A stretch of 64,000 nucleotides of DNA, taken from NCBI GenBank assembly GCA_947496235.1, contig CANMCE010000001.1:310001-374000 (forward strand), written 5' to 3'. Positions 1 through 64,000 of the stretch are shown in pieces. The notes below the pieces were generated by a model. It was given only the letters and a program-made list of their open reading frames with translations. It was not told where the DNA came from and searched no databases. Source of the DNA: an uncultured Glaciecola sp. (GTDB lineage Bacteria > Pseudomonadota > Gammaproteobacteria > Enterobacterales > Alteromonadaceae). Every line of letters starts with the position of its first letter. Positions within the stretch are counted from its first letter, which is position 1. The translations under genes were made by a program, and so were the position numbers.

Positions 1-3000
1 TGCAATTAAGCCTTGCTGCTGACGGTCACCCAAATTATGGAAACCAACACGCGCTTTGATTGCATCACCTGTTGTTAACCTGAACAAAGGACTATCTTTA
101 CGAATTGTTAGGTATTCTTGGAACACTTCTGCTGCAAACTCAATGTCAGTCATAGAAGCATCTCGAGAAGGCGAACTCATGAACTGAGAAATTTCTTCCC
201 AACGAGCTTCATTATCTTGCGCTAACGGTAAGCCAACATTCCAGTTATTGGTTTCCATCGTGAAATCAACATAGTTAAACCAATCGCCAGCATCATAGGT
301 GTTTCTGTCCATAGATTTTGATCGTAAGAAGTCGCCACCCATTTGAAGGAATGGAATACCTTGTGACATCAATACGGTTGCTTGAGCTAGGTTTTGAGCT
401 CGAACACGTTGGGCTAAGGTAATATCACTTGGTAAAGTGTAATTAAACTGATCCCAAAGGGTTTCATTATCATGCTTACTGATGTAGTTGATGCTATCAG
501 CTGGGTCTAGGGTGTAGCCACCTAAGATACTGGTTTGAGTATCTGTACCGTTAGAGGTTTGCAACACATAGTCTGTCAAAGATGCTGCCATACCCATTTT
601 TAAGCGGTCTTGGTCATTCAGCGCAGCATCACTTTCTTCCATAGCAAAAATATTACCGTTACGAATCGCATCACGAATGCGGTCGTTGTAAGTACCAATT
701 TCTGTACCTGCCATGTTTTGCTGATTAGCAATTTCAAAGTCGCCATATGCAGATGTATCTTTACCCCATCCTTCTCCATAGAAGTATGTATCTGGGTCAA
801 CCGCTTTCACTTTTTCAAACAAGTCTATCATAGTGTCTTTTGACGCCTGAGACATAATGTCGAATCTGAAACTATCGTATTTGTATTGGCTAGCCCACAT
901 AAGGAGTGAGTCTTCCATGAATTTTTCCATCATACGATTACGAGGTTCAGTATCGTCACAGCAGGTCTGTCTGACAATATCACCCGTATCTAAAGTGTAT
1001 CTGTGATAGTAACCAGGAACCACCTTATCAAACACTGAGTTTCCATTTAACGCAGATGCATTAGTATGATTATATACAACATCTAGGGCTACACGTAGGC
1101 CAATTTCATGCAGGCTTTGAATCATTGCCCGCATTTCCAATATTCGAGCAGCACTGTCAGCGTCAGACGAATAACTTCCTTCTGGCGTATTAAAATGCTT
1201 AGGATCATAGCCCCAGTTAAACTGATCAAAGCCTCTAATTTGCTGAGTAATTTCTTGAGCTCGTCCAGGGTTGGTTAATACATTAATACTGCTAAATAAC
1301 TCATCAAACGTTTGGCTAGGGTCTGTACCATCGCTACAAATCCCTGAAGTTGGCGATAATGCACAGAACTCTTGTACAGTGCTAGTCCATTCTATAGTTC
1401 TAGCTGGATCTTCGTTAACCGTCGCAATATCATTAGCTGGTAACACATGGAAGTGTGTCACACCTTTTTCCGCTAACGTTCGCAAATGCTGCATAGGTAC
1501 AGAGTCTTGTTCGGTGAAGGCTAAATATTTGCCTCGATTCGCCTCAGAAGTACTTTGGTCTCTAATGCTGAAATCACGTATATGCCCTTCGTAGATCACC
1601 ATATCCTCGAAGTTCTCAATGGTCGGAATTACATGAGAGTCCCATCCGTCAGGTTTTAAATCTTCATCATTTAAGTTAACAAACTGCGAGAAACGGCCAT
1701 TTACAGACAGACTAACACTGTAAGGGTCGGTGACATCTAGCACTTCAATTTGCTCACTTGCGGGATGGAAGACAGTGACTTGGTAGCGATAAAGTTGTCT
1801 GTCTAAACTTGCACTGCCTTCGTATGTCCAAACACCAGTAGTGCTGTCTTTAGTCATATCAAAAGTGTCGCTAAGGCGTTTGTCGGCTCCATAGACTTTC
1901 AGTTTCACATCTTGCGCAGTTGGCGCCCAAACGTTTGCCGTTATGCCGTTGTCAGTATAGATAATGCCTAATTGCGCTTCATCTGCGTCGTTGTCGCCGG
2001 TTGTGTACAATTGATCGATAGCATTAGCTGCTTGAATCTTGGTCGCCGCTACTAGCTTACCTTCACTGTCGTAAGCGCCCAAAATCGCTTGGGTCGTTAA
2101 TACAGTCTTGGCATCGTCGTCACTCCAATCACCAGCAAATGCAGGAAGATTTGATAAGTGTGGCGCAATGGCTTGTTGTTCATCGGTTAAGTCAACTTCG
2201 GTCAAATCAACACTGGTACTATTGGTAACACCATCTTCTAAGGTAATTTCAATCGCAGCATCAGCGCTATAGTGAAGTTTAACTTGGTTTACAATGGCAA
2301 AATCAACGTCCCATAGAAGGGTTTGAGCATCTAACCAATGGGCTTGTGCGCCTTCAATTTTGACAGGTTGTTCGCCTAGTGAATCAATAGGGAATTCAAA
2401 CACACGAGGTTCACCGGAAATAGTGAAATTCATGCGTACAAAACGTTCGTCGTCTTGTACTAGACTCCCCATGAAATCACCGCCACCCATTTCTTTTCCT
2501 GAATCTTCAGTACCAAAATGGATGATGAAGTTGTGACAATCTCCGTAGTCTGCTTTTAAATCCAACACCCAATACGCGCCATAAGTTGGATCTATGCCGG
2601 TATGTTCACGCCCTTCAGACCATGAAGTATCGGCGTCAAGATAGGCATCACAAGTTTCATTATTCCATGTGTGCAATCGCCAACCGTTATAAGCAGGATC
2701 GTTTTGTGAATTGTCCGCATCCACATCTGCCCTGTTATAATACAGAACCGCTTGGTTTTCAGCTGGGACAAACACAGGGTCTGGTAAATTTTCATTGAAA
2801 CCAACTACACAAGCGTCGTTAGTTTCATTGGGTACAGTTGGCGCTGGACAAACGATTGGCGGTGGAGCCACACAGGCAGTTCCCGCTTCATTTGGAATAT
2901 TTGGAACGTTACAAGTGAGTAAGGTCTCTCCCTGTTCTATAGAGGAGCCACCGCAGGCGGCCAAACCTAGAGTGCCAAGAATAATAATCGCAGCACCAAT

Positions 3001-3021
3001 TACTTTTTTAAAATTTTGCAT
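1..3021 (-). CDS. Pullulanase-type alpha-1,6-glucosidase, lipoprotein (C-terminus outside window)
   Basis: Debranching enzyme of glycoside hydrolase family 13 that cleaves alpha-1,6 links in pullulan, starch or glycogen fragments, probably at the cell surface. The start is ATG at 3021 with GGAG upstream. The first residues form a lipoprotein signal with lipobox LAAC (Cys23). Two short Cys-containing repeats follow (TCNVPNIPNEAGTACV and VCPAPTVPNETNDACV), then a CBM41/PUD-like starch-binding segment (YNGWRLHTWNN), an N-terminal beta domain and the GH13 barrel. The barrel shows DVVYNHTN, YDSFRFDIM (nucleophile Asp721), YFYGEGW (acid Glu750) and SKHDNETLWD. About 1007 residues are visible with no stop before the window edge, so the 3' end is missing. 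It shares orientation with the TonB-dependent receptor upstream, which suggests joint use of alpha-glucans. The family call is firm; the exact substrate is inferred. Confidence 0.93.
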   Translation of the reverse strand, partial: MQNFKKVIGAAIIILGTLGLAACGGSSIEQGETLLTCNVPNIPNEAGTACVAPPPIVCPAPTVPNETNDACVVGFNENLPDPVFVPAENQAVLYYNRADVDADNSQNDPAYNGWRLHTWNNETCDAYLDADTSWSEGREHTGIDPTYGAYWVLDLKADYGDCHNFIIHFGTEDSGKEMGGGDFMGSLVQDDERFVRMNFTISGEPRVFEFPIDSLGEQPVKIEGAQAHWLDAQTLLWDVDFAIVNQVKLHYSADAAIEITLEDGVTNSTSVDLTEVDLTDEQQAIAPHLSNLPAFAGDWSDDDAKTVLTTQAILGAYDSEGKLVAATKIQAANAIDQLYTTGDNDADEAQLGIIYTDNGITANVWAPTAQDVKLKVYGADKRLSDTFDMTKDSTTGVWTYEGSASLDRQLYRYQVTVFHPASEQIEVLDVTDPYSVSLSVNGRFSQFVNLNDEDLKPDGWDSHVIPTIENFEDMVIYEGHIRDFSIRDQSTSEANRGKYLAFTEQDSVPMQHLRTLAEKGVTHFHVLPANDIATVNEDPARTIEWTSTVQEFCALSPTSGICSDGTDPSQTFDELFSSINVLTNPGRAQEITQQIRGFDQFNWGYDPKHFNTPEGSYSSDADSAARILEMRAMIQSLHEIGLRVALDVVYNHTNASALNGNSVFDKVVPGYYHRYTLDTGDIVRQTCCDDTEPRNRMMEKFMEDSLLMWASQYKYDSFRFDIMSQASKDTMIDLFEKVKAVDPDTYFYGEGWGKDTSAYGDFEIANQQNMAGTEIGTYNDRIRDAIRNGNIFAMEESDAALNDQDRLKMGMAASLTDYVLQTSNGTDTQTSILGGYTLDPADSINYISKHDNETLWDQFNYTLPSDITLAQRVRAQNLAQATVLMSQGIPFLQMGGDFLRSKSMDRNTYDAGDWFNYVDFTMETNNWNVGLPLAQDNEARWEEISQFMSSPSRDASMTDIEFAAEVFQEYLTIRKDSPLFRLTTGDAIKARVGFHNLGDRQQQGLIA

Positions 3022-3089
3022 AATTAATAACTCCGACGTTGATGAATTACACTGGCTAATTTTGTCGATAAAAAACATGATTAATTTGC

Positions 3090-6059
3090 TCATAATGTGT
3101 ATGTAAACCCTAAGAAGTACTGAGTACCGAAGTATTGAATGGTCCCAGTTCTAGACTGGTCGCCAAAGTACGACTTGGTGGGCTCGTCAGTTATGTTATT
3201 GGCTTGGAATAAAACACCAAAATTATCATTGATTTGATAAGACGCTTGGAAATCAACCACGATTTCAGAATCAAAGTTAACGACCTGATCGTTTACCGCG
3301 ACTTGCTGAGAAGCAAAATTATCTCGATAACGAGCATTAATTCGAGTCTCAAAATCTTCGTATTCCCAAAACACAGTTCCTGAGAATGTATTAGGTGAAA
3401 ATCCAGGTAAATCAGCTGTATATACACCTCGGTCAGAATTAGCTATACGCGTGATCTCGGTTTGTGTATGGGCGTAGGTCGCAAAAACCCCTATCCCGTC
3501 AAAAGGTGCAGGCAAGAAATCAAAGATTTGCTGATAGGAAATCTCTAGACCACGAATATATCCACCTTCAGTGTTGTTTTGTGCAGTTGAATAAGAACCG
3601 TCTAATAAAGGTACTTCTATGGTTAAAGGTTCGCCATTCTCATCCAACACAACAACGAGCTGATTCGGATCATCTTGGCTTTGTTCCTCAACCACTATTT
3701 CAATAGTGTCAGGGACTTCAAAGCCATTGGCACGGAAATCATAGGGATCGGTAATATCATTATCAACGAAGGATTCTATATCTTTATAGAAAAGTGCTAC
3801 AACCAATGCGCTCTTGTCGTTGAAGTACCATTCATAAGAAATATCATATTGGGTCGCATAAAACGGTCGCAGATAAGGGTTATTATTGTTTTGACCGGTA
3901 AAGTAGGCATCGCCATCGACAACAATTTCGCCTGTATCTAAATCACGGATAGCATTCGGCTCTATTATTCGCGTTCCAGTATTGGCAAATAGACGGTTAA
4001 TCGGTGGACGCCCCATGACCTTAGCGGCGGCAAATCTCACGTATTGATCATCTGTGATCTGGAAATTTAAGTTTAACGACGGCAAATAATCCGTGTAGTT
4101 CTCTTCTAACAATACATAGCGGAACTGGTCTGTAATATAACCAATCTCATCAGCAATGTATTGCGCACCCTCTTCAATATTTCCATTTACGTTCTGATAA
4201 AAAGTTGATGCTTGCTTGGTATCAACCATACGCACGCCTAAGTTACCAGTAACAGGAATGCTCCCTAGTTCCATATTGAAATTTGCCATGACGTAGGCTG
4301 AGGTCACTTCTTCAAAAACCTTACCGCTTTCAAGTACAGACCATGAAGTGTCGTTTAATGATAATTCTTCTGGCCTATTGATAACACCATCGTATCCCCC
4401 CCAACTTTGCACTGGTTGTGGAATACCATTTGGAAACCAATTATTAAGAGCCTTATCTAAATCTATCGATAGGTAGCTAGGGAAGTAGGAAAAATCGCCT
4501 TCCCAATTTACTACTTCAGCCATGTCTGGAGTAATCTGTAACGGCGGTTGAGCTGTTAAGAAGCTACCATCACTTCCATATTCGTAAACACTTCTATCGT
4601 TACTGTACTCACGATCTGAATATCTTGCGCCAAACTCAATCGACGAAACAAAATCATTTTCGAGCAGATATTTAAAGTCCATGCGATACGAATCTAAAGT
4701 ATCTTCATTTTGATAAGGATAGATGCCATATTTAGAAACAAGCACCTTGTCCATATCAGCAAAATAATCCGCTTGATTGAATCCAAGATCTGGAAGATCC
4801 AAGCCGTTTAATTGATAACTAATTGAAACATTGGTATCCAATGCCGGTTGATCTGCGTAGGCATCTTCCGATACTAGTGACCACAATAAGCCATTTCTAA
4901 AGTCATTTTCTGCAGCAGAGCGCGCTATATCAAAATTGACTGATAAGTTGTCACTGATTTGCCAATCTGCGTTTAGACCTAAATTGAGGATCTCATCGAA
5001 ATCTTGGTTATCATCATTTACTAACTCAACACGGGTAAACCCACCGTTCACTCGGTTAACGGTAGCTCCAATAACATGGTTATCGACAATAACTGGATTA
5101 GAAATTTGTGCGTTAGACGATTCTAATTTTACCCTAAAACCTCTCGCAAAATCTTTGGATTCAAATTTCGAATAGAAGACATCACCTTTTAATGTAAAAT
5201 TATCCACTGGTGCCCATTCAAAGGCTGCTACATAGCCGTCACGAGTTTCTTCCCCACCCGCATGTTGCATTTCGAAACCTTCGGACATCATTACGCCTTC
5301 ACAACCGGTACAATCTTGCTCAGATAATTCACGGTTGTATGCTAGCCCGATAAACTGCGTGGATACACTGGGTTGGAATAATCTTGCGTAACCTAAAGCG
5401 ATACCTAAGGTTTCATCTAAAAACTTGCCTTGATATGAAAAGCTGATCCTGTGGCCAAATTCATTTGCATCAGATACTTCATTTGCTCTATCGTTGTACA
5501 TGCCTCGAATATTAGCAACAAACTTGTGATCTTCTGCATTTGACAAGGGACTAGCTGTATTTAATTCAACAGTACCTGCTACACCACCTTCTATTAATGA
5601 AGCTTTGGGGGATTTATACACAGCCGCACTATTGATTAATTCAGAAGGATATTGAGAAAAGTCAATGGCTCTTGTGCCTGTTGTTGAAACTTGCTCTCTG
5701 CCATTTAAGGTCGAAAAAACAAAATCCCCTGCCAAGCCACGGATATTGATTTCAGCTGCTTGACCGCCGGTTCTTACCGCTGAAATACCAGGAAGTCGTG
5801 TTAGCGCATCGGCGATAGAAACGTCTGGCAAACCACCCAAATCATCGGCTGAAATCTGCTCGGTTACCGTGTCACTGAAGCGTTTTGCATTCAATGATTT
5901 AATTAGACTAGTAGCAAAACCTTTTACCTCAATAACTTCGACGTCTTCATTGTTATCGATATCGACATCATTTTCTTGTGCATGCAAAGGTAAGCTGCCC
6001 ACTATAAGACCACAAGCGACGAGCGCGCTGGTCACTAAATTGGGGTTGAATCTTTTCAT
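3090..6059 (-). CDS. TonB-dependent outer-membrane receptor, probable alpha-glucan uptake
   Basis: A 989-residue ligand-gated outer-membrane channel energised by TonB-ExbB-ExbD. Visible parts are a signal peptide ending near LPLHAQ (residue 28), a TonB-box-like stretch VEVIEVKGF (about 40-48), a plug domain with LGGLPDVSIADALTRLPGI and INIRGL, and a long beta-barrel ending in alternating aromatic residues (YFLGFTYTL). The length and the plug motif match the large TonB-dependent receptors common in carbohydrate-degrading Alteromonadales, Xanthomonas and Caulobacter (TIGR01782-like). The pullulanase lies 68 bp downstream on the same strand, so maltodextrins or pullulan fragments are the likely ligand. 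The ligand is inferred from position only. Confidence 0.92.
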   Translation of the reverse strand: MKRFNPNLVTSALVACGLIVGSLPLHAQENDVDIDNNEDVEVIEVKGFATSLIKSLNAKRFSDTVTEQISADDLGGLPDVSIADALTRLPGISAVRTGGQAAEINIRGLAGDFVFSTLNGREQVSTTGTRAIDFSQYPSELINSAAVYKSPKASLIEGGVAGTVELNTASPLSNAEDHKFVANIRGMYNDRANEVSDANEFGHRISFSYQGKFLDETLGIALGYARLFQPSVSTQFIGLAYNRELSEQDCTGCEGVMMSEGFEMQHAGGEETRDGYVAAFEWAPVDNFTLKGDVFYSKFESKDFARGFRVKLESSNAQISNPVIVDNHVIGATVNRVNGGFTRVELVNDDNQDFDEILNLGLNADWQISDNLSVNFDIARSAAENDFRNGLLWSLVSEDAYADQPALDTNVSISYQLNGLDLPDLGFNQADYFADMDKVLVSKYGIYPYQNEDTLDSYRMDFKYLLENDFVSSIEFGARYSDREYSNDRSVYEYGSDGSFLTAQPPLQITPDMAEVVNWEGDFSYFPSYLSIDLDKALNNWFPNGIPQPVQSWGGYDGVINRPEELSLNDTSWSVLESGKVFEEVTSAYVMANFNMELGSIPVTGNLGVRMVDTKQASTFYQNVNGNIEEGAQYIADEIGYITDQFRYVLLEENYTDYLPSLNLNFQITDDQYVRFAAAKVMGRPPINRLFANTGTRIIEPNAIRDLDTGEIVVDGDAYFTGQNNNNPYLRPFYATQYDISYEWYFNDKSALVVALFYKDIESFVDNDITDPYDFRANGFEVPDTIEIVVEEQSQDDPNQLVVVLDENGEPLTIEVPLLDGSYSTAQNNTEGGYIRGLEISYQQIFDFLPAPFDGIGVFATYAHTQTEITRIANSDRGVYTADLPGFSPNTFSGTVFWEYEDFETRINARYRDNFASQQVAVNDQVVNFDSEIVVDFQASYQINDNFGVLFQANNITDEPTKSYFGDQSRTGTIQYFGTQYFLGFTYTL

Positions 6060-6078
6060 ATAGGTGTCCCATTTTGTT

Positions 6079-6118
6079 TTACGCCACCTGTTAACATTTT
6101 GTTACTTTGTTGGCGCAA
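6079..6118. promoter_or_regulatory. Imperfect inverted repeat upstream of the TonB receptor
   Basis: The arms TTACGCCACC (6079-6088) and GTTGGCGCAA (6109-6118) are inverted copies matching at 8 of 10 positions and flank a central TGTTAACA palindrome. The element lies about 20-60 bp upstream of the receptor start codon. It could be an operator or a leader-RNA hairpin; no regulator is identified. Confidence 0.3.
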
Positions 6119-6368
6119 AAACATACTATCCAGCGGCTTATGTTACATTTCTGCTACATTTTAATCATCAATCTGCATACGTATTCATTGAAAATCTCAC
6201 AATAATAGAAATAGAAAAACGATGGTTCTTTGTATATTTATCTTTATATTTTTCAATCTATTAAAAAGTGAATGTTAGTCATTTAGTTAAAACCAAGGGT
6301 AGATTTCTGAGTCTTTAGGCCTTTAGCTGCAAGATGAAAGTTTCTGTATTTTAATAGAACTGTCGACA

Positions 6369-6399
6369 AATTTTACAATTTCATTAAATCTGTAAAATT
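6369..6399. promoter_or_regulatory. Inverted repeat upstream of the PEP-CTERM-like gene
   Basis: Perfect 9-bp arms AATTTTACA (6369-6377) and TGTAAAATT (6391-6399) with a 13-bp spacer, 115 bp upstream of the ATG at 6514. The region is AT-rich, so chance is possible. Operator or hairpin function is only a suggestion. Confidence 0.25.
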
Positions 6400-6513
6400 A
6401 ATAATTTCAAATCTCATTGTTATCAATATGTTAAAAGTAAGGCATGATTTCTGCTTATTTTTTGAGCTATTGTAAAAGTGAAGTACAATTTTCTACACAA
6501 GGAATTGACAACT

Positions 6514-7374
6514 ATGAAATTTAAAAAACATATAAAACAAGCCGCTGTCGTTATAGGGGCCGTTTTACTATCTATACCTTCACAGGCTGCTGTAATTGAT
6601 GTGTTATGGGTGGGAGGCTCGACTTCGTATAACGCAAACATAACCGAACTGGCCAATGAAGCAGCCACTTTTGATCCTAATTCAGATGGCAATAATACGT
6701 GGAATCTGACGCTGTGGGATAATAGCGTAATGCCAACTCCTGATTTTAGTGCATATGATGTTTTGGTCATTGGCAGTTATTTAACTGGTAGCTTCAATAT
6801 GGGCCAAACACCTGATGGCGTGCTTGCTAATCGTGCTCAGATAGAAAACGCACGAGGATCAAGAACATTAATAACTGGTCAGGATGCAGATTGGCATGAT
6901 TTAAATAACCGACCTGACCAAGATGATGGTCCAAAGGGGTTTTTAATAAATGCTGTAAATTGGGCTGCATCGGGTACAGGGTTAGGAGTAGTAGCTATGC
7001 CTGACCAAATAAATTCAGCAGGTTGGTGGATGGATCCCGAGTCATTTCTTAGAAACGAGCTTATGGGGAATGTCAATTATTTTAACACTAATGGTGTCTT
7101 CCTAGGTGCTGGGCAAGAAACATTTCCAATAAATGAAGGACTATCCAGCGCAGGATTAAGTAATTGGAATACATCTTCACATGTGATTTTTGATGATATC
7201 GATGGTTATGTAGGTATTAACTTTGAAGGTCCGAATAGTACTGGAAGAGCAATTACAATTGTAACGGAAGGCCAAGAAGATGGCGGTACTACAGTTAACG
7301 CAAGTAACCCTAGTGCAACACTTTTAATTGGCTTAGGGATAACCGGACTCTTTATGCGAAGAAAAAGAAACTAA
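6514..7374 (+). CDS. Secreted protein with PEP-CTERM-like anchor, GATase/ThuA-like fold
   Basis: A 286-residue exported protein of unknown function. ATG at 6514 is chosen because AAGGAA precedes it by about 10 bases; an in-frame GTG at 6478 lacks a comparable site. Residues 1-26 are a signal peptide ending SIPSQAA. The body begins VIDVLWVGG and contains DVLVIGSYL and SRTLITGQDADWH, spaced like the beta-strands of class I glutamine-amidotransferase or ThuA-like folds, but no catalytic Cys-His pair was seen. The C-terminus is a hydrophobic helix followed by basic residues (LLIGLGITGLFMRRKRN) after NPSAT, resembling an exosortase-sorted PEP-CTERM tail without the canonical Pro-Glu-Pro. A terminator follows. 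Fold and sorting class are inferred. Confidence 0.75.
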   Translation: MKFKKHIKQAAVVIGAVLLSIPSQAAVIDVLWVGGSTSYNANITELANEAATFDPNSDGNNTWNLTLWDNSVMPTPDFSAYDVLVIGSYLTGSFNMGQTPDGVLANRAQIENARGSRTLITGQDADWHDLNNRPDQDDGPKGFLINAVNWAASGTGLGVVAMPDQINSAGWWMDPESFLRNELMGNVNYFNTNGVFLGAGQETFPINEGLSSAGLSNWNTSSHVIFDDIDGYVGINFEGPNSTGRAITIVTEGQEDGGTTVNASNPSATLLIGLGITGLFMRRKRN

Positions 7375-7399
7375 TAATCTTAATTAAACATACATAATA

Positions 7400-7428
7400 A
7401 AAAACCGGTGCAAGCACCGGTTTTTTTA
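7400..7428. terminator. Bidirectional rho-independent terminator
   Basis: A GC-rich hairpin (CCGGTG/CACCGG core) is flanked by an A-run on the left and a T-run on the right, between the converging PEP-CTERM-like gene and sucD. It can end transcripts from both strands. Confidence 0.85.
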
Positions 7429-7447
7429 AGCATCTTTAGGTTAAAAA

Positions 7448-8320
7448 TTACCAGCCGGTAATTTCTCGTAAACCTTTTCCGATTTCAGCAAGAGAACGTA
7501 CAGTTTTAACGCCTGCATCTTCAAGTGCTTTAAACTTCTCATCAGCAGTACCTTTACCACCAGAGATTATCGCACCTGCGTGGCCCATACGCTTACCAGG
7601 AGGAGCTGTAACACCCGCAATGTATGACACTACTGGCTTAGTTACGTTTTCCTTGATAAAGGCCGCCGCTTCTTCTTCTGCAGTACCGCCGATCTCACCG
7701 ATCATAACGATAGCTTCAGTTTCTGGATCTTTTTCAAACATAGTAAGAATATCGATGAAGTTAGATCCAGGGATAGGATCACCACCAATACCTACACAAG
7801 TTGATTGACCAAAACCTTCGTCAGTGGTTTGCTTAACTGCTTCATAAGTTAATGTACCTGAACGAGATACAATACCAACTTTACCTTTCTTATGAATGTG
7901 ACCAGGCATGATCCCAATCTTACACTCATCTGGTGTAATTACACCTGGACAGTTAGGACCAATCATACGTACACCTTTTTGATTTACGTATTCTTTAACG
8001 TAAAGCATGTCTAAGGTAGGAATACCTTCAGTAATACATACGATAAGCTCAATGCCAGCATCTGCAGCTTCAATAATTGAATCTTTACAGAAAGGAGCCG
8101 GTACATAGATAACAGTTGCTGTTGCGCCAGTAGCTTCTACCGCATCTTTAACTGTATCAAAAACTGGTAAACCTAAATGTTCAGTGCCACCTTTACCTGG
8201 TGTAACACCGCCAACCATTTTAGTACCGTAAGCAAGCGCTTGTTCTGAATGGAAAGTTCCCTGACCACCAGTGAAACCTTGGCAGATAACTTTGGTGTCT
8301 TTATTAATTAAAACTGACAT
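7448..8320 (-). CDS. sucD: Succinyl-CoA synthetase alpha subunit
   Basis: Alpha subunit of succinyl-CoA ligase (ADP/GDP-forming), which converts succinyl-CoA to succinate with nucleotide triphosphate formation in the TCA cycle. The 290 residues match the family length. The N-terminal CoA-binding Rossmann domain shows [13 protein letters not shown], and the phosphohistidine lies in MGHAGAII (His247) before GGKGTA. The start codon overlaps the sucC stop by one base, which implies translational coupling. It is the last gene of sucABCD. Confidence 0.98.
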
Positions 8321-9486
8321 TATTTGCCCTCCGCTGCTGCAACAACTTTTTCTGCTGCATCAGTTAACGATTCAGCAGCAATGATATCCAAACCTGAATT
8401 CGCCAATACTTCACGACCTAATTCTGCGTTGGTACCTTCTAAACGCACAACAACAGGTACAGATACGCCAACTTCTTTGACTGCACCAATGATACCTTCA
8501 GCGATCATGTCACAACGTACAATACCACCGAAGATATTAACTAATACTGCTTTTACATTGTCATCTGAAAGGATGATTTTGAATGCTTCAGCGACACGCT
8601 CTTTAGTTGCACCGCCACCAACATCCAGGAAGTTAGCAGGTTTTCCACCATGTAAATTAACGATGTCCATGGTACCCATTGCAAGGCCAGCACCATTAAC
8701 CATACAACCTACGTTACCGTCTAGAGCAACATAGTTAAGCTCCCACTGAGCTGCATGCGCTTCGCGCGGATCTTCTTGAGAAGGATCGTGCATATCACGC
8801 ACTTTACCTTGACGATAAAGAGCATTGCTATCAACACCTACTTTTGCGTCTAGACAATGTAAGTTGCCGTCAGATTTAATTACTAATGGGTTAATCTCGA
8901 TTAATGCAATATCAAGATCTTCAAACAATTTCGCAAGTCCCATAAAGATTTGGGCAAATTGTTTGATTTGAACGCCTTTAAGACCAAGTTTGAACGCGAT
9001 TTCGCGTGCTTGGTATGGCTGAGCACCTACTAAAGGATCAATTTCAGCTTTAAGAATTTTCTCTGGCGTTTCTTCCGCTACTTTCTCAATTTCAACACCA
9101 CCTTCAGTTGATGCCATGAAAACAATTTTGCGTGAAGTTCTGTCTACTACTGCACCAAGATAAAGTTCTTGATCGATATCTGTACAGGATTCAACAAGGA
9201 TTCGACTAACTGGCTGACCATTTTCGTCTGTTTGATAAGTAACTAAGTTCTTACCTAACCAGTTTTGTGCAAACTCGCGAATTTCTTCTTTCGACTTTAC
9301 AAGTTTAACACCGCCAGCTTTTCCGCGGCCGCCCGCGTGTACCTGACACTTTACGACCCATTCTGAACCGCCAATGCGGTCTGCAGCTTCTACCGCTGCT
9401 TGAGGTGTATCAGCAGCATATCCTTCAGACACAGGAAGCCCGTATTCTTTGAACAGCTGTTTACCCTGATATTCATGCAAATTCAT
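8320..9486 (-). CDS. sucC: Succinyl-CoA synthetase beta subunit
   Basis: Beta subunit of succinyl-CoA ligase carrying the ATP-grasp nucleotide-binding domain; it pairs with SucD. The 388 residues equal the E. coli length. It begins [18 protein letters not shown] and contains the ATP-grasp motif [17 protein letters not shown] and the C-terminal ligase segment [11 protein letters not shown]. It is separated from sucB by 137 bp holding two small stem-loops (9516-9531 and 9542-9569 on the plus map), possibly RNA processing or attenuation structures. Confidence 0.98.
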
Positions 9487-9515
9487 GTTGATATATCCGA
9501 TCTTGTTGAGTGATA

Positions 9516-9569
9516 GACTAGTCGCCTAGTCCGGTTTAAAGACGCCGAATTCTAACATGAATCCGGCGT
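9516..9569 (-). promoter_or_regulatory. Two stem-loops in the sucB-sucC intercistronic gap
   Basis: Read on the minus strand, ACGCCG/CGGCGT arms with an interrupted second helix (9542-9569) are followed by GACTAG-GCGA-CTAGTC (9516-9531), a perfect 6-bp stem with a GNRA-type loop. No U-tract follows, so these look like mRNA processing or stability structures rather than a full terminator. Confidence 0.35.
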
Positions 9570-9623
9570 AATTCCAGATGATACCTGAAGTTGACCAATA
9601 TTCAGCCAACTCAGACAAAAGTA

Positions 9624-11135
9624 TCAAACATCCAACAATAGTCTTGTTGGATCTTCTAACATTTCTTTAACAGTTACCAAGAAGCCTACTGATTCTTTAC
9701 CATCAATAATTCTATGGTCATAAGACAAGGCTAAGTACATCATAGGTAAAATTTCAATTTTGCCATCAACTACCATTGGGCGGTCTTGAATTTTATGCAT
9801 ACCTAAAATTGCACTTTGAGGCGGGTTAATAATAGGTGTAGACATTAATGAACCAAACACACCACCATTAGTGATAGTGAAGTTTCCGCCCATTAGATCG
9901 TCCATCGATAATTTACCATCTCTACCTTTAATTGCTAAGTCTTTGATACCCTTTTCAATTCCTGCCATGCCCAAAGCATCACAATCTTTTAAAATAGGAG
10001 TAACCAAGCCGCGAGGGGTAGAAACAGCAATCGAAATGTCAAAATAGTTGTGGTAGCAAATGTCATCACCATCAATAGATGCATTTACTTCAGGGAAACG
10101 TTTTAACGCTTCCGTTACCGCTTTTACATAAAACGACATAAAGCCTAAACGAATACCATGACGCTTTTCAAAGCTGTCTTGATATTGCTTACGTAAATCC
10201 ATAATTGGCTTCATATTGACTTCATTAAAGGTAGTCAACATAGCAGTTGAATTTTTGGCTTCTAATAAACGATTAGCAATTGTCTTACGTAGACGCGTCA
10301 TTGGAACACGTTTTTCAGTGCGATTCGCTAATACAGGTGTAGCATCATCTTTAGATTCTGCAGCCGCTGGTGCCTTGCTGGAAGAGCCAGATTTTAAGTA
10401 TTTTTCTACATCTTCTTTTGTAATACGACCACCTTTGCCAGTGCCTTTTACATTACTTGGGTCAATGTCTTTTTCAGCAAGTAAACGACGTACCGATGGA
10501 GACAATGCATCTGAATCACTATCATCGCTACTTTCAGCTGGTGTAGATGCACTTGCTGAAGCACCTGCACTAGCACCTGCCACAAATTTTGCAATGACTT
10601 CTTCAGCCGTTACCGTTGCGCCTTCTTCTGCGAGGATTTCACTAACGCTACCATCCGCTGGAGCAACAACCTCAAGTACTACTTTATCGGTTTCTATGTC
10701 GACAAGATTTTGGTCTCTAGAAACTTGCTCGCCCACTTGAACATGCCATGTAGACACTGTTGCATCTGCAACAGATTCAGGTAACACTGGTACTTTAACT
10801 TCGGTTTCTTCACCACCGGAAGATGCGCCTTCGCTAGAAGATTTAGTTTCGTCAGAAGCTTCTTTTGCATCACTTGCGCTATCTTTGCTTGCAGCGCCAG
10901 ATTCTTCAACTTTACCGATAACTTGTTCTCCAAGGACGGTTTCGCCTTCTTGGAATAAAATTTCGCCTACAACACCATCGGCAGGTGATACTACTTCTAG
11001 TACTACCTTATCGGTTTCAATATCTACTAAGTTTTGGTCGCGAGTCACCTTATCACCGGCTTTAACATGCCAAGTGGCAATAGTCGCATCCGCGACGGAT
11101 TCAGGTAATACTGGAACTTTTATCTCATGTGCCAT
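9624..11135 (-). CDS. sucB: 2-oxoglutarate dehydrogenase E2 (dihydrolipoyl succinyltransferase), two lipoyl domains
   Basis: E2 core of the 2-oxoglutarate dehydrogenase complex; it transfers the succinyl group from lipoate to CoA. At 503 residues it is about 100 longer than E. coli SucB because it carries two tandem lipoyl domains: residues 3-78 with lipoyl Lys43 and about 112-186 with Lys151, both in [10 protein letters not shown]. Ser/Glu- and Ala/Ser-rich linkers follow, then an E3-binding domain near 210-246 ([15 protein letters not shown]) and the catalytic domain from about 275 with HRIIDG (His474, Asp478). It lies 8 bp downstream of sucA. Confidence 0.96.
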
Positions 11136-11143
11136 TGTTTTTC

Positions 11144-13969
11144 CTATTTAATCGTGAGTGCGTCTTCGACCAACGCTTTTTGTTGTTGACTGTGAACTGC
11201 CGCATAACCTACTGCTGGAGAAGCAGAAGCCTTACGTCCGGCATAAGTTAAACTTGCACCTTCTGGAATCGCATCCTTAAAGTGGTGCTGACTGCAATAC
11301 CAAGCGCCTTGGTTTTGTGGCTCTTCTTGACACCAAACCCAGTCTTTAACGTGACTGTAAGGCGCTATTATTTCTTTAATTTCTTCTTGTGGGAACGGAT
11401 ACAATTGTTCGATTCTGATAATCGCAACATTGCTTTGTTCTCTCTTACGTCTTTCTTCTAGTAAGTCATAATAGACTTTACCTGAACACATCACCACACG
11501 TTCAACTGATTTACTTTCCAGTTCATCAATTTCAGCAATAACGTTGTGGAATTTACCTTCAGCTAATTCTTCAAGACTGCTAACCGCTAAAGGATGACGC
11601 AATAACGACTTAGGCGACATAACGATCAAAGGCTTACGCATTGGTCTTACCATTTGTCGTCTAATCATATTGTATACCTGAGCTGGCGTTGAAGGTACGC
11701 AAACCTGCCAGTTATGATCAGCACAAAGCTGTAAGAAACGTTCTAAGCGAGCCGAGCTATGCTCAGGGCCTTGACCTTCGTAACCGTGAGGAAGCAATAC
11801 TGTTAGACCGCATAACCGTCCCCACTTTGCTTCACCAGAAGACAAGAATTGGTCAAATACTACTTGTGCACCATTGGCAAAGTCCCCAAATTGCGCTTCC
11901 CAGATAGTAAGTGCCGTTGGTTCAGCGGTAGCAAAACCATATTCAAATGCCATTACCGCTTCTTCTGACAATACTGAATCGTAAATTTCAATAGTGCCTT
12001 GGTCATCAGCGATATTTTGAAGTGGGATGAAAGTTGATGCATCATCTTGACTATGTAGCACTGCATGACGATGGAAGAAAGTTCCTCGACCTGAATCCTG
12101 CCCAGTGATACGGATATCATTTTTTTCCGCAAGCAGAGTTGCATAGGCTAGGTTTTCAGCCATCCCCCAATCAAGCAAACGCTCGCCAGATAACATGGCT
12201 TTGCGATCGTTATAGAGTTTGTTTACTCGTGATTGAAGTCTAAAGCCGTCTGGTACATTAGTTATAGCTTCGCCCAGTTCTTTAAGACGCTCAACTGACA
12301 AACTCGCATCGTATTCTGTATCCCAGTCATGACCAATGAAAGGACTCCAATCAACTGAATGCTCAGTCATTGGGCGCCATTCTTCAACAACGCAAGCGCC
12401 GTGATCTAAGGCTGCTCTATATTCCTCAAGCATCTTATCAATTTCATGCTTGTCTATGGTTCCTTCAGCGACTAACTGATCAGCATAGATTTCGCGTGGT
12501 ACTGGATGTTTTTTAATTTTTTGGTACATCAACGGCTGAGTAGCATTTGGCTCATCAGCTTCGTTGTGTCCATGACGGCGATAACAAACTAAATCTATTA
12601 CCACGTCTTTCTTGAATTTGTTTCGGTAATCTAAGGCGAGTTTAGTCACAAACATAACAGCCTCAGGATCGTCAGAATTCACGTGGAAAATTGGCGCCTG
12701 AACCATTTTGGCAATATCAGTACAGTATTGAGTAGAACGAGTGTCTTCAACCTTTGATGTGGTAAAACCGACTTGGTTGTTAATCACTATACGAACTGTA
12801 CCGCCTACAGAGAATCCTCGGGTTTGTGACATGTTGAAAGTTTCTTGCACAACACCTTGACCAGCAATTGCTGAATCCCCATGAATAGTAATAGGTAACA
12901 CCACACTACCATCCATTGATTCTCTACGTGTAAGTCTTGCTCTCACCGACCCCATTACCACAGGATTTACAATTTCCAAGTGTGAAGGGTTGAATGCTAG
13001 TGCCAAGTGAACATTACCACCTGGTGTAGCAAAGTCAGAAGAATAACCTGCATGATACTTAACGTCACCAGCGCCTAATGAATCATCGTGCTTACCAGCA
13101 AACTCATCAAACAAAACGGAAGGGTTTTTACCCATTACGTTTACAAGTACGTTTAGACGCCCGCGGTGAGCCATACCTACAACAACTTCTTTAGCCCCTT
13201 GAGTACCCGCTTCTCGAATCAAGGTCTTCAACATTGGGATTAGCGCATCACCACCTTCTAGTGAAAAACGCTTAGCACCTGTAAACTTAGAACCTAGGTA
13301 TTTTTCCATACCATCAGCGGCAATAAGCCCTTTAAGGATGCGAACTTTTTCATCTCGGTCAACCAATGGCTTTGATTCAACCGACTCAATCCGTTGTTGT
13401 AACCAACGTTTTTGCTCTGTGTCAGTAATGTGCATGTATTCTGCACCGATTGAACCACAGTAAGTTCTGTTTAAAGATTTAAAAAGTTCACCTAGTGGAA
13501 GCTTTTCTGCATCTACTGCGTATGAGCCTAAGTTGAACACAGTATCGAAATCTGCTTCGCTAAGGTTGTGATGAGAAAGTTCAAGATCTCTAACACGCTC
13601 TTGTTGCCACAATCCTAGTGGGTCCAAGTTGGCATGCTGATGGCCTCTAAATCTATAGGCATTTATTAACTGAAGGACTTTGACTTGTCTATCGTCAGAA
13701 GGACTTTCGCTCGATGATGCTGCACTGCTACCCGCACGGGATAAGGGGCCTAGTGCAGCCATCTTTCGGAAGTCTTCGCGAATGTCCGAATGTTTAGTTT
13801 CAACTGAAACGCCATCTACCTTAGGTAATCCTTCAAACACTGTACGCCAGTTCTCAGGTACATTTTGAGGATTATCAAGATAGGCTTCATACAATTCTTC
13901 TACGTAGGCGGCGTTGCCTCCAGCCATATGAGAAGATTCCCACCACGCTTTCATCACGCTATTTTGCAT
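11144..13969 (-). CDS. sucA: 2-oxoglutarate dehydrogenase E1 component
   Basis: Thiamine-diphosphate-dependent decarboxylating subunit of the 2-oxoglutarate dehydrogenase complex. The 941 residues compare with 933 in E. coli. It begins with the E1o N-terminal segment ([22 protein letters not shown]), which binds E2 in this family, and contains [27 protein letters not shown] and [12 protein letters not shown]. It heads sucABCD; the sdhB terminator lies upstream, so the 110 bp before it probably contains its own promoter. Confidence 0.98.
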
Positions 13970-14082
13970 CGTTTAGCCTTGAATCAATTTGATTACTATA
14001 TTGTATTCTAAGTAGTTTTTAATTTAAATCGCTTACCACTATAGTGTTAGCGAAAATTAAACATTTTCCAGTCAACTGACAA

Positions 14083-14110
14083 AAAAATAGCCATCCATAT
14101 GGATGGCCAT
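14083..14110 (-). terminator. Rho-independent terminator after sdhCDAB
   Basis: A perfect 18-bp palindrome (GCCATCCATATGGATGGC) followed on the minus strand by TATTTTTTT, about 50 bp past the sdhB stop. It separates sdhCDAB from sucABCD, though read-through remains possible. Confidence 0.8.
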
Positions 14111-14159
14111 GTAATTATAGTACATTTTCACTATCAAAATCAGTTACTAATGTAGTCAA

Positions 14160-14870
14160 TTATACTGCTCTCTGTAATAACATAGATTTTATTTGTCCAA
14201 TAGCCTTGGTTGGGTTTAACCCTTTAGGACAAACATTTACGCAGTTCATAATGCCATGACATCTAAATACACTAAATGCATCGTCAAGATCACTTAGTCT
14301 TTCATCTGTCGCAGTATCACGGCTGTCAATCAAGAACCGATAAGCATGCAACAAACCCGCTGGCCCAATAAACTTATCAGGATTCCACCAGAATGAAGGG
14401 CATGAAGTTGAACAACATGCACATAGAATACATTCGTACAAGCCATCTAATTTAGCTCGTTCTTCCGGAGATTGCAGGTTCTCGCGTGCTGGCGGTACTT
14501 TGCTATCATTAATTAAATAGGGTTTTATTTTCTCGTACTGAGTGTAGAACTGAGTCAAATCAACCACTAAATCTCTCACTACCGGCAAACCAGGTAAAGG
14601 ACGAATCTTAATTTCGCCGCTACCTAGTGCTGACAGAGGAGTGATACAAGCAAGACCATTTTTACCGTTCATATTCATACCATCGGAACCACAAACACCT
14701 TCGCGGCAAGAACGGCGGAACGATAAAGTTGGATCTTGTTCTTTCAATGCCAACAGTGCATCAAGCACCATCATATCTTGGCCTTCTTCTACTTCCAAGG
14801 TGTAATCTTGCATGTGTGGTGCATTATCAACGTCTGGATTGTAGCGATAAATAGAAAACTTTAATTGCAT
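14160..14870 (-). CDS. sdhB: Succinate dehydrogenase iron-sulfur subunit
   Basis: Carries electrons from SdhA flavin to quinone through 2Fe-2S, 4Fe-4S and 3Fe-4S clusters on the cytoplasmic face of the membrane. Cluster ligands are visible in SCREGVCGSDGMNMNG, CILCACCSTSC and CHGIMNCVNVCPKGLNP. Its 236 residues are close to E. coli SdhB (238). It is the last gene of sdhCDAB, 15 bp after sdhA. Confidence 0.98.
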   Translation of the reverse strand: MQLKFSIYRYNPDVDNAPHMQDYTLEVEEGQDMMVLDALLALKEQDPTLSFRRSCREGVCGSDGMNMNGKNGLACITPLSALGSGEIKIRPLPGLPVVRDLVVDLTQFYTQYEKIKPYLINDSKVPPARENLQSPEERAKLDGLYECILCACCSTSCPSFWWNPDKFIGPAGLLHAYRFLIDSRDTATDERLSDLDDAFSVFRCHGIMNCVNVCPKGLNPTKAIGQIKSMLLQRAV

Positions 14871-14885
14871 AATAATCTACCCCTA

Positions 14886-16658
14886 TTAATAAGAACGCAC
14901 TTTAGGTGGGAAGGCTTCACGCAACTTAGGTGCCATGTTGACATCACGTTTACGCATAGATTCAGTTTCAGGTACATAAATGCTATGACACAACCAGTTT
15001 TCGTCATCACGATCTGGGAAGTCAAATCGACTATGTGCACCACGAGACTCAGTTCTAAAGTTTGCAGCTACTGCAGTACAGTAAGCAGTTTCCATAAGGT
15101 TATCTAACTCTAGACACTCAATTCTTTGGGTATTGAAATCTGAACTCTTATCATCAAGACGCGCATATTTTAATCTCTCACGAATTTCAGATAGCTCTTT
15201 TAAGCCTTCAGCCATAGCGTCACCTTCTCTAAATACAGAGAAGTTTAATTGCATGCACTGCTGCATATCTTTCTTAATTTGAACAGGGTCTTCACCTTTA
15301 CCTTTTTCAGAAGACTCCCAACGATTGGTTCTAGCCATTGCTGCATCAATGTCAGATTCACTCGCGTCAGATTTAATATCAATTTCGTCCAAACTCTTGC
15401 CAAGATGCAAACCAGTTGCTCGACCGAAGACAACCAAGTCTAATAATGAATTTCCGCCTAAACGGTTAGCACCATGCACAGATACACAAGCAATTTCGCC
15501 GCAAGCAAATAACCCATCAATAGGTGTTTCATTTCCATCTTTATCTACATTAATAACTTGACCATCAACGTTAGTTGGAATTCCGCCCATCATATAGTGA
15601 CAAGTTGGGATAACAGGAATCGGTTCTTTTACTGGGTCAACGTGAGCAAAGGTTCTTGATAGCTCAAGAATACCTGGTAAACGAGATTCAAGAACGTCTT
15701 TACCTAAGTGATCTAACTTAAGTTTAATGTGAGTTCCCCAAGGACCTTCACAACCACGACCTTCTCTGATTTCTGTCATCATTGAACGAGCAACAACGTC
15801 TCGACCAGCCAAGTCTTTAGCATTTGGTGCATAACGTTCCATGAAACGTTCGCCATCTTTATTTAGAAGGTAACCACCCTCACCACGACAACCTTCTGTC
15901 ACCAAAGTACCAGCACCCGCTATACCTGTTGGGTGGAATTGCCACATTTCCATGTCTTGCGCTGGTGCACCCGCTCTTAATGCCATGCCTACGCCATCAC
16001 CTGTGTTGATGTGAGCATTAGTAGTAGACGCATAAATTCGACCGGCGCCACCAGTTGCAAGTACTACCGCACGAGACTTAAAGTAAACAACTTCGCCTGT
16101 TTCAATATCAATAGCAGTACAACCAACAACTTGGCCATGCTGATTTTTCACTAAATCAAGGGCGTACCATTCGCTGAATACTGTTGTTTTATTTTTTACA
16201 TTTTGTTGATACAACAAGTGTAATAAGGCATGTCCTGTACGGTCAGCTGCGGCTGCTGTTCTTGCCGCTTGCTCACCACCAAAGGCTTTAGATTGACCGC
16301 CAAATGGACGCTGATAGATGCGACCATTTTCAAATCTTGAAAAAGGTAATCCCATATTTTCCATTTCGATAATGGCTTCAGGGCCCGTTTTACACATATA
16401 TTCAATGGCTTCTTGGTCGCCAATATAATCAGACCCTTTTACAGTGTCGTACATGTGCCATTCCCAATTGTCTTCATGACTATTGCCTAGCGCAACTGTA
16501 ATGCCACCTTGCGCTGAAACAGTATGAGATCGGGTTGGGAAAACTTTTGATAATAACGCACAGGTTTTACCTGATTGTGAAATCTGGAGTGCAGCTCGCA
16601 TGCCTGCACCGCCAGCGCCTATAACTACCGCATCAAACTCATGAACTGGTAATGTCAT
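14886..16658 (-). CDS. sdhA: Succinate dehydrogenase flavoprotein subunit
   Basis: Oxidises succinate to fumarate with covalently bound FAD. The start is placed at ATG 16658 ([19 protein letters not shown]), giving 590 residues against 588 in E. coli. The frame stays open 17 codons further upstream, but that extension would overlap sdhD and has no counterpart in the family. Visible features are the GxGxxG FAD site, [10 protein letters not shown] with the FAD-linked His, and the conserved GCRGEGGYL and [14 protein letters not shown] segments. It begins one base after the sdhD stop. Confidence 0.98.
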
Positions 16659-16659
16659 T

Positions 16660-17007
16660 CTACACACCCCACAAAACGAATAGACCGATTGCAACATAAG
16701 CAAATGCAATCAAATTCAAAATATACTGAAGCACCATTCTTAATTTATGTGCTTTTACGTAGTCAGTTAATACCTGCCAAAGTCCAACACGTACGTGCAA
16801 CATAACAGATACTAAGGCAGCTAAAGTAAATGCCTTAACCGACACAGAAGAAAATACACCTTTCCATACTAAATAGGTCATTTCTTCAGTGGAAACAAAT
16901 ACGTACACCATGTAGAGAGTAAACGCCAGAATGATGGCGGCAGTAGCACGCAAGGTAACAAAATCTTGAATACCGTTGCGCTTGATAGAAGCTTGATTAG
17001 TTACCAT
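16660..17007 (-). CDS. sdhD: Succinate dehydrogenase membrane anchor subunit
   Basis: Cytochrome b556 membrane anchor of succinate dehydrogenase, contributing to haem and ubiquinone binding. The start is set at ATG 17007 ([16 protein letters not shown]) by similarity to E. coli SdhD, giving 115 residues; the frame extends 12 codons further upstream without support. There are three hydrophobic helices, a haem-ligand-region His in [20 protein letters not shown], and a C-terminus LWGV like E. coli VWGV. It overlaps sdhC by 7 bp and lies one base before sdhA. Confidence 0.95.
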
Positions 17008-17375
17008 ACGAGAACTCCAATGACAATTGTAAGTACAATCCAAAGCCCAATAGCGATGTTAGCACTTAAAGTGCCTGAATCGAGCTCTTCCCAATGTCCC
17101 ATATCCATGATTACGTGACGAATACCACCAATAATATGATAGGTTAATGCAGATAGAGTACCTATAGTGATTATTTTTCCAATCACTCCAGACATCACAC
17201 TGACCACCATATCGAAATTTTCAGCAGAAGTCAGAGAAGTTGCCCACGCCCATATGACAAACAGTAGCGCAAAGAACATTGCTACACCTGTTACCCTATG
17301 CAGAATAGAAGCATGACTGGTAGCAGGAAATTTAATTGTGGTTAAATCTAAATTTACTGGTCTTTGTTTTTTCAC
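17001..17375 (-). CDS. sdhC: Succinate dehydrogenase cytochrome b556 subunit
   Basis: Membrane anchor subunit that binds haem b and quinone together with SdhD. The protein shows VKKQRPVNLDL and SILHRVTGV (quinone-site Ser and Arg region), AYHIIGGIRHVIMD-like haem-ligand His in LTYHIIGGIRH, and a C-terminal LVW as in E. coli. The start is uncertain: GTG at 17375 (124 residues) matches the family N-terminus, while an in-frame TTG at 17399 adds eight residues. It is the first gene of sdhCDAB and is divergent from gltA. Confidence 0.93.
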   Translation of the reverse strand: MKKQRPVNLDLTTIKFPATSHASILHRVTGVAMFFALLFVIWAWATSLTSAENFDMVVSVMSGVIGKIITIGTLSALTYHIIGGIRHVIMDMGHWEELDSGTLSANIAIGLWIVLTIVIGVLVW

Positions 17376-17791
17376 AATAAATGCCCGTGTTGTTTCCAAT
17401 TAATTAACAAATCAAAATCTAATTAATTCGTCTTGTGTAATCACTTACTTTTCAGCAAGTTATTGTTAAGTTTTTGTAAACAAAATATATCAATCCATTT
17501 ACAAAATAACCCTTATTTTTCAGCGGGTTTGAATATAGCAACCCCTATGATATATATCAATCAATTGTTGTGGCTTAGGACATTAGTATTAATCATTTCA
17601 TGTAAACTCGTCTATCCAGCTTCAAAATGTCGAATATATATTAAACAGATATGCATTTAAATTGACTTATGCGCTCAATACCATAAGAATAAGCGAACTT
17701 TTCCCCTCGATTTGAGCAATTTTCAGCAAGTTGTGAACAAATTAAGCATTTCTTCCGTTTAACGGAAAATAAAAATTTAGGAGAACAATGC
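17376..17791. promoter_or_regulatory. Divergent sdhC/gltA control region
   Basis: About 416 bp of AT-rich DNA between sdhC (minus) and gltA (plus), so both TCA promoters must lie here. The sequence TTTTCAGCRRGTT occurs three times in the same orientation (17449-17461, 17517-17529, 17720-17732). A perfect inverted repeat TTCCGTT-T-AACGGAA lies at 17753-17767, just before the gltA ribosome-binding site AGGAG (17779-17783). No binding protein can be assigned from sequence alone. Confidence 0.5.
17753..17767. promoter_or_regulatory. Perfect inverted repeat in the gltA leader
   Basis: TTCCGTTTAACGGAA is symmetrical about its central T and ends 11 bp before the AGGAG of gltA. Its position would let a bound repressor or a small RNA hairpin affect gltA expression. 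Function is inferred. Confidence 0.35.
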
Positions 17792-19072
17792 ATGTCAAAT
17801 GAAACCGCCAAACTAACTGTCGGCGATAAAGAGATTGAACTGCCTATAATGAAAGGTACTGAAGGTCACCCTGTGATTGATGTAAGGTCTCTTGGTGCAA
17901 ATGGTTACTTTACATTCGATCCAGGTTTTATGGCTACAGGTTCTTGTGAGTCAGAAATTACGTTTATCGATGGTTCTGAAGGCGTTCTTTTGCACAGAGG
18001 CTTCTCAATTGAAGACCTAGCGAGAGACTCTGATTATTTGGAAGTCTGTTATATGTTGTTGCATGGTGATGCACCATCTTGCGACCAATACAAAGAATTT
18101 AAAGATACTATCACTCGTCACACCATGGTGCATGAACAAATTAATATGTTCTTCCATGGATTCAGAAACGATTCTCACCCGATGGCAATGTTGTGCGGTA
18201 CTGTGGGTGCATTATCATCTTTCTATCACAGTGACTTAGATGTTTCTAATCCAGAGCAACGTGTTCGTTCTGCACACAGATTAATCGCCAAGATGCCTAC
18301 ATTGGTTGCCATGAGTTATAAATATAACATTGGTCAGCCATTTGTTTATCCTCGCAATGACTTAAGCTATGCAGGTAACTTCTTGAACATGATGTTCTCA
18401 GTACCAGCCGAAGACTACAAAATCAGTCCAGCAGTTGAACGTGCTATGGACCGTATATTTATATTACATGCGGACCATGAGCAAAATGCGAGTACCTCAA
18501 CTGTTCGTTTAGCTGGCTCTTCAGGGGCGAACCCTTATGCCTGTATCGCAGCGGGTGTAGCATCTCTATGGGGACCTGCTCACGGTGGTGCTAATGAAGC
18601 TTGTTTACGCATGTTGGAGCAAATTGGCTCTGTGGATCGTATTCCAGAGTTCATCAAGCGTGCTAAAGATAAAGATGATCCATTTAGATTAATGGGCTTC
18701 GGTCATAGGGTTTATAAAAACTATGATCCAAGAGCAACTGTAATGCGCGAATCATGTCATGAAGTGTTGGAAGAGTTAGGTGTACAAAACCCATTACTTG
18801 AAGTTGCAATGGAACTCGAAAGAATTGCCCTTAGTGACCCCTACTTTGCAGAGAAAAAATTATTCCCGAATGTTGATTTCTATTCAGGAATCGTATTGAG
18901 TGCTATTGGCATACCAACCAATATGTTCACTTGTATCTTCGCGTTAGCGAGAACTGTCGGATGGATTTCTCATTGGCATGAAATGATGAGCCAACCAGGT
19001 CAGAAAATAGGTCGTCCTCGCCAGTTATATACTGGACATAGCAAACGTCCTTATACACCTATTAGCAAGTAA
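17792..19072 (+). CDS. gltA: Citrate synthase (type II)
   Basis: Condenses acetyl-CoA and oxaloacetate to citrate, the entry step of the TCA cycle. The 426 residues compare with 427 in E. coli. The catalytic residues align at the E. coli numbers: His264 in [10 protein letters not shown], His305 in GFGHRVYK and Asp362 in [11 protein letters not shown] 17792 is preceded by AGGAG at an 8-base spacing; an out-of-frame ATG four bases upstream gives only a four-codon reading frame. It is followed by a strong terminator. Confidence 0.98.
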
Positions 19073-19092
19073 GCTAAATTTTACTGTAAAAT

Positions 19093-19119
19093 TGGCGCGA
19101 ATATTCGCGCCATTTTTTT
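19093..19119 (+). terminator. Rho-independent terminator after gltA
   Basis: A perfect 20-bp palindrome (19093-19112, core GGCGCGAATATTCGCGCC) followed by seven T residues, 20 bp past the gltA stop. Confidence 0.9.
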
Positions 19120-19131
19120 GGAGTTGACTGA

Positions 19132-19548
19132 ATGCCAACTGAAGCAAAAATTCTCGGATTTTTAGGCTTAATCCCTTTTGTAGCTCTGCCTCTATTTGTA
19201 TTAACTGGCATACTCGCTTACTTTGAGAGCTATCTATACTTCGTACAATATTCAGCCATAATTTTATCGTTTTTTGGTGGTATTCACTGGTTTGCAGCAT
19301 TAGCCAACAATGGCCCTAAGCATCAACTCTATATGGCAATGCTTCCCAGTATAGTGGCTTGGCTTTCATTGATTATGTTAGATGGGGAAATGCTACTTAG
19401 TACTCTATCGATCGCCTACATTGGTGTCTTAATCTACGATAAATACACCATAGTGATGGAAAAACACAAAATCATCGAATACATAAGCCTGCGAATGGTT
19501 TTAACCAGTATAGTAGTACTTTGTCACCTGACAATGGCATTTATTTAG
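19132..19548 (+). CDS. DUF3429-like inner-membrane protein
   Basis: A 138-residue hydrophobic protein with four or five predicted membrane helices. LGLIPFVALPLFVL, AIILSFFGGIHWFAAL and MLPSIVAWLSLIML follow the order of conserved segments of the DUF3429 family. TTGGAG precedes the ATG. It lies immediately after the gltA terminator, so it depends on read-through or a promoter overlapping that hairpin. Function unknown. Confidence 0.7.
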   Translation: MPTEAKILGFLGLIPFVALPLFVLTGILAYFESYLYFVQYSAIILSFFGGIHWFAALANNGPKHQLYMAMLPSIVAWLSLIMLDGEMLLSTLSIAYIGVLIYDKYTIVMEKHKIIEYISLRMVLTSIVVLCHLTMAFI

Positions 19549-19566
19549 AGCCTGTTTAACTTTGCT

Positions 19567-19597
19567 GAGCCTTAATCTTATAAAAGACAAGGCTCAA
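19567..19597. terminator. Possible hairpin between DUF3429 gene and cpsG
   Basis: TGAGCCTT and AAGGCTCA form an 8-bp stem around a 15-base loop in which TCTT can pair with AAGA. It lies between converging genes but has no clear T-run, so a terminator role is uncertain. Confidence 0.35.
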
Positions 19598-19616
19598 TAG
19601 TCTAAAATGCAGGTTA

Positions 19617-21074
19617 TCAGGACTGAGAGATTAAAGCAGACAACTCTTCGGTTTTCTTTTGCATCAAAGGGATATCTTGTTTGGCCTCAACGTTAAGTCT
19701 AATCACAGGTTCTGTGTTCGATTTACGAAGATTAAAACGCCAGTTCTCAAATTCAAACCCAACGCCATCAGTAGTATCAATTTTTACGGCATCTGCGGCG
19801 TAAATATCTCGGATTTTCTTTATCGTATTACCAGCATCTTGTACGGTGAAGTTTATTTCCCCAGAACTTGGGTATTTTTCAATACGTTCTTGCACCAAGG
19901 AAGAAAGAGGCTTGCCTGTGCTCGAAATTAACTCAGCCACTAACAGCCAAGGGATCATACCAGAATCACAATAAGCAAAATCTCTGAAATAGTGATGAGC
20001 GCTCATTTCTCCGCCATAAATAGCATCTTCTTTACGCATTCTTTCTTTGATAAATGCATGACCAGTTTTGCATCGCACTGGCTTACCGCCAGCTTCATTG
20101 ATGATATCTTCGGTATTCCAAAATACACGAGGATCGTAGATGATTCTTGCGCCTTTTTCTTTCTGCAAAAAGGCTTGGGCGAGAAGTCCTACTATGTAAT
20201 AACCCTCAATAAACTCGCCATTCTCATCAAATAAGAAACAACGGTCAAAATCGCCATCCCATGCAATTCCCATGTCTGCATTTTCTGACTTTACTACGCT
20301 AGATGTTGCGCCACGATTTTTAGGTAATAAAGGATTGGGAATACCGTTTGGAAAATCCCCATCTGGTTTATGATGGACTTTTACAAAGGTCACGGGCACT
20401 TTTTGATGCTCAAAAAATAACTCTAATGCGTCTATGATATGCCCAGCAACGCCATTTCCAGCATTTACCACTAGTTTTAATGGCTTAATCGAGCGTAAGT
20501 CTACATATTCGGCTAAATGCAATATGTAGTCATTGATGCAGCTTTTCTTTTCGTATTTGCCAGTGCTAAGTAACATGGTTGTTAGCACACTCGCCTGCCC
20601 AGATAAAAATTCTTGCTCGTTGACAAGACGATTATCAGCATAATAAGACAAACGTTTTTCTACTTCTTCATCTGAAAAAGCTTCAGCAGCACTTTTTATT
20701 GCGTTAAGTCCACTGTCACCACTGATTGGCACTGAGCCGGCCTTGACCAGCTTCATACCGTTATAATCAATAGGATTATGACTTGCAGTTACTTCAATGC
20801 CGCCATCGACACCTAAATGTTTAGTAGCAAAATAAATTTCTTCAGTGCCTGAAACACCTAAATCAATAACCTCACTGCCGCCATCTATTAGCCCAGCGGC
20901 TAGTGCTAGCTTAAGCGGATTTGAAGTGTGTCTTGCATCAGCGCCCACTACCACTTTTTTCGATTGTAAGTGAGTTGCGAACGCCCGCCCTACTCTATAA
21001 GCAACATTCTCAGTAAGTTGAGAAATTAATTGACCTCGAATGTCGTAGGCCTTAAAACATGTGATTGTCGTCAT
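19617..21074 (-). CDS. cpsG: Phosphomannomutase (CpsG/ManB family)
   Basis: Interconverts mannose 6-phosphate and mannose 1-phosphate, supplying GDP-mannose for surface polysaccharides; related enzymes also use glucose phosphates. The phosphoserine loop is TASHNP (Ser98), the metal loop DGDFDR (273-278), the sugar loop GGEMSAHHYF, and the phosphate-binding loop RKSNTEPV. The C-terminal two thirds follow E. coli CpsG closely. At 485 residues it is about 29 longer than the E. coli enzyme, mostly from an extra segment near residues 145-178. It is a single gene, not in a polysaccharide cluster. Confidence 0.93.
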   Translation of the reverse strand: MTTITCFKAYDIRGQLISQLTENVAYRVGRAFATHLQSKKVVVGADARHTSNPLKLALAAGLIDGGSEVIDLGVSGTEEIYFATKHLGVDGGIEVTASHNPIDYNGMKLVKAGSVPISGDSGLNAIKSAAEAFSDEEVEKRLSYYADNRLVNEQEFLSGQASVLTTMLLSTGKYEKKSCINDYILHLAEYVDLRSIKPLKLVVNAGNGVAGHIIDALELFFEHQKVPVTFVKVHHKPDGDFPNGIPNPLLPKNRGATSSVVKSENADMGIAWDGDFDRCFLFDENGEFIEGYYIVGLLAQAFLQKEKGARIIYDPRVFWNTEDIINEAGGKPVRCKTGHAFIKERMRKEDAIYGGEMSAHHYFRDFAYCDSGMIPWLLVAELISSTGKPLSSLVQERIEKYPSSGEINFTVQDAGNTIKKIRDIYAADAVKIDTTDGVGFEFENWRFNLRKSNTEPVIRLNVEAKQDIPLMQKKTEELSALISQS

Positions 21075-21162
21075 TATTTAATAAAAAGTAACTTATTCAA
21101 ACGGTTATCATAAGATACTTAGTATAAGTCTTCAATCACACTTTTATGACACAGATAAATTT

Positions 21163-22122
21163 TTACAGATGATGCCTATTGTGCGGTACCTTAAGGTCCA
21201 TAATTGGTCCCATAGGCACCACTTGCGTTGGGTTAATCATATGATGGCTATAATAATAATGGCGTTTTATATGCTCGAAATTAACAGTGTCTGACACCCC
21301 TTCTATTTGATAAAGCTCGCGCAAATAGCCGCTAAGGGAAGAATAATCTTCGATTCTTCTTAAGTTACATTTGAAATGGCCTACGTATACAGGATCAAAC
21401 CTAACCAGGGTCGTAAACAAGCGCCAGTCGGCCTCCGTGAGACTATCACCTACTAAGTATCTTTGTGTCGACAGTCTTTTATCCAAATAATCTAAAGCAT
21501 CAAATAGTGCTTTTACGGCTTCTTCGTATGCTTCTTGGGTTGTTGCAAATCCAGCTTTATAAACGCCGTTATTAACATTGTCATACACATACTGATTAAT
21601 TTCATCTATCTCGGTTGCTTGTTCAGCAGGATAATAATCAAGTTGATTTCCAGTGATTTCATTGAATGCTGAATTGAACATTCGAATAATGTCCGCAGAT
21701 TCATTACTCACGATTGATTCAGTTTTTTTGTCCCAAAGAACTGGCACAGTAACTCTTGACGTAATATCAGATTTAACTTTGGTATACAGTTGATGCAAAT
21801 AATCAAAATTAAACAAATGATCTTTAGTAGCATCAGGAAAACCACCAAACTCCCAACCATTCTCTAACATATCAGGGCTCACTACAGATACCCCAATGTG
21901 ATCTTCCAATCCCTTTAATTTGCGAAAAATTAACGTTCGATGAGCCCAAGGGCAAGCTAGAGAAACATACAGGTGATAACGGCCAGACTCCGGTGAAAAT
22001 TTTGCATCTGCCTCGGATGAAACATGATCTCTAAACATAGATGCTTGACGTTTAAACTTGCCATCGCTTTCTTTGGTGTCATACCATTTATCTTGCCACT
22101 TACCTTCTACTAGTAGTCCCAT
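21163..22122 (-). CDS. yqjG: Glutathionyl-hydroquinone reductase
   Basis: Reduces glutathionyl-hydroquinones to hydroquinones, a Xi-class glutathione transferase activity. The catalytic Cys57 lies in SLACPWAHR. The protein also has the family motifs VPVLWDKKTESIVSNESADI and NNGVYKAGFATTQEAYEEA, and the C-terminal helical domain contains GDSLTEADWRLFTTLVRFD. Its 319 residues are typical. It stands alone between cpsG and the divergent tcdA. Confidence 0.93.
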   Translation of the reverse strand: MGLLVEGKWQDKWYDTKESDGKFKRQASMFRDHVSSEADAKFSPESGRYHLYVSLACPWAHRTLIFRKLKGLEDHIGVSVVSPDMLENGWEFGGFPDATKDHLFNFDYLHQLYTKVKSDITSRVTVPVLWDKKTESIVSNESADIIRMFNSAFNEITGNQLDYYPAEQATEIDEINQYVYDNVNNGVYKAGFATTQEAYEEAVKALFDALDYLDKRLSTQRYLVGDSLTEADWRLFTTLVRFDPVYVGHFKCNLRRIEDYSSLSGYLRELYQIEGVSDTVNFEHIKRHYYYSHHMINPTQVVPMGPIMDLKVPHNRHHL

Positions 22123-22222
22123 ATTTGCCTCTTTTGTCTCTAAAAATAATGATATAATTAGACCATCAACTAATTTAGAAAATTACTGTGTATTTTTCAT
22201 TTAACCATTCGATTTTATAGAA

Positions 22223-23005
22223 ATGTCTTATAACGAACGTTTTGCAGGTATAAAACGCCTTTACGGTGAAATTGGATTAGTCGCATTGCAAAATGCCCAT
22301 GTAACCGTAGTAGGATTAGGCGGCGTCGGCTCATGGAGTGTAGAGTGCTTAGCAAGAACAGGCATCGGTCAAATAACGCTTATCGATTTAGATGACATCG
22401 CCACTTCAAACGTCAACCGACAATCCCATGCCTTGACCGACACTCTCGGACTATCCAAAGTGGAAGTGCTGTCTCAACGTGTTTTACAAATTAATCCTGA
22501 TTGTAAACTAACGCCTATTGAAGATTTCGTCACCCAAGACAATTTACACGCGCTGATCCCTCAAGACACTCAGGTAATTATTGATGCTATAGACGCAGTA
22601 GCAGCTAAAGCAGCACTTATAGCCTTTGCTAAACGCAAGAAAATTAAAATAATTACTGTCGGTGGCGCAGGCGGACAAAGAGACCCTATGGCAGTAACCA
22701 AAGGCGACTTGGCGAAAACCATTCAAGATCCGCTGTCTGCAAAGGTCAGAAGCGAGTTGCGACGAAGTTATGGCTTTTCCAAAAATACGAAACGACGATT
22801 CGGTGTAGAATGTATTTACAGTACTGAACAGTTATTGTTTCCCACCCCTGACGGCAACGTCAGTCAACAGAAACAACAGGCACAAGGTAGCGGAAAAATG
22901 GATTGTGCTACTGGGTTTGGTGCATTCGTAGGCGTAACATCCCAATTTGGCATGTTAGCGGCCAGTAGAGCCATAGACTATATTGTTCGCCAAGAGACGG
23001 TTTAA
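22223..23005 (+). CDS. tcdA: tRNA threonylcarbamoyladenosine dehydratase
   Basis: ATP-dependent E1-like enzyme that cyclises t6A37 of ANN-decoding tRNAs to ct6A. The 260 residues begin MSYNERFAGIKRLYG as in E. coli TcdA (CsdL/YgdL). The adenylation site is VVGLGGVGSWSVECLARTG followed by DLDDIATSNVNRQ. The stop codon overlaps the stop of the convergent DedA-like gene (TTAA shared). Confidence 0.95.
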   Translation: MSYNERFAGIKRLYGEIGLVALQNAHVTVVGLGGVGSWSVECLARTGIGQITLIDLDDIATSNVNRQSHALTDTLGLSKVEVLSQRVLQINPDCKLTPIEDFVTQDNLHALIPQDTQVIIDAIDAVAAKAALIAFAKRKKIKIITVGGAGGQRDPMAVTKGDLAKTIQDPLSAKVRSELRRSYGFSKNTKRRFGVECIYSTEQLLFPTPDGNVSQQKQQAQGSGKMDCATGFGAFVGVTSQFGMLAASRAIDYIVRQETV

Positions 23006-23643
23006 TTTGCCAGACTGTTCGACCGTTCTCGTTTCACATCGAGTAATATCGCAATTACTAACCAAATAGATACAGCTGAAAATAAGAAAATAGAATTCTC
23101 AGCCAACCCCATAATTTGCTCGCTTAAAACAGCGGTACCGGCAATAAGCAACAAGTAATAGGGTAAGTTAAGAAGTCCGGCTAACCAGACTACTTTCATG
23201 CTTTTTTGGGAGGCGCCTTGGGCAAACATAAAAAAAGCTAAGGAATTAATATGAATCATCGCAACTAACAAATGTCGAAACTTGGTCTCAGAGCGTTTAA
23301 ATTTTTTAGACTCGGAATATTTGCCTAATAAAAAGTTGATGACCGAACCTAAAGTCGCAGCGACAACCATCGCAATAGTGAGATAAACTATGTCTTTGGC
23401 ATCGGGATTAGCGCTGACCACTAGAATAACAGCAAAAAATTGCCCCGGAAAATAGAAGCCAATATAAATAATTGATTCTAGTAAAATAATAAGAAATATA
23501 AGTAAATAAAATCCTTCATCAAACGATGCTTGCAAAGATTCTAATATGCGTAAACCAGGCGGTATAACATTCATATATACCAATGTATTTATCGCTGATA
23601 GTGCAATCAGGGCAGTTAACGGAAGAATGAAGTTATATTTCAT
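23002..23643 (-). CDS. DedA/VTT-like membrane protein (divergent)
   Basis: A 213-residue integral membrane protein with about five or six hydrophobic helices. Residues around LLESIIYIGFYFPGQFFAVIL, with an acidic residue before a Pro-Gly in a re-entrant-like segment, and the later GSVINFLLGKYSE resemble the SNARE-associated/VTT domain of DedA proteins, which act in lipid-carrier flipping. Similarity is partial and the DedA Arg motif is not clear, so the family is tentative. It is convergent with tcdA, with overlapping stop codons. Confidence 0.6.
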   Translation of the reverse strand: MKYNFILPLTALIALSAINTLVYMNVIPPGLRILESLQASFDEGFYLLIFLIILLESIIYIGFYFPGQFFAVILVVSANPDAKDIVYLTIAMVVAATLGSVINFLLGKYSESKKFKRSETKFRHLLVAMIHINSLAFFMFAQGASQKSMKVVWLAGLLNLPYYLLLIAGTAVLSEQIMGLAENSIFLFSAVSIWLVIAILLDVKRERSNSLAN

Positions 23644-23779
23644 TAAAATTCAACAAATTTAAAATGATGCGATAAAATACACTATGATGTAAGGGCGTAT
23701 TTAGTTTTATTATTACTAAATTTTAACCCAATCTTTAGTTGTAGGTAAAAATTCATTCGGTGACCTCAGGAGTTAACTA

Positions 23780-24676
23780 TTGTTTAGACCGAAAACCACA
23801 TTAGAACAATGGCGAATTTTGCAAGCAGTCGTTGACAACGGTGGCTATGCACAAGCTGCCGCAGCCTTGAATAAAAGCCAATCTTCTCTCAACCACGCAG
23901 TATCAAAATTGCAAACAATGCTCGACGTGCAATTGCTAGAAATAAAAGGTCGACGTGCGGTTTTAACAGAGGCTGGAGAAGTACTTCTTAGACGTTCTAG
24001 AGATCTGACCCAAACAGTTGAATCATTGGAACAACTGGCGGTTAACATAAATCAAGATTGGGAGCCTGAAATTGTTTTTGCTGTGGATTTGGCTTATCCA
24101 AGAGAGTTTGTATATCCAATATTGCGCGACTTTTTACCTGAAAGTCGAGGTAGCCGACTTAAAATGTTAGATTGTGTGCTTACTGGTACTAATGAACATA
24201 TCATCAAAAAAACCGCAGATTTAGTCATTCATACTGAGGTTCCTAAAGGCTTTTTGGGGGAACCCATTGCCCATATGAATTTCGTTTTAGTGAGTCATCC
24301 AGAGCACGAATTAGCCTCGTTACCAACCGCTATTCCCCCGGAAACTCTAGCCCAACACTTACAATTAGTGATTGCAGATTCATCTAGTAATCCAATTGAA
24401 AAACAAGGATGGCTAAAATCAGAAACCCGCTGGACGGTTAGTCAATTTGATACCGCCATCGATCTGCTTTTACAGAACATCGGTTTTTGTTGGCTACCAG
24501 AACATAAAGTGGTTAACCATATCAACCAGGGTAAACTTAAACGACTGACCGTTGAAGGTAGCCAATATCGCAGAATAACTGCCTTTTTAATCTGCCCACA
24601 ACCAGATAAAAAAGGACCTGGTGTTACTTTGTTGGAAAAACTTATTTTACAACACCGTCAGATTCAATTACCTTGA
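23780..24676 (+). CDS. LysR-family transcriptional regulator
   Basis: A 298-residue regulator. The winged helix-turn-helix occupies residues 1-60 (LEQWRILQAVVDNGGYAQAAAALNKSQSSLNHAVSKLQ, in two parts), followed by a co-inducer-binding domain from about residue 90. The start is TTG at 23780, supported by AGGAG seven bases upstream; no ATG lies nearby. It is preceded by a divergent membrane-protein gene, and a small plus-strand gene of unknown role follows 27 bp after it, possibly co-transcribed. Target genes and inducer are unknown. Confidence 0.9.
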   Translation: MFRPKTTLEQWRILQAVVDNGGYAQAAAALNKSQSSLNHAVSKLQTMLDVQLLEIKGRRAVLTEAGEVLLRRSRDLTQTVESLEQLAVNINQDWEPEIVFAVDLAYPREFVYPILRDFLPESRGSRLKMLDCVLTGTNEHIIKKTADLVIHTEVPKGFLGEPIAHMNFVLVSHPEHELASLPTAIPPETLAQHLQLVIADSSSNPIEKQGWLKSETRWTVSQFDTAIDLLLQNIGFCWLPEHKVVNHINQGKLKRLTVEGSQYRRITAFLICPQPDKKGPGVTLLEKLILQHRQIQLP

Positions 24677-24703
24677 TTTCAGGTTAGAGCAAACATAAAT
24701 ATT

Positions 24704-25108
24704 ATGAAACAAGAAGAACTAGAAGAGTTAATGCAACAAAGTGCAGCAGACGCAGTATCTACCGCACAAGAAGAACTAGCAATTACCTTAGATTACTCAA
24801 TAGAATCCATTTCCTTAGTAGATGACGTAATACTGCAACTACGAGAGAAATATCCCGAGCAAATCTTAGAAGACAAAGCCGTTTTTACCATATGTAATAT
24901 TTTCGGTGCTTATATTGGAGAAGTCTTTTTAGCAACTGCGGGCGGAAAATGGTTGTATGACGTAAGTGATCCAGCATCTCCGAGTATTTTCATGCAACAC
25001 GGTGAGCATACATTTGCATTCGCAGGTGTTTGTTTTGAAAAACTAGTAAGAGATCTTTCTGTGAGTATTACCCATTATTTTGAACAAGCTTTAGAAAACG
25101 TCAGCTGA
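24704..25108 (+). CDS. Hypothetical acidic protein, DUF3806-like
   Basis: A 134-residue acidic soluble protein with no signal peptide or membrane helix. The pattern SIESISLVDDVILQLREKYP, then FGAYIGEVFLATAGGKW, then a strand-rich tail recalls DUF3806-type proteins (SIxSxxxxD followed by GxYxGExxxxxxGGxW). The assignment is weak. It is 27 bp after the LysR gene on the same strand. Confidence 0.6.
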   Translation: MKQEELEELMQQSAADAVSTAQEELAITLDYSIESISLVDDVILQLREKYPEQILEDKAVFTICNIFGAYIGEVFLATAGGKWLYDVSDPASPSIFMQHGEHTFAFAGVCFEKLVRDLSVSITHYFEQALENVS

Positions 25109-25124
25109 GATTAAACAATCTAAC

Positions 25125-25151
25125 TTGGGCTCAATTTATTCATGAGCCCAA
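25125..25151. terminator. Hairpin between converging small genes
   Basis: TTGGGCTCA (25125-25133) and TGAGCCCAA (25143-25151) form a perfect 9-bp stem with a 9-base loop between converging genes; the right arm lies inside the 3' end of the DUF2919 gene. No strong T-run follows on either strand. Confidence 0.45.
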
Positions 25152-25603
25152 TCTTGTCTGATTTCCTTCATATGTTTACTCTTGAATAAATAGACAGCAA
25201 ATAACCCCCCAAACACTAAGGCGACAGCTCGCGCTAAAGAAAAAGTAAACTGTGTTTTTTGCAAAATATAGACTTGCAAGCAAATATCAATTGCACAAGC
25301 AACTATTGTCAATGGGAATAAGGCTTTAAACCAGATTGCTTTTTGACGCTTCCATATTGATTCTCTTCTAGCCAATAATAGAAAAACCAAAGCTGCTGGA
25401 CAAAATGCCAATAATGATAAATAGAAGTCATATTTTTCAGGATAGAAGATACGCATCATGTCCTCTGCCCTTTCTCTCGTGGAGAGCGCGATTATGAATA
25501 ATAAAGCGCCCCTGCATAAGAAGCCCAATCCAACATATAAAAATAAAGGCGGTTTTACTCGACCAGCTTGATCATAGTGATGTAAGGGAAATTTTAATTG
25601 CAT
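25136..25603 (-). CDS. DUF2919 (YfeZ-like) membrane protein
   Basis: A 155-residue inner-membrane protein with about four helices. The N-terminus FPLHHYDQAGRVKPPLFLYV matches the DUF2919 signature (YDxxGxLKPPxxL), and the remaining hydrophobic segments are spaced as in YfeZ. The function of the family is unknown. It is divergent from the periplasmic binding-like gene. Confidence 0.75.
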   Translation of the reverse strand: MQLKFPLHHYDQAGRVKPPLFLYVGLGFLCRGALLFIIALSTRERAEDMMRIFYPEKYDFYLSLLAFCPAALVFLLLARRESIWKRQKAIWFKALFPLTIVACAIDICLQVYILQKTQFTFSLARAVALVFGGLFAVYLFKSKHMKEIRQDWAHE

Positions 25604-25782
25604 AACAAAATGATGGAAAAGCCATTGCTTCTATATGTGGCTTAAGTGACAAGTTTAAACAACTAACATACAAAAACTTGTGTAAAATGTAGGTTGTTTT
25701 AATTTTGAGTGTAAATTGACTAATTACTCATCAATAGTTTTCCTATATAATCAATAACATTGATAACACTAGCATCATAAAA

Positions 25783-26511
25783 ATGAAAAAGTTTAATAGT
25801 GCTTTGAGACAATGGATTGTGCTTTTTAGTATAGGCATTTATTTTGTTTTTTCAGCTCAAGCATCGGCAAATCAATATTCCCAACCCTTAGTTAGAGTAG
25901 GTTTTGCGCCTTCGGAACAATTGTATCGTACTGAAGGTGTTTTAGATGGTCCGTTAAAAGGCGTTCACGAATGTCTATTTGAAGATATCAACAATATAAT
26001 TTTCACCGACATAGATACACCTGATAGGCTAGTAAAGCTATTATCATTAGGTGAAGTCGATATCGGCGTATTACTTGGGCAAAGTGAAGAGCGTGATCTC
26101 AGCGCAACTTTTATTGGAAATTATATTTCTACAAAGGTTATCAAGGTAAGTAAATTAAACAATACAGAACAATATCCGACACTAGGTGTAAGACTTGGTA
26201 CCAAAATGACAGAGGTTGCAGAAAATAGCAAATCAAAAGAGGTGGTCTATACCAAGAGCTTTACGCAAATTGAGCAGATGTTTTTGCGCGATAGAATTCA
26301 AAGTTTCATAGAGCTTGCGCCACTGGCCAATCCTTTTATCGACAAAAATCCCCAAGTTAAAGTTGAAGTTATTGACGAGATTACTATTGGGGCATACATT
26401 AATAACGACTTTTTCAAAGAACATCCGGCAATTAAACAAAACGTAGTTGAGCGTTTTAATCTCTGCGCTCAACGTCTACCAAAATCACTAAAACCTAAAA
26501 CTCTGCTATAG
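25783..26511 (+). CDS. Periplasmic solute-binding-like protein (SBP_bac_3-like)
   Basis: A 242-residue exported protein with a signal peptide ending SAQASA near residue 28. The mature part begins with a strand (LVRVGFAP), then shows DRLVKLLSLGEVDIGVLLGQSEER and LGVRLGTK, the layout of bacterial extracellular solute-binding family 3 domains. No ABC transporter genes are adjacent, which is common for the orphan proteins of this type in Alteromonadales. The ligand is unknown. Confidence 0.7.
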   Translation: MKKFNSALRQWIVLFSIGIYFVFSAQASANQYSQPLVRVGFAPSEQLYRTEGVLDGPLKGVHECLFEDINNIIFTDIDTPDRLVKLLSLGEVDIGVLLGQSEERDLSATFIGNYISTKVIKVSKLNNTEQYPTLGVRLGTKMTEVAENSKSKEVVYTKSFTQIEQMFLRDRIQSFIELAPLANPFIDKNPQVKVEVIDEITIGAYINNDFFKEHPAIKQNVVERFNLCAQRLPKSLKPKTLL

Positions 26512-26598
26512 CAGTCATAATGCATGGGCTTATATTCCAAGCTCGCTGATCTTACTGTATACTGCGCCGCTTTATCAGCTTAATCATCGGCATCCAAT

Positions 26599-28017
26599 AT
26601 GAGTGTAGAAAAATTCACGCCCAGTCAATCGACAACTTTAGAAACACCAGTGAAGGTTTTGAGCGCTTCGGCTGACAAACTAAACACATCCAAAAGCAAT
26701 GGTAAAATTGGTTTTATTAGCTTAGGTTGCCCAAAGAACTTAGTAGATTCAGAGCGTATTTTAACGCAGTTACGTACTGAGGGTTACGATGTTGTTCCAA
26801 GTTATGACAATGCAGATCTTGTTATTGTAAACACTTGCGGATTTATAGATTCAGCAGTTCAAGAATCATTGGATACCATCGGAGAAGCACTCGCTGAAAA
26901 TGGAAAAGTGATTGTTACTGGTTGTCTAGGTATTAAAGAAGATGAGATTCGCGAAGTCCATCCTAATGTACTTGCAATTACGGGCCCTCACGCTTATGAA
27001 GCTGTTGTAGAATTGGTACATGAGCATGTTGCCAAGCCAGCACATGATCCCTTTGTGCACTTAGTACCGGATCATGGTATCAAACTGACGCCTAAACATT
27101 ATGCATATCTAAAAATATCTGAAGGCTGTAATCACAGGTGCACCTTCTGCATCATCCCTTCAATGCGTGGTGATTTAGTCAGCCGTCCTATAGGACAGGT
27201 CTTAGAGGAAGCTAAACGCCTTAAAGCCGCTGGCGTTAAAGAGCTTTTGGTTATATCTCAAGATACTAGTGCCTACGGTGTCGACAGCAAGTTCAAAACT
27301 GATTTTTGGAATGGCATGCCTGTGAAAACACATATGCAAGCATTATGTGAACAGCTCGGTAGCATGGATATTTGGGTGCGTTTACATTATGTATATCCCT
27401 ATCCTTATGTGGATGACCTTATTCCATTAATGGCAGAAGGAAAATTACTACCTTATTTGGATATTCCGTTTCAGCATGCTAACAAACGTATACTTCGATT
27501 AATGAAGCGCCCTGGAAGCGCTGAACGTACAATCGAACGAATTCAAAAATGGCGTGAAATTTGTCCAGACCTCGTTATTCGTTCGACTTTTATTGTAGGT
27601 TTTCCTGGTGAAACAGAGGAAGAATTTGAAGAGTTGTTGGAGTTTTTACGCCAAGCAAAATTAGATCGCGTAGGCTGTTTCAAATATTCGCCAGTAGAAG
27701 GTGCGAAAGCCAATGAGTTGCCAGATCCGGTATCTGAAGAGGTAAAAGAATCAAGATTGCAACGTTTTATGCAGGTGCAGTCGCAAATCAGTTATGAAAA
27801 ACTACAAGCCAAAATAGGAACCGAATACAGAGTAGTTATAGATGAAGTAACTAGTGAAGGCGCCATTGCTAGAAGCTTTGGTGAAGCACCGGAAATTGAC
27901 GGTATTATTCATCTAAACGATTATTTTGATGCTAGTCCTGGCGATCAGTTGTGGGTAGAAATAATACACACAGACGAACACGATATGTGGGCGGTGCCAA
28001 GCGAAGATCAGGATTAG
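26599..28017 (+). CDS. rimO: Ribosomal protein S12 methylthiotransferase
   Basis: Radical-SAM enzyme that adds a methylthio group to Asp88 (E. coli numbering) of ribosomal protein S12. The 472 residues contain the N-terminal UPF0004 domain with cluster Cys44, Cys80 and Cys109, the radical-SAM motif CNHRCTFC (Cys177, Cys181, Cys184), and a C-terminal TRAM domain. The N-terminus is about 25-30 residues longer than in E. coli (Ser/Thr-rich, before [12 protein letters not shown]), so a later start is possible, but no internal ATG is present in that stretch. Confidence 0.97.
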
Positions 28018-28034
28018 TACTAGTAAAAGAAATT

Positions 28035-28066
28035 AACGCCTCTTTACATAAATGAGGCGTTTAATT
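28035..28066 (+). terminator. Terminator after rimO
   Basis: An 8-bp stem AACGCCTC/GAGGCGTT (28035-28042 and 28054-28061) followed by TAATTTTT, just past the rimO stop and reaching into the 3' end of the convergent kdsB. Confidence 0.6.
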
Positions 28067-28808
28067 TTTGTAGGTCTTCAGGAGTATCGACTCCGTGCGG
28101 TGGTGCTTTTTTACTAACTTGCACCATAATATCATAGCCGTTTTCTAGCACTTTTAACTGTTCAAGAGATTCAATTTTTTCCAAATTGGCCGAGGGCATT
28201 TTCATATAGGTGTCTATAAAACCTGCACGATATCCATAGATTCCAATATGCCGATAATAGGTATGGGGAATGTCTCCAAGAGGACAGGTCAATTGATTTC
28301 CCTGCATATATTCTCTGGGATACGGTATAACCGAACGTGAAAAATAAATGGCTAAATTTTCTTTGGTCGTAACAACTTTTACCACATTCGGATTTAACAA
28401 ATCGCTACTTTCTGTGATGGGATAACAAAGCGTCGACATTGGAATTTGCGGATGTTGCAATAAGGCATCAGCTACTTGCTGAATGTTTTCTGGCGGAATA
28501 AAAGGCTCATCTCCTTGCACATTTACAATGATTTGTTCGGCATCGATTTTACACTTTTCAATAACCTCACTAATTCTCGATGTACCGCTTTGATGGTCCT
28601 CAGAAGTCATACATACTTCAGCACCAAATTTTTGCGCTTCCTCACTAATTCTGTGGTCATCAGTAGCCACAATTATTCTGTTTGCCCCTGACTCCTTTGC
28701 CCGCTCGAACACATGTGCCAACATGGTCTTACCATTAATCACAGCGAGAGGTTTACCTGGAAATCGAGTACTCGCAAAGCGGGCAGGAATGACGACTACA
28801 AAAGACAT
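28044..28808 (-). CDS. kdsB: 3-deoxy-manno-octulosonate cytidylyltransferase
   Basis: Activates KDO to CMP-KDO for lipopolysaccharide inner-core synthesis. The 254 residues contain the nucleotide-binding start VVIPARFASTRFPGKPL, the segment IVNVQGDEPFIPP and HIGIYGYRAGFI. It overlaps the upstream trm112-like gene by one base and ends the comEC-msbA-lpxK-ycaR-kdsB block. Confidence 0.97.
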   Translation of the reverse strand: MSFVVVIPARFASTRFPGKPLAVINGKTMLAHVFERAKESGANRIIVATDDHRISEEAQKFGAEVCMTSEDHQSGTSRISEVIEKCKIDAEQIIVNVQGDEPFIPPENIQQVADALLQHPQIPMSTLCYPITESSDLLNPNVVKVVTTKENLAIYFSRSVIPYPREYMQGNQLTCPLGDIPHTYYRHIGIYGYRAGFIDTYMKMPSANLEKIESLEQLKVLENGYDIMVQVSKKAPPHGVDTPEDLQKLNASFM

Positions 28809-29011
28809 TAGGCTTTAACCTTTTCTAACTCTTCGATACTCAGTTTTCTTGCTTCTTCTTCTAGCAAAACAGGAATATTGTCCTTGATTGGGTAAGCAAG
28901 TTTATCAAAACGACACACTAGTTCTGATGTTTCCTGTTCCTCATTTAGAATAAGTTTACCCTTACAAATAGGACAAGCAATGATATCCATCAGTTTCTTA
29001 TTAAAGGCCAT
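28808..29011 (-). CDS. ycaR: Trm112-like small protein (YcaR)
   Basis: A 67-residue protein of the UPF0434/Trm112 family. It has CPICKG followed by [18 protein letters not shown], the usual shortened zinc-ribbon pattern, with only three Cys visible. Its place between lpxK and kdsB matches the E. coli order. The role of bacterial YcaR is unclear. The gene is 4 bp after lpxK. Confidence 0.93.
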
Positions 29012-29015
29012 ATAT

Positions 29016-30032
29016 TTAATCTCTTTTTAAATTTAATAATTTTGCATCTATGTATTGGTAAAAAGCATCAGAAAGTTGTGCATTTATTATGAGATACCAT
29101 GCGTTTACCAAATTAAACTCGGTACATTTAACCGCATCTTTTTCAGTCATTAAAAGTATACCATCGAATGCCAGATCGGCTTCTTGGTAATTATAGTGAT
29201 CAGGAAAAGATTGTTCTTCATCCGGTGTTACGGACAACTCATACAAGGTTGAAAAAAAGCGTTGCGGATTACCAATACCTGCAATAGCTTTTATGGGTAA
29301 ATCGGACATAAATAATGTTCGAACATGATGCACATTCTGGCTTCTGCCATCTTGTAGATTTATCCATTTATCCGGTACTAAGGACATTTGAACTATGTCT
29401 GGCGCGATCTGGTGTAAAAAGGTCATTTCATTTAATCGTTTTCCATTAAACACAATCAAATCAACAGAATTCAGCCTTTCCATAGGCTCGCGTAAAGGTC
29501 CCATCGGCAACAGATAACCATTGCCTAAACCTCTGTCGTCCATAACACAGATCTCAATATCTCTTGCTAGTGCATAATGCTGCATGCCATCGTCACAAAT
29601 TATAATGTCTGCATTTGTAAAATCTTCGATATACTTCGCGCCTCTGGCCCTTTCTGGGTCGATGACAACAGGAATACCAAAGCGTTTATAAATCAGCCAG
29701 GGTTCATCTCCCACTAATTTTGCATCGACTTTATGATTCACCTGATAGGGATGTTTGTCTAACTGCCCGCCATATCCTCGGCTCAACACTGCAGGTTGAT
29801 ATCCTTTTTTACTTAAATATTCAACTAAGGCTATCACAACCGGTGTTTTACCATTGCCACCTACTGAAATATTGCCTACTACAATTACCGGTAATCGGCT
29901 TTTGTAGATTGATAAAATGCCAAGGTTATATAGGCTTCTTCTTATCCATTGCAAAATCCAAAAAATGATACTTAGCGGTGCAAGAAACCAAAGAATGCCA
30001 GGTTTGGTGTAAAGCGCTTTTTGCAAATCCAT
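29016..30032 (-). CDS. lpxK: Tetraacyldisaccharide 4'-kinase
   Basis: Phosphorylates the 4' position of the lipid A disaccharide precursor at the inner membrane. The 338 residues have an N-terminal membrane helix (about 12-30), a P-loop in [12 protein letters not shown] (Lys62) and [15 protein letters not shown]. It sits 9 bp after msbA, as in other gammaproteobacteria, linking lipid A synthesis and export. Confidence 0.97.
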
Positions 30033-30041
30033 GCAACAACC

Positions 30042-31784
30042 TTAAGTAGAGAACTGCATAGCATGTAATTGAGCATACATACCTTGCTGTTGCATTAATT
30101 CACTGTGGCTTCCTTGCTCAATGACTTCCCCATTTTCAATTACCAAAATAATATCGGCATTTTCAATGGTCGATAATCTATGTGCGACAACTATACTCGT
30201 GCGAGTTTTTTGTAACTCTTCCAATGCATGTTGTATGAATTTTTCTGATTCTGTGTCCAGTGCCGAAGTAGCCTCATCGAGGATAAGAATAGGCGCATCG
30301 GCTAATATAGCTCGGGCGATTGCAATACGCTGGCGCTGTCCACCTGACAGCATGAGTCCGTTTTCGCCAATGAGGGTATCAAAACCCTCTTCTTGTGCAG
30401 CCACAAATTCTGTCACATGGGCCACATCAGCCGCTTTGAGTATATCGTCCCGACTAACCACATCATGTTTCCCATAGGCAATATTATTGGCTATGGTATC
30501 GTTAAATAACGTCACCTGTTGAGACACCAAGGCAAACTGTTTGCGTAGGGATTTCAATTTCACATCCTGAATATCTACGCCATCAATTTTAATTTGCCCT
30601 TGTTGTTGACTGTAAAATCGAGTTAATAAACTGGATAAGGTAGATTTCCCACTACCAGACCGTCCGACCAAGGCTATTGTTTGGCCTGGTTTAGCTTCAA
30701 AACTCACATTTTTTATGGCGGGCTTCTGTTTTGTGGGGTACGTAAAGGTTACCTCTTTAAATTCTATGTGCCCTTTTACTTTTTCGAGTTCTTGATTGCC
30801 TGTATCTTGTTCATTTTCCTGATCTAAAATTTCAAAAACACTTGCACATGCTGTCATGCCTTTTTGGAATTCTGTGTTGACCGTGGTTAACTGTTTTAAG
30901 GGTTTGAGTAGCATAACCATGCACAACACTACTTGTAAAAATACGCCTGGCGTTAAGTTATCAATCATCCCTGGTGTACTGCTTACAAAGAGGACAAAAG
31001 CTAATGCAACAGAGGCTATAATTTGAATCACAGAAACACTTAAAATTTGTGAGTTAACCAATTTCATTGATTGCTGGCGATTATGATTATTTTTCTCTTG
31101 GAAGCGTTTCGATTCTAATGTTTGCCCCCCAAACATTAACACCACTTTATGTCCTTTCACCGCTTGCTCAATACTGGAAGTCAAAGACCCCATGGCTTTT
31201 TGAATTGCTTTGGACACTTTGCGGAATCTTTTACTTACGACAGACACTATTACAGCGACAACTGGGCCAATTAAAATGAATATCAAAGACAATTGCCATG
31301 AGTAATAGAACATAACTGCAATTAATCCGATCACAAACATACCTTCGCGGACTAGCACTAACAGCGCTTTACCCGCTGCGTATCTCACTTGTTCTGTGTC
31401 ATATAGAATTTTCGACATCAAGGAACCGGTGGAATTGTGATCATGAAATTCAATCGGCAAATGTATGTACTTATCAAACAATTGTTGACGCATACGCATA
31501 ACGACTTTAGTCCCTACATACTCTAAGGTGTAGGTCCCCATAAAGTTAAACACGCCACGCAAAATAAACAATGGAACTATGGCATAAGCTGCCATGCGAA
31601 GATAATCGTAATTATTTTGCTGCAATGAATCATCAATTAAGGGTTTTAACTGGGAAAAAAATAAGGTGTCGACGCCAGCATAACCTATCATGCCAATAAC
31701 CGAGATAAGGGTTAGCATTTTGTGGGGAGAAACATAACTGAGAAATCGCTTTACTGTCGCACGATCTATTTTATTTTCTGACAT
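30042..31784 (-). CDS. msbA: Lipid A export ABC transporter, permease/ATPase
   Basis: Homodimeric flippase that moves core-lipid A across the inner membrane. The 580 residues comprise a six-helix membrane domain (about 1-310) and an ATPase domain with Walker A VGRSGSGKST, signature LMLSGGQRQR and Walker B ILILDEATSALD. It is 26 bp downstream of comEC and 9 bp upstream of lpxK. Confidence 0.97.
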   Translation of the reverse strand: MSENKIDRATVKRFLSYVSPHKMLTLISVIGMIGYAGVDTLFFSQLKPLIDDSLQQNNYDYLRMAAYAIVPLFILRGVFNFMGTYTLEYVGTKVVMRMRQQLFDKYIHLPIEFHDHNSTGSLMSKILYDTEQVRYAAGKALLVLVREGMFVIGLIAVMFYYSWQLSLIFILIGPVVAVIVSVVSKRFRKVSKAIQKAMGSLTSSIEQAVKGHKVVLMFGGQTLESKRFQEKNNHNRQQSMKLVNSQILSVSVIQIIASVALAFVLFVSSTPGMIDNLTPGVFLQVVLCMVMLLKPLKQLTTVNTEFQKGMTACASVFEILDQENEQDTGNQELEKVKGHIEFKEVTFTYPTKQKPAIKNVSFEAKPGQTIALVGRSGSGKSTLSSLLTRFYSQQQGQIKIDGVDIQDVKLKSLRKQFALVSQQVTLFNDTIANNIAYGKHDVVSRDDILKAADVAHVTEFVAAQEEGFDTLIGENGLMLSGGQRQRIAIARAILADAPILILDEATSALDTESEKFIQHALEELQKTRTSIVVAHRLSTIENADIILVIENGEVIEQGSHSELMQQQGMYAQLHAMQFST

Positions 31785-31810
31785 AGGGTATCAATTTAAC
31801 TCGTTGCCAC

Positions 31811-34063
31811 TTACTCAATTTGGTTATACCAACGATTATACAGGTGTTGACGATAAGTGGTTAATTTTATTTGACTATCTTGAATGTCAAAGATAGCAGC
31901 GCCGGTTTTTCCTAAGTGTATTATATGGGCATTATTCTGACTTAAAACCTCTATTACTTCTTTATGCGGGTGTCCCCAGTGATTTGGATAATTGGTGGAT
32001 ATCACAGCATAAGTAGGCTTAACCCTGCGAATAAAGGCCTCACTAGATGAGGATCGACTGCCATGATGCCCTACTACAAGAATATCTGACCTGATGTCAT
32101 GATTCTCTGTTAACAGCATATTTTCTTGGGCTTTGGGTAAATCCCCCATCAACAGAATATTTATATTGGGCAAGGATAATTTTAGCACACAGCTTTGTTC
32201 ATTATTTGCGCCAGAGTTGGGATTTTTAGGCCATAGCGCCTCAATTCTTATGTCCTCTTTAAAAATAAAATGGTTATTTTCTACGCAAGTCGATTGCGGA
32301 CTAATGACTTGATCAACGGGCATGATAGTCAGTAATCGTTGTAATCCACCCGCGTGGTCGCTATCAAAATGCGATACAAATACCGCATCTATATTGGTTA
32401 TCCTATTTTCCTTCAGATAAGGCAACACTTGATATTCAAAGATGCTAGCATTGTCGTCACCTCTTCCTGTATCAAATAATAGTGCTGAAGATTCTGTTTG
32501 TAACAACGCAAGATTGCCATGGCCTACATCAAAGGTAATAAATCTTTTCATTTCTGATTCATTTGTACCTAGATAAAACACAGCTGAAATTAACAAAAAG
32601 AAAATGAAATAAATGGCTTTAAACTTACGCCGGAACAACCACAAGAAAACGCCTGAAAAAACGATAAAAATAACAGGAAACGCAAACGCATCGTTATGTT
32701 GTTCACCAAGTTTGAGCAGCAATAGGCAAAACTCAAATCCAAAATCCAATGCAACTGTCAGAGTTTGAATTTGAATATCCAAACTCAACAAACTTACAAA
32801 TAAAATAGACATTGGAAGTAACACTAAGCTGACAATGGGGATCAAAATCAAATTTATGACCACACCTACATAAGAAACCTGGGAAAAAAATAACCAGATT
32901 AATGGTGCTGAGACTAGGGAAAGAAAAATTTGGGTAGACACCAAATATCGGCATTTATCAAACATAGTCGCAGAAGATGAGTATGGATGAATCCAAGTAA
33001 AAAACAATATGCCAGCGACCGCAGATACACTTAACCAAAAACTTCTGCCATAAATACTCATTGGGAAAATCAACAGAATACAAAAAATAACAAAAAGTAG
33101 AATGCGCCATCGCGTCCAATGTTGCACTCTGTTGTGGACATACAATATGCATAGCACTGCAATAAACGCTCTTATCACAGGCAACTCTGCGCCGGATAAT
33201 GTGGCATAGCCAAAAAGAATCCATCCAAGCAATATACTGACGGATAACCGGTACAGTTGATGAGATAAATGTCTCTGCGCTCGGCTCAGTTGGCCAAGCC
33301 CTTTTATTAAAAATAAAACATAACCTGCAATAAAAGTTAAATGCATGCCTGATATTGTAAAAAGATGAGCGGTTGCTGTAGTTTGCATTAGCGTCCAGTC
33401 ATCTGGTGTGAATTGGTCTCTAAACCCTAATGCTAAAGCTAAAATCCACTTGGTATGAATACTATCAGTGGTAAGCGTCCTCTCAACTAAAGATTGTCGA
33501 AAACTCGAATTATCATCAAGCACTTTATTGCTCGGACTTTGTTTTACGTTGGCTAGGGCTACTACATTCTGGCTTAGATAGTAGGTTTCCGCTTGAAAAG
33601 AATACGGATTTGCGTATCCTCTTGGCGGTTTTAATTGAACAAATAACTGTAAATGCTGGCCCTGTTTAGGAATAAAGGTTGGAAAGTGCCAGCTAACGGC
33701 AACTTTCGGCGGTATAAAAAAGTGATCTTTTCCCAATCGATGGAGTTTGATCATAAAGGTTACAAACTTTTTATCTAGCTGTTCATCTAAGTTAATGGAA
33801 AGGACTTCAGCGTTAATTAAATAACCTTTCTGTAGCGATGACGGTTGAATTTTACCGGTTAAGTAACAATGTGCATTAAAGTTAAACCAAATAAAACCAG
33901 CAATCATGCCGATAATGAAACTGGAACGAAAAAAATAAATCACCATGAAGATAATTAACGTTATAATGACCAACAACCAAATTTCTGGCAACCTTCCCCA
34001 CAATAAAGTCGAGCAAAATATACTAATGAAGCCAAGCATGAATTTTTCAAACGATGTCATCAT
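31811..34063 (-). CDS. ComEC/Rec2 DNA internalisation protein
   Basis: Inner-membrane channel for uptake of single-stranded DNA during natural transformation. The 750 residues show N-terminal helices and an OB-like domain (DUF4131), the Competence membrane domain with TATAHLFTISGMHLTFIAG, and a C-terminal metallo-beta-lactamase domain containing SHFDSDHAGG and VGHHGSRSSS. The gene is intact, which is compatible with competence, but other competence genes are not in this window. It is divergent from a DUF2062 gene 23 bp away. Confidence 0.95.
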   Translation of the reverse strand: MMTSFEKFMLGFISIFCSTLLWGRLPEIWLLVIITLIIFMVIYFFRSSFIIGMIAGFIWFNFNAHCYLTGKIQPSSLQKGYLINAEVLSINLDEQLDKKFVTFMIKLHRLGKDHFFIPPKVAVSWHFPTFIPKQGQHLQLFVQLKPPRGYANPYSFQAETYYLSQNVVALANVKQSPSNKVLDDNSSFRQSLVERTLTTDSIHTKWILALALGFRDQFTPDDWTLMQTTATAHLFTISGMHLTFIAGYVLFLIKGLGQLSRAQRHLSHQLYRLSVSILLGWILFGYATLSGAELPVIRAFIAVLCILYVHNRVQHWTRWRILLFVIFCILLIFPMSIYGRSFWLSVSAVAGILFFTWIHPYSSSATMFDKCRYLVSTQIFLSLVSAPLIWLFFSQVSYVGVVINLILIPIVSLVLLPMSILFVSLLSLDIQIQTLTVALDFGFEFCLLLLKLGEQHNDAFAFPVIFIVFSGVFLWLFRRKFKAIYFIFFLLISAVFYLGTNESEMKRFITFDVGHGNLALLQTESSALLFDTGRGDDNASIFEYQVLPYLKENRITNIDAVFVSHFDSDHAGGLQRLLTIMPVDQVISPQSTCVENNHFIFKEDIRIEALWPKNPNSGANNEQSCVLKLSLPNINILLMGDLPKAQENMLLTENHDIRSDILVVGHHGSRSSSSEAFIRRVKPTYAVISTNYPNHWGHPHKEVIEVLSQNNAHIIHLGKTGAAIFDIQDSQIKLTTYRQHLYNRWYNQIE

Positions 34064-34086
34064 GAGTATGTGTTACCGGTAGTCTT

Positions 34087-36619
<2,533 letters not shown>

Positions 36620-36641
36620 CTAATGTAATCTCTGTGTGTTC

Positions 36642-37994
36642 TTATCGTGTCAATCGACGACGTTCAAAATCTCTAATGCGTTCAGAGTATTGTTGTAAGC
36701 TTTGTTTGCTAATCGGCACCTTGTTGCCGTCTAAAATCTTGCCTTTAAACTCATCCGAAATTTTACGAGCGGCATTGTGCATCATATTAAAAACTTGCTG
36801 AGGATCCCCATCAATTGGCAACATCATAAATAAAGATACACCTTGGGTAGTAAAGTTTTCCATATTATCAATATCAAAAATTCCTGGTTTAAACATATTG
36901 GTTAAACTAAACAGAATGGGGCCTTTGCCATTCGTATTTACATGGCGATGAAAAATATCATGTTCACCAAACTTAAAACCTAGAGTCAAAAGCATAGGTA
37001 ATAGTGCAGCTCCAGAAATCGGGTTATCCGCCGGTGTTTGTACATTTAGAATAATAACGTCGGTTTCCGATGGTTTGCTAGGTTTGGCAGCAGTCTCTTC
37101 TGGCTCTGTGGATAGGCTAGGTTGATCGCCAAAATCTATGCGCATTTGGTCTTCTTTATTTTTATCTGCCCCTAGCACAGGCTCTTTGCGAATTTTTTCT
37201 GCCACTGTTTTTTTGTTGCGGCGAACTAGTCGACGCGCCTGTTCAGTAAAACTAAATTCTTTTTCCTGCTTATCTTCTTTGGGCGCCGGAGTTTTGGGTT
37301 GTTTAGTTTCGGTTTGCTGAACGTCCAATGAAAAATCTGGCACTTCATCCCATTTATCTTTTATTGGTGGCTCAGTTTTGGTTGTCTTAATTGTTTCATC
37401 TGGGGGTGAAGTCACCTCTACCTGAGGTTGTAATTCAGCATCTGCCTCTGAGGACTTTTTTAACAAAAAAGCAGGCGGCTCTGGTACTTCATCTTCGTTA
37501 ACAGCAATATTTTCGCGTTTCGCTTTTACGAACTCAGGTTTTGGTTGAGTAACAACACCGCTGTAGATTGGTTTTTGTTCGGTATTTTCAACAGCTTTTA
37601 GTTTCACATCATCAGTTTTAGTTTCAACTGTCTCGACCTTTTCCGCAATTTCCTCTTCAGGTACTTCAGATTTCAGATCATCAGGTAATTCATCAGCCAA
37701 ATCGATGTTTTCATTTGATTCCTGATCAAGATCGATTTTAGGTTCTTCTGGTTTAGATGCGCTTTGCTTAGCGGGATCTTGTATAACTCGAGCAGGCGAA
37801 ATGATCATTTCATCATATTCTAAATCCTCGTCTTCATCGACGTTGAATTTAGGCTCCCAGTTTTTTCTGGAATCGAAGTTGCGTTCAGAACTTTGCGCTT
37901 TTTGCTTTCTCGTCGTCCAAAATCCGTGCAGCAATATGCCCACAATTACTAGACCACCAATAATTATTAACGCTATTTGCAGATCTCGTTGCAT
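36642..37994 (-). CDS. zipA: Cell division protein ZipA
   Basis: Tethers FtsZ to the membrane at the division site. The 450 residues begin with a single membrane helix (LQIALIIIGGLVIVGILLHGFW), then a long charged, Pro/Glu/Lys-rich linker of about 280 residues, and a C-terminal FtsZ-binding domain (from about 315, with DVIILNVQTP and GALLP-like AALLPMLLTLGFKFGEHDIFHRH in parts). It is longer than E. coli ZipA (328) because of the linker. The ligA-zipA-smc order is typical for Pseudomonas and Alteromonadales. Confidence 0.95.
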   Translation of the reverse strand: MQRDLQIALIIIGGLVIVGILLHGFWTTRKQKAQSSERNFDSRKNWEPKFNVDEDEDLEYDEMIISPARVIQDPAKQSASKPEEPKIDLDQESNENIDLADELPDDLKSEVPEEEIAEKVETVETKTDDVKLKAVENTEQKPIYSGVVTQPKPEFVKAKRENIAVNEDEVPEPPAFLLKKSSEADAELQPQVEVTSPPDETIKTTKTEPPIKDKWDEVPDFSLDVQQTETKQPKTPAPKEDKQEKEFSFTEQARRLVRRNKKTVAEKIRKEPVLGADKNKEDQMRIDFGDQPSLSTEPEETAAKPSKPSETDVIILNVQTPADNPISGAALLPMLLTLGFKFGEHDIFHRHVNTNGKGPILFSLTNMFKPGIFDIDNMENFTTQGVSLFMMLPIDGDPQQVFNMMHNAARKISDEFKGKILDGNKVPISKQSLQQYSERIRDFERRRLTR

Positions 37995-38043
37995 GATGCC
38001 CCTTTATTTTTTTATTTTTTATCCCTGCTTATACAGGCTTTTT

Positions 38044-41000
38044 TTATTCTGCAATTGCCAAGGCTTCGTCCATGTCAACCGATACCATCCGAGAAACGCC
38101 CGGTTCGGCCATGGTAACACCTGTCAAATGGGTTGCCATCTCCATTGCTACCTTATTGTGGGTAATATATATAAATTGTACCGTTTTAGACATTTCAGAT
38201 ACCAGTTTACAGAAACGTCCCACGTTGGCATCATCCAAAGGTGCATCCACTTCGTCTAGCAAACAAAAGGGTGCTGGATTTAGCCGGAAAATAGCAAATA
38301 CTAATGATAAAGCGGTTAAGGCTTTTTCACCACCAGATAATAGCTGAATTGTACTATTTTTCTTTCCCGGTGGTCTCGCCATTATTGTAACGCCCGTTTC
38401 TAATAAGTCATCATCTGTTAATGCTAAATAGGCTGAACCACCGCCAAAAACTTTTGGAAACAGGGATTTTAAATCGTCGTTAACTAAATCGAAGGTAGTT
38501 TTAAACCTTGCCCGCGTTTCTTTGTCGATTTTACGCATGGCATTTTCTAAGGTATCTAGTGCCGCTGTTAAATCCGCGTTTTGATCATCTAAATGCTGTT
38601 TTCGCACCGATTGTTCTTCAAATTCTTCAACCGCTGCTAAGTTGACCGCTCCAAGGCGTTGCAGACTAGCAGAAACTTTCTCTAATTCAGTCTGATATTC
38701 ATTAGCGTCAGCTCCTTCAGGTAAGCTATCTAACACATCTTTAACTGACTGCTTCATTTCGGCAAGTTGCTCAATAAAAGATTGAGCTCTTACTCTGGCG
38801 CTTTCCCCGACTAAACGTTCACTTTCAATTTCAGCTTTTATTTCCTCAATTTTGGCATTAATACCTGCTTGGCCTTTTTCCATTTCAAGGATTTTCTCGT
38901 CTATATCTTCGACAATAGATTGCTGTTCTTTTTGCTGTTCTAATTTAGTTTCTTTATCCAGCAATAGTTGTTGCAGTTTTTCGCCTTGCTGTTCTGATGG
39001 CATCAAAAGGGTTTCTGCCTCTTCTTGCAAAATTTCAATTTTTTCTTGGCTATCTTCTAGTTGTTTATTTTGGTTTCGTTTTTGTTCGCTTAATATTTGA
39101 TAGCTATTTTGGAGTTGCTGAGACTGCATTTCGTGCTTATGTAACTTGCCTTGCAACTGGTTATATTGTCCATTTACATCGCTAAGCTGTTGATTTATTG
39201 CATCACTTTCGGATTCTCTTCCTAAACGCAAATCATCTAATTCGGCAACATTGACGCTTAATATTTCTATTTCTTCATTCAGCAATGCTAAGCTTTCTTG
39301 TTCTTCTTCGAGAATAAGTTGCTGTTTTTCTAACTCTGCATGAAGCTTTTCTTTACGTGAATCTGCTTGTTGTTGCTGAAGAATTAAAAATTGCAATTTA
39401 TGCTTTAATTCCTGATATTGCTGTTTATCTATTGTTAATGACTGACTCTCGCTATCCAAACTTTCTTGCTGTTGAGTCAATGCTTCATCAAAGGTTGAAA
39501 TACGTTCAGATAATTCGTTGTGCTCAACATCTAAACGATATAATTGAGATTGAATCTCTCGCATTTTAGCAGCCCGTTCTACTTTATTGTCCCCGGACTC
39601 CAAATTCTGTAACACTATGCCTTTAAATAACCAACTGCCATCCTTAATCAATACACTTTGATAAGGTTGAATAGTTTCCAACAAGTTTAAACCTTGTTGT
39701 TGATTTTCTGCCACGAAAATACTGTTACAGAACGCTGGCACTTCTTGCTGCTCTATAACACTGGCTAGGGTGCCTGTTACTTTTTCTGACGTTAGTGCAT
39801 CAGAAGATAAAATAGAGACTCCTTTTGACAGTATGGCGGCATCATAGGCCAATAACTCTGAAAAACTACTATTGACTACAAGCATTTCCCGCAACAGGCT
39901 GACCACAGTAGCAAAGGCTTTTTCATGCCCTGAAGTGACCGTAAATGCTTGCCAAACAAATTGTGGAGAAAAAGCGGCTAGCGAGTCGACTAAATCTTGC
40001 TGCCCTTTTGACTGACGTTGCATAGACGATAAGGCTTCTAATTGAGTTTTCAATTTCACCTGGGTATTTTCTGTACTCTGAAACTCAGTTACCACTGAAT
40101 TCTTTTGGTTTTGCAATTGATTAAAATCTTGCTGTAATTGGGCAATGTTATCTTCTTGCTGCAGTATTTTTATATCTAATTCTTCTAGCTCAGCTTGCTG
40201 CAAACCAAGTGCATCCTCATCTATGCCAATGAGGTCTTTAATTTCATCATTTATTTCCGCTATTCGACCTTCTGTTCTATGTTGTAAACTTATGGTCTGC
40301 TGAAGTTTTCCATGTAAGCCTTGAAGCTTTTGTTTTTGTTGGTAATAAATATCGTCCTGTTGCTTATTATGACGAGAAATAGACTGCATTTTACTTTCAA
40401 TCTCATCTCTGCGAATGAGTACATCTTCTAATTGCGCTTCGAGGGTTAACTTTTCTGGCTCTGCTTGTTCAATTTTAGTTGTTGTGTCTTGAATTTCATC
40501 ATTTAAGGAAGAAATGGATTTGCTTAATTCTAGTTCTGAGCGTTGAAGCTGTTCTACTTCGTGTTGAATTTGCCCTAACCGCTTTTTAGCGAAAAGTTGA
40601 GATTGTTCTAGACGAGTGACTTCATTACCAATCTGGTAAATGTTTTGCTGTAAATCAGCGAGCTTCTGTTTTGCTACAGATTGATCATTTTTTAACGCTT
40701 GAATGCCGGATTCATCACCTTGTTTGCCAGACATTAAGGTATTAAGTTCATCTCTAAATGCATTTACTTTTTTGTCAGATTGTTTCACATGCTCGGTTTG
40801 CGCCAACCATCTAACAGTCGCTAGTTGTGCTTTTAATTCTCGCTCTTGTTGTTTTAATTCTTTATATCGAGTTGCCGCGGCTGCTTGGCGTTTGAGTTTA
40901 GCCAGTTGGTCACCGAGCTCGGAGCGGACATCGTCTAAACGCTCCAAATTTTCTTTGGTATGTTTAATTCTATTTTGAGTCTCTCGGCGTCTTTCTTTGT

Positions 41001-41517
41001 ATTTGGAAATTCCCGCGGCTTCTTCTATGAATATTCTCAGTTCTTGAGGTTTAGATTCTATTAAACGCGAAATCATACCTTGTTCAATAATGGCGTAGCT
41101 TCGTGGTCCTAATCCTGTGCCTAAAAATAAATCCGTAATATCTTTTCGGCGGCATTTACTGCCATTGAGCTGGTAGCTCGAAATTGCTTCCTTGGTCACT
41201 ATGCGTTTTACTGAGAGCTCATTGTAACCTGCATACTCCCCAGCAAGCCGACCTGAGGAGTTATCAAACACAAGTTCTACGGAGCATTGGGAAACTGGCT
41301 TTCTGGCGGTACTACCGTTGAAAATAACGTCTGTCATAGCATCACCGCGCAGGTTTTTAGCAGAGCTTTCACCTAACACCCAGCGCACAGCATCAATTAC
41401 ATTAGATTTACCACATCCATTTGGTCCAACAATAGCAGTCATATCCCCAGGGAAAGGAATATTGGTAGGATCTACAAAGGATTTAAATCCAGCTAATCTG
41501 ATTCGTTTTAAGCGCAT
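38044..41517 (-). CDS. smc: Chromosome segregation protein SMC
   Basis: SMC ATPase that organises chromosomes with ScpA and ScpB. The 1157 residues show Walker A GPNGCGKSN (31-39), long Gln/Glu/Leu-rich coiled coils, a hinge near 510-660 (SLAAFSPQFVWQAFTVTSGH), signature LLSGGEKALTALSL and Walker B FCLLDEVDAPLDDAN at the C-terminus. Presence of SMC here indicates that this lineage does not use the MukBEF system at this locus. It is 49 bp upstream of zipA. Confidence 0.97.
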   Translation of the reverse strand: MRLKRIRLAGFKSFVDPTNIPFPGDMTAIVGPNGCGKSNVIDAVRWVLGESSAKNLRGDAMTDVIFNGSTARKPVSQCSVELVFDNSSGRLAGEYAGYNELSVKRIVTKEAISSYQLNGSKCRRKDITDLFLGTGLGPRSYAIIEQGMISRLIESKPQELRIFIEEAAGISKYKERRRETQNRIKHTKENLERLDDVRSELGDQLAKLKRQAAAATRYKELKQQERELKAQLATVRWLAQTEHVKQSDKKVNAFRDELNTLMSGKQGDESGIQALKNDQSVAKQKLADLQQNIYQIGNEVTRLEQSQLFAKKRLGQIQHEVEQLQRSELELSKSISSLNDEIQDTTTKIEQAEPEKLTLEAQLEDVLIRRDEIESKMQSISRHNKQQDDIYYQQKQKLQGLHGKLQQTISLQHRTEGRIAEINDEIKDLIGIDEDALGLQQAELEELDIKILQQEDNIAQLQQDFNQLQNQKNSVVTEFQSTENTQVKLKTQLEALSSMQRQSKGQQDLVDSLAAFSPQFVWQAFTVTSGHEKAFATVVSLLREMLVVNSSFSELLAYDAAILSKGVSILSSDALTSEKVTGTLASVIEQQEVPAFCNSIFVAENQQQGLNLLETIQPYQSVLIKDGSWLFKGIVLQNLESGDNKVERAAKMREIQSQLYRLDVEHNELSERISTFDEALTQQQESLDSESQSLTIDKQQYQELKHKLQFLILQQQQADSRKEKLHAELEKQQLILEEEQESLALLNEEIEILSVNVAELDDLRLGRESESDAINQQLSDVNGQYNQLQGKLHKHEMQSQQLQNSYQILSEQKRNQNKQLEDSQEKIEILQEEAETLLMPSEQQGEKLQQLLLDKETKLEQQKEQQSIVEDIDEKILEMEKGQAGINAKIEEIKAEIESERLVGESARVRAQSFIEQLAEMKQSVKDVLDSLPEGADANEYQTELEKVSASLQRLGAVNLAAVEEFEEQSVRKQHLDDQNADLTAALDTLENAMRKIDKETRARFKTTFDLVNDDLKSLFPKVFGGGSAYLALTDDDLLETGVTIMARPPGKKNSTIQLLSGGEKALTALSLVFAIFRLNPAPFCLLDEVDAPLDDANVGRFCKLVSEMSKTVQFIYITHNKVAMEMATHLTGVTMAEPGVSRMVSVDMDEALAIAE

Positions 41518-41703
41518 TTTCCGTAGCTTCTAAATTGCATAAACGGCCTTTTTTAGCAATAGCTTACACCAAAATTGCCTAGGTGTAACATAGGCTAGCG
41601 AATTTTACTCTGGTTAAATTGCTTGATTGAAAACATTGGTAACAATTGCAATAACTTTGTTACACCAGATTTGATAGACTGTTGTCCAAACAAAGGAGTT
41701 CCA

Positions 41704-42468
41704 ATGCAACAGACTAGTGGCGCCCGATATTTTTTGAATGGCTTTCAGTTAATTAAAACCAAAGGGATAAAACGATTTGTTTTCATTCCATTTTTTGTCA
41801 ATATCTTACTGTTTTCTGTCGCCTTTTATTTTCTTTTAGACTACATACAAGCTGGCGTGGATTATGTTGTTAATCTAGTGCCAGACTTTTTAGGGTGGTT
41901 AAAAGACGCTATTGCTTATGTGCTATGGCCATTAGCGGTTATTTCGGTGCTGTTAGTATTTGCGCTAATTTTTGGTACTTTGGCCAATTGGATAGCAGCG
42001 CCTTTTAATGGTCTTTTAAGTGAAAAAATTGAACGGCATTTGCGTGGCGAATCTATTGGCGATGAGGGTTGGTTTGCAGTGATAAAAGATATTCCACGTA
42101 CCTTAGGTCGAGAAGCGGCAAAATTGCTCTACTTTTTACCCAGAGCTCTGGTGTTCTTGATTGCATTCTTTTTATTGCCGGTGATAGGACAAATCATTTG
42201 GTTTCTATTCAGTGCGTGGATGATGGCAATTCAATATTGCGATTATCCTTTCGACAATCACAAAATCGGCTTTAAACCTATGCGCATGCAGCTAAGAGGA
42301 AAATTAGGTAACAGTATGAGCTTTGGCATTATGGTTAATTTATTTTCCTTAATACCCATAGTCAACTTCATCGTGATGCCTGTGGCTATTTGCGGCGCTA
42401 CCCAGATGTGGGTTGAACAACTTAGAGAACAAGCGCTACAGGATAAAATGAATCAAGTGCGAAAGTAA
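41704..42468 (+). CDS. cysZ: Sulfate transporter CysZ
   Basis: Inner-membrane sulfate uptake protein feeding cysteine synthesis. ATG 41704 (MQQTSGARYFLNGFQLI) has AAGGAG upstream and gives 254 residues, close to E. coli CysZ (253); the frame extends 27 codons upstream without support. It has four or more hydrophobic segments and the family phrase FDNHKIGFKPMR. It is divergent from smc. Confidence 0.95.
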   Translation: MQQTSGARYFLNGFQLIKTKGIKRFVFIPFFVNILLFSVAFYFLLDYIQAGVDYVVNLVPDFLGWLKDAIAYVLWPLAVISVLLVFALIFGTLANWIAAPFNGLLSEKIERHLRGESIGDEGWFAVIKDIPRTLGREAAKLLYFLPRALVFLIAFFLLPVIGQIIWFLFSAWMMAIQYCDYPFDNHKIGFKPMRMQLRGKLGNSMSFGIMVNLFSLIPIVNFIVMPVAICGATQMWVEQLREQALQDKMNQVRK

Positions 42469-42680
42469 AGTCGATTTGCGGAACTTCAACAGTGTTTTAA
42501 GTAACGAAATACAGTTTTTGAATTTCATCTGAAATTTAAACCTCTGTTTAATTTTATTACTTTTTGTTAGCAGTAAATTTGTTTTCAAACGATGCAACTG
42601 CAGCACATAGACCACTCACTAGTAATTAGAGCTAGAGCATAAAAGTATTTGTATCGCAACTATGAACGAAAGATCCTTAG

Positions 42681-43436
42681 TCAAGAATGAGGAACAACAG
42701 TTTCTACTGTGCACTTACCGTCGATAATCCGTACGTTTTTAAGCATTGCCCTATTGCCTACTTCCTTAATCTCAGCGCGAATTTTAATTACTGCTGCTTT
42801 GTCTAATGCAGGCTTAATTTCGGCTTTGCCAGCACACTGGTGATTAGGTTTTTTACTGGGCTTGCCGTCTTCACCCAGTATCCGAAACTGAATAAACTTA
42901 TGTCTTAAATAGAACACAGAAACTCCTACATCTCCCAAAGCATCAACACTGGACTCTTGCCCATTAGACATGTTCGATTCAATTTCTTGTTGTTCTCCCT
43001 GCTGATTAACTGCTTGTTCCCCGCTTGGCAAAACCTTAAACCCCGTATATGTGCAAGGCATTCGCCCTGCTACACCGAAGTGACTCTGAACGCCACTTAA
43101 TTCGACGTTGGCACCCGCGTATTTTTTAATAAAAGCAATATATTCATCAGTGGTGTAACTTTCGTCTTTAATGAAAGTTCTGCACAGGCGATAGCTACTG
43201 CCGCCAAGTTCGAACTCCAGAGGATATTCGGCATCAAAGCCGAAAGCCCGCGACATATTAGCTCGCGCATTATTGTAGAATTCAGGTATGGTCGCAATAT
43301 TAAAATTCGTAGGCATGATTCCACGTACCACCCCAATGTCTTCAGAGCGCTTGATACTCGTCTTATTAGCATTTGCTTGCAGAGAAAAAAGTGTGAAAAA
43401 CAACACCATAGAGAACAATTTTGTTTTGTAAGTCAT
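42681..43436 (-). CDS. Exported hypothetical protein
   Basis: A protein of 251 residues if it starts at ATG 43436 (MTYKTKLFSMVLFFTLFSLQANA), which has AAGGA upstream and a good signal peptide; the frame stays open 15 codons further. The mature protein contains Cys residues (YRLCRTF, GRMPCTYTG, HQCAGKAE, DGKCTVE) that could pair in the periplasm, and an Asn/Gln-rich middle. No family was recognised. It stands alone with 200-280 bp gaps on both sides. Confidence 0.7.
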   Translation of the reverse strand: MTYKTKLFSMVLFFTLFSLQANANKTSIKRSEDIGVVRGIMPTNFNIATIPEFYNNARANMSRAFGFDAEYPLEFELGGSSYRLCRTFIKDESYTTDEYIAFIKKYAGANVELSGVQSHFGVAGRMPCTYTGFKVLPSGEQAVNQQGEQQEIESNMSNGQESSVDALGDVGVSVFYLRHKFIQFRILGEDGKPSKKPNHQCAGKAEIKPALDKAAVIKIRAEIKEVGNRAMLKNVRIIDGKCTVETVVPHS

Positions 43437-43713
43437 ACTGAGCATCCTTGTTGAATTTGTATGTGTCTTATGCAACGCCATGCTATCAAGCTTTTATATA
43501 AATACAATGATTTTTATCGCGTATTTCAAGTGTAAAATGAAGTTACATTATGCCCTACTCCTCATCGCAGCACCCTTTTCGGCTAACTTAATTTTTATTT
43601 AGAGTGGTATGCCAGATGTTTGAGAATTAGCGATCATACAATGAACGAAGCTGATTCTCTATTTCTCGATATTGACAAATAAAAGAACAGACTATTTTCT
43701 CAAATCCACCAAA

Positions 43714-45117
43714 TTAGTTTTCTCCAATGCCTAGCTTCAAATTAAACTTGTATTCGCCCGAGATTAATTGCTGGCGCCACAGTTCTAAATAAAGTGGCGG
43801 AATGTAATTGGTGTCATGATGTTCAAGAAAGGTAATTTGTGCGCTTGGTTTATAGGCAACCACATCGGTATTTTCACAGGTTCTTGCAGGACTGATAGAT
43901 AAGCTTTCAGCTTCCAATGAAAATGCATCGCCTGAAATATCGGTTTGCACTTTTTGCCAAAGCGCTAGCTTATCTACACCTTGGGATGAATCTATTTCTC
44001 CAAAAATGATATTCGGCGCTACCGATTGGGTGCAATGATACTCAGCAAGTTCTGCAGATAGCCGGTATTCATCCATAAAGCCCGCGAAATGTGCTAATTC
44101 GTGAACAAACACTGAATAATCATCTAATTTATCCAGATACATTACACCTCTTTGGGTATAAGCCTTGCCCCGAGGTAGAATCACAATCAGATTTGAAATC
44201 ACCTCATGATTTATTTGACCAATCACTTTTTCAAGATCACAGTACTGACGAATATCTTGTTCGTCACTTTCACATTCAAGTGAGCCTGAGGACAACCAAA
44301 CAGGCGATTCCAAACATATATTTAAGCTTTTTAATCGTTGGTCATTTTTAAATTGTTTTGAAAGCTTTATCGCTTGCACTGTTGTATCAAGATCGGTAGA
44401 CAGCATTTGAATGTTTTGTAAACACCCTAGGTTATTACTTTCTAAGTTTGAGATAGCACTAACATCTACAGGAGAATAACCTTTTACCGCTTCTAAATAC
44501 TGCTTGGCTTTAAAACTACCTTTTACAGCGGCTACCTTGAACGCAGTAATAGCCTCTTGTTTAGCACCATTTTGATATAAATATTTCGCGTATTTAACGC
44601 CCAGACTAGCATCATACTTGGCGCCTTTAGATAACCATAGTTGTAGGTCGTCAGAGGCAACCTTGTCATCCTGCTCAAAGATGTATTTTGCATACAAAAT
44701 TACCGCTGGGGCATAGTCTTTTTCAGCTGAATAAAGCAATAGTTGTCTAGCTTTATCAGTATCATCCGTTAACAGTGATAGTTCAAATAAAGCTTCAGCA
44801 TTTCCCTGAGATGCAGCGATAGTAAAGTATTGTTTTTGTAGACTTTCTTTTTCAGCTTCATGCCCCATCACAATAGCGGCTGGCACATGCCCCAAGTGTG
44901 CTAGCTTATTTAACCAGTACAATTCTTCTTTAGAACCTAAGGCGAGGTCAAATAGCGTATTTGCGGCTTCAGAATGTCCAAGAGAAGCCGCGTTAAAAAG
45001 TAATAGCGGATTATTTAACTTTATGCCATCAGCGTACAATTTGTTTGCATTGTTGTTGGTGCTCGCCACGAGCAATAACGCAACACACAAAGGAATAAAC
45101 TTATACACTATGGCCAT
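43714..45117 (-). CDS. Exported Sel1-repeat protein with zincin-like HELAHxxGxxDEY motif
   Basis: A 467-residue protein with an N-terminal signal (FIPLCVALLLVAST). Residues about 35-215 are helical Sel1/TPR-type repeats (for example LYSAEKDYAPAVILYAKYIF). The C-terminal half has HELAHFAGFMDEY (His339, Glu340, His343, Asp349-Glu350), which fits HExxHxxGxxDEY as in M64-type and related zinc peptidases. Paired Cys residues occur nearby (CLQ, CLE, CES, CDLE). It lies 9 bp downstream of nlpI on the same strand, so it probably belongs to the same transcript. Peptidase activity is inferred from the motif only. Confidence 0.75.
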   Translation of the reverse strand: MAIVYKFIPLCVALLLVASTNNNANKLYADGIKLNNPLLLFNAASLGHSEAANTLFDLALGSKEELYWLNKLAHLGHVPAAIVMGHEAEKESLQKQYFTIAASQGNAEALFELSLLTDDTDKARQLLLYSAEKDYAPAVILYAKYIFEQDDKVASDDLQLWLSKGAKYDASLGVKYAKYLYQNGAKQEAITAFKVAAVKGSFKAKQYLEAVKGYSPVDVSAISNLESNNLGCLQNIQMLSTDLDTTVQAIKLSKQFKNDQRLKSLNICLESPVWLSSGSLECESDEQDIRQYCDLEKVIGQINHEVISNLIVILPRGKAYTQRGVMYLDKLDDYSVFVHELAHFAGFMDEYRLSAELAEYHCTQSVAPNIIFGEIDSSQGVDKLALWQKVQTDISGDAFSLEAESLSISPARTCENTDVVAYKPSAQITFLEHHDTNYIPPLYLELWRQQLISGEYKFNLKLGIGEN

Positions 45118-45126
45118 AATAAGGGC

Positions 45127-46023
45127 TTAGTTTGGCGACACCGGTTTGGCTTGAGAAGCGCGAATATTACTTAACTCAATACGTGAATACTTGTGTTCAA
45201 CAAACTCATGTACATTGGTGCTTAACGATAGTTTAAAGTAATTTGTTGCAGCTATCTGATTGCCTCTAGCCGCATGATATTTACCTAGGTAAAAATAGGC
45301 TTCACACAAACGGTTATTTAACTCTGTGTGCGAGTTAACATCGTCTAATAAACGCGCAACGACGGCTTTTTCAGATGCATTACCTAAATAAAAATCAATA
45401 ATGACAGTTACCCAGTTGTCTTCATCAAGGTTTTTTCTGTGTTCAGCAAGGGCTTCAATTGCTTTGATAGGATCAACACTTGCGTCAGTGATATAAAGCC
45501 AAAGCACTCTATAAGGATCTGTCGGTTCTTTTTTCCAAAATGCAGTGGCATCTTTTACCGCTAATTCTGAGCGCCCACCATAATATAACGCAATCCCACG
45601 ATTCAGTAGCGCAAAGTCATAATCAGGATTAAGTTCTAAAGTGGAATCAAATGCTTCATATGCTTGTACATAATTTCCCTGTTGAATGTGGTGAACACCA
45701 ACAAAATTATGCGCACCTGCTAAATCAGGCTTTAAGCGTAGTGCCTCATTGTAATCGATGGCTGCCAAGCTGGTTAACCCAATGGCATCATAAGCAATAC
45801 CGCGTTGATAAAGCAATTCTGCTCTTTCTTCATCATTCAGCGGCGCTTTGTAGAGAATATGAGTGTAACGCGCAATCACCATTTGCGTTCGCTGACTAAT
45901 AGGCTCAGGTTCAGCTATTAATAAATTACTTTGCAGTGTGCGACTTTGGTCAAGCGACTGGCACCCTGATAATGTAGCGATAAACAGTAAAACGATTAGT
46001 GATATGCTGACGTCTTTGGTCAC
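45127..46023 (-). CDS. nlpI: Outer-membrane lipoprotein NlpI
   Basis: TPR lipoprotein that serves as adaptor for the Prc protease and peptidoglycan hydrolases in E. coli. The 298 residues start at GTG 46023 with GAGG upstream. The lipobox is LSGC (Cys21). TPR units include AELLYQRGIAYDAIGLTSLA and ALLNRGIALYYGGRSELA, closely matching E. coli NlpI, as does FVEHKYSRIELS at the end. It is downstream of pnp, as in E. coli. Confidence 0.96.
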   Translation of the reverse strand: MTKDVSISLIVLLFIATLSGCQSLDQSRTLQSNLLIAEPEPISQRTQMVIARYTHILYKAPLNDEERAELLYQRGIAYDAIGLTSLAAIDYNEALRLKPDLAGAHNFVGVHHIQQGNYVQAYEAFDSTLELNPDYDFALLNRGIALYYGGRSELAVKDATAFWKKEPTDPYRVLWLYITDASVDPIKAIEALAEHRKNLDEDNWVTVIIDFYLGNASEKAVVARLLDDVNSHTELNNRLCEAYFYLGKYHAARGNQIAATNYFKLSLSTNVHEFVEHKYSRIELSNIRASQAKPVSPN

Positions 46024-46122
46024 TTATACCTCGACACTTGCTCAATTATTATATTTTCCTGAAGATTATAATAAATTTAGCGCTGAAATGTTGGTTAATT
46101 TTGTTACTTTTCGTAAATACAA

Positions 46123-46149
46123 AAAAAGGAGCTATATAAGCTCCTTTTT
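46123..46149 (-). terminator. Rho-independent terminator after pnp
   Basis: AAAAAGGAGCT and AGCTCCTTTTT (11-bp arms, 5-base loop) with flanking T-run on the minus strand, 17 bp past the pnp stop. It separates pnp from nlpI. Confidence 0.88.
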
Positions 46150-46165
46150 GTCTATATCAGAACGA

Positions 46166-48280
46166 TTAATCTTCGTCAGACGGTGCTTCAGCTTGAGGTT
46201 TCTCAATCAACTCTTTCATGCTTAAACGCACACGATTTTGTCGATCGATATCCATCACTTTCACGTCGACCATTTGACCTTCAGATAAATAATCCGTTAC
46301 TTTGGCTACTCGCTCATGGGCGATTTGAGAAATATGTACCAAGCCTTCTTTACCAGGTAACACTTCAACAAAAGCACCAAAGTCTGCAATTCGAGTCACT
46401 TTTCCGTGATAAGTTTTTCCTACTTCAACTTCTGCAGTAACCGCTTCTATGCGACCAATAGCGATATCTGCTTTGGTTTTCTCAGTTGCAAAAATCTTAA
46501 TTGTACCGTCGTCTTCGATCTCGATATTAGTGTCTGATTCTTCAGTAATAGAACGAATTGTTGCGCCACCTTTACCGATAACATCACGAATTTTGTCTTG
46601 GTCAATTTTCATGGTGTAAATACGCGGTGCAAATTCAGACATTTCATCACGGTGACCACCAATGGCTTGATCCATCACACCTAGAATATGTAAACGCGCT
46701 TCTTTAGCTTGTTTAAGTGCGATTTGCATGATTTCTTTGGTGATACCTTCAATTTTGATGTCCATTTGAAGTGCAGTAATACCCGTGGTAGTTCCCGCAA
46801 CTTTAAAGTCCATATCACCTAAATGGTCTTCGTCACCAAGGATATCTGATAATACAACAAAGTTTTCATCTGATTTAACCAAGCCCATGGCAATACCCGC
46901 AACAGAGGCTTTAATTGGTACACCGGCATCCATCAACGCAAGTGACGTACCACATACAGAAGCCATAGATGACGAACCGTTTGATTCTGTAATTTCAGAT
47001 ACAACACGCACTACGTATGGAAATTCTTGTTCTGATGGCATTACCGCTTGAATACCACGCTTAGCCAAACGACCGTGACCAATTTCACGACGCTTAGGCG
47101 AGCCAATCATGCCAGTTTCACCCACACAATATGGAGGGAAGTTGTAATGCAACATGAAGCGGCTGTTAGAAGAACCAGATAAATCATCAATCATCTGAGA
47201 ATCGCGCTCTGTACCTAAGGTGGCAACTACTAATGCTTGAGTTTCACCACGAGTAAACAATGCAGAACCGTGAGTACGAGGAAGCACACCTGTTGCAACG
47301 TGCAATGCACGAATAGTTTCAGGATCTCGACCGTCGATACGCTTCTCGCCTGCTAGGATGCGTGAACGTACAACGTCACTTTCTAATTCATGGGCTAAAG
47401 CTGAGATTTCAGCAGGATCTAAAGTTTCGTCTTCTTCGACTAACGCAGCTACAGTTTTTTCCGTTACCGCGGTTACCGCGTCTTTACGCTCCATTTTGTC
47501 AGAAATTTGATACGCACTTGTCATATCGGCTTCTGCTAATGCTTTTACTTTATCTTTAAGTGCAGTATTTACTTCTGGCGCAGTCCAATCCCATTTAGGC
47601 GTGTTAACTTCAGAAGCAAACTCATTTACTGCATTAATCACTGTTTGAGATTGCTCATGGCCATATACTACAGCACCTAACATTACGTCTTCTGACAATA
47701 TTTGTGCTTCTGATTCAACCATTAATACAGCGCTTTCGGTACCAGCAACTACTAAGTCTAGTTGGCTAGTTTCCATCTCTGAAGAGCGTGTATTTAATAC
47801 GAATTCGTTATCGATATAACCAACGCGGGCAGCGCCGATAGGACCATTAAATGGAATTCCTGAAATCGCTAAAGCTGCAGAAGTACCAATCATTGAAATG
47901 ATATCAGTTGGAATTTCTGGATTTGCAGAAACCACTGTGATAACGATTTGCACTTCATTCATGAAACCTTCTGGGAATAAAGGTCTGATGGGGCGGTCAA
48001 TTAATCGAGCTGTTAATGTTTCGTTCTCTGAAGGTCGACCTTCTCTTTTGAAAAAACCACCTGGGATTTTACCCGCTGCATAAGTTTTTTCTTGATAATT
48101 TACAGTCAACGGAAAGAAATTTTGATCGGGTTTTGCTTCTTTTTTACCTACCACAGTGACTAATACTGAAGTATCGTCCATGCTGGCAAGTACGGCGGCT
48201 GTTGCTTGGCGAGCAATCACGCCAGTTTCTAGTGTTACAGTATGCTGACCATACTGAAAAGTTTTTGTAATAGGAGTCAC
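46166..48280 (-). CDS. pnp: Polyribonucleotide nucleotidyltransferase
   Basis: Phosphorolytic 3'-5' exoribonuclease of the RNA degradosome. The 704 residues contain two RNase PH domains ([25 protein letters not shown] in parts; second core with [14 protein letters not shown]), a KH domain ([15 protein letters not shown]) and an S1 domain ([18 protein letters not shown]). The start is GTG 48280 preceded by AAGGATAG. No rpsO lies upstream, unlike the usual rpsO-pnp pair. Confidence 0.98.
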
Positions 48281-48480
48281 ACTCTATCCTTTAAAATTAA
48301 TGTTTTCTTTGCTTTTTAACGCGCGCATAGTATAGCGGCTAATATATGACAATGCCATGCTAATGGCGGATTTTTATGCCTAATTACTAGGAGTATTGGG
48401 TAAAAAAAATTAGTTTTTGAAAATTTCAGTCAGTTGATATCTGTTTTAAGCTTGCTTTAGTGGTGGTCAATCACAACTTA

Positions 48481-49431
48481 TTATTCTTCATGTTTATCTC
48501 TACAGCTTTCACCAGACAATTCAAACTCAATGGTTGTATGATCAAGGGCAAAAGGCTGAAGCACAGTTGCAACTTGTTTTTTTAATGCTATTAGTCCTTC
48601 TACATCAAAAGACTTATCTAGTACAAGGTGAGCAGTTAATACGTGACTGGCGCCATCTAATGACCAAAAATGCACGTGATGTAATTCGTTGACGTTATCG
48701 ATAGACAGTAAAGCTTTTTGTATTTTTTCCTGTTTTAAGCTGTCAGGATTGGCTTGTAGAAACAATTTAATGGTGTGAGTCAAATGCTTGCCAACGTTAA
48801 AAAGAATAAATAACGTAAACACCACAGACAACAAGGGGTCTAAAATCGGCCAGTTTACGAATTGCAAAACGATAGCGACAATCAACACCGCTACCCAACC
48901 AAGCATATCTTCCAACAGATGCCAGTTAAGCACTTTTTCGTTTAGGGTGTCTCCACCATGAAGTTTATAGGCGGCATAACCGTTTACCGCGACACCAAGA
49001 ATCGCTAGCAGAATCATCCCTTCTGTGACTGGCATTTCCGGCGCCCATAAACGAGGGATAGCTTCAAACAACACCCATGCAGAGCCAACAACCAAAATCA
49101 TACCGTTAATTAGTGCACCTAATAAACTTAGTCGTTTGAATCCGTAAGTAAATTGGTCTGTAGCATCACGTTTGCCAACCTTGCTCAGATACCAGGCCAA
49201 GCCAATGGATAATGAATCGCCCAAGTCATGCACTGCATCAGCCATTATAGCGACACTGTTTGTCAACCATCCACCAATGAATTCAATTATGGTGAAGCTA
49301 AAATTAAGCCAAAATGCCCAACTTATACGGCTTTCATCAATATCGTGATGATGATGGTGACCATGGGAATGATGGTGGCCATGACTGTGATTATGAGAGT
49401 GTTCATCAGAGTGATCATGATGATCGTGCAT
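48481..49431 (-). CDS. Cation diffusion facilitator (zinc-type efflux)
   Basis: Inner-membrane proton antiporter for Zn2+ or a similar divalent cation. The 316 residues start with a His-rich stretch of about 30 residues (metal binding), then six membrane helices with the CDF sites SVAIMADAVHDLGDSL and NWHLLEDMLGWV, and a cytoplasmic domain (HHVHFWSLDGASHVLTAHL). Closest in layout to ZitB/CzcD. It sits where rimP-nusA-infB-rbfA-truB-rpsO are expected. A small inverted repeat CTTTAC/GTAAAG (49496-49511) lies in its upstream region. Confidence 0.95.
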   Translation of the reverse strand: MHDHHDHSDEHSHNHSHGHHHSHGHHHHHDIDESRISWAFWLNFSFTIIEFIGGWLTNSVAIMADAVHDLGDSLSIGLAWYLSKVGKRDATDQFTYGFKRLSLLGALINGMILVVGSAWVLFEAIPRLWAPEMPVTEGMILLAILGVAVNGYAAYKLHGGDTLNEKVLNWHLLEDMLGWVAVLIVAIVLQFVNWPILDPLLSVVFTLFILFNVGKHLTHTIKLFLQANPDSLKQEKIQKALLSIDNVNELHHVHFWSLDGASHVLTAHLVLDKSFDVEGLIALKKQVATVLQPFALDHTTIEFELSGESCRDKHEE

Positions 49432-49558
49432 ATGAACTCATCCTATTGATGCAAGGGAGTTAAAAACAAATAGCTATCAAAAGGAATGATATAGACTTTA
49501 CGGATGTAAAGCCACATAGTTTGCAAAGTCATAGAATAAAGTAAATGCTAATAAAAGA

Positions 49559-49585
49559 AAAAGCCCATTTGGAAAATGGGCTTTT
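49559..49585 (-). terminator. Terminator after tRNA-Leu
   Basis: AAAAGCCCATTT and AAATGGGCTTTT pair as a 12-bp stem with a 3-base loop, followed on the minus strand by a T-rich run. It lies directly after the tRNA. Confidence 0.88.
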
Positions 49586-49591
49586 ATTATT

Positions 49592-49677
49592 TGGTGCGGA
49601 AAGAGGGACTTGAACCCTCACGAGCATAGCTCACTACCCCCTCAAGATAGCGTGTCTACCAATTCCACCACTTCCGC
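49592..49677 (-). tRNA. leuU: tRNA-Leu (anticodon GAG)
   Basis: On the minus strand the acceptor arms GCGGAAG and CTTTCCGC pair, an encoded CCA ends the gene, the T-loop is GGTTCAAGTCC, and a long variable arm is present as in class II tRNAs. The anticodon loop is TTGAGGG on a CTATC/GGTAG stem, giving GAG. The position next to secG equals that of E. coli leuU. Confidence 0.95.
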
Positions 49678-49696
49678 ATTTGAGTAATTAACAAAT

Positions 49697-50077
49697 TTAG
49701 TTAGGTACGTCAGAATTATTATCGTCTGATGGCACATCTTCAGATACAGGCACATCTTCTGATACTGGCGCAGTAGCTTCTACCGGCTCTTCATCAATTA
49801 ATGGTACTTCTAACGTCTCAAACTGATCTTCAGCTTTGCCTTGACCAGACGTAATACTGCCGATGATTAGACTTATAAGGAAAAATAAGGTAGCTAAGAT
49901 GGCAGTCGTACGTGTCATAAAGTTACCTGATCCACTTGAACCAAAAACTGTGTTTGAACCGCCAGCGCCGAATGAAGCGCCCATATCAGCACCCTTACCT
50001 TGTTGAATTAACACAAAGCCTATAAGTGCAATAGCTACAATCAAGTATGCAACTAACAAAAATTCATATAACGACAT
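49697..50077 (-). CDS. secG: Preprotein translocase subunit SecG
   Basis: Accessory membrane subunit of the SecYEG translocon. The 126 residues contain two helices (LVAYLIVAIALIGFVLIQQG and ILATLFFLISLIIGSITSG) joined by the conserved loop ADMGASFGAGGSNTVFGSSG. The C-terminal tail is acidic and has a tandem PVSEDV repeat. The ATG follows the tpiA stop directly, with GAGAGG six bases upstream inside tpiA. Confidence 0.95.
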   Translation of the reverse strand: MSLYEFLLVAYLIVAIALIGFVLIQQGKGADMGASFGAGGSNTVFGSSGSGNFMTRTTAILATLFFLISLIIGSITSGQGKAEDQFETLEVPLIDEEPVEATAPVSEDVPVSEDVPSDDNNSDVPN

Positions 50078-50821
50078 CTATTTCCTCTCATTAGCAGCAC
50101 TGCAAATGCTACTGAAACTTTCAACTTTCAAACTGGCCCCGCCTATTAATCCACCGTCAATATCGGGTTGAGCAAAAAGCTCTGCGGCATTGTCCTGATT
50201 AACACTGCCACCATATAATATTTGTACTTTGTCACTATCTTTGTGGATAGCACTCAGTTTTTTTCGAATAAACCCATGAACCTCTTGGGCTTGTTCAGGA
50301 GATGCTGTTTTACCGGTACCTATGGCCCAAATAGGCTCATAAGCAATAACGCATTTTTCGACAAAATCATCGCCGCACAGTGAAATAGCCGCGTCTAATT
50401 GTGCCCCAACAAAATCAAACACATCTCCGTTTTGTCTGACTTCTAACGGTTCACCAACACAAAATATTGGTGTTAAACCAGCTGCGATTGCGGTCTTTGT
50501 TTTTTCTGCCACAACAATATTACTTTCAGAGTGATCTTGTCGCCGTTCAGAATGCCCAAGAATGACATATTCACAACCGACTTCTTTAAGCATAGCTACA
50601 GAAATATCGCCAGTGTGCGCACCAGATTCAAACTGACTTGCGTTTTGAGCACCAAGGCAAAAGTTATTAGCTTTCCCTTGCGTAAGATAAACACTAGGTA
50701 AACACAAAACGACGGTAATATTGTCGTACTCTGATAACTGTTGTTTAAATTCTGTTAGCTTTTCAAGGCTACCGTTCATTTTCCAATTACCGGCGACCAT
50801 CATGGTTCTTCGTTGCGACAT
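50078..50821 (-). CDS. tpiA: Triosephosphate isomerase
   Basis: Interconverts dihydroxyacetone phosphate and glyceraldehyde 3-phosphate. The 247 residues show Lys14 in GNWKMNG, His90 in LGHSERR and catalytic Glu162 in AYEPIWAIGTG, with the phosphate-binding GGSV and GGLIGGASL segments. It lies between glmM and secG, an order seen in several gammaproteobacteria. Confidence 0.98.
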   Translation of the reverse strand: MSQRRTMMVAGNWKMNGSLEKLTEFKQQLSEYDNITVVLCLPSVYLTQGKANNFCLGAQNASQFESGAHTGDISVAMLKEVGCEYVILGHSERRQDHSESNIVVAEKTKTAIAAGLTPIFCVGEPLEVRQNGDVFDFVGAQLDAAISLCGDDFVEKCVIAYEPIWAIGTGKTASPEQAQEVHGFIRKKLSAIHKDSDKVQILYGGSVNQDNAAELFAQPDIDGGLIGGASLKVESFSSICSAANERK

Positions 50822-50913
50822 AGATAACTCCCTGTGTGCACGCCCTAAAAAGCGGCGGTGATATTAACCAAGAGCGTGCGAAATAACAATAGCAATACGT
50901 AAAAAAATTTCAG

Positions 50914-52257
50914 TTACTTAGCCGCTTCTACCTCAAATGCGATAGTTTCAGCCCATTTTTTAGCTGTTTCAATATTTTCAGCCTCAACCATTACACGAAT
51001 GAGAGGCTCAGTGCCACTTTTTCTAAGTAAAACGCGCCCTGATTCTCCCATGGCTTTTTCCGCTTCACTGACCGATTTGATAACATTATCCTTACTTAAA
51101 GGATTTCCCAGTTTACTATCAAATTTTACGTTTATCAGCTCTTGTGGGAATTTCGTGTACCCTGACGCTAATGAACTCAATGGCATTTGTGCTCTGAGCA
51201 TGGCAGCAATTACTTGCAGGCCTGCAACAATACCGTCTCCAGTGGTTGCATAATTAAGGTTGAGTACATGACCAGAGTTTTCACCGCCTATCGCCCATCC
51301 GTTGCGCATTAATAGTTCCATGACGTATCGATCGCCAACATCTGCTCGTTGAAATGGAATGCCCAATTTTTCTAAGGCTAATTGCATAGCGAGATTCGAC
51401 ATTTTAGTTCCAACTACGCCACCTCCTTTTAAGCCGCCGTTTTTCAATGCATCACGTGCAATAATAAAGATGATTTGATCACCATCTACAACATCACCTG
51501 TTTCATCTACCATCATGATGCGATCGCCGTCACCATCTAATGCAAACCCAAAATCAGCACCATATTTTTTCACCGCGCTCACAGTAGTTTTGAGTGAGGT
51601 AGCCCCTACTTTTCGATTTATGTTTAAACCATCTGGCGCGGTACCGACTTCTATGACTTCAGCACCCAGCTCCCGCAAAACATTAGGGGCAATGTGATAA
51701 GTAGCACCGTGAGCACAATCAACCACTATCTTTAACCCACTTAAGGATAAGTCTGACGGGAATGTACCTTTACAATATTCAATATATCGCCCCGCAGCAT
51801 CGTTTATGCGGGTTGCTTTGCCTAACTTATCAGAAGCGACACAAGTCATTGGCTGCTTCATTTGTTGTTCAATGGCCAATTCAATATCATCATCAAGTTT
51901 TTGACCTGAAGAAGAAAAAAACTTGATGCCATTGTCATAGTAGGGGTTATGTGAAGCACTTATTACAATGCCAGCTTCTGAACGAAATGTTTTTGTTAAA
52001 TAAGCAATTGCAGGTGTTGGCATAGGGCCCAACAAGCCGATATTAATACCAGCGGCAGATAAGCCTGCTTCTAACGCTGATTCGAGCATGTAGCCTGATA
52101 TCCGCGTGTCTTTGCCAATTAATACTTTGTTTGTTCCATGCCCTGCAAGTATTTTTCCAGCGGCCCATCCTAACTTTATAACAAACTCAGGGTTAATAAC
52201 GCTTTCCCCTACTTTGCCTCGGATGCCATCTGTACCAAAAAACTCTCTCTTTGCCAT
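50914..52257 (-). CDS. glmM: Phosphoglucosamine mutase
   Basis: Converts glucosamine 6-phosphate to glucosamine 1-phosphate for UDP-GlcNAc, used in peptidoglycan and lipid A. The 447 residues show the phosphoserine Ser102 in [13 protein letters not shown], the metal loop DGDGDR and the phosphate-binding loop RKSGTEP near the C-terminus. It is 14 bp downstream of folP. Confidence 0.98.
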
Positions 52258-52271
52258 CTTTATATCCTTGT

Positions 52272-53138
52272 TTAAAGACTGTCCAATTTGCTTATAATGT
52301 CCGCTGCATCTTTCATTTCTGGTACATCGTGTACTCGTAAAATATTTGCACCATAAAGAGCAGCTATTGTGTGTGTTGCGATATCACCGGCTATGCGTTG
52401 GTTCACTTCTCGATTCAACAAATTTCCAATCATAGATTTTCTCGACATTCCTGCTAATAAAGGCATATCGAATTGCTTAAAAACCGAAAATTTTTTCAGC
52501 ATAGTGTAATTGTGATCAAGATTCTTGCCAAAACCAAACCCCGGATCCAAAATAATTTGTTCTCGTTTAAATCCTGCGTTCATCAATTCCTCAACCCTTT
52601 GCTTTAAAAACGCTACAACCTCTTCTAATACGGATGAATATTCTGGCTTATTTTGCATGGTTTGAGGGGTTCCTTGCATATGCATAATGCAGCAAGGAAT
52701 TTGGTATTCGTGTGCCAATTTACTGGCAGCGCTTAATGCCCCGTCTTCAGATAGAGCTCTTACATCGTTTATTAGTCGAGCCCCCACTTTTGCGGCCTGT
52801 AGCATAACCTCAGCTTTACTAGTATCGACTGAAATCACACAGTCTAGATTTTGTGCGATTTTTTCCACCACAGGAATGACTCTTTCAAGCTCCTGTTCAA
52901 GGGATACTTTAGCTGCACCAGGTCGTGTTGATTCACCACCAATATCAATAAATGTGGCACCTGAATCTACCATGTATTCGGCTTGTTTTAAGGCTTTATC
53001 GACTTGATTAAACTTACCACCATCTGAAAAAGAATCAGGGGTAACGTTTAAAATGCCCATTATTTTAGGTGAGTCAAAGGTGATAGTTTTATCACCAAAA
53101 GTCATCTGTTTAAATTCGTTCACTCTCAAAGCATCCAC
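52272..53138 (-). CDS. folP: Dihydropteroate synthase
   Basis: Joins p-aminobenzoate to dihydropterin pyrophosphate in folate synthesis; target of sulfonamides. Motifs are [28 protein letters not shown] and [11 protein letters not shown]. The listed start is GTG 53138 (288 residues), but an in-frame ATG eleven codons later ([14 protein letters not shown]) fits the family N-terminus at least as well, so the start is uncertain. Confidence 0.96.
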
Positions 53139-53185
53139 ACTTAGTTTAGATGAATGTATAAATTGCTAATTGCGCATAAATAGGA

Positions 53186-53207
53186 AAAGCGCCCATGCAG
53201 GCGCTTT
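53186..53207 (-). terminator. Hairpin between ftsH and folP
   Basis: AAAGCGCC and GGCGCTTT form an 8-bp stem with a 6-base loop; on the minus strand it ends in a short T-run (CTTTTCC). It lies 18 bp past the ftsH stop and may limit read-through into folP. Confidence 0.65.
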
Positions 53208-53224
53208 CGTTTTTGCTAATCGAG

Positions 53225-55156
53225 TTAATTAGTAGTAGTGCTGGTATTTCCATCATCTGCTGGCTTGTCTTGCTTGCCAACGTCGATAGTAGCACCACCA
53301 GAAGGTTTATTATCGTCTGACTTGTTGTCTCTATCCCAATCTGCAGGAGGACGAACGTCTCTGCGTTCCATCAAATCGTCGATTTGTTTTGCATCTATAG
53401 TTTCATACTTCATCAACGCATCTTTCATCGTATGCAAAATATCCATGTTATCTTGCAAAATCTGATAAGCACGCTGATAGTTACGATCTATTATGTCTTT
53501 TATTTCTTTATCTATTGTACGAGCAGTTTCATCGGACACGTTGGCAGATTTGCTCATCGAACGTCCTAAGAAAACCTCACCTTCTTCTTCTGCGTACAAT
53601 TGCGGACCTAATTTGGCACTTAAGCCCCATTGTGTCACCATTTTCTTGGCTATATCAGTGGCCCGTTCGATATCATTTGAAGCACCTGTAGTCACTGAAT
53701 CTTCACCGTAAATGATTTCTTCGGCAATTCGGCCACCGAACAAACTTGATATCATGCTTTCAAGATGGCGTTTTGTATAACTAACACGATCTTGCTCAGG
53801 CAAATACATGGTCACACCTAATGCTCGTCCACGCGGGATAATTGACACCTTATATACTGGGTCATGTTCAGGCACCATTCTACCAACGATCGCGTGGCCA
53901 GCTTCGTGATACGCAGTCATGGCTTTTTCTTCCTCAGACATCACCATGGAACGACGTTCAGTTCCCATCATAATTTTGTCTTTGGCTTTTTCAAACTCTT
54001 CCATTGACACTAAGCGGCGATTTGAACGAGCAGCAAACAAGGCAGCTTCATTCACCAAGTTGGCTAAATCAGCACCAGAAAATCCAGGCGTACCTCGCGC
54101 TATTACAGATGCTACAACGTCATCCGCAATAGGTACTTTTCGCATGTGAACTTTCAGAATTTGTTCTCTTCCGCGAATATCAGGTAAGCCTACCACTACT
54201 TGACGGTCAAAACGTCCTGGACGTAGAAGTGCAGGATCTAGTACATCAGGACGGTTAGTCGCCGCAATTACTATAATACCTTCGTGACCTTCAAAGCCGT
54301 CCATTTCAACTAGCATCTGGTTCAAGGTTTGTTCACGTTCATCATGACCACCACCTAAACCTGCGCCACGTTGACGACCTACAGCATCAATCTCATCAAT
54401 AAAGATGATACAGGGCGAAGATTTTTTGGCTTGTTCAAACATGTCACGAACACGAGATGCACCAACACCAACGAACATTTCTACAAAATCTGAACCAGAA
54501 ATTGTAAAGAAAGGCACTTTTGCCTCACCAGCAATTGCTTTAGCAAGCAAGGTTTTACCTGTTCCTGGTGGCCCTACCATCAATACACCCTTAGGTATTT
54601 TTCCGCCTAACTTTTGGAACTTGGTTGGATCGCGTAAAAAGTCGACTAATTCCGTCACTTCTTCTTTTGCTTCATCGCAGCCTGCAACATCTGCAAAGGT
54701 GGTTTTAATTTGGTCTTCACTAAGTAAACGGGCTTTACTTTTACCAAATGACATAGCGCCTCTACCACCGCCGCCTTGCATTTGACGCATAAAGAATATC
54801 CAAACACCAATCAAAAGAAGCATAGGGAACCAAGAAATAAATATCTGAGCGAACCAGTTTGGTTGCTCTGGAGGTGTCCCGTATTGAATAACGTTATTCG
54901 TTTTTAAATCATCAATAAGTTTAGGATCTAACATCGGCATTGTTGTGGTAAACACAGTGCCGTTTTTCATTTGGCCTTTTATTTCGCGTCCTTCTATGTG
55001 CACCTGTGAAACATCACCACGCTGCACTTCGTTTAAAAACGTAGTGTAGTCCTTAGAAGCCCCCGCTGGCTCATTGCTTGTGAAGTTTTTGAATACCATC
55101 ATCAACACAACAGCAATAAACAGCCATAAAATAAGATTTTTTGCCATGTCGCTCAA
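53225..55156 (-). CDS. ftsH: ATP-dependent zinc metalloprotease FtsH
   Basis: Membrane-anchored AAA+ protease that degrades misfolded membrane proteins and LpxC. The 643 residues have two N-terminal membrane helices (about 7-23 and 104-123), Walker A GPPGTGKT (195-202), [14 protein letters not shown], and the zinc site HEAGH (417-421). The listed start is TTG 55156 ([10 protein letters not shown]), matching the N-terminus known from Shewanella FtsH and lying nine bases after AGGGG; ATG 55147 would drop three residues. Its usual upstream partner rlmE is a pseudogene here. Confidence 0.97.
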
Positions 55157-55222
55157 AGCTAATTACCCCTAAAATAAAAAATCTGGTTCACGCAATTACC
55201 GCATTTCCAACACTTAAGACTA

Positions 55223-55707
55223 CTACACTTTACAGCCTTTAGCCACCAAATACGCCTCTCTAGAGTATGTTCATAGAGAATCCAGTGTTCTGGTCTTTAC
55301 ACTAGTAAATGCGGACTTTATTTCTCGAAAGAACTCATAAATCCCTTCACCATGGAAACCTTTTATTACAAAATTTCCATTTGGTTTAAGTACTGATCAG
55401 TACTTAAACCAATGCTAACTCACATTAACCATAAACATTGCCTGATGCACCTATTAATCGTCACTCGTAACACTTGCTATCTCAGACAATATAATAACTA
55501 CGTTGTTCCCGCCAATTTTGTCCAATAACCTGTTTAAAACAATTTCGTTACCAAAGTTACCTTGCGAAAAATCGAGGCCTGACAAGAAGTCGTCAGACAA
55601 CCTTTCATACACTACCTTACGCAATAACTGTACCACTACCGCTCACTTTTTCAGTGCAACATTGGTATTAACCATCACTTGTCACTGGCAAAATAATTCT
55701 TTTTCGT
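55223..55707 (-). pseudogene. rlmE: Decayed rlmE (23S rRNA Um2552 2'-O-methyltransferase)
   Basis: On the minus strand, one reading frame from about 55636 to 55223 retains clear RlmE blocks: FLSGLDFSQGNFGNEIVL (E. coli IVGVDFLQGDFRDELVM), NGNFVIKGFHGEGIYEFFRE ([20 protein letters not shown]) and SREAYLVAKGCKV before TAG (SREVYIVATGRKP). The frame is broken by TAA 55456-55454, TAG 55453-55451, TAG 55417-55415, TGA 55399-55397 and TGA 55273-55271. The catalytic Asp of MSDMAP has become Glu in LSEIAS; the later catalytic Lys and Glu remain. A possible N-terminal scrap, KKNYFASDK-stop-WL (55704-55669), is in another frame, and about 40 codons, including most of the SAM-binding motif region, are missing or unrecognisable. 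The position between yhbY and ftsH is that of intact rlmE in relatives. Confidence 0.9.
55381..55412. repeat. Perfect 32-bp palindrome inside the rlmE remnant
   Basis: The 32 bases are identical to their reverse complement, with centre TGATCA and outer ends TTGG/CCAA. On the minus strand the second half encodes the RlmE-like VLKPN, while the first half is its inverted copy and replaces the codons expected after an ELAL-like segment. It has no following T-run, so it is not a typical terminator; an operator role for ftsH (start 225 bp downstream) is possible. Confidence 0.9.
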
Positions 55708-55794
55708 TATTCGCTTAATTCGCTAGATGCATTGTGCATAAAGTATAGGTAGAATAACGTTTTTCAAGTAACAACAACATAAAATAGTGAAATA

Positions 55795-56091
55795 ATGCAT
55801 TTAACTAATAAACAAAAACAATATTTAAAAGGACTCGCCCATAATCTAAAGCCAGTGGTACAGCTTGGTGGTAACGGTTTGACAGAAGGTGTACTCGCAG
55901 AAATAGAAAATGCATTGTCACATCACGAGCTGATAAAAGTTAAAATTCCCACTGACGATCGAGAAGAAAAAGCCTTGATCATAGATGCAATAGTAGCGGA
56001 AACCAGTAGTGAAAAAATTCAAACTATCGGCCATATATTGGTTATATACAAACCAAGTGAAGATCAGAAGATAAGCCTACCTAAAGCCTAG
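55795..56091 (+). CDS. yhbY: Ribosome assembly RNA-binding protein YhbY
   Basis: A CRM-domain RNA-binding protein that associates with pre-50S particles. The 98 residues start MHLTNKQKQYLKGLAHNLKPVVQLGGNGLTEGV (in parts), with the GxxG-type loop GGNGL and the KVKIP segment. It is divergent from ftsH and the rlmE remnant, as in most gammaproteobacteria, where yhbY and rlmE are divergent neighbours. Confidence 0.95.
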   Translation: MHLTNKQKQYLKGLAHNLKPVVQLGGNGLTEGVLAEIENALSHHELIKVKIPTDDREEKALIIDAIVAETSSEKIQTIGHILVIYKPSEDQKISLPKA

Positions 56092-56158
56092 AAAAATATT
56101 CCCGCTATCTATATAGTTGCACTTACAACTAAAACTGTAGATTCTCAGGATTTAAAAT

Positions 56159-56938
56159 ATGACAGAAAAAACAGTCAATGTAAGCGCACTAGTCACTGGT
56201 GGAAGCTCTGGTTTAGGTAGAGCTACCGTTGAAGTTTTAATCCAATACAATTACAAAGTAATTGTGTTTGACCTTAACCTAGACGCAAAAAACGAACTTG
56301 AACAATCCTTTGGCGCCAATAATATACTCTTCTATCAAGTTGATGTTACCAATGAAGCACAAGTGCAATCTGCGCTAACGAACTTACCTGACGCATTTGC
56401 GAATCTTAGATTATGTGTTAATTGCGCAGGAATAGCGCCCGCTAAGCGCACTTTAAATAAAGAAAACCAAGCTTACGCGTTAGCTGATTTTAGTAAAGTC
56501 ATTAATATAAACTTGGTAGGTTCGTTTTGTGTTGCAAAAGAAGCTGCAGCATTAATGGCAAGCAATCAACCAGATCATGATGGTCAACGAGGCTGTATTA
56601 TCAATACTGCTTCTGTGGCGGCATTTGAGGGGCAGATTGGTCAAACGGCATACGCAGCTAGTAAAGGTGGAATAGCGGGACTTACCTTGCCCATGGCGCG
56701 AGATTTAGCGCCACTAGGGATTCGTGTTAACACTGTAGCACCCGGGATAATGGGTACGCCTATGCTGTTAGCAATGCCTGAAAATGTGCAGCAGGGACTC
56801 ACCGCTAATGTCCAAAACCCTAAACGTTTAGGCTATCCATCAGAGTTTGGCCGATTAGTGTTACATATTGCACAAAACAATTACTTAAATGGTGAAACAA
56901 TTCGCCTCGATGGCGGCTTAAGAATGCCGCCCAAGTAA
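56159..56938 (+). CDS. Short-chain dehydrogenase, 3-hydroxyacyl-CoA dehydrogenase type II-like
   Basis: NAD(P)-dependent oxidoreductase of 259 residues. It shows the cofactor motif TGGSSGLG, NCAG, the Ser in NTASVAAFEGQIG and the YAASK catalytic Tyr-Lys pair, and ends RLDGGLRMPPK, a pattern of the HSD17B10/3-hydroxy-2-methylbutyryl-CoA dehydrogenase branch that acts in fatty-acid or isoleucine breakdown. No other beta-oxidation gene is adjacent; the substrate is inferred. Confidence 0.88.
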   Translation: MTEKTVNVSALVTGGSSGLGRATVEVLIQYNYKVIVFDLNLDAKNELEQSFGANNILFYQVDVTNEAQVQSALTNLPDAFANLRLCVNCAGIAPAKRTLNKENQAYALADFSKVININLVGSFCVAKEAAALMASNQPDHDGQRGCIINTASVAAFEGQIGQTAYAASKGGIAGLTLPMARDLAPLGIRVNTVAPGIMGTPMLLAMPENVQQGLTANVQNPKRLGYPSEFGRLVLHIAQNNYLNGETIRLDGGLRMPPK

Positions 56939-56947
56939 GCAATAAAT

Positions 56948-59320
56948 TTAGTCGTCTTCAGAACCATTCACTATATCGAAAATGGCTTTCAATTTTCTGA
57001 CAGCCATTTCATTGATGCTGTTACGTGGGTAATTTCCTTTACTATTGAGTTTACCGGCTTTTTTGCCGGTAATTATCTCTAGTGCTTGATCGACCGTTTT
57101 CACTGCATATACATGAAAATTACCTTCCGCTACTGCAGTTAGAATTTCTTCATCCAACACTAGATTTACAATATTAGAAGCGGGAATGATGACGCCTTGT
57201 TTTCCAGTTAATCCTCGGGACTGGCAAAGTTGAAAAAATCCTTCTATTTTTTCATTTAGGCCGCCCACCGCTTGTACCTCACCTAACTGATTGATACTGC
57301 CAGTAACAGCTATGCCTTGATCTAATTTTATATTTGTTAATGCAGAAATCAGGCAGAGTAGTTCAGCTAAAGACGCACTGTCGCCATCAATGTAGCCATA
57401 GGATTGCTCTAGGGCGATATTCGCCGACAATGTTAAAGGAAATTTCTGAGCATATTTATTACCCAAATACCCTGCAAGCAACATAACGCCTTTTGAATGG
57501 ATGGATTGGCCTAATTCGACTTCTCTTTCGATATCAACTATGCCATTTGCCCCAGCGTAAACGCTGGCAGTGATTCTCGCGGGAGTACCAAAAGAAGAAT
57601 CACCTATATCTAATACGGTGAGACCATTTAAGGTACCTTCGGCTTTCCCTTCAGTACTGATCAACACGTGTCCCTGATGGATATCCTGAAGAAATTGATC
57701 CGCTACACGACCAGTGCGAAATTTCTTTGCGGCTAGCGCTTGTTGTACGTGGGTAACTTGAATATTTTTACTTTTTTCTTTTTCGCAGAAAAATTTTATT
57801 TCGCTTAGCAATTCTATAATTTCGGCAAATTTTGCATTAATGCGCTGCTGGTGCTCAGAGGTCCGCATGCTGTACTTAACCAGACTGATAAGCGCTTGCT
57901 CTTCAATATCATTTAACCCAATGGCGTTAACTTGTTTTTTTATTCGGTGAACGAACTGTGCTTGGGTATCTGGGGTTAAATCAATATCATCATCAAAATC
58001 TACCAACACTCTACAGAGTTCGGGAAATTCATGATCATAGTCTTGTAGGGCGTAATATAAGGATCTTGAGCCTAATAAAATCAATTTGACGCTAAGCCCC
58101 ATGGGCTCAGGTGTTAACGTCATTGAATTCACCATTCCAGGCTCATATTGCTGTAAATCCAATTTGATTTCACCGAATTTTAACGCCAGTTTAAGCGCAT
58201 CCCAAACATGCTTGTGACCCAATAATTTATCTGCATCCACTACCAAATAACCGCCGTTAGCCTTGTGTAAAGCGCCAGCGGTAATCATTCGATAATTGGT
58301 AAACACGCTACCTTGAATACTGGTGTATTCAATTTTTCCAAACAAGTTTTGATAGGTCGGATTAGGTTCATAAATCAATGGCGTTTTTTGATTTACTGTA
58401 TGCGCAACTAACACATTTGGAACATAGAGTTGGACCAACATTTCTTTATGATCATATTCGTCCATTTTACCGTCTTTTTCGGTTTCTCCGAGATTTTCAA
58501 CAATTGTCTCTATCAGATGCTTTTTCATCGAAGAGATAAAACGCTGGATCTGAATGTTATCAGCATATTTTCGTTGCAACTCTTTGATTAAAGGGCGTAT
58601 CGCTTGTTCTGTGACATCTTTTTTCAGTTGCTTACTTTTATCTGTGCTCTCTCGCTGCCAACTAGGCAATTCTAATAGCGCTTCGGTCAGAGCATTTTCT
58701 AAACGATCAATTAACTCATAATAATGCTTACGTTGATCATCAGGAAATGACGTAAATTCGCTGTCTGAAACGGGTTTTCCATCAACTAAAGGTGAAAAAC
58801 TTATACTGTTACCATCTTCAATCAAAGCAACATTGTTATTTAGCGCTAACGCTTCAACATCGTCTATAGCTTGATCATATTTTTGTTCGTAATGGCGAGT
58901 TATCGCAGCTTTTTTACGTTGATAGCCTGGGTTTTCAAAGGCCACAGGAAAGGTTGCCAACACTTCGTCCACCAACGCCATAAAATCTTTCACTAGACCA
59001 TGACTATCCCCTGCCCTTAGTTTCAATACAACGGGTTGTCGCTCGTTCTCATAGTTGTTTAAATAGCACCAATCAAAGATTTCTTTATCATGATTCAGTT
59101 GTTGACTGATGTAATCGTTAATTAAGGTGTAACGACCTGTTGCAGGTTCACCCATCACATAGATATTGTAGCCAGGTGCATCTACCCCTAATCCAAAAGC
59201 AATGGCTTGTTTCGCTCGTTCTTGGCCAATTAACGAGGCGCTGGATGATTTTTGTTCATCTACATCCGTGATTATTATGCTTGGCGCAAGCTGTTCTACT
59301 GATAAACGAAATTCGGTCAT
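56948..59320 (-). CDS. Lon-family (COG1067) ATP-binding protease
   Basis: A 790-residue protein of the Lon-related family often called LonB or YcbZ-like. The N-terminal half is an AAA domain in which the P-loop reads GEPATGRYT (57-65), with Arg in place of the usual Lys, and a Walker B-like GGYLVVDADKLL. The C-terminal Lon protease domain has Ser648 in DGDSAS and Lys691 in GGLNEKIEG, 43 residues apart as in E. coli Lon (Ser679/Lys722). It is convergent with the SDR gene, 9 bp apart. Substrates are unknown. Confidence 0.9.
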   Translation of the reverse strand: MTEFRLSVEQLAPSIIITDVDEQKSSSASLIGQERAKQAIAFGLGVDAPGYNIYVMGEPATGRYTLINDYISQQLNHDKEIFDWCYLNNYENERQPVVLKLRAGDSHGLVKDFMALVDEVLATFPVAFENPGYQRKKAAITRHYEQKYDQAIDDVEALALNNNVALIEDGNSISFSPLVDGKPVSDSEFTSFPDDQRKHYYELIDRLENALTEALLELPSWQRESTDKSKQLKKDVTEQAIRPLIKELQRKYADNIQIQRFISSMKKHLIETIVENLGETEKDGKMDEYDHKEMLVQLYVPNVLVAHTVNQKTPLIYEPNPTYQNLFGKIEYTSIQGSVFTNYRMITAGALHKANGGYLVVDADKLLGHKHVWDALKLALKFGEIKLDLQQYEPGMVNSMTLTPEPMGLSVKLILLGSRSLYYALQDYDHEFPELCRVLVDFDDDIDLTPDTQAQFVHRIKKQVNAIGLNDIEEQALISLVKYSMRTSEHQQRINAKFAEIIELLSEIKFFCEKEKSKNIQVTHVQQALAAKKFRTGRVADQFLQDIHQGHVLISTEGKAEGTLNGLTVLDIGDSSFGTPARITASVYAGANGIVDIEREVELGQSIHSKGVMLLAGYLGNKYAQKFPLTLSANIALEQSYGYIDGDSASLAELLCLISALTNIKLDQGIAVTGSINQLGEVQAVGGLNEKIEGFFQLCQSRGLTGKQGVIIPASNIVNLVLDEEILTAVAEGNFHVYAVKTVDQALEIITGKKAGKLNSKGNYPRNSINEMAVRKLKAIFDIVNGSEDD

Positions 59321-59491
59321 ATTTATGTTTTACATCCAAAAAAACAGTGGTGAAGGGGTAATTTAAGCGACAAGTTTATATTAATTTTTAATATATGGGT
59401 AAAAACAGTGCAAAATGATTGTTTCTGGGCCAGCTAACAAGTTATTCTATAGGGCTAATGTTCAACATTATTTGCAGAGTAACAATAAAAG

Positions 59492-62116
59492 ATGTCCAAT
59501 ACTCAGGTGTCAAACCCTTCAGAAACGAATAATTACGATCCTCAAACGATTGAAGCCAAAATGCAAAAACGCTGGGAAGAAAACGGCGTTTATAATGCAG
59601 ATATAGAAAGTGACAAAGAAAAATTCTATTGCCTAAGTATGTTCCCTTACCCTAGTGGACGACTACACATGGGGCACGTCCGAAACTATACCATTGGAGA
59701 TGTAATTAGCCGTTTTCAACGAATGCAGGGGAAAAATGTATTACAACCTATAGGTTGGGATGCGTTTGGACTTCCGGCTGAAAATGCTGCCATTGCAAAT
59801 AAGACAGCGCCTGCTAGTTGGACCATGAAAAATATCGATCACATGCGCGGTCAACTAACGGCTTTAGGTTTTGGTTATGATTGGCGACGTGAGTTGGCAA
59901 CCTGTAAACCTGACTACTATCGCTGGGAACAATGGTTTTTCACCAAGTTGTTTGAAAACGGCATGGTGTATAAGAAGAATGCCACTGTAAACTGGGATCC
60001 TGTTGACCAAACTGTGCTGGCTAATGAACAAGTTATTGATGGAAAAGGTTGGCGTTCCGGTGCCACAGTTGAACGTAAAGAGATTCCTCAATGGTTTGTT
60101 AAAATTACAGACTATGCAGAAGAGTTATTGAATGATTTAGAAAAATTAGAACAATGGCCTTCACAAGTAAAACTTGCACAAAAGAATTGGATTGGACGTT
60201 CTGAAGGCGTCAATCTGCGTTTCTCTTTAGCAAATGAAATTGCCGGTTATGAAGAGTTAGAAGTTTACACTACGCGTCCTGACACTTTATTCGGCGCCAC
60301 CTATGTGGCAATCGCGCCGCAACATCCTATTACTTTAGCCTTGGCCGAAAACTCACCTGAATTACAGGCCTTTATTGAAAAATGTAAGCAAACAAAGACG
60401 TCTGAAGAAGAGTTGGCAACCATGGAAAAAGAAGGTATGCCACTTAATATAGACGTTATTCATCCGTTGACTGGGGATAAATTGTCTGTTTGGACGGCTA
60501 ATTTCGTGTTGATGGATTATGGTTCTGGTGCCGTTATGTCGGTACCAGCTCATGACCAAAGAGATTGGGAATTTGCAACTAAGTATAATCTTCCTATTGT
60601 ACAGGTAGTCGCACCGAAAGAAGGTGAAGACTGTGACATAGCGAAAGCTGCATATACGGAAAAAAATACGCTAATTAATTCAGGAGATTTTTCTGGCTTA
60701 CCATTTCAAGAGGGCTTCGACGCTATTGCTGAAGCTTTACAGCAAATGGGCAAAGGTGAAAAAACTGTCAACTTTAGATTACGCGATTGGGGTGTTTCTA
60801 GACAACGATATTGGGGAGCTCCTATTCCAATAGTGAATGATGAATTAGGTCATTCATATCCGGTAAAAAGTGAAGATTTACCCGTCTTATTACCTGAAGA
60901 TGTAGTCATGGATGGGGTCACCTCACCTATCAAAGCGGATAAAGAGTGGGCTAAAACCACTTATGACGGCAAGCCTGTTTTGAGAGAAACCGATACCTTT
61001 GATACCTTTATGGAATCTTCATGGTACTACGCAAGATATGCTTCATCACCTTCGGATGCCATGTTAGATCCCAGTGAAGCAAATTATTGGCTACCCGTAG
61101 ATCAATATGTGGGGGGTATTGAACACGCCACTTTGCACTTATTGTACGCTCGCTTCTTCCATAAACTGATGCGAGACCAAGGGTTAGTTGCCAGTGATGA
61201 ACCTTTCGAAAGACTATTATGTCAGGGCATGGTTTTAGCTAATGCATTTAGTGCTAAAGCGGATGATGGCAAAGAAGTCTGGTTTGCCCCTAATGATGTT
61301 GAAGTAGAACGTGATGACAAAGGTCGCATCGAAAAAGCTTGGGTGAAAGAAACGGGTCAGGCGGTAGAATATGCCGGCATGATAAAAATGTCGAAATCAA
61401 AAAATAATGGTATCGACCCTCAATCAATGATCGATATTTACGGCGCTGACACTATCAGACTTTATACCATGTTCGCTGCGCCGCCGGAGCAAGACCTAGA
61501 ATGGATTGAGTCTGGTGTTGAAGGTGCTAACCGCTTCTTAAGACGTTTGTGGCGTTTGGTTAATGAGCATGTTTCTCAGGGATTAACGTCAGCTCAATTA
61601 GACGTGAAAAGTTTAACCAAAGCACAAAAGCTGTTGCGAAAAGAAATTCATTCTGCTATTGAAAAAGTGACTGATGACATAGGTCGACGTCAGACGTTTA
61701 ATACAGCCATCGCGCGTATGATGGAATTATTGAATGCATTAAGTAAATATGAAGTTAGCGATGCTCAAGATAAAGTGCTTTATCAACAAGGATTAACCGT
61801 TTTGGTACAAATGCTAAACCCTGTAACTCCGCATATTTGTGAAGAAATGTGGGAATTATTAGGTAACAGCGAAAATTTACAGACCTGTGACTGGCCTGAA
61901 CTAGACAAATCAGCGTTAGTTGACGATGAAAAACTCATCGTTGTTCAAGTAAATGGTAAAGTGCGGGCAAAAATTACGGTTCCAGCTGATATAAGCAAAG
62001 AAGATTTAGAAAAATTAGCCACGACTCAAGAGAATGTGCAGAGTTTTATCGAAGGCAAAGCCTTGAGAAAAGTTATTGTAGTGCCAGGTAAACTGGTTAA
62101 CATAGTGGCCAATTAA
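59492..62116 (+). CDS. leuS: Leucyl-tRNA synthetase
   Basis: Class I aminoacyl-tRNA synthetase charging tRNA-Leu. The 874 residues show the HIGH-type motif HMGH (59-62) in [15 protein letters not shown], a CP1 editing domain ([17 protein letters not shown]), and KMSKS (632-636). It is followed without a gap by lptE and then holA in one operon. Confidence 0.98.
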
Positions 62117-62650
62117 ATGACTAGCTTGAAAGCAATTTTAATAGTCGTCATCTCACTAAGTTTAAGCGCTTGTGGATTCACCTTACGTGGTTCTCAAGCC
62201 CTTCCTGAGCAACTGACGACTGTTATAATTAAAAGTCCTTTGCAATATGCACCTATTTCACGCACTTTAAGTGAACGACTACCTGTATATCAGTTAAATG
62301 GGTATTCTATGGAACAGGCAATGACAATGTCTTTTGTTCAGGGTAGCCTTGTACAAATCACTTTGCAGCCAGAACAGTTGGAGCGTAGGTTGTTATCTAT
62401 GTTCAGCAACGGTCAAGTAGCGGAATATGAGCTTTTATATACCATAGATTATCAAGTGCAGTTCCCTGATAAACAAATTATCAATCACAGCGTTACTGTT
62501 GCCCGTGAATATCAAGAAGACCCAAATAGAATTTTGGCTAAGACTCGCGAGCTGGAAGAGGTGATGCAAGAAATGCGCAATGAAACTGCTGATAGGATGA
62601 TTCGTTTGCTTTCAAGTCAGTATGCCACCTCTTTACCCGCGGAAGAATAA
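62117..62650 (+). CDS. lptE: LPS assembly lipoprotein LptE
   Basis: Outer-membrane lipoprotein that plugs and supports LptD during lipopolysaccharide insertion. The 177 residues have a lipobox LSAC (Cys19), then GFTLRGSQALPEQLTTVII as in the family. ATG follows the leuS stop directly, which implies translational coupling. Confidence 0.95.
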   Translation: MTSLKAILIVVISLSLSACGFTLRGSQALPEQLTTVIIKSPLQYAPISRTLSERLPVYQLNGYSMEQAMTMSFVQGSLVQITLQPEQLERRLLSMFSNGQVAEYELLYTIDYQVQFPDKQIINHSVTVAREYQEDPNRILAKTRELEEVMQEMRNETADRMIRLLSSQYATSLPAEE

Positions 62651-62656
62651 GCACTT

Positions 62657-63679
62657 ATGCAATTGAATGTGCAATCAAGTCTGCAAAAGATACAGTCTGA
62701 AGCTCTTCCTCCGATATTCTTGCTATTTGGTGACGAGCCTCAACAAAAACTTGATGTTATGGATGCCTTACGTAAACAAGCCGTTGAGCAAGGCTATACG
62801 GAGCGCCACAAATTTACCGCAGATAGCGATTTTAACTGGCATCAACTTGCCGAAACAGCGCAAACCATGTCTTTGTTCGCTGATCGTCAGTACATTGAAT
62901 TGGAATTACCCACAGGCAAACCTGGCACAACTGGATCTAAAGCACTAATAGAATACAGTGAATCTGCATCCGAGGATGTTTTTCTGCTTATACATGGTCC
63001 ACAAATTGGTCAAGATGTTAAGAACAGCAAGTGGTTTAAACAACTGAGTACGCAAAGTTGGTTTTGTCCCTGTTATCAATTAAAAGACAATCAACTTAAT
63101 GCCTGGATCAGGCAGTATGCTCAACAATTATCCTTGCAACTTGGTCCTAACGAGGCCAGCATCATAGCAGAAATGAGTGAAGGCAATCTGTTAGCAACGA
63201 AACAGGAATTAGATAAACTATCTTTAGCCTATGCGAACCAAACCTTGACTGAAAAAATGATTTTGGACGCATTAGTTGAGCAGTCAAAATTTACGGTATT
63301 CCAACTGGTTGATGAAGTTTTGCTAGGGAATATTGATAAAGCTTTAAAAATTCTGCAGCAATTGGAAAGCGAAGGTGTAGAACCTAATGCAATCCTGTGG
63401 AATTTGATTAATGAAAATCAACGCTTACTGGATTGTAAACAACAAGCGGCTACCGGTAAGATACAGTTTGCCAAATTAAAAATTTGGCCTAGCCGTCAAG
63501 GGTTGTATTCAGCGGCATTAAACAGATTAGATGAAAATGCGTTAATGCTAATGCAAAAACACCTGCAACAAGCTGATGTTTTGTTAAAATCTCAAACACC
63601 GCCTAAACCTTTTGTGATTTTGGCACATCTAATGCTTTTATTCCTACCGGTAAACCTGTCATCGCTAGAGTTGTTGTGA
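62657..63679 (+). CDS. holA: DNA polymerase III delta subunit
   Basis: Clamp-loader subunit that opens the beta clamp. The 340 residues (E. coli 343) start MQLNVQSSLQKIQSEALPPIFLLFGDEPQ (in parts), the PPxxLxxGDE pattern of HolA, and contain the internal EMSEGNLLATKQELDKLSL. It is 6 bp after lptE. nadD, which usually follows, is absent; rsfS starts 73 bp later. Confidence 0.95.
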   Translation: MQLNVQSSLQKIQSEALPPIFLLFGDEPQQKLDVMDALRKQAVEQGYTERHKFTADSDFNWHQLAETAQTMSLFADRQYIELELPTGKPGTTGSKALIEYSESASEDVFLLIHGPQIGQDVKNSKWFKQLSTQSWFCPCYQLKDNQLNAWIRQYAQQLSLQLGPNEASIIAEMSEGNLLATKQELDKLSLAYANQTLTEKMILDALVEQSKFTVFQLVDEVLLGNIDKALKILQQLESEGVEPNAILWNLINENQRLLDCKQQAATGKIQFAKLKIWPSRQGLYSAALNRLDENALMLMQKHLQQADVLLKSQTPPKPFVILAHLMLLFLPVNLSSLELL

Positions 63680-63752
63680 TGATTTTATGAATCGGTTAAT
63701 CTGAATTTAGAAAGGGCTTCCCCTTTAATTTTTTACTTATAAAGGATAAATA

Positions 63753-64000
63753 TTGAACCCAAAAGAATTTACCCAATTTGTCGTTGATAAACTGGAAGAC
63801 ATGAAAGCCCGCGACATCATCGTTATTGATGTCAGTGGAAAGTCCAGTGTTACCGATACATTAGTCATATGTTCTGGTAATTCAAAACGCCATGTTTCAT
63901 CAATTGCAGACAACCTTATTGTTGAATGCAAGCACACTGAACACTCTCCCCTGTCAGTTGAAGGCAAAGATACTGGCGAGTGGGTGTTAGTTGACTTAGG
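63753..64000 (+). CDS. rsfS: Ribosomal silencing factor RsfS (C-terminus outside window)
   Basis: Binds ribosomal protein L14 and blocks subunit joining in starvation. It starts at TTG 63753 with AAAGGA six bases upstream and reads LNPKEFTQFVVDKLEDMKAR, then DIIVIDVSGKSSVTDTLVIC, SGNSKRHVSSIADNL and EGKDTGEWVLVDL, the conserved RsfS core. About 82 residues are visible; the stop lies beyond the window. Confidence 0.93.
   Translation, partial: MNPKEFTQFVVDKLEDMKARDIIVIDVSGKSSVTDTLVICSGNSKRHVSSIADNLIVECKHTEHSPLSVEGKDTGEWVLVDL

Follow-up and report, generated by a model that had tools for sequence, protein, structure and literature searches.

The window analysed here is a stretch of 64,000 nucleotides from an uncultured Glaciecola sp., in which two intact genes, ftsH (53225-55156, minus strand) and yhbY (55795-56091, plus strand), enclose the remains of an rlmE gene read on the minus strand; yhbY, divergent, is the upstream flank of the relic and ftsH the downstream one. 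The FtsJ profile PF01728 matched positions 55235-55582 of the window (G000:C1:365235-365582, minus strand) with 40.1 bits over profile positions 65-180, with two TGA, two TAG and one TAA stop codons inside the match. By alignment with the intact rlmE of a congener (genome G005), the main block of the relic (55226-55600, minus strand) corresponds to residues 85-209 of that protein (50% identity over 127 aa, E 2.4e-31); it is interrupted by five stops, and its SDMAP site reads SEIAS, the Asp being changed to Glu. A search of the 638-base spacer alone added a block in another frame (55620-55664, minus strand; residues 67-81, E 0.010) and, in the third frame and with one stop, a possible and weak one (55669-55710, minus strand; residues 1-14, E 0.094). 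The block ends and the spacer length place a deletion junction at 55665-55668 (minus strand), where about 52 codons of the G005 gene (residues 15-66, SAM motif included) are absent. The frame is thus broken by the stops of the main block, by two frame changes and by the loss of these codons; the yhbY-ftsH spacer measures 638 bp in this genome vs. 796 bp in G005.

The window spacer is a genuine decayed native rlmE, with a similarity above chance: none of 1460 dinucleotide shuffles of 73 yhbY-ftsH spacers matched on the plus strand at E<0.1 (best 0.16), and none of the 73 real spacers matched RlmE on the minus strand at E<0.01 (best 0.35). The initial annotation, which had placed an rlmE pseudogene at 55223-55707 between yhbY and ftsH, with at least five in-frame stops, an Asp-to-Glu change at the catalytic site and most of the SAM-binding N-terminal part gone, is borne out on each of these points, both by the FtsJ profile and by the alignment with the intact gene of a close relative.

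The same annotation had proposed a search of the whole genome with an RlmE profile. Run with PF01728, this search returned an intact RlmE of 206 aa on another contig (G000:C21:48783-49400; 194 bits, cut-off 24.1), so an rlmE is still present in this genome. Hereafter, we call RlmE1 the copy found between yhbY and ftsH and RlmE2 the copy of the C21 type found elsewhere. Two further FtsJ matches of this genome (contigs C6 and C16) lie in longer frames and are, by their length and sequence, presumably RlmM and RsmB. RlmE2 scores 308.4 bits with the NCBIfam RlmE equivalog NF008390, above the cut-off of 269; with TIGR00438 (rrmJ), it remains under the cut-off of 300.15 (262.8 bits), a limit that fails to separate the two types because the native RlmE1 of G005 misses it as well (282.5 bits). 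Among solved structures, RlmE2 matches E. coli FtsJ best (1eiz, 231 bits), the SAM motif DLGSAPGGW is kept, and K35, D121, K161 and E196 align with what we take to be the K-D-K-E catalytic tetrad of RlmE. Judging from 13.5 nonsynonymous vs. 123.5 synonymous differences with Alteromonas oceani, RlmE2 is under purifying selection. We infer that RlmE2 makes Um2552 of the 23S A-loop, as does E. coli RlmE (RrmJ/FtsJ), with which it shares the FtsJ domain, the equivalog score and the catalytic residues; it differs from that enzyme by lying outside the yhbY-ftsH interval, by belonging to a clade of its own and in that its activity is predicted. With an intact predicted RlmE on C21, the idea that this lineage lives without Um2552 finds no support. 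A comparison of the residues differing between RlmE1 and RlmE2 yielded nothing that clearly hints at function.

In a tree of 84 RlmE sequences, from which loci L090 and L091 (see below) were left out, all 47 RlmE2 rows form one clade (support 100/98), which also holds Pseudomonas and Marinobacter sequences, while the alteromonad RlmE1 form a separate clade (100/100). The RlmE2 clade adjoins the RlmE1 of G757, a genome of another family (98/85), and its nearest RlmE is thus non-alteromonad; it is from this separate clade that we conclude that a foreign copy, lodged at a different locus, in all likelihood took the place of RlmE1. Among the best 80 loci, RlmE2 is found in Marinobacter, Pseudomonas, Cellvibrio, Pseudohongiella, Gilvimarinus and many Alteromonadaceae, as well as in two Vibrio, one Photobacterium and two Oceanospirillum, whose sequences are nested among alteromonad RlmE2 (with a support of just 83/82 for Oceanospirillum). 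One has to keep in mind that many inner branches of this tree are weak and that the FtsH tree described below allows an early gain with later losses, which leaves the direction and number of RlmE2 transfers uncertain.

Within this clade, the RlmE2 of our genome groups with those of A. oceani, A. lipolytica, A. confluentis and a MAG (5 rows, support 100/94), and the resemblance extends to its neighbours. Identities to A. oceani vs. Agaribacter marinus, a member of the genus (G001), are 94 vs. 85% for RlmE2, 91 vs. 85% for a FAD enzyme, 88 vs. 80% for ylqF, 76 vs. 58% for an RlmP-like methyltransferase and 94 vs. 80% for fdxA; yhbY follows the opposite trend (78 vs. 88%), and the FtsH tree puts our genome with the genus members G001 and G006. 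Since the block genes are nearer A. oceani while yhbY and FtsH are nearer the genus, an A. oceani-like line is the probable source of the stretch running from ylqF through the FAD enzyme. What counts against a simple block transfer is that A. confluentis, whose RlmE is close too, reaches just 77% identity in ylqF. With synonymous sites saturated and a GC content of 0.42 vs. 0.48, A. oceani cannot be the direct donor, and the same saturation, together with a GC content that fits the host, indicates that the arrival of the block was not recent. On C21, a gene for a 1116-aa protein, with a weak fibronectin III match alone, stands between ylqF and the RlmP-like gene (L005, 5436-8786); in A. oceani (L114), these two genes are adjacent, without it.

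A mobile carrier was also sought: the closest plasmid match to RlmE2 is 62% identical (Amphritea japonica) and the closest phage record 63%, neither being an RlmE2, and the RlmP-like gene had no match of at least 60% among plasmids. The Amphritea plasmid (NZ_AP025762.1, 94 kb) carries ftsH and rlmE, normally chromosomal housekeeping genes, at 10449-12948. The phage record, Pseudomonas phage Y6 (OQ572408.1), holds a full-length RlmE at 20726-21343; the record is without annotation and may be host DNA.

The most constant neighbour of rlmE2 is a SpoU methyltransferase gene, divergent from it and found within the available flank in 73 of the best 80 named RlmE2 loci; some of the other seven end early or have the FAD enzyme alone. 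In the genus and family, the RlmP-like neighbour is present in 40/40 RlmE2 loci tested, two of which are repeats. Its protein combines a SpoU domain (PF00588, 106.7 bits) with an MRM3-like substrate-binding domain (PF22435, 58.6 bits), and among solved structures B. subtilis RlmP matches it best, with 91.5 bits for the single sequence and 115.7 bits for a profile of 32 sequences. With this profile, MRM3 (77.9 bits) follows RlmP after two uncharacterised structures, ahead of RlmR (68.4), AviRb (47.9) and E. coli RlmB (33.9); the RlmB family TIGR00186 gave 69.6 bits, under its cut-off of 160.15. Fold separates these enzymes less than sequence does: in a search with a predicted model (pLDDT 89), RlmP came near the top, a close second level with 2i6d, and AviRb was equal in TM. 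According to PMC12123411 and PMC7379855, RlmP and MRM3 methylate G2553 or its equivalent, whereas RlmR, a SpoU enzyme of Thermus (PMC12123411), and RlmE methylate U2552; B. subtilis has Gm2553 and lacks Um2552, and G2553 is unmodified in E. coli. We thus predict that the neighbour is an RlmP/MRM3-like enzyme making Gm2553 of the A-loop. It resembles B. subtilis RlmP (YsgA) and mitochondrial MRM3 in its SpoU and MRM3-like domains and in its best solved match, and differs from RlmP in that the gene is here coupled to an rlmE.

We then turn to the distribution of the two types. In the genus, RlmE2 is present in 11 of 13 genomes, and two (G005 and G006) have RlmE1 alone, between yhbY and ftsH; the 13 include Agaribacter marinus (G001), Glaciecola pallidula (G003), Glaciecola sp. 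MH2013 (G009) and Glaciecola sp. XM2 (G010). The relic of the window is the best preserved among the 11 RlmE2 genomes, with about a quarter of the gene gone nevertheless; the suggestion that the decay is fairly recent thus stands in relative terms only, given this loss and the saturated synonymous sites of the intact copy. Across the family, an RlmE match was found in 388 of 395 genomes and RlmE2 in 61 of the 388, with identities of 77-100% (the next match being at 62%) and holders spanning 15 genera. One apparent case of a genome without RlmE, G031 (family f1, genus g20; 99% complete), was set aside: its yhbY match is absent too, which makes an assembly gap more likely than a loss of RlmE.

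Relics of RlmE1 between ftsH and yhbY (E<0.01) were found in 22 of 58 family RlmE2 genomes, 6/11 in the genus and 16/47 in the others, and in 19/58 at the stricter E<0.001; the 58 are the 61 holders minus G115, where yhbY gave no match, and the pair G170 and G188, which have a full-length, diverged RlmE1. No relic was seen at E<0.01 in the other 36 of the 58 genomes tested, so that the earlier presence of RlmE1 there rests on synteny. To call natural loss of this gene unusual is to overlook the chief finding: RlmE1 is commonly lost once RlmE2 is there. In an FtsH tree covering 105 genomes (60 with RlmE2, 45 with RlmE1; quick method), there are at least 10 changes of RlmE type, of which well supported branches force at least five, vs. 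33.6 changes with shuffled labels; these counts are a guide only, because FtsH adjoins RlmE1 and could move with it. The swap from RlmE1 to RlmE2 appears to be one that related bacteria have made repeatedly, in many cases.

The near-identical genomes G170 and G188 (Aliiglaciecola lipolytica D2R05) carry RlmE2 and a full-length RlmE1 frame (L090:1414-2019 and L091:1414-2019). This RlmE1 sits on a very long branch (0.68), has altered RSR and RKP..SR motifs with the four catalytic positions retained, and scores 245.4 with the RlmE equivalog, under the cut-off of 269. As it differs from the RlmE1 of G319 by about 130 nonsynonymous changes without a single stop, its sequence suggests a protein on which selection continues to act, and which may have taken on a new role.

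Outside the family, 24 genomes among those listed in a class search were considered: 23 carry RlmE2, and G590 has RlmE1 alone. A broken second RlmE was present in 11 of the 23, and in 11/11 cases it was confirmed inside the yhbY-ftsH spacer: Vibrio sp. 99-8-1, Photobacterium sanguinicancri, Oceanospirillum sanctuarii, Marinobacter pelagius, Marinobacter sp. SS21, Pseudomonas oleovorans, P. boanensis, P. luteola, P. resinovorans, G555 and G665. At least 18 of the 198 genomes in the family of G555 have more than one RlmE match; four were already covered (G555, P. resinovorans, P. boanensis and P. luteola), and we re-searched the other 14. Both types are full length and stop-free in their two places in five of these (G875, G908, G917, G922 and G927); relic pieces of RlmE1 lie between ftsH and yhbY in seven, G786 has one weak piece, and no RlmE1 relic was seen in G855. 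Among the five both-copy genomes, dN/dS is 0.04-0.10 for RlmE1 pairs and 0.03-0.22 for RlmE2 pairs, and dS is lower for RlmE2 than for RlmE1 in 9/10 pairs, which suggests that RlmE2 spread later than the split of the Pseudomonas-type host lines.

The reverse situation, a broken RlmE2 beside an intact RlmE1, was not seen in the genomes re-searched for having several matches, and no RlmE2 relic was found at the RlmE2 place of six RlmE1 genomes (best E 0.14). As these six may have lost rlmE2 cleanly, we do not claim that displacement is one-way.

Displacement of genes by foreign homologues is well known, and we consider it highly probable that the relic of the window was left in this way. A foreign RlmE2 would have been gained at G000:C21:48783-49400, where its block also comprises fdxA and the genes of a FAD enzyme and an RlmP-like SpoU methyltransferase; RlmE2 would have taken over Um2552 methylation of the 23S A-loop; and RlmE1, now redundant, would have decayed by deletion, frame shifts and stops. 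The observations behind this reading are the relic, the intact foreign copy in its own clade, the native RlmE1 of two congeners, the closeness of the block to A. oceani, the relics found elsewhere and the genomes with both copies intact; that RlmE1 died of redundancy is what we infer from them. As in other cases of xenologous gene displacement, the foreign homologue is intact, the native gene is dead in its ancestral place and close relatives keep the native gene intact. The RlmE case differs in being ectopic, in its recurrence across several families, where the relics are at many stages of decay, and in the linkage of the incoming rlmE2 to a second predicted A-loop methyltransferase.

A first alternative is that RlmE1 and RlmE2 coexisted from an early ancestor, each descendant having lost one of them at random without repeated transfer. 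RlmE2 does keep its neighbour in most of the best 80 loci, and the 10 changes on the FtsH tree could be one gain followed by losses. Moreover, when we searched 24 family genomes without RlmE2 (23 with RlmE1, and G031 with none), six, all of one genus (g24, Alteromonas), had a close RlmP-like gene (62-66%) without rlmE2. In G277, an RlmE1 genome, the order FAD enzyme, fdxA, RlmP-like gene, ylqF is kept with rlmE2 and any trace of it absent, and the fdxA-trmH junction is shared, so that rlmE2 may also be the copy lost. However, the close RlmP-like gene is absent from the other 18 of the 24 (one has a distant one, at 31%, and 17 weak or no matches), the RlmE2 of Vibrio, Photobacterium and, with less support, Oceanospirillum fall among alteromonad ones, and dS is the lower for RlmE2 in nearly all pairs from the both-copy genomes. 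Taken together, we find this alternative improbable, though not negligible. In G277, fdxA lies directly beside the RlmP-like gene (176 bp; L247, 996-2232), at an empty or emptied rlmE2 site.

Could RlmE2 act on another target, with U2552 either left without a methyl group or methylated by a different enzyme, for instance the adjacent SpoU protein? The neighbour belongs to the same superfamily as RlmR, the Um2552 enzyme of Thermus, and in five genomes both RlmE types are intact and under purifying selection; on the other side, RlmE2 scores above the RlmE equivalog cut-off and has its catalytic and SAM motifs in place, the neighbour is nearer RlmP than RlmR (115.7 vs. 68.4 bits), and the decay of RlmE1 where RlmE2 is present suggests a shared function. 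We hold this for quite unlikely. Still less credible is a duplication or move of the native rlmE within the genome with decay of the old copy and nothing foreign, one of the options (moved, replaced or dispensed with) initially envisaged: it would leave one intact RlmE and one relic, as seen, but the relic is 31% identical to the intact copy vs. 50% to the RlmE1 of G005, and the intact copy falls in the clade shared with Pseudomonas and Marinobacter, apart from alteromonad RlmE1 (100/100), which speaks for “replaced”. Finally, that C21 is a contaminant of an organism truly without RlmE is scarcely believable, for although its block genes are nearest A. oceani, its GC content (0.38-0.42 vs. 0.48 in A. 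oceani) and tetranucleotide correlation (0.81-0.85 with other contigs of the genome vs. 0.62-0.72 with A. oceani) are those of the host, the genome is listed as 100% complete and 0% contaminated with its sole ylqF match on C21, and RlmE2 is also found in 10 of the 12 other genomes of the genus.

If displacement by RlmE2 is the mechanism, why would it recur? We propose, tentatively and as a possibility we would not bet on, that the divergent RlmE2 and RlmP-like pair is an A-loop modification island moving between gammaproteobacteria and giving an A-loop with two methyl marks, like that of mitochondria; RlmE2 would be suited to the Gm2553 mark, so that the resident RlmE1 would repeatedly lose its use and die. 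The pair would parallel human mitochondrial MRM2/MRM3, one RlmE-type and one SpoU-type enzyme with predicted adjacent A-loop nucleotides as targets, the difference being that the bacterial genes are divergent on the chromosome and appear to move horizontally. Such marks can depend on each other, since lowering MRM2 in human mitochondria also lowers the MRM3 mark (PMC7379855). Against the island, the six Alteromonas genomes mentioned above carry both RlmE1 and the RlmP-like gene, which can therefore coexist.

This A-loop modification pattern is known from mitochondria; that rlmE2 is linked to an enzyme predicted to make Gm2553 is a concrete motive to look for it in bacteria, where the linkage predicts a doubly modified A-loop, and the predicted Um2552/Gm2553 gene pair is a new lead. 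The literature searched, of partial coverage, describes such a loop for no gammaproteobacterium and holds no account of RlmE displacement or of an RlmE-RlmP gene pair; the mechanism itself is familiar, but this literature does not describe it on such a scale, with stages that can still be read and a linked pair of A-loop genes. The exchange of RlmE is of interest because its loss is costly: according to PMC11194073, of all single losses of rRNA modification enzymes in E. coli, this one alone slows growth notably (2-4-fold). Here, many lineages appear to have exchanged one enzyme for a distant homologue, and since the stages can still be read (both copies intact, fresh frame shifts, heavy decay, empty spacer), the exchangeability of an rRNA-modifying enzyme becomes directly testable. 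At one relic locus (L307, G044:C18:140900-149500), 4.7 kb separate yhbY from the rlmE relic, a distance usually of a few hundred bases, pointing to an insertion beside the dead gene.
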